Positions 1-7,714 of a stretch of 7,714 nt of DNA are shown here, piece by piece. Under the pieces are notes generated by a model that ran no database searches, was not told the DNA's origin, and saw only the letters and a program-made list of their open reading frames with translations. Position 1 is the first letter of the stretch, and every line of letters begins with the position of its first letter. The stretch is from Clostridia bacterium (GTDB lineage: Bacteria; Bacillota_A; Clostridia; Oscillospirales; CAG-272). The translations under genes were made by a program, and so were the position numbers. The DNA lies in NCBI GenBank assembly GCA_017407725.1, contig JAFQWB010000051.1:1-7714 (forward strand), in the 5' to 3' direction.

Positions 1-3000
1 ATTTCAAATCCAAAATTGTCATTACCTATATAGACAATTGGAGAATTCAGACCCGCAATTGCGTAATACTCCGTAGTTCTTTCGGTATCATAGTTCAGCT
101 CATCGGTTAGCAGATAATTGCCTGTATAGCATTTATTTATAAGCAAATCACAATCTAGATCGAGATCATCTACTCCACCATACATACTACTTGTCTTTGC
201 CAAATCATGATCACACAACATATGCTGAACACTGGTAGCGTTCGAAGCATCCGCCAATCCCGAACCCCAATGTGGAGTATCGATGGTTATAAGGCGGCGA
301 ATATTTTCATCCTTGCCTATATTTTCGATATAGTATCTGGCAACAAGCCCGCCCATACTGTGAGCAACAATGTCAATACAGTAATTAGAATTTGGTGTTA
401 TACCGTTTACCTTGCCGAAAAAGCTTGCTTTAGCTTTGGTTGTACCATTCAAGCGTATATCGTTTGCAAGATTCTGTAAATATACGTCAAACTTATTTGC
501 ACTATGAATTACCGCATCTTGATTTGGGTAATTAAACACAAACAAATCTTCATTGACTGTATAGCCTTGCTGAACCAAATAATATGCTAAATTTCCGCCT
601 TGAGAATGTGCTTCGTCATTCGGACCATTAAAAACATCTATTATTTCTTGTGTTGCCACATCTGTATATACAAGCCCGCCCAAAGTTGTCGCATTTATCG
701 AGCTGTCAAAATGATTGTTATCCTTATCATCGGTATCGGAAGGATCAACGTATACTCTTGTTTCTGCTCCCCACAAAGTAAATGAATTATCCTTTCTTCC
801 GTGTATAAGCATTACGGCAGGTCTATATACCTCAACATTACAGCTTGTGCTCCAGACAGTGTTTGAACTTTGGATATACTTAGCTGTAACTGTAACTGTT
901 CCTACAGATACACCTGTAAGAACTCCGGTTTGAGAATTGATAGTCGCGCTTCCCGTTCCGTTCGTTACAGACCACACAATGCCGTTTTGTCCGTTTACAT
1001 CATCATAGCTCGAATACATTACTGCATCAAAATCAAAGGTGTTTCCAACAGCAAGTGCATCTGTGCTTTCCTTGAGTGTCACTCCGTTATACGATGCAGC
1101 TATTTCGTTGATTTCCCATCTCTGTATGGCAGCACCGGGCGAAGAATCATATATACCAAGTCTGATATTCGTTTCATATGCGCTATCGTATATAAGCACC
1201 TTGGAATTCACGTGTCTGTATATACAGTATCCCATATCATCTGCTTTTATCTTCCATGTCGAAAGTGTATTTACCCCACTATCGGACGTTCCGATATCGC
1301 TCATTACAATTCCGTTACCCTGCTCGGTCCACGCCTTTCTGCTATCAAGCATAGAGCGAATGATATAGTTATCATTTCCTATATACTTTATCTTAAACAT
1401 TGCATATCTCTCATTTGACGTAGGCAGCGTACTTCTGCTGTTTGCCTCAAGATACGCGTTATCATAGAGAGCATTGGGATCGGCATACTGTATTCTGTAA
1501 TTATTTGCGGCACTCTTCATGTAGTATACGCCTTCTTTAATTACTACGTATACGTTTACAGAATAAACGTCTTCACTTCCGTCTGTATGAGTTACCGTTG
1601 CATTTATGACCGTGTATCCCGCCTTGTTTGTGCTGACAACTCCGTTAGAGCCTACTTCTGCAACTACCGTATTAGTAGACTCCCAACTAACATTATCTCC
1701 GAAATTATCTACAGTACAATAAAATGACATCCAATCTTCATTTTCATAAAGAATGAATTCTTCATTATTTTCATCAGCTTCTCTGATATCAACTATAGCA
1801 TTAACGTTGCTTCCGCCCGACTCTATTTCCCAAAGCTGGCCTACGCTTCCGTGAAAGGCGCTCAGATATACGTTTCCTGTAGCATCTACGGACGAGGTGC
1901 TTGATGAGCCGTTATGATCATCACGTACGGTCAATGCGCAATTCGGCTCATACGCCGATACTATCTTATAATATCCGCTGTCACTGTCTATCGCAAATAT
2001 CCAGTCTTGATTTTCAGGTCTGCTCGCACTATAGCTTGTGAGCTGTACGTTTACTTCCGCAGTCTCACTCGATCCGATAAGACTATTATATGCAAAGGAA
2101 ATGCACTTAGTGTTTCCTATTCCATTATTATCGGTAACAGTCTTTATGCGGAATCCTTCGGTTGCAGAGTCATATTCAAGTCTGAACGCCTGAGTGCTTG
2201 TATTGTTCTTTGCATACTGATATACGTTATAAGCGGATGCCGAAGCTGTGATATATTTGCCACTTCCCACATTCTTAAAGCTGTATACTGCTCCGTCCTT
2301 TATTCCTCCGTATGGCTCATATGAGTATTCAATTACCATCGTAGGTCTATACGATGCAGTAGTGTATTCCGAAGAATAGATCGGCGTATGATAATTCGAC
2401 GTTATTGTCGTATATCCTATCTTGAATCCGTTCCATTCCGAGCTCTTAAAGAAATCGGATATTCTTCCGTATTCCATTCTCTTCTCGCTCATCCACGAGG
2501 TAAGATCGATAGAATATTTTGAATAGGAGTTAACTACACTTCCGTTATTCGCGCTTGATATCAGGGTTGTCTGCGGCTGTGTATCATAAGTTATCGTGTC
2601 CGCATCCCACTCTTCATCTGCCGAATACACACTTAGTACCGGCTTAGCTGTGGTATTCATTCTGAAATTAAACGATGCGCTGTTTACATAATACGCTTCG
2701 TCAATGTCAATAAGCTTCTTTATTTTTATATAGGCATAGTAATCCTCGCCGTATCTGTTGCCTATAAGAAGCATAGTCTCTGTAGGTCTTGTTGAATTTG
2801 CACCATCGTTTTGATGTACGTAAGTATCCTCATAATTGCTCGTATAGTTTCTTGATGTAAACGAGGGGTCTATTACTACAGGATACTCTCTTTCATCGCT
2901 ATTAAGCCATTCTTCGCTCGGTGTATAGGTTACAAGTGTCTTTCCATCCTTACTAAACAGCATTACACTTATTTCGTCCGACACATCGCCCTTGGCATCC

Positions 3001-3803
3001 ATCATCCAAGGTGCTCCGAGAGTGAATATACATTCCCCTTCTCTATTTACAAAGGGTACTGTGTTATCATCATTCTTTACTGCATAAAGTCCCTCTGCAT
3101 TCACAATCATAGTATATGATTTTATTGCATCGGCTGACTTAAGTATTACGTCTTCCTTTACCTTTCCGTGGTATACTGAATAATTAACGTCTACGTTCTC
3201 TGTAAAAATATTATTATAGCTGAGGGCTGATACCGATTTTCCCTCGTTTGATATATTACTGAGGGTTTTAACCTCGTTTTCATCGGAAGCCGCATGCACC
3301 TTTGCGTTCACTTTAGATATTGTTAGCTCTGCATCTTTAATATTTCCGCCCTTTAAGGACAGACCTTTATCAAAGGACAAGCTCCACGATAACTTATATT
3401 CTCCCTCTTCTATAGATACAAGAGAATTATCGTTTGCCTTCTCTGCAAACTGTGTTTTAAATATTTCATTGTTCGACTGATATACACCCTCACTTAACGT
3501 AAAGGTATTGTCTACCTCTTTCCATTCTCCGTCTTCTTCATAATGAATCTGATCGGAATATATTACCGCATATCTTCTTCCATCAGGAGTAACGTAATGC
3601 TTTGAGAATTCGTTTCTTTTGCTTACGTCCTCCTCAAGAACGGGGTCTGAGTCAAGCTCATTTAAGGCATCTGAAGGCAAGATATCTTTTTCTTCTGCCG
3701 CAGAAAAGATTCCTGATGCAAGAACCCCAAGCGGACATATCTGCAGTAACATGGTTAGTGTGATAATGATTGATACTATCTGTGAAAAAATTCTTTTTTT
3801 CAT
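1..3803 (-). CDS. Secreted multidomain lipase-like alpha/beta hydrolase with DNRLRE, ricin and Ig-like modules (3' end outside window)
   Basis: One uninterrupted frame of 1267 codons runs off the left edge; the frame was checked at many points and shows no frameshift. ATG at 3803 follows AAAGGGG (3813-3819) with 9 nt spacing. Residues 1-29 are a signal peptide (MKKR, hydrophobic core, cleavage near VLA29). Residues ~40-317 resemble the N-terminal part of clostridial RHS/YD proteins (YVTPDGRRYAVIYSD, EWKEVDNTF, ending YPVVIDPS). Residues ~318-500 look like a DNRLRE region (EDTYV, SVYSADEEWDADTITYDTQP). Ricin-like beta-trefoils lie at ~504-661 (QLW658) and ~758-900 (QRW896). Ig-like (Big_2-type) domains lie at ~665-755 and ~903-993. 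An alpha/beta hydrolase starts at ~997: oxyanion-region MLIHG (His1001), nucleophile elbow AHSMGG with Ser1149, then ITIDTPHWGSG. The AXSXG form also occurs in Bacillus LipA-type lipases. The catalytic Asp and His probably lie past the window edge. It is expected to be exported and to hydrolyse an ester; the substrate is unknown, and the ricin-like modules suggest glycan binding. A phospholipase or other esterase is possible. Confidence 0.88.
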   Translation of the reverse strand, partial: MKKRIFSQIVSIIITLTMLLQICPLGVLASGIFSAAEEKDILPSDALNELDSDPVLEEDVSKRNEFSKHYVTPDGRRYAVIYSDQIHYEEDGEWKEVDNTFTLSEGVYQSNNEIFKTQFAEKANDNSLVSIEEGEYKLSWSLSFDKGLSLKGGNIKDAELTISKVNAKVHAASDENEVKTLSNISNEGKSVSALSYNNIFTENVDVNYSVYHGKVKEDVILKSADAIKSYTMIVNAEGLYAVKNDDNTVPFVNREGECIFTLGAPWMMDAKGDVSDEISVMLFSKDGKTLVTYTPSEEWLNSDEREYPVVIDPSFTSRNYTSNYEDTYVHQNDGANSTRPTETMLLIGNRYGEDYYAYIKIKKLIDIDEAYYVNSASFNFRMNTTAKPVLSVYSADEEWDADTITYDTQPQTTLISSANNGSVVNSYSKYSIDLTSWMSEKRMEYGRISDFFKSSEWNGFKIGYTTITSNYHTPIYSSEYTTASYRPTMVIEYSYEPYGGIKDGAVYSFKNVGSGKYITASASAYNVYQYAKNNTSTQAFRLEYDSATEGFRIKTVTDNNGIGNTKCISFAYNSLIGSSETAEVNVQLTSYSASRPENQDWIFAIDSDSGYYKIVSAYEPNCALTVRDDHNGSSSTSSVDATGNVYLSAFHGSVGQLWEIESGGSNVNAIVDIREADENNEEFILYENEDWMSFYCTVDNFGDNVSWESTNTVVAEVGSNGVVSTNKAGYTVINATVTHTDGSEDVYSVNVYVVIKEGVYYMKSAANNYRIQYADPNALYDNAYLEANSRSTLPTSNERYAMFKIKYIGNDNYIIRSMLDSRKAWTEQGNGIVMSDIGTSDSGVNTLSTWKIKADDMGYCIYRHVNSKVLIYDSAYETNIRLGIYDSSPGAAIQRWEINEIAASYNGVTLKESTDALAVGNTFDFDAVMYSSYDDVNGQNGIVWSVTNGTGSATINSQTGVLTGVSVGTVTVTAKYIQSSNTVWSTSCNVEVYRPAVMLIHGRKDNSFTLWGAETRVYVDPSDTDDKDNNHFDSSINATTLGGLVYTDVATQEIIDVFNGPNDEAHSQGGNLAYYLVQQGYTVNEDLFVFNYPNQDAVIHSANKFDVYLQNLANDIRLNGTTKAKASFFGKVNGITPNSNYCIDIVAHSMGGLVARYYIENIGKDENIRRLITIDTPHWGSGLADASNATSVQHMLCDHDLAKTSSMYGGVDDLDLDCDLLINKCYTGNYLLTDELNYDTERTTEYYAIAGLNSPIVYIGNDNFGFE

Positions 3804-3862
3804 TTTCCTTTTCCCCTTTCGGTATTATAATTTTTTTCGTAGAAATACATTTCTGCAATTCC

Positions 3863-3891
3863 TTTTTAGCACCTTAAACCTTATTTGTCAA
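3863..3891 (-). promoter_or_regulatory. Sigma-A-type promoter of the secreted lipase-like gene
   Basis: On the minus strand a perfect -35 box TTGACA (3891-3886) is followed after 17 bp by TAAAAA (3868-3863), a 4/6 match to the -10 consensus. Transcription would begin near 3856, giving a leader of about 50 nt that ends in the AAAGGGG ribosome site (3819-3813). It is the best -35/-10 pair seen in the 217 bp between ileS and this gene, and it lies downstream of the ileS terminator, so the gene has its own transcript. Confidence 0.65.
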
Positions 3892-3904
3892 TAGATTTTT
3901 TCTA

Positions 3905-3924
3905 AATGATACTATCGTATCATT
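3905..3924. repeat. Operator-like inverted repeat upstream of the lipase promoter
   Basis: AATGATAC and GTATCATT form perfect 8-bp arms around a 4-bp spacer (TATC). The element ends 14 bp upstream of the -35 box. It has no T-tract and is AT-rich, so a transcription terminator is unlikely. Its place just upstream of a strong -35 suits a site for a dimeric activator or repressor. I do not recognise the motif as that of a specific regulator family. Confidence 0.5.
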
Positions 3925-3935
3925 ATTTCGTATAT

Positions 3936-3967
3936 ATGCACAATTTGGGATATCTCTTTTTGTGCAT
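3936..3967. repeat. Second inverted repeat upstream of the lipase promoter
   Basis: Perfect 8-bp arms ATGCACAA (3936-3943) and TTGTGCAT (3960-3967) are separated by 16 bp. Centre-to-centre it lies about 37 bp upstream of the 3905-3924 inverted repeat and has a different arm sequence. It lies between the ileS terminator and the lipase promoter, so it is outside both genes. It could be a second regulator site or a hairpin at the 3' end of any ileS read-through RNA. The function is not known. Confidence 0.4.
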
Positions 3968-3977
3968 GGTGAATAAC

Positions 3978-4008
3978 AAAAAACACGCGGAGTGCAAACT
4001 CCGCGTGT
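3978..4008 (-). terminator. Intrinsic terminator of ileS
   Basis: A perfect 10-bp stem, ACACGCGGAG (3983-3992) with CTCCGCGTGT (3999-4008), encloses a 6-nt loop whose outer T and A can add an eleventh pair. Read on the minus strand the hairpin begins 12 nt after the ileS TAA and is followed directly by a run of six U (A6 at 3978-3983, its last base shared with the stem). GC-rich stem plus U-tract is the classic Rho-independent pattern. On the plus strand only a weak, interrupted T-rich stretch follows, so it is mainly a minus-strand terminator. Confidence 0.93.
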
Positions 4009-4020
4009 CATATATTTTAT

Positions 4021-7000
4021 TTAGTCAACAAGCGTGATAGCAACCTTAACGGTGTGCTCACCAACCTCGATCTCTGTCTTGTCAGCTCCCTCGGGCATTG
4101 CATCAACGCCGATAACGAGAAGCTCTGACATTACTGTATCAAGATTATCCGAAACGATCTTTTCGATCTCTTCATCGCCGTATTCAAGTGCAATTCTGAT
4201 GCGGCTTTCGATCTTAAGACCCATATCCTTTCTGTAAACCTGAAGCTTTCTGATAAGGCTTCTTACCATATACTCTTCTTCAAGCTTTTCGTCAATTGCA
4301 AGAGAAAGAACAAGAGTGATATCTCCGTCAGCCTCGATTGCATAATCGTTCTTTGCAACAAGAGCAATATTGAAGAGATCCTTTGTTATCTCGGGCTCAA
4401 ATTCGTCAAACTTGACCTTGCCCTCTGCATTAAGAGCAGCATATACCTCTGCAACCTTTTCATCAGAAAGACCTGCAACAAATTCCTTGAACTTATTAAC
4501 GTCCTTTCTGAGAACGCCGCCTGCCTTACCGAAGTTAACAGAGAGGCTGGGAGTTACGAATGAATCTGTATTTTCAACGAAGGAAATATTCTTGATATTT
4601 ACCTCGCTCTTGATAGCAGCATCAAAGATCTCAACTGCGCCCTTGATCTCATCGTTTGCAACGAGATAGAGATCGGAAAGAGGCTGCTTGATCATTATAG
4701 CCTTTTCGTTACGGATCTTCTGAACGAGCGCGATAATATCTCTTGCAAGAGCTGTCTTGCCTATAAGATCATCACCGAAGGAAAGCTCAAGACCTGTGGG
4801 GAAGTCGGAAAGGTGAACGCTCTCACACTCGTTCTTTTCGAATTCTCTTACAGAATCGTGCCAGATAAAGTCTGTCATAAAGGGAATGATGGGAGCCATT
4901 ACTCTTACAACGCTCTTGATAACCGTGTAGAGAGTGTAGTAAGCAACCTGCTTTTCCTCAGGGGTTCCCTTCCAGAATCTCTTTCTGTTAATTCTGATAT
5001 ACCAGTTATTAATATCGTCAACAAGAGCCTCAAATGCCATAAGAACAGGCTGATACATCTGATTTGAGTAGTTCTCGTTTGCGATCTTTATAAACTCGTT
5101 TGTTCTGAGAAGTGCCCACTTATCGCTTGCCGAAAGCTCATCGTCGGAGGGCTTATAGCCGTCGAGATTCGGCTTATCTATGCTTGCGTAAGTGTTGAAG
5201 AATGTGTATGTGTTATAGAATGCAAGAATTCTTCTCTTGGCATCGTCGCCGAGAGTGTATCCGAAACGGAGGTCGTTAACCGACGTTGTTCCTGCATACA
5301 GATATCTGATGGTATCTGCGCCCATAACCTTTATAGCGTCGTTAAGAACGATATTCTTTTCTTTTCCCGCGCTCTTTGAGAACTTTTCTCCGTTCTCTCT
5401 TACAACGCTTCCGTGAGTTACTACCTTCTTATAAGGTGCGCATCCCTCAAGCGTTACGCTCATAAAGAGGATGGAATAGAACCAGAGTCTTACCTGCTCT
5501 ACCATCTCAATTACAACGTCGCTGGGGAAGTTCTTTCTCCAGAACTCTCTGTCAGAGAAGTACTTCTTTGTAACGAAGGGAGTGATACCTGCGTCAAGCC
5601 AGCAGTCACCAACCTCGGTAACTCTCTTAACCTTTGCTCCGCAGTCACAGGTTATCTCAATATCGTCTATCCAAGGTCTGTGGAAGTGAGGAATCTTTTC
5701 AACCTCTTCCTTAGAACTTCTTTCTATAAGCTCCTCGCGGCTTCCGATAACTGTTATCTTGCCGCAGTCGGGACATACGTAGAAAGGAAGGGGGAGACCG
5801 TAGAAACGCTTTCTTGAAATGTTCCAGTCGGTCATATTGTTGAGCCAGTCGATCATTCTCTTCTTAACGTGAGCGGGCTGCCACTCAACAGTTTCAACTG
5901 CCTCAAGCATCTTGGGTCTTATCTCGTCGCTCTTGATGTACCACTCGTCAACGAGCTTGAAGACGATGTCTGTCTTACATCTCCAGCAATGAGCATACTT
6001 ATGTGTATATTCTTCGGTAGCATACATATTTCCGCGTGCTCTGAGCTCTGCGAATATATCCTCTGCAACCTCTGTTGTTGTCTTTCCTGCAAGGTCACCG
6101 AAGCCCTCGATTATTCTGCCTGCCTCATCGATAGGAGAAATTGCGGGAATATCGTACTTGAGTCCTAAGTTAAAGTCCTCCTCACCGCATCCGGGAGCGA
6201 TGTGAACAAGTCCTGTACCCTCGGAATCAACGATGTCCTCCCACGGAATAACCTTGTGAGTGAACTTCTGAACCTCAAACTCGGGGAATATGGTGGTATA
6301 GGTAAGTCCGAGAAGCTCCTTACCCTTTACAGTCTTGATTATCTCTTTTATGTTCTTTCCGATAACCTTCTTAACTATCGATGCACCGCAGATAACAGGT
6401 CTTCCGCCCTCTTTAAGCGCAACGAAGGAATAGTCAAGCTCGGGATTTACCGCAACTGCACAGTTGGAGGTAAGTGTCCAGGGTGTTGTTGTCCAAACGA
6501 GAAGATCTGCCTCGATCTCGTTTATGGGCATACGGAAGAATACCGCATTGCAGGTAACCTCGCTGTAGCTTCCGCTCATTTCGTGTTCGGAAAGAGAGGT
6601 TCCGCATCTGGGGCACCACGACATAACTCTGTGCTTCTTTACAAGCCAGCCGAGATCGTCACACTTCTTAAGGAAGTGCCAGATTCCGAGAATGTTATCG
6701 TCTGTATTTGTGAAATAAGAATTGCTCCAGTCCATCCACTGACCGAGATCCTTACTCTGCTCTGTAATTACTGCCGCATACTTCTGAACTCTTGACATAC
6801 AGGTGTTTGTGAAGTTGTCCATACCGAACTTTACGATATCGCTCTTATCCTTGAATCCGAGCTGCTTTTCAACCTCAACCTCAACCCAAAGACCCTGCGC
6901 GTCAAAGCCGTTCTGATAGGTTCCGTCCTTGCCGAGCATGCTGTTGTATCTGAGTGTTATATCCTTGAGAGTTCTTCCGAACGCATGGTGAATACCCATG

Positions 7001-7158
7001 GCGTTGTTTGCGGTTATAGGACCGTCAAGAAAACGGAAATATTCATTTCCTTTATTCTTTGCGCGAAGCTTTTCAAAATAATTATTCTTCTCCCATAAGG
7101 CCTTGACCTGACCTTCGGCAGATTCGAAATTGTAACCCTTTTCGTCTTTTATCATCAT
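4021..7158 (-). CDS. ileS: Isoleucyl-tRNA synthetase, type 2, with swapped GIHH signature motif
   Basis: Class I synthetase that charges tRNA-Ile with isoleucine in the cytoplasm; 1045 aa from the chosen ATG, near the usual IleRS2 length. Residues from that Met: the HIGH signature is GIHH (55-58) before AFGRTLKD; CP1 editing domain with WTTTPWT (232-238) and GTGLVHIAPG, whose His319 and Asp328 match editing residues H333 and D342 of the E. coli enzyme by my alignment; Cys pairs 182/185 with 391/394 and 462/465 with 504/506, placed as the two zinc sites I recall in Thermus IleRS; NISRKRFYGLPLP; GDCWLDAG; KFSKS (592-596) for KMSKS; anticodon-binding part from about residue 665 (WYIRINRKRFW). 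The C-terminus has no cysteine zinc ribbon, unlike type 1. The start follows AGGAGG by 11 nt; a GTG 15 codons upstream lacks a ribosome site and lies at the predicted transcript start. A strong terminator follows the stop. No T-box is present. Mupirocin resistance is inferred from family knowledge. Confidence 0.96.
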   Translation of the reverse strand: MMIKDEKGYNFESAEGQVKALWEKNNYFEKLRAKNKGNEYFRFLDGPITANNAMGIHHAFGRTLKDITLRYNSMLGKDGTYQNGFDAQGLWVEVEVEKQLGFKDKSDIVKFGMDNFTNTCMSRVQKYAAVITEQSKDLGQWMDWSNSYFTNTDDNILGIWHFLKKCDDLGWLVKKHRVMSWCPRCGTSLSEHEMSGSYSEVTCNAVFFRMPINEIEADLLVWTTTPWTLTSNCAVAVNPELDYSFVALKEGGRPVICGASIVKKVIGKNIKEIIKTVKGKELLGLTYTTIFPEFEVQKFTHKVIPWEDIVDSEGTGLVHIAPGCGEEDFNLGLKYDIPAISPIDEAGRIIEGFGDLAGKTTTEVAEDIFAELRARGNMYATEEYTHKYAHCWRCKTDIVFKLVDEWYIKSDEIRPKMLEAVETVEWQPAHVKKRMIDWLNNMTDWNISRKRFYGLPLPFYVCPDCGKITVIGSREELIERSSKEEVEKIPHFHRPWIDDIEITCDCGAKVKRVTEVGDCWLDAGITPFVTKKYFSDREFWRKNFPSDVVIEMVEQVRLWFYSILFMSVTLEGCAPYKKVVTHGSVVRENGEKFSKSAGKEKNIVLNDAIKVMGADTIRYLYAGTTSVNDLRFGYTLGDDAKRRILAFYNTYTFFNTYASIDKPNLDGYKPSDDELSASDKWALLRTNEFIKIANENYSNQMYQPVLMAFEALVDDINNWYIRINRKRFWKGTPEEKQVAYYTLYTVIKSVVRVMAPIIPFMTDFIWHDSVREFEKNECESVHLSDFPTGLELSFGDDLIGKTALARDIIALVQKIRNEKAIMIKQPLSDLYLVANDEIKGAVEIFDAAIKSEVNIKNISFVENTDSFVTPSLSVNFGKAGGVLRKDVNKFKEFVAGLSDEKVAEVYAALNAEGKVKFDEFEPEITKDLFNIALVAKNDYAIEADGDITLVLSLAIDEKLEEEYMVRSLIRKLQVYRKDMGLKIESRIRIALEYGDEEIEKIVSDNLDTVMSELLVIGVDAMPEGADKTEIEVGEHTVKVAITLVD

Positions 7159-7169
7159 AACGGGGTCAT

Positions 7170-7175
7170 CCTCCT
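7170..7175 (-). promoter_or_regulatory. Ribosome binding site that fixes the ileS start
   Basis: A perfect AGGAGG on the minus strand lies 11 nt before ATG at 7158-7156, with a second ATG directly behind it (7155-7153). The alternative in-frame GTG at 7203 has only A/T-rich DNA upstream and would place this Shine-Dalgarno inside the coding sequence. The start at 7158 also puts the zinc and active-site residues at positions close to those I recall for Thermus IleRS. The spacing is slightly long, so initiation at either ATG is possible. Confidence 0.8.
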
Positions 7176-7211
7176 GTTCACGTCTTTTATATGTTACTTT
7201 CACAATTTATT

Positions 7212-7240
7212 ATTGTATCACATATATTGCCAATTTGCAA
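7212..7240 (-). promoter_or_regulatory. Extended -10 promoter for ileS
   Basis: On the minus strand TTGCAA (7240-7235; 4/6 of the -35 consensus) is followed after 17 bp by TACAAT (7217-7212; 5/6), which is preceded by TGA, an extended -10 TGn. Transcription would start near 7205, about 47 nt before the ileS ATG at 7158. This leader is too short for a T-box. No convincing terminator separates the upstream thioesterase gene from this site, so ileS could also receive read-through transcription. Confidence 0.65.
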
Positions 7241-7242
7241 TA
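7225..7242. repeat. Short inverted repeat overlapping the ileS -35 box
   Basis: TATTGC (7225-7230) and GCAATA (7237-7242) are perfect 6-bp arms around a 6-bp spacer and cover the -35 hexamer of the predicted ileS promoter. It could be an operator. It could also be chance in AT-rich DNA. On the minus strand no U-tract follows, so it does not end the thioesterase transcript. Confidence 0.3.
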
Positions 7243-7258
7243 GTGTTTTTGTTAAAAA

Positions 7259-7714
7259 TCAGCGCTCAAAGGTCAAAATTGAATGCAAATTATCCTCTTC
7301 ATCCTTCATAACGACAGTTATGACCCCGTCGCTCACCGAATACGAGGCTTTTATACTCTCACCGTACTTATACTGCTTCTGGTAATTTATACGTATCTTT
7401 GAGAACTTCCCCTCGCCGTAAAGCTCATCGGGAAGAACCTCAAGTGCCGCCGAAAGATATGCGGTATTGTGCATATGCTCACCTGTATCTATATCGGCAC
7501 GTCTTACGGCAAAGGTCTTTTCACCGAGAAGCTCTGACGGCAGCTTTATTCTTTCAATATCGGAATCGAACACCGCATGCTCCGGCTCTGACTCAAGTCT
7601 TGATTCATACATTTCGGCAGGCGGAATAAGCTTACCCTCAAAAAGATCGAAAAGCACCCACTTTGATGTCGCTCTTGCAAGAAGCTCTCCACTCTCCGAG
7701 AGCATCTCATAATC
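7259..7714 (-). CDS. Acyl-ACP thioesterase, C-terminal half (5' end outside window)
   Basis: The 151 visible residues are open to the right edge: codons for Asp-Tyr-Glu precede the first internal ATG (7705), so that ATG is not the start. The fragment begins in the first hotdog domain with YEMLSESGELLARATSKWVL, typical of the end of that domain in FatA/FatB-like bacterial acyl-ACP thioesterases. A linker follows, and then the second hotdog domain, opening with FAVRRADIDTGEHMHNTAYL (residues 68-87). Such cytosolic enzymes hydrolyse acyl-ACP to release free fatty acid and end chain elongation. The second-domain motif differs from the common D-x-N-x-H-V-N-N: Gly78 sits where Asn is usual, while Asp76, His80 and Asn83 are kept. 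The stop TGA lies 100 bp before the ileS ATG. Family assignment is firm; acyl-chain preference and activity cannot be read from this fragment. Confidence 0.85.
   Translation of the reverse strand, partial: DYEMLSESGELLARATSKWVLFDLFEGKLIPPAEMYESRLESEPEHAVFDSDIERIKLPSELLGEKTFAVRRADIDTGEHMHNTAYLSAALEVLPDELYGEGKFSKIRINYQKQYKYGESIKASYSVSDGVITVVMKDEEDNLHSILTFER

Follow-up and report, generated by a model that had tools for sequence, protein, structure and literature searches.

The two class I signatures of aminoacyl-tRNA synthetases, HXGH and KMSKS, are textbook constants. What is to be made of an isoleucyl-tRNA synthetase (IleRS) gene in which the first reads GIHH and the second KFSKS? Is its product a working enzyme, is it the only IleRS of its host, and would it protect that host from mupirocin? 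These questions are raised by a locus in the window, by which we mean the whole stretch of 7,714 nucleotides analyzed here, from a Clostridia bacterium. The gene and its probable ribosome-binding site are placed as follows.

4021..7158, minus strand: ileS, type-2 isoleucyl-tRNA synthetase, 1045 codons plus stop from the probable ATG
7170..7175, minus strand: AGGAGG, probable ribosome-binding site of ileS, 11 bases before the first of two ATG codons

The open frame extends over 4021-7203 on the minus strand (1060 codons, up to a GTG at 7203), and translation probably starts not at this GTG but at the ATG at 7156-7158 or 7153-7155, as suggested by the AGGAGG upstream and by a 99% identical homologue (P0001) that begins MIKDEKG. 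The frame scores 711.8 bits against the NCBIfam equivalog model for ileS (TIGR00392, cut-off 621.4), matches the Pfam class I catalytic, anticodon-binding and DUF5915 domains, and over its full length finds type-2 enzymes as its top PDB matches, the best being 8C8W (1.1e-180). An exact HXGH plus KMSKS rule would leave the protein outside class I (GIHH, KFSKS), yet whole-length homology assigns it to this class. Its sequence also retains the Cys clusters and WTTTPW, which we take to be the editing-site motif. In an AlphaFold model, pLDDT falls below 50 at 56-70, 95-109, 530-568 and 586-598, around the active site.

6985..6996, minus strand: first class I signature, swapped, GIHH for HXGH (T. 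thermophilus positions 54-57), from translation and structure-sequence alignment

The codons of this signature (GGT ATT CAC CAT) read Gly-Ile-His-His, and the N-terminal part of the protein aligns without gaps with T. thermophilus IleRS (1ILE) and P. megaterium IleRS2, which places GIHH over HVGH 54-57, and over GVHH of the P. megaterium IleRS2 mutant 8C8W. The preliminary description of this DNA had read the motif as HIGH with its first and third positions exchanged and the last His kept; translation and alignment bear this out, and the ungapped alignment to both enzymes rules out a true HXGH elsewhere in the protein. Gly or Ala at position 1 of the HXGH site, with His at positions 3 and 4, defines the GXHH form of IleRS2, and this is the combination found here. 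The same description had called the flanks GPITANN and QNGFDAQGLWVEVEVEK intact, which is wrong: they are altered, clade-specific forms of GPPTANG and GWDxHGLPVE.

To judge from its homologues, the swap is fixed in close kin. Among the 120 homologues listed, 63 carry GIHH and 56 GVHH, P0071 lacking the N-terminus, so every one of the 119 best homologues with an N-terminus carries GXHH; these counts describe the clade and not all IleRS, since the search started from the window and only the 8000 candidates with the most words in common were scored, and homologue counts throughout are inflated by near copies and by selection, the searches being window-seeded or motif-filtered. Position 1 can also change: six loci from Clostridia or Bacilli MAGs, among 80 that were partly motif-selected, have Lys or Arg there (KLHH in L004, L006, L013 and L055, RLHH in L037, KIHH in L038), with His kept at positions 3 and 4 in all six. 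This K/RXHH form lies beyond the published G/AXHH, and would be consistent with a catalytic role shifted to position 3, leaving position 1 free.

How do these sequences relate to the enzymes already described? In a survey of 379 IleRS (Brkic et al., 2023; PMC10485003), the main text counts 86 type-2 enzymes with G/AXHH and 77 with HXGH, and reports that G/AXHH never occurs in type 1 and is present in two type-2 clades, the smaller of which is rooted with GXHH (node 747), node 744 corresponding to Deinococcus-Thermus and node 658 to a GXHH subclade of the major clade. In our tree (70 IleRS of 96 prepared rows, quick IQ-TREE), 67 type-2 rows, the window among them, are split from 3 type-1 rows with support 100. 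The type-2 rows form one clade of 15 HXGH and 5 GXHH rows (support 97) and another of 47 rows (support 99) that includes the window and is XXHH throughout (47/47). The best tree needs two motif changes, and a tree holding all XXHH rows together is 18 log-likelihood units worse, yet the AU test (p 0.072) does not reject it, so that two origins of XXHH appear favored rather than proven.

Within the 47-row clade, the window falls into a subclade with support 100, in which 22 of the 35 rows have a named origin, Bacillota in every case; its labeled neighbors belong to this phylum too, most of them being Clostridia MAGs, in agreement with the earlier placement among Clostridia. The larger clade also holds Latescibacterota, Neomarinimicrobiota, Chloroflexota, Planctomycetota, Armatimonadota, Acidobacteriota and Aerophobetes, together with one Actinomycetota, one Heimdallarchaeota and one basal Halobacteroidaceae. 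From its motif and phyla we infer that it is probably the minor IleRS2 clade of Brkic et al. (node 747): both are type 2 and GXHH throughout, and the legend in PMC10485003 assigns Planctomycetota and Chloroflexi to a branch that diverged early in IleRS2, such phyla standing near the base of the window's clade. The proposal that the window encodes a GXHH type-2 IleRS of the kind described in that paper thus agrees with the alignment, the tree and the text of PMC10485003, to which the K/RXHH form and the Clostridia subclade are additions.

Four further stretches of the active site differ from the canonical enzyme, each located by alignment.

6880..6909, minus strand: GFDAQGLWVE for GWDxHGLPVE, clade-specific; Asp85 (T. 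thermophilus numbering) kept
5584..5604, minus strand: CWLDAGI for xWxDSGS; Trp518 kept, Ser521 to Ala
5479..5508, minus strand: EMVEQVRLWF for EGxDQTRGWF; Gly551 to Met, Asp553 to Glu, Gly557 to Leu; Gln554 and Trp558 kept (T. thermophilus numbering)
5371..5385, minus strand: second class I signature, KFSKS for KMSKS

In the same numbering, Trp84 is changed to Phe, His87 to Gln and Pro90 to Trp, and the loop after KFSKS is two residues longer than in canonical IleRS in the alignment. The residues kept (Asp85, Trp518, Gln554, Trp558) presumably hold isoleucine, and several of the changed pocket residues lie, we assume, on the adenylate side. On the alignment, the clade is changed in more than the swap, both the pocket blocks and the KMSKS loop being altered. 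Differential conservation (at least 90% one residue in the window clade, at least 85% another in the HXGH rows) singles out 33 positions between 53 window-clade rows and 34 HXGH, 5 major-clade GXHH and 3 type-1 rows, and many of them lie in the active site.

A survey of 322 distinct rows, including 108 HXGx and 210 XXHH, shows how closely these changes accompany the motif. GWDxHGLP and DQ..GW are both present in 99 of the 108 HXGx rows, one more having GWDxHGLP and a gap at the other block, and the remaining eight being other class I enzymes below the ileS cut-off (L103-L110). The replacement blocks GFDxQGxW and EMxEQ..LW occur together in 196 of the 210 XXHH rows, and neither is found in any of the 108 HXGx rows. 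Seven XXHH rows (L113, L158, L160, L164, L168, L171, L182) keep GWDxHGLP, DQ..GW and KMSK; since 196 of the other 203, the clade sequences, have both replacements instead of the canonical blocks, QNGFDAQGLWVE is no intact flank. Exact KMSKS is absent from all 203, the first Lys being kept in 106 and the second in 202; the commonest replacements are KFSKT (68), KFSKS, the form of the window (35), and RFSKS (35). Seven further XXHH rows deviate at one block: L029 and L035 have GFDAHGLP, L054 has EATEQ, and L076, L077, L078 and L080 show a third form at the second block (EFPGQFRNWF, ELPGQFRNWF). Such mixed forms should be useful for ordering the changes of the pocket.

The seven canonical-block rows resemble the window in their swapped signature and differ from it in keeping these two blocks and KMSK. 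Six of them, GIHH loci from the phylum sample described below, are only 33-34% identical to the window, and all seven would belong to the same subclade as the D. radiodurans and S. griseus enzymes, the GXHH/AXHH subclade of the major clade. The seventh, L113, comes from a record labeled Parabacteroides plasmid, perhaps a chromosome piece so labeled, and its ileS has GIHH and KMSKR. The P. megaterium GVHH protein 8C8W carries the GXHH motif at the same place as the window, but it is a laboratory mutant of an HVGH enzyme and its other blocks are canonical, whereas those of the window are altered. For the minor clade, the main text of PMC10485003 reports G/AXHH only, with no change of KMSKS or another block, while the window clade has both; nor was a description of these extra active-site changes found in the other literature surveyed. 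Among titles and abstract openings, a scope outside which most subscription journals fall, PMC10485003 alone treats the GXHH motif, and no paper appeared on GXHH in Clostridia or on KMSKS changes in the window clade.

What would the swap do to the enzyme? Exchange of the motif in the D. radiodurans, T. thermophilus and P. megaterium enzymes changes the mupirocin Ki (PMC10485003), by roughly 175 to 820 fold as computed from Table 1 of that paper, and alone affects kcat or KM at most about tenfold; the D. radiodurans and S. griseus enzymes, with a swapped signature like that of the window, have a millimolar Ki for mupirocin. By analogy with the published structure of the GXHH mutant, amino-acid activation would probably depend on the third-position His doing the catalytic work that falls to the first His in HXGH enzymes, and a His facing the adenine would exclude mupirocin, which predicts hyper-resistance with a Ki near millimolar. 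Alongside the swap, the KMSKS loop and the side of the pocket that faces ATP and ribose are altered, with the residues taken above to hold isoleucine kept in place. Our preferred reading, in which we have good confidence, is that the window encodes a working type-2 IleRS of the minor GXHH clade, most likely the sole IleRS of a gut-type Clostridia bacterium, and probably hyper-resistant to mupirocin.

By node numbers, the four assayed enzymes (DrIleRS2, PmIleRS2, TtIleRS2, SgIleRS2) appear to lie in the major clade of PMC10485003, so that perhaps no minor-clade enzyme is among those measured there; an assay of an enzyme of the window clade was not found in the literature, and the changed pocket of the clade could alter mupirocin binding either way. 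Could the swap then be unrelated to mupirocin, an ancient structural variant that drift, or some other selective pressure on the ATP site, has fixed and that the changed pocket accompanies? Such an origin would suit a swap found throughout a clade with loci from several phyla (in a search that was partly motif-selected), a ribose and ATP side changed as a block, and six relatives in which position 1 is now Lys or Arg. We nevertheless consider it unlikely, if deserving of attention, because motif exchange in three other type-2 enzymes shifts the mupirocin Ki by two to three orders of magnitude (PMC10485003). Hyper-resistance of the window clade is likely by analogy with them.

The plasmid IleRS of staphylococci, MupA and MupB, are type 2 like the window enzyme, and presumably carry HXGH. 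Kinship with mupA or mupB was considered and rejected, the window scoring 575.9 and 562.7 bits against the MupA and MupB exception models (cut-off 1900) with about 33% identity to MupA, and the gene is, as previously suggested, distinct from plasmid mupA.

Is the swapped gene the only IleRS of its host? Among 20 genomes, mostly MAGs, chosen via GXHH-type loci, it is the only ileS above the cut-off found in 18, and the other two, Defluviitaleaceae MAGs (G013, G014), pair GIHH with a second, HMGH type-2 ileS. In the order of G001 (41 genomes), 39 have a match above the cut-off, one each: 36 HXGH (one of which, L153, adjoins 1600 N), one type-1-like HLGT and two GIHH (G001, the centre, and G044); the last two genomes have one partial HIGH gene and one fragment-level match only. 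The HLGT gene (L127, in G058) is its genome's only ileS above the cut-off, in a locus with 23 N. In a set of 121 genomes of the same order centered on G003, seven, centre included, match the window above 1000 bits (G535 partially) and have no other ileS among matches down to about 148 bits, while the 23 next-best loci read are all HIGH type 2. The sets overlap: G003 and G011 of these seven are also among the 20 picked for GXHH, and G044 is also in the 41-genome set.

Further away, a phylum sample of 398 genomes gives matches above 1000 bits only in G001 (its centre) and G369, the next 28 loci read being 22 HXGH and 6 GIHH with canonical blocks. In the order of G369 (61 genomes, 51 with a match above the cut-off), the ten best matches read are type 1, and two genomes have a GVHH type-2 gene beside an HLGH type-1 ileS. 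The paired loci are the following.

L081/L101 (G014) and L082/L102 (G013): paired type-2 ileS, HMGH + GIHH
L195, 7666-10779 (G369): GVHH type-2 ileS beside type-1
L196, 3594-6716 (G464): GVHH type-2 ileS beside type-1

A run of 100 N interrupts the type-1 gene of G464; a suspicion that this gene is broken was dropped, the unmatched part lying between two matched pieces. Both GVHH genes are flanked by ordinary genes, different between the two, and the 18 flanking proteins include no mobile gene according to Pfam (2 are without a family match).

These pairs keep alive the idea that the window ileS is a second, accessory gene acquired for resistance, with a housekeeping IleRS elsewhere in the genome. 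It seems distinctly improbable, given that searches of GXHH genomes turned up no additional ileS in 18 of 20 and 7 of 7 (2 shared), many of them MAGs in which single copies and pairs both run some risk of incompleteness or contamination, and that Pfam identifies no mobile-element gene among the three main frames of the 7.7 kb window. The housekeeping role first proposed thus finds support in most of the relatives examined, from which it may be extended to the window, and it is not universal, in view of the pairs in 2 of 20 and 2 of 61 genomes; the window IleRS is, by sequence comparison, probably a housekeeping enzyme and a source of intrinsic mupirocin hyper-resistance. In the sampled relatives, the swapped gene is rare and patchy. 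This patchiness, and the fact that the resident ileS differs from order to order, are suggestive of horizontal transfer of GXHH ileS among relatives, the alternative being ancient duplication with loss. Horizontal transfer was already proposed for ileS2 in general in the text of PMC4861432, which also mentions a Loki archaeon with ileS2 beside the archaeal IleRS, and in the main text of PMC10485003 only a small Bacillaceae group is named as having both IleRS types.

Might the protein instead be a paralogue that serves some other purpose than the charging of tRNA-Ile, or has a different specificity? Deviations in both class I signatures and in two more blocks could be expected of such a protein, but most genomes examined yielded no other ileS-like gene, the protein scores above the ileS cut-off, WTTTPW (the presumed editing site) and the Cys clusters are kept, and a T-box leader precedes one relative's gene, all of which makes a paralogue very improbable. 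Sequencing or assembly error, finally, was rejected as having a negligible chance, GIHH recurring on other contigs in P0001 (99% identical) and also in P0002 (85% identical) and GXHH in all 119 listed homologues with an N-terminus, so that the preliminary description was right to discount sequencing damage.

A broader reading, to which we would give slightly less than an even chance, is that the minor IleRS2 clade is more than an IleRS with an exchanged pair of residues, and embodies a second way, arrived at in nature, of building the class I adenylation site. The catalytic His would stand at position 3, position 1 being free (occupied by Gly and later, in some Clostridia, by Lys or Arg), KMSKS would be relaxed to its nearly fixed second Lys, and the ribose-binding DQ..GW and GWDxHGLP would be replaced; the gene would move between Clostridia, displacing a resident HXGH type-2 gene or settling beside type-1, and would confer chromosomal hyper-resistance to mupirocin on its hosts. 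A natural clade that showed neither signature in exact form, and whose gene is yet the only ileS found in many genomes, asks which residues adenylation needs, and offers a route to asking how a catalytic His can move within its motif. Such a clade also points to gut bacteria expected to be immune to mupirocin even when they lack a plasmid, and suggests that a drug-insensitive ileS can live side by side with a sensitive one, perhaps even taking its place.

The surroundings of the gene vary. No T-box leader reached the gathering score in 12 of 13 sources; in the other, one lies directly before a GIHH type-2 ileS (L016, 3763-3980). At default thresholds, neither an RNA leader nor a tRNA was found in the window, where the gene upstream of ileS is cut by the edge, and its thioesterase-like and lipase-like neighbors have no matching frame in the collected relative loci (E 1e-5). 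The former (7259-7714, minus strand), just upstream of ileS on the same strand, has a C-terminal acyl-ACP thioesterase match; the latter (3-3803, minus strand), also cut by the edge, is a long protein with a signal-like start and matches to a ricin-type lectin and an alpha/beta-hydrolase (lipase-like).
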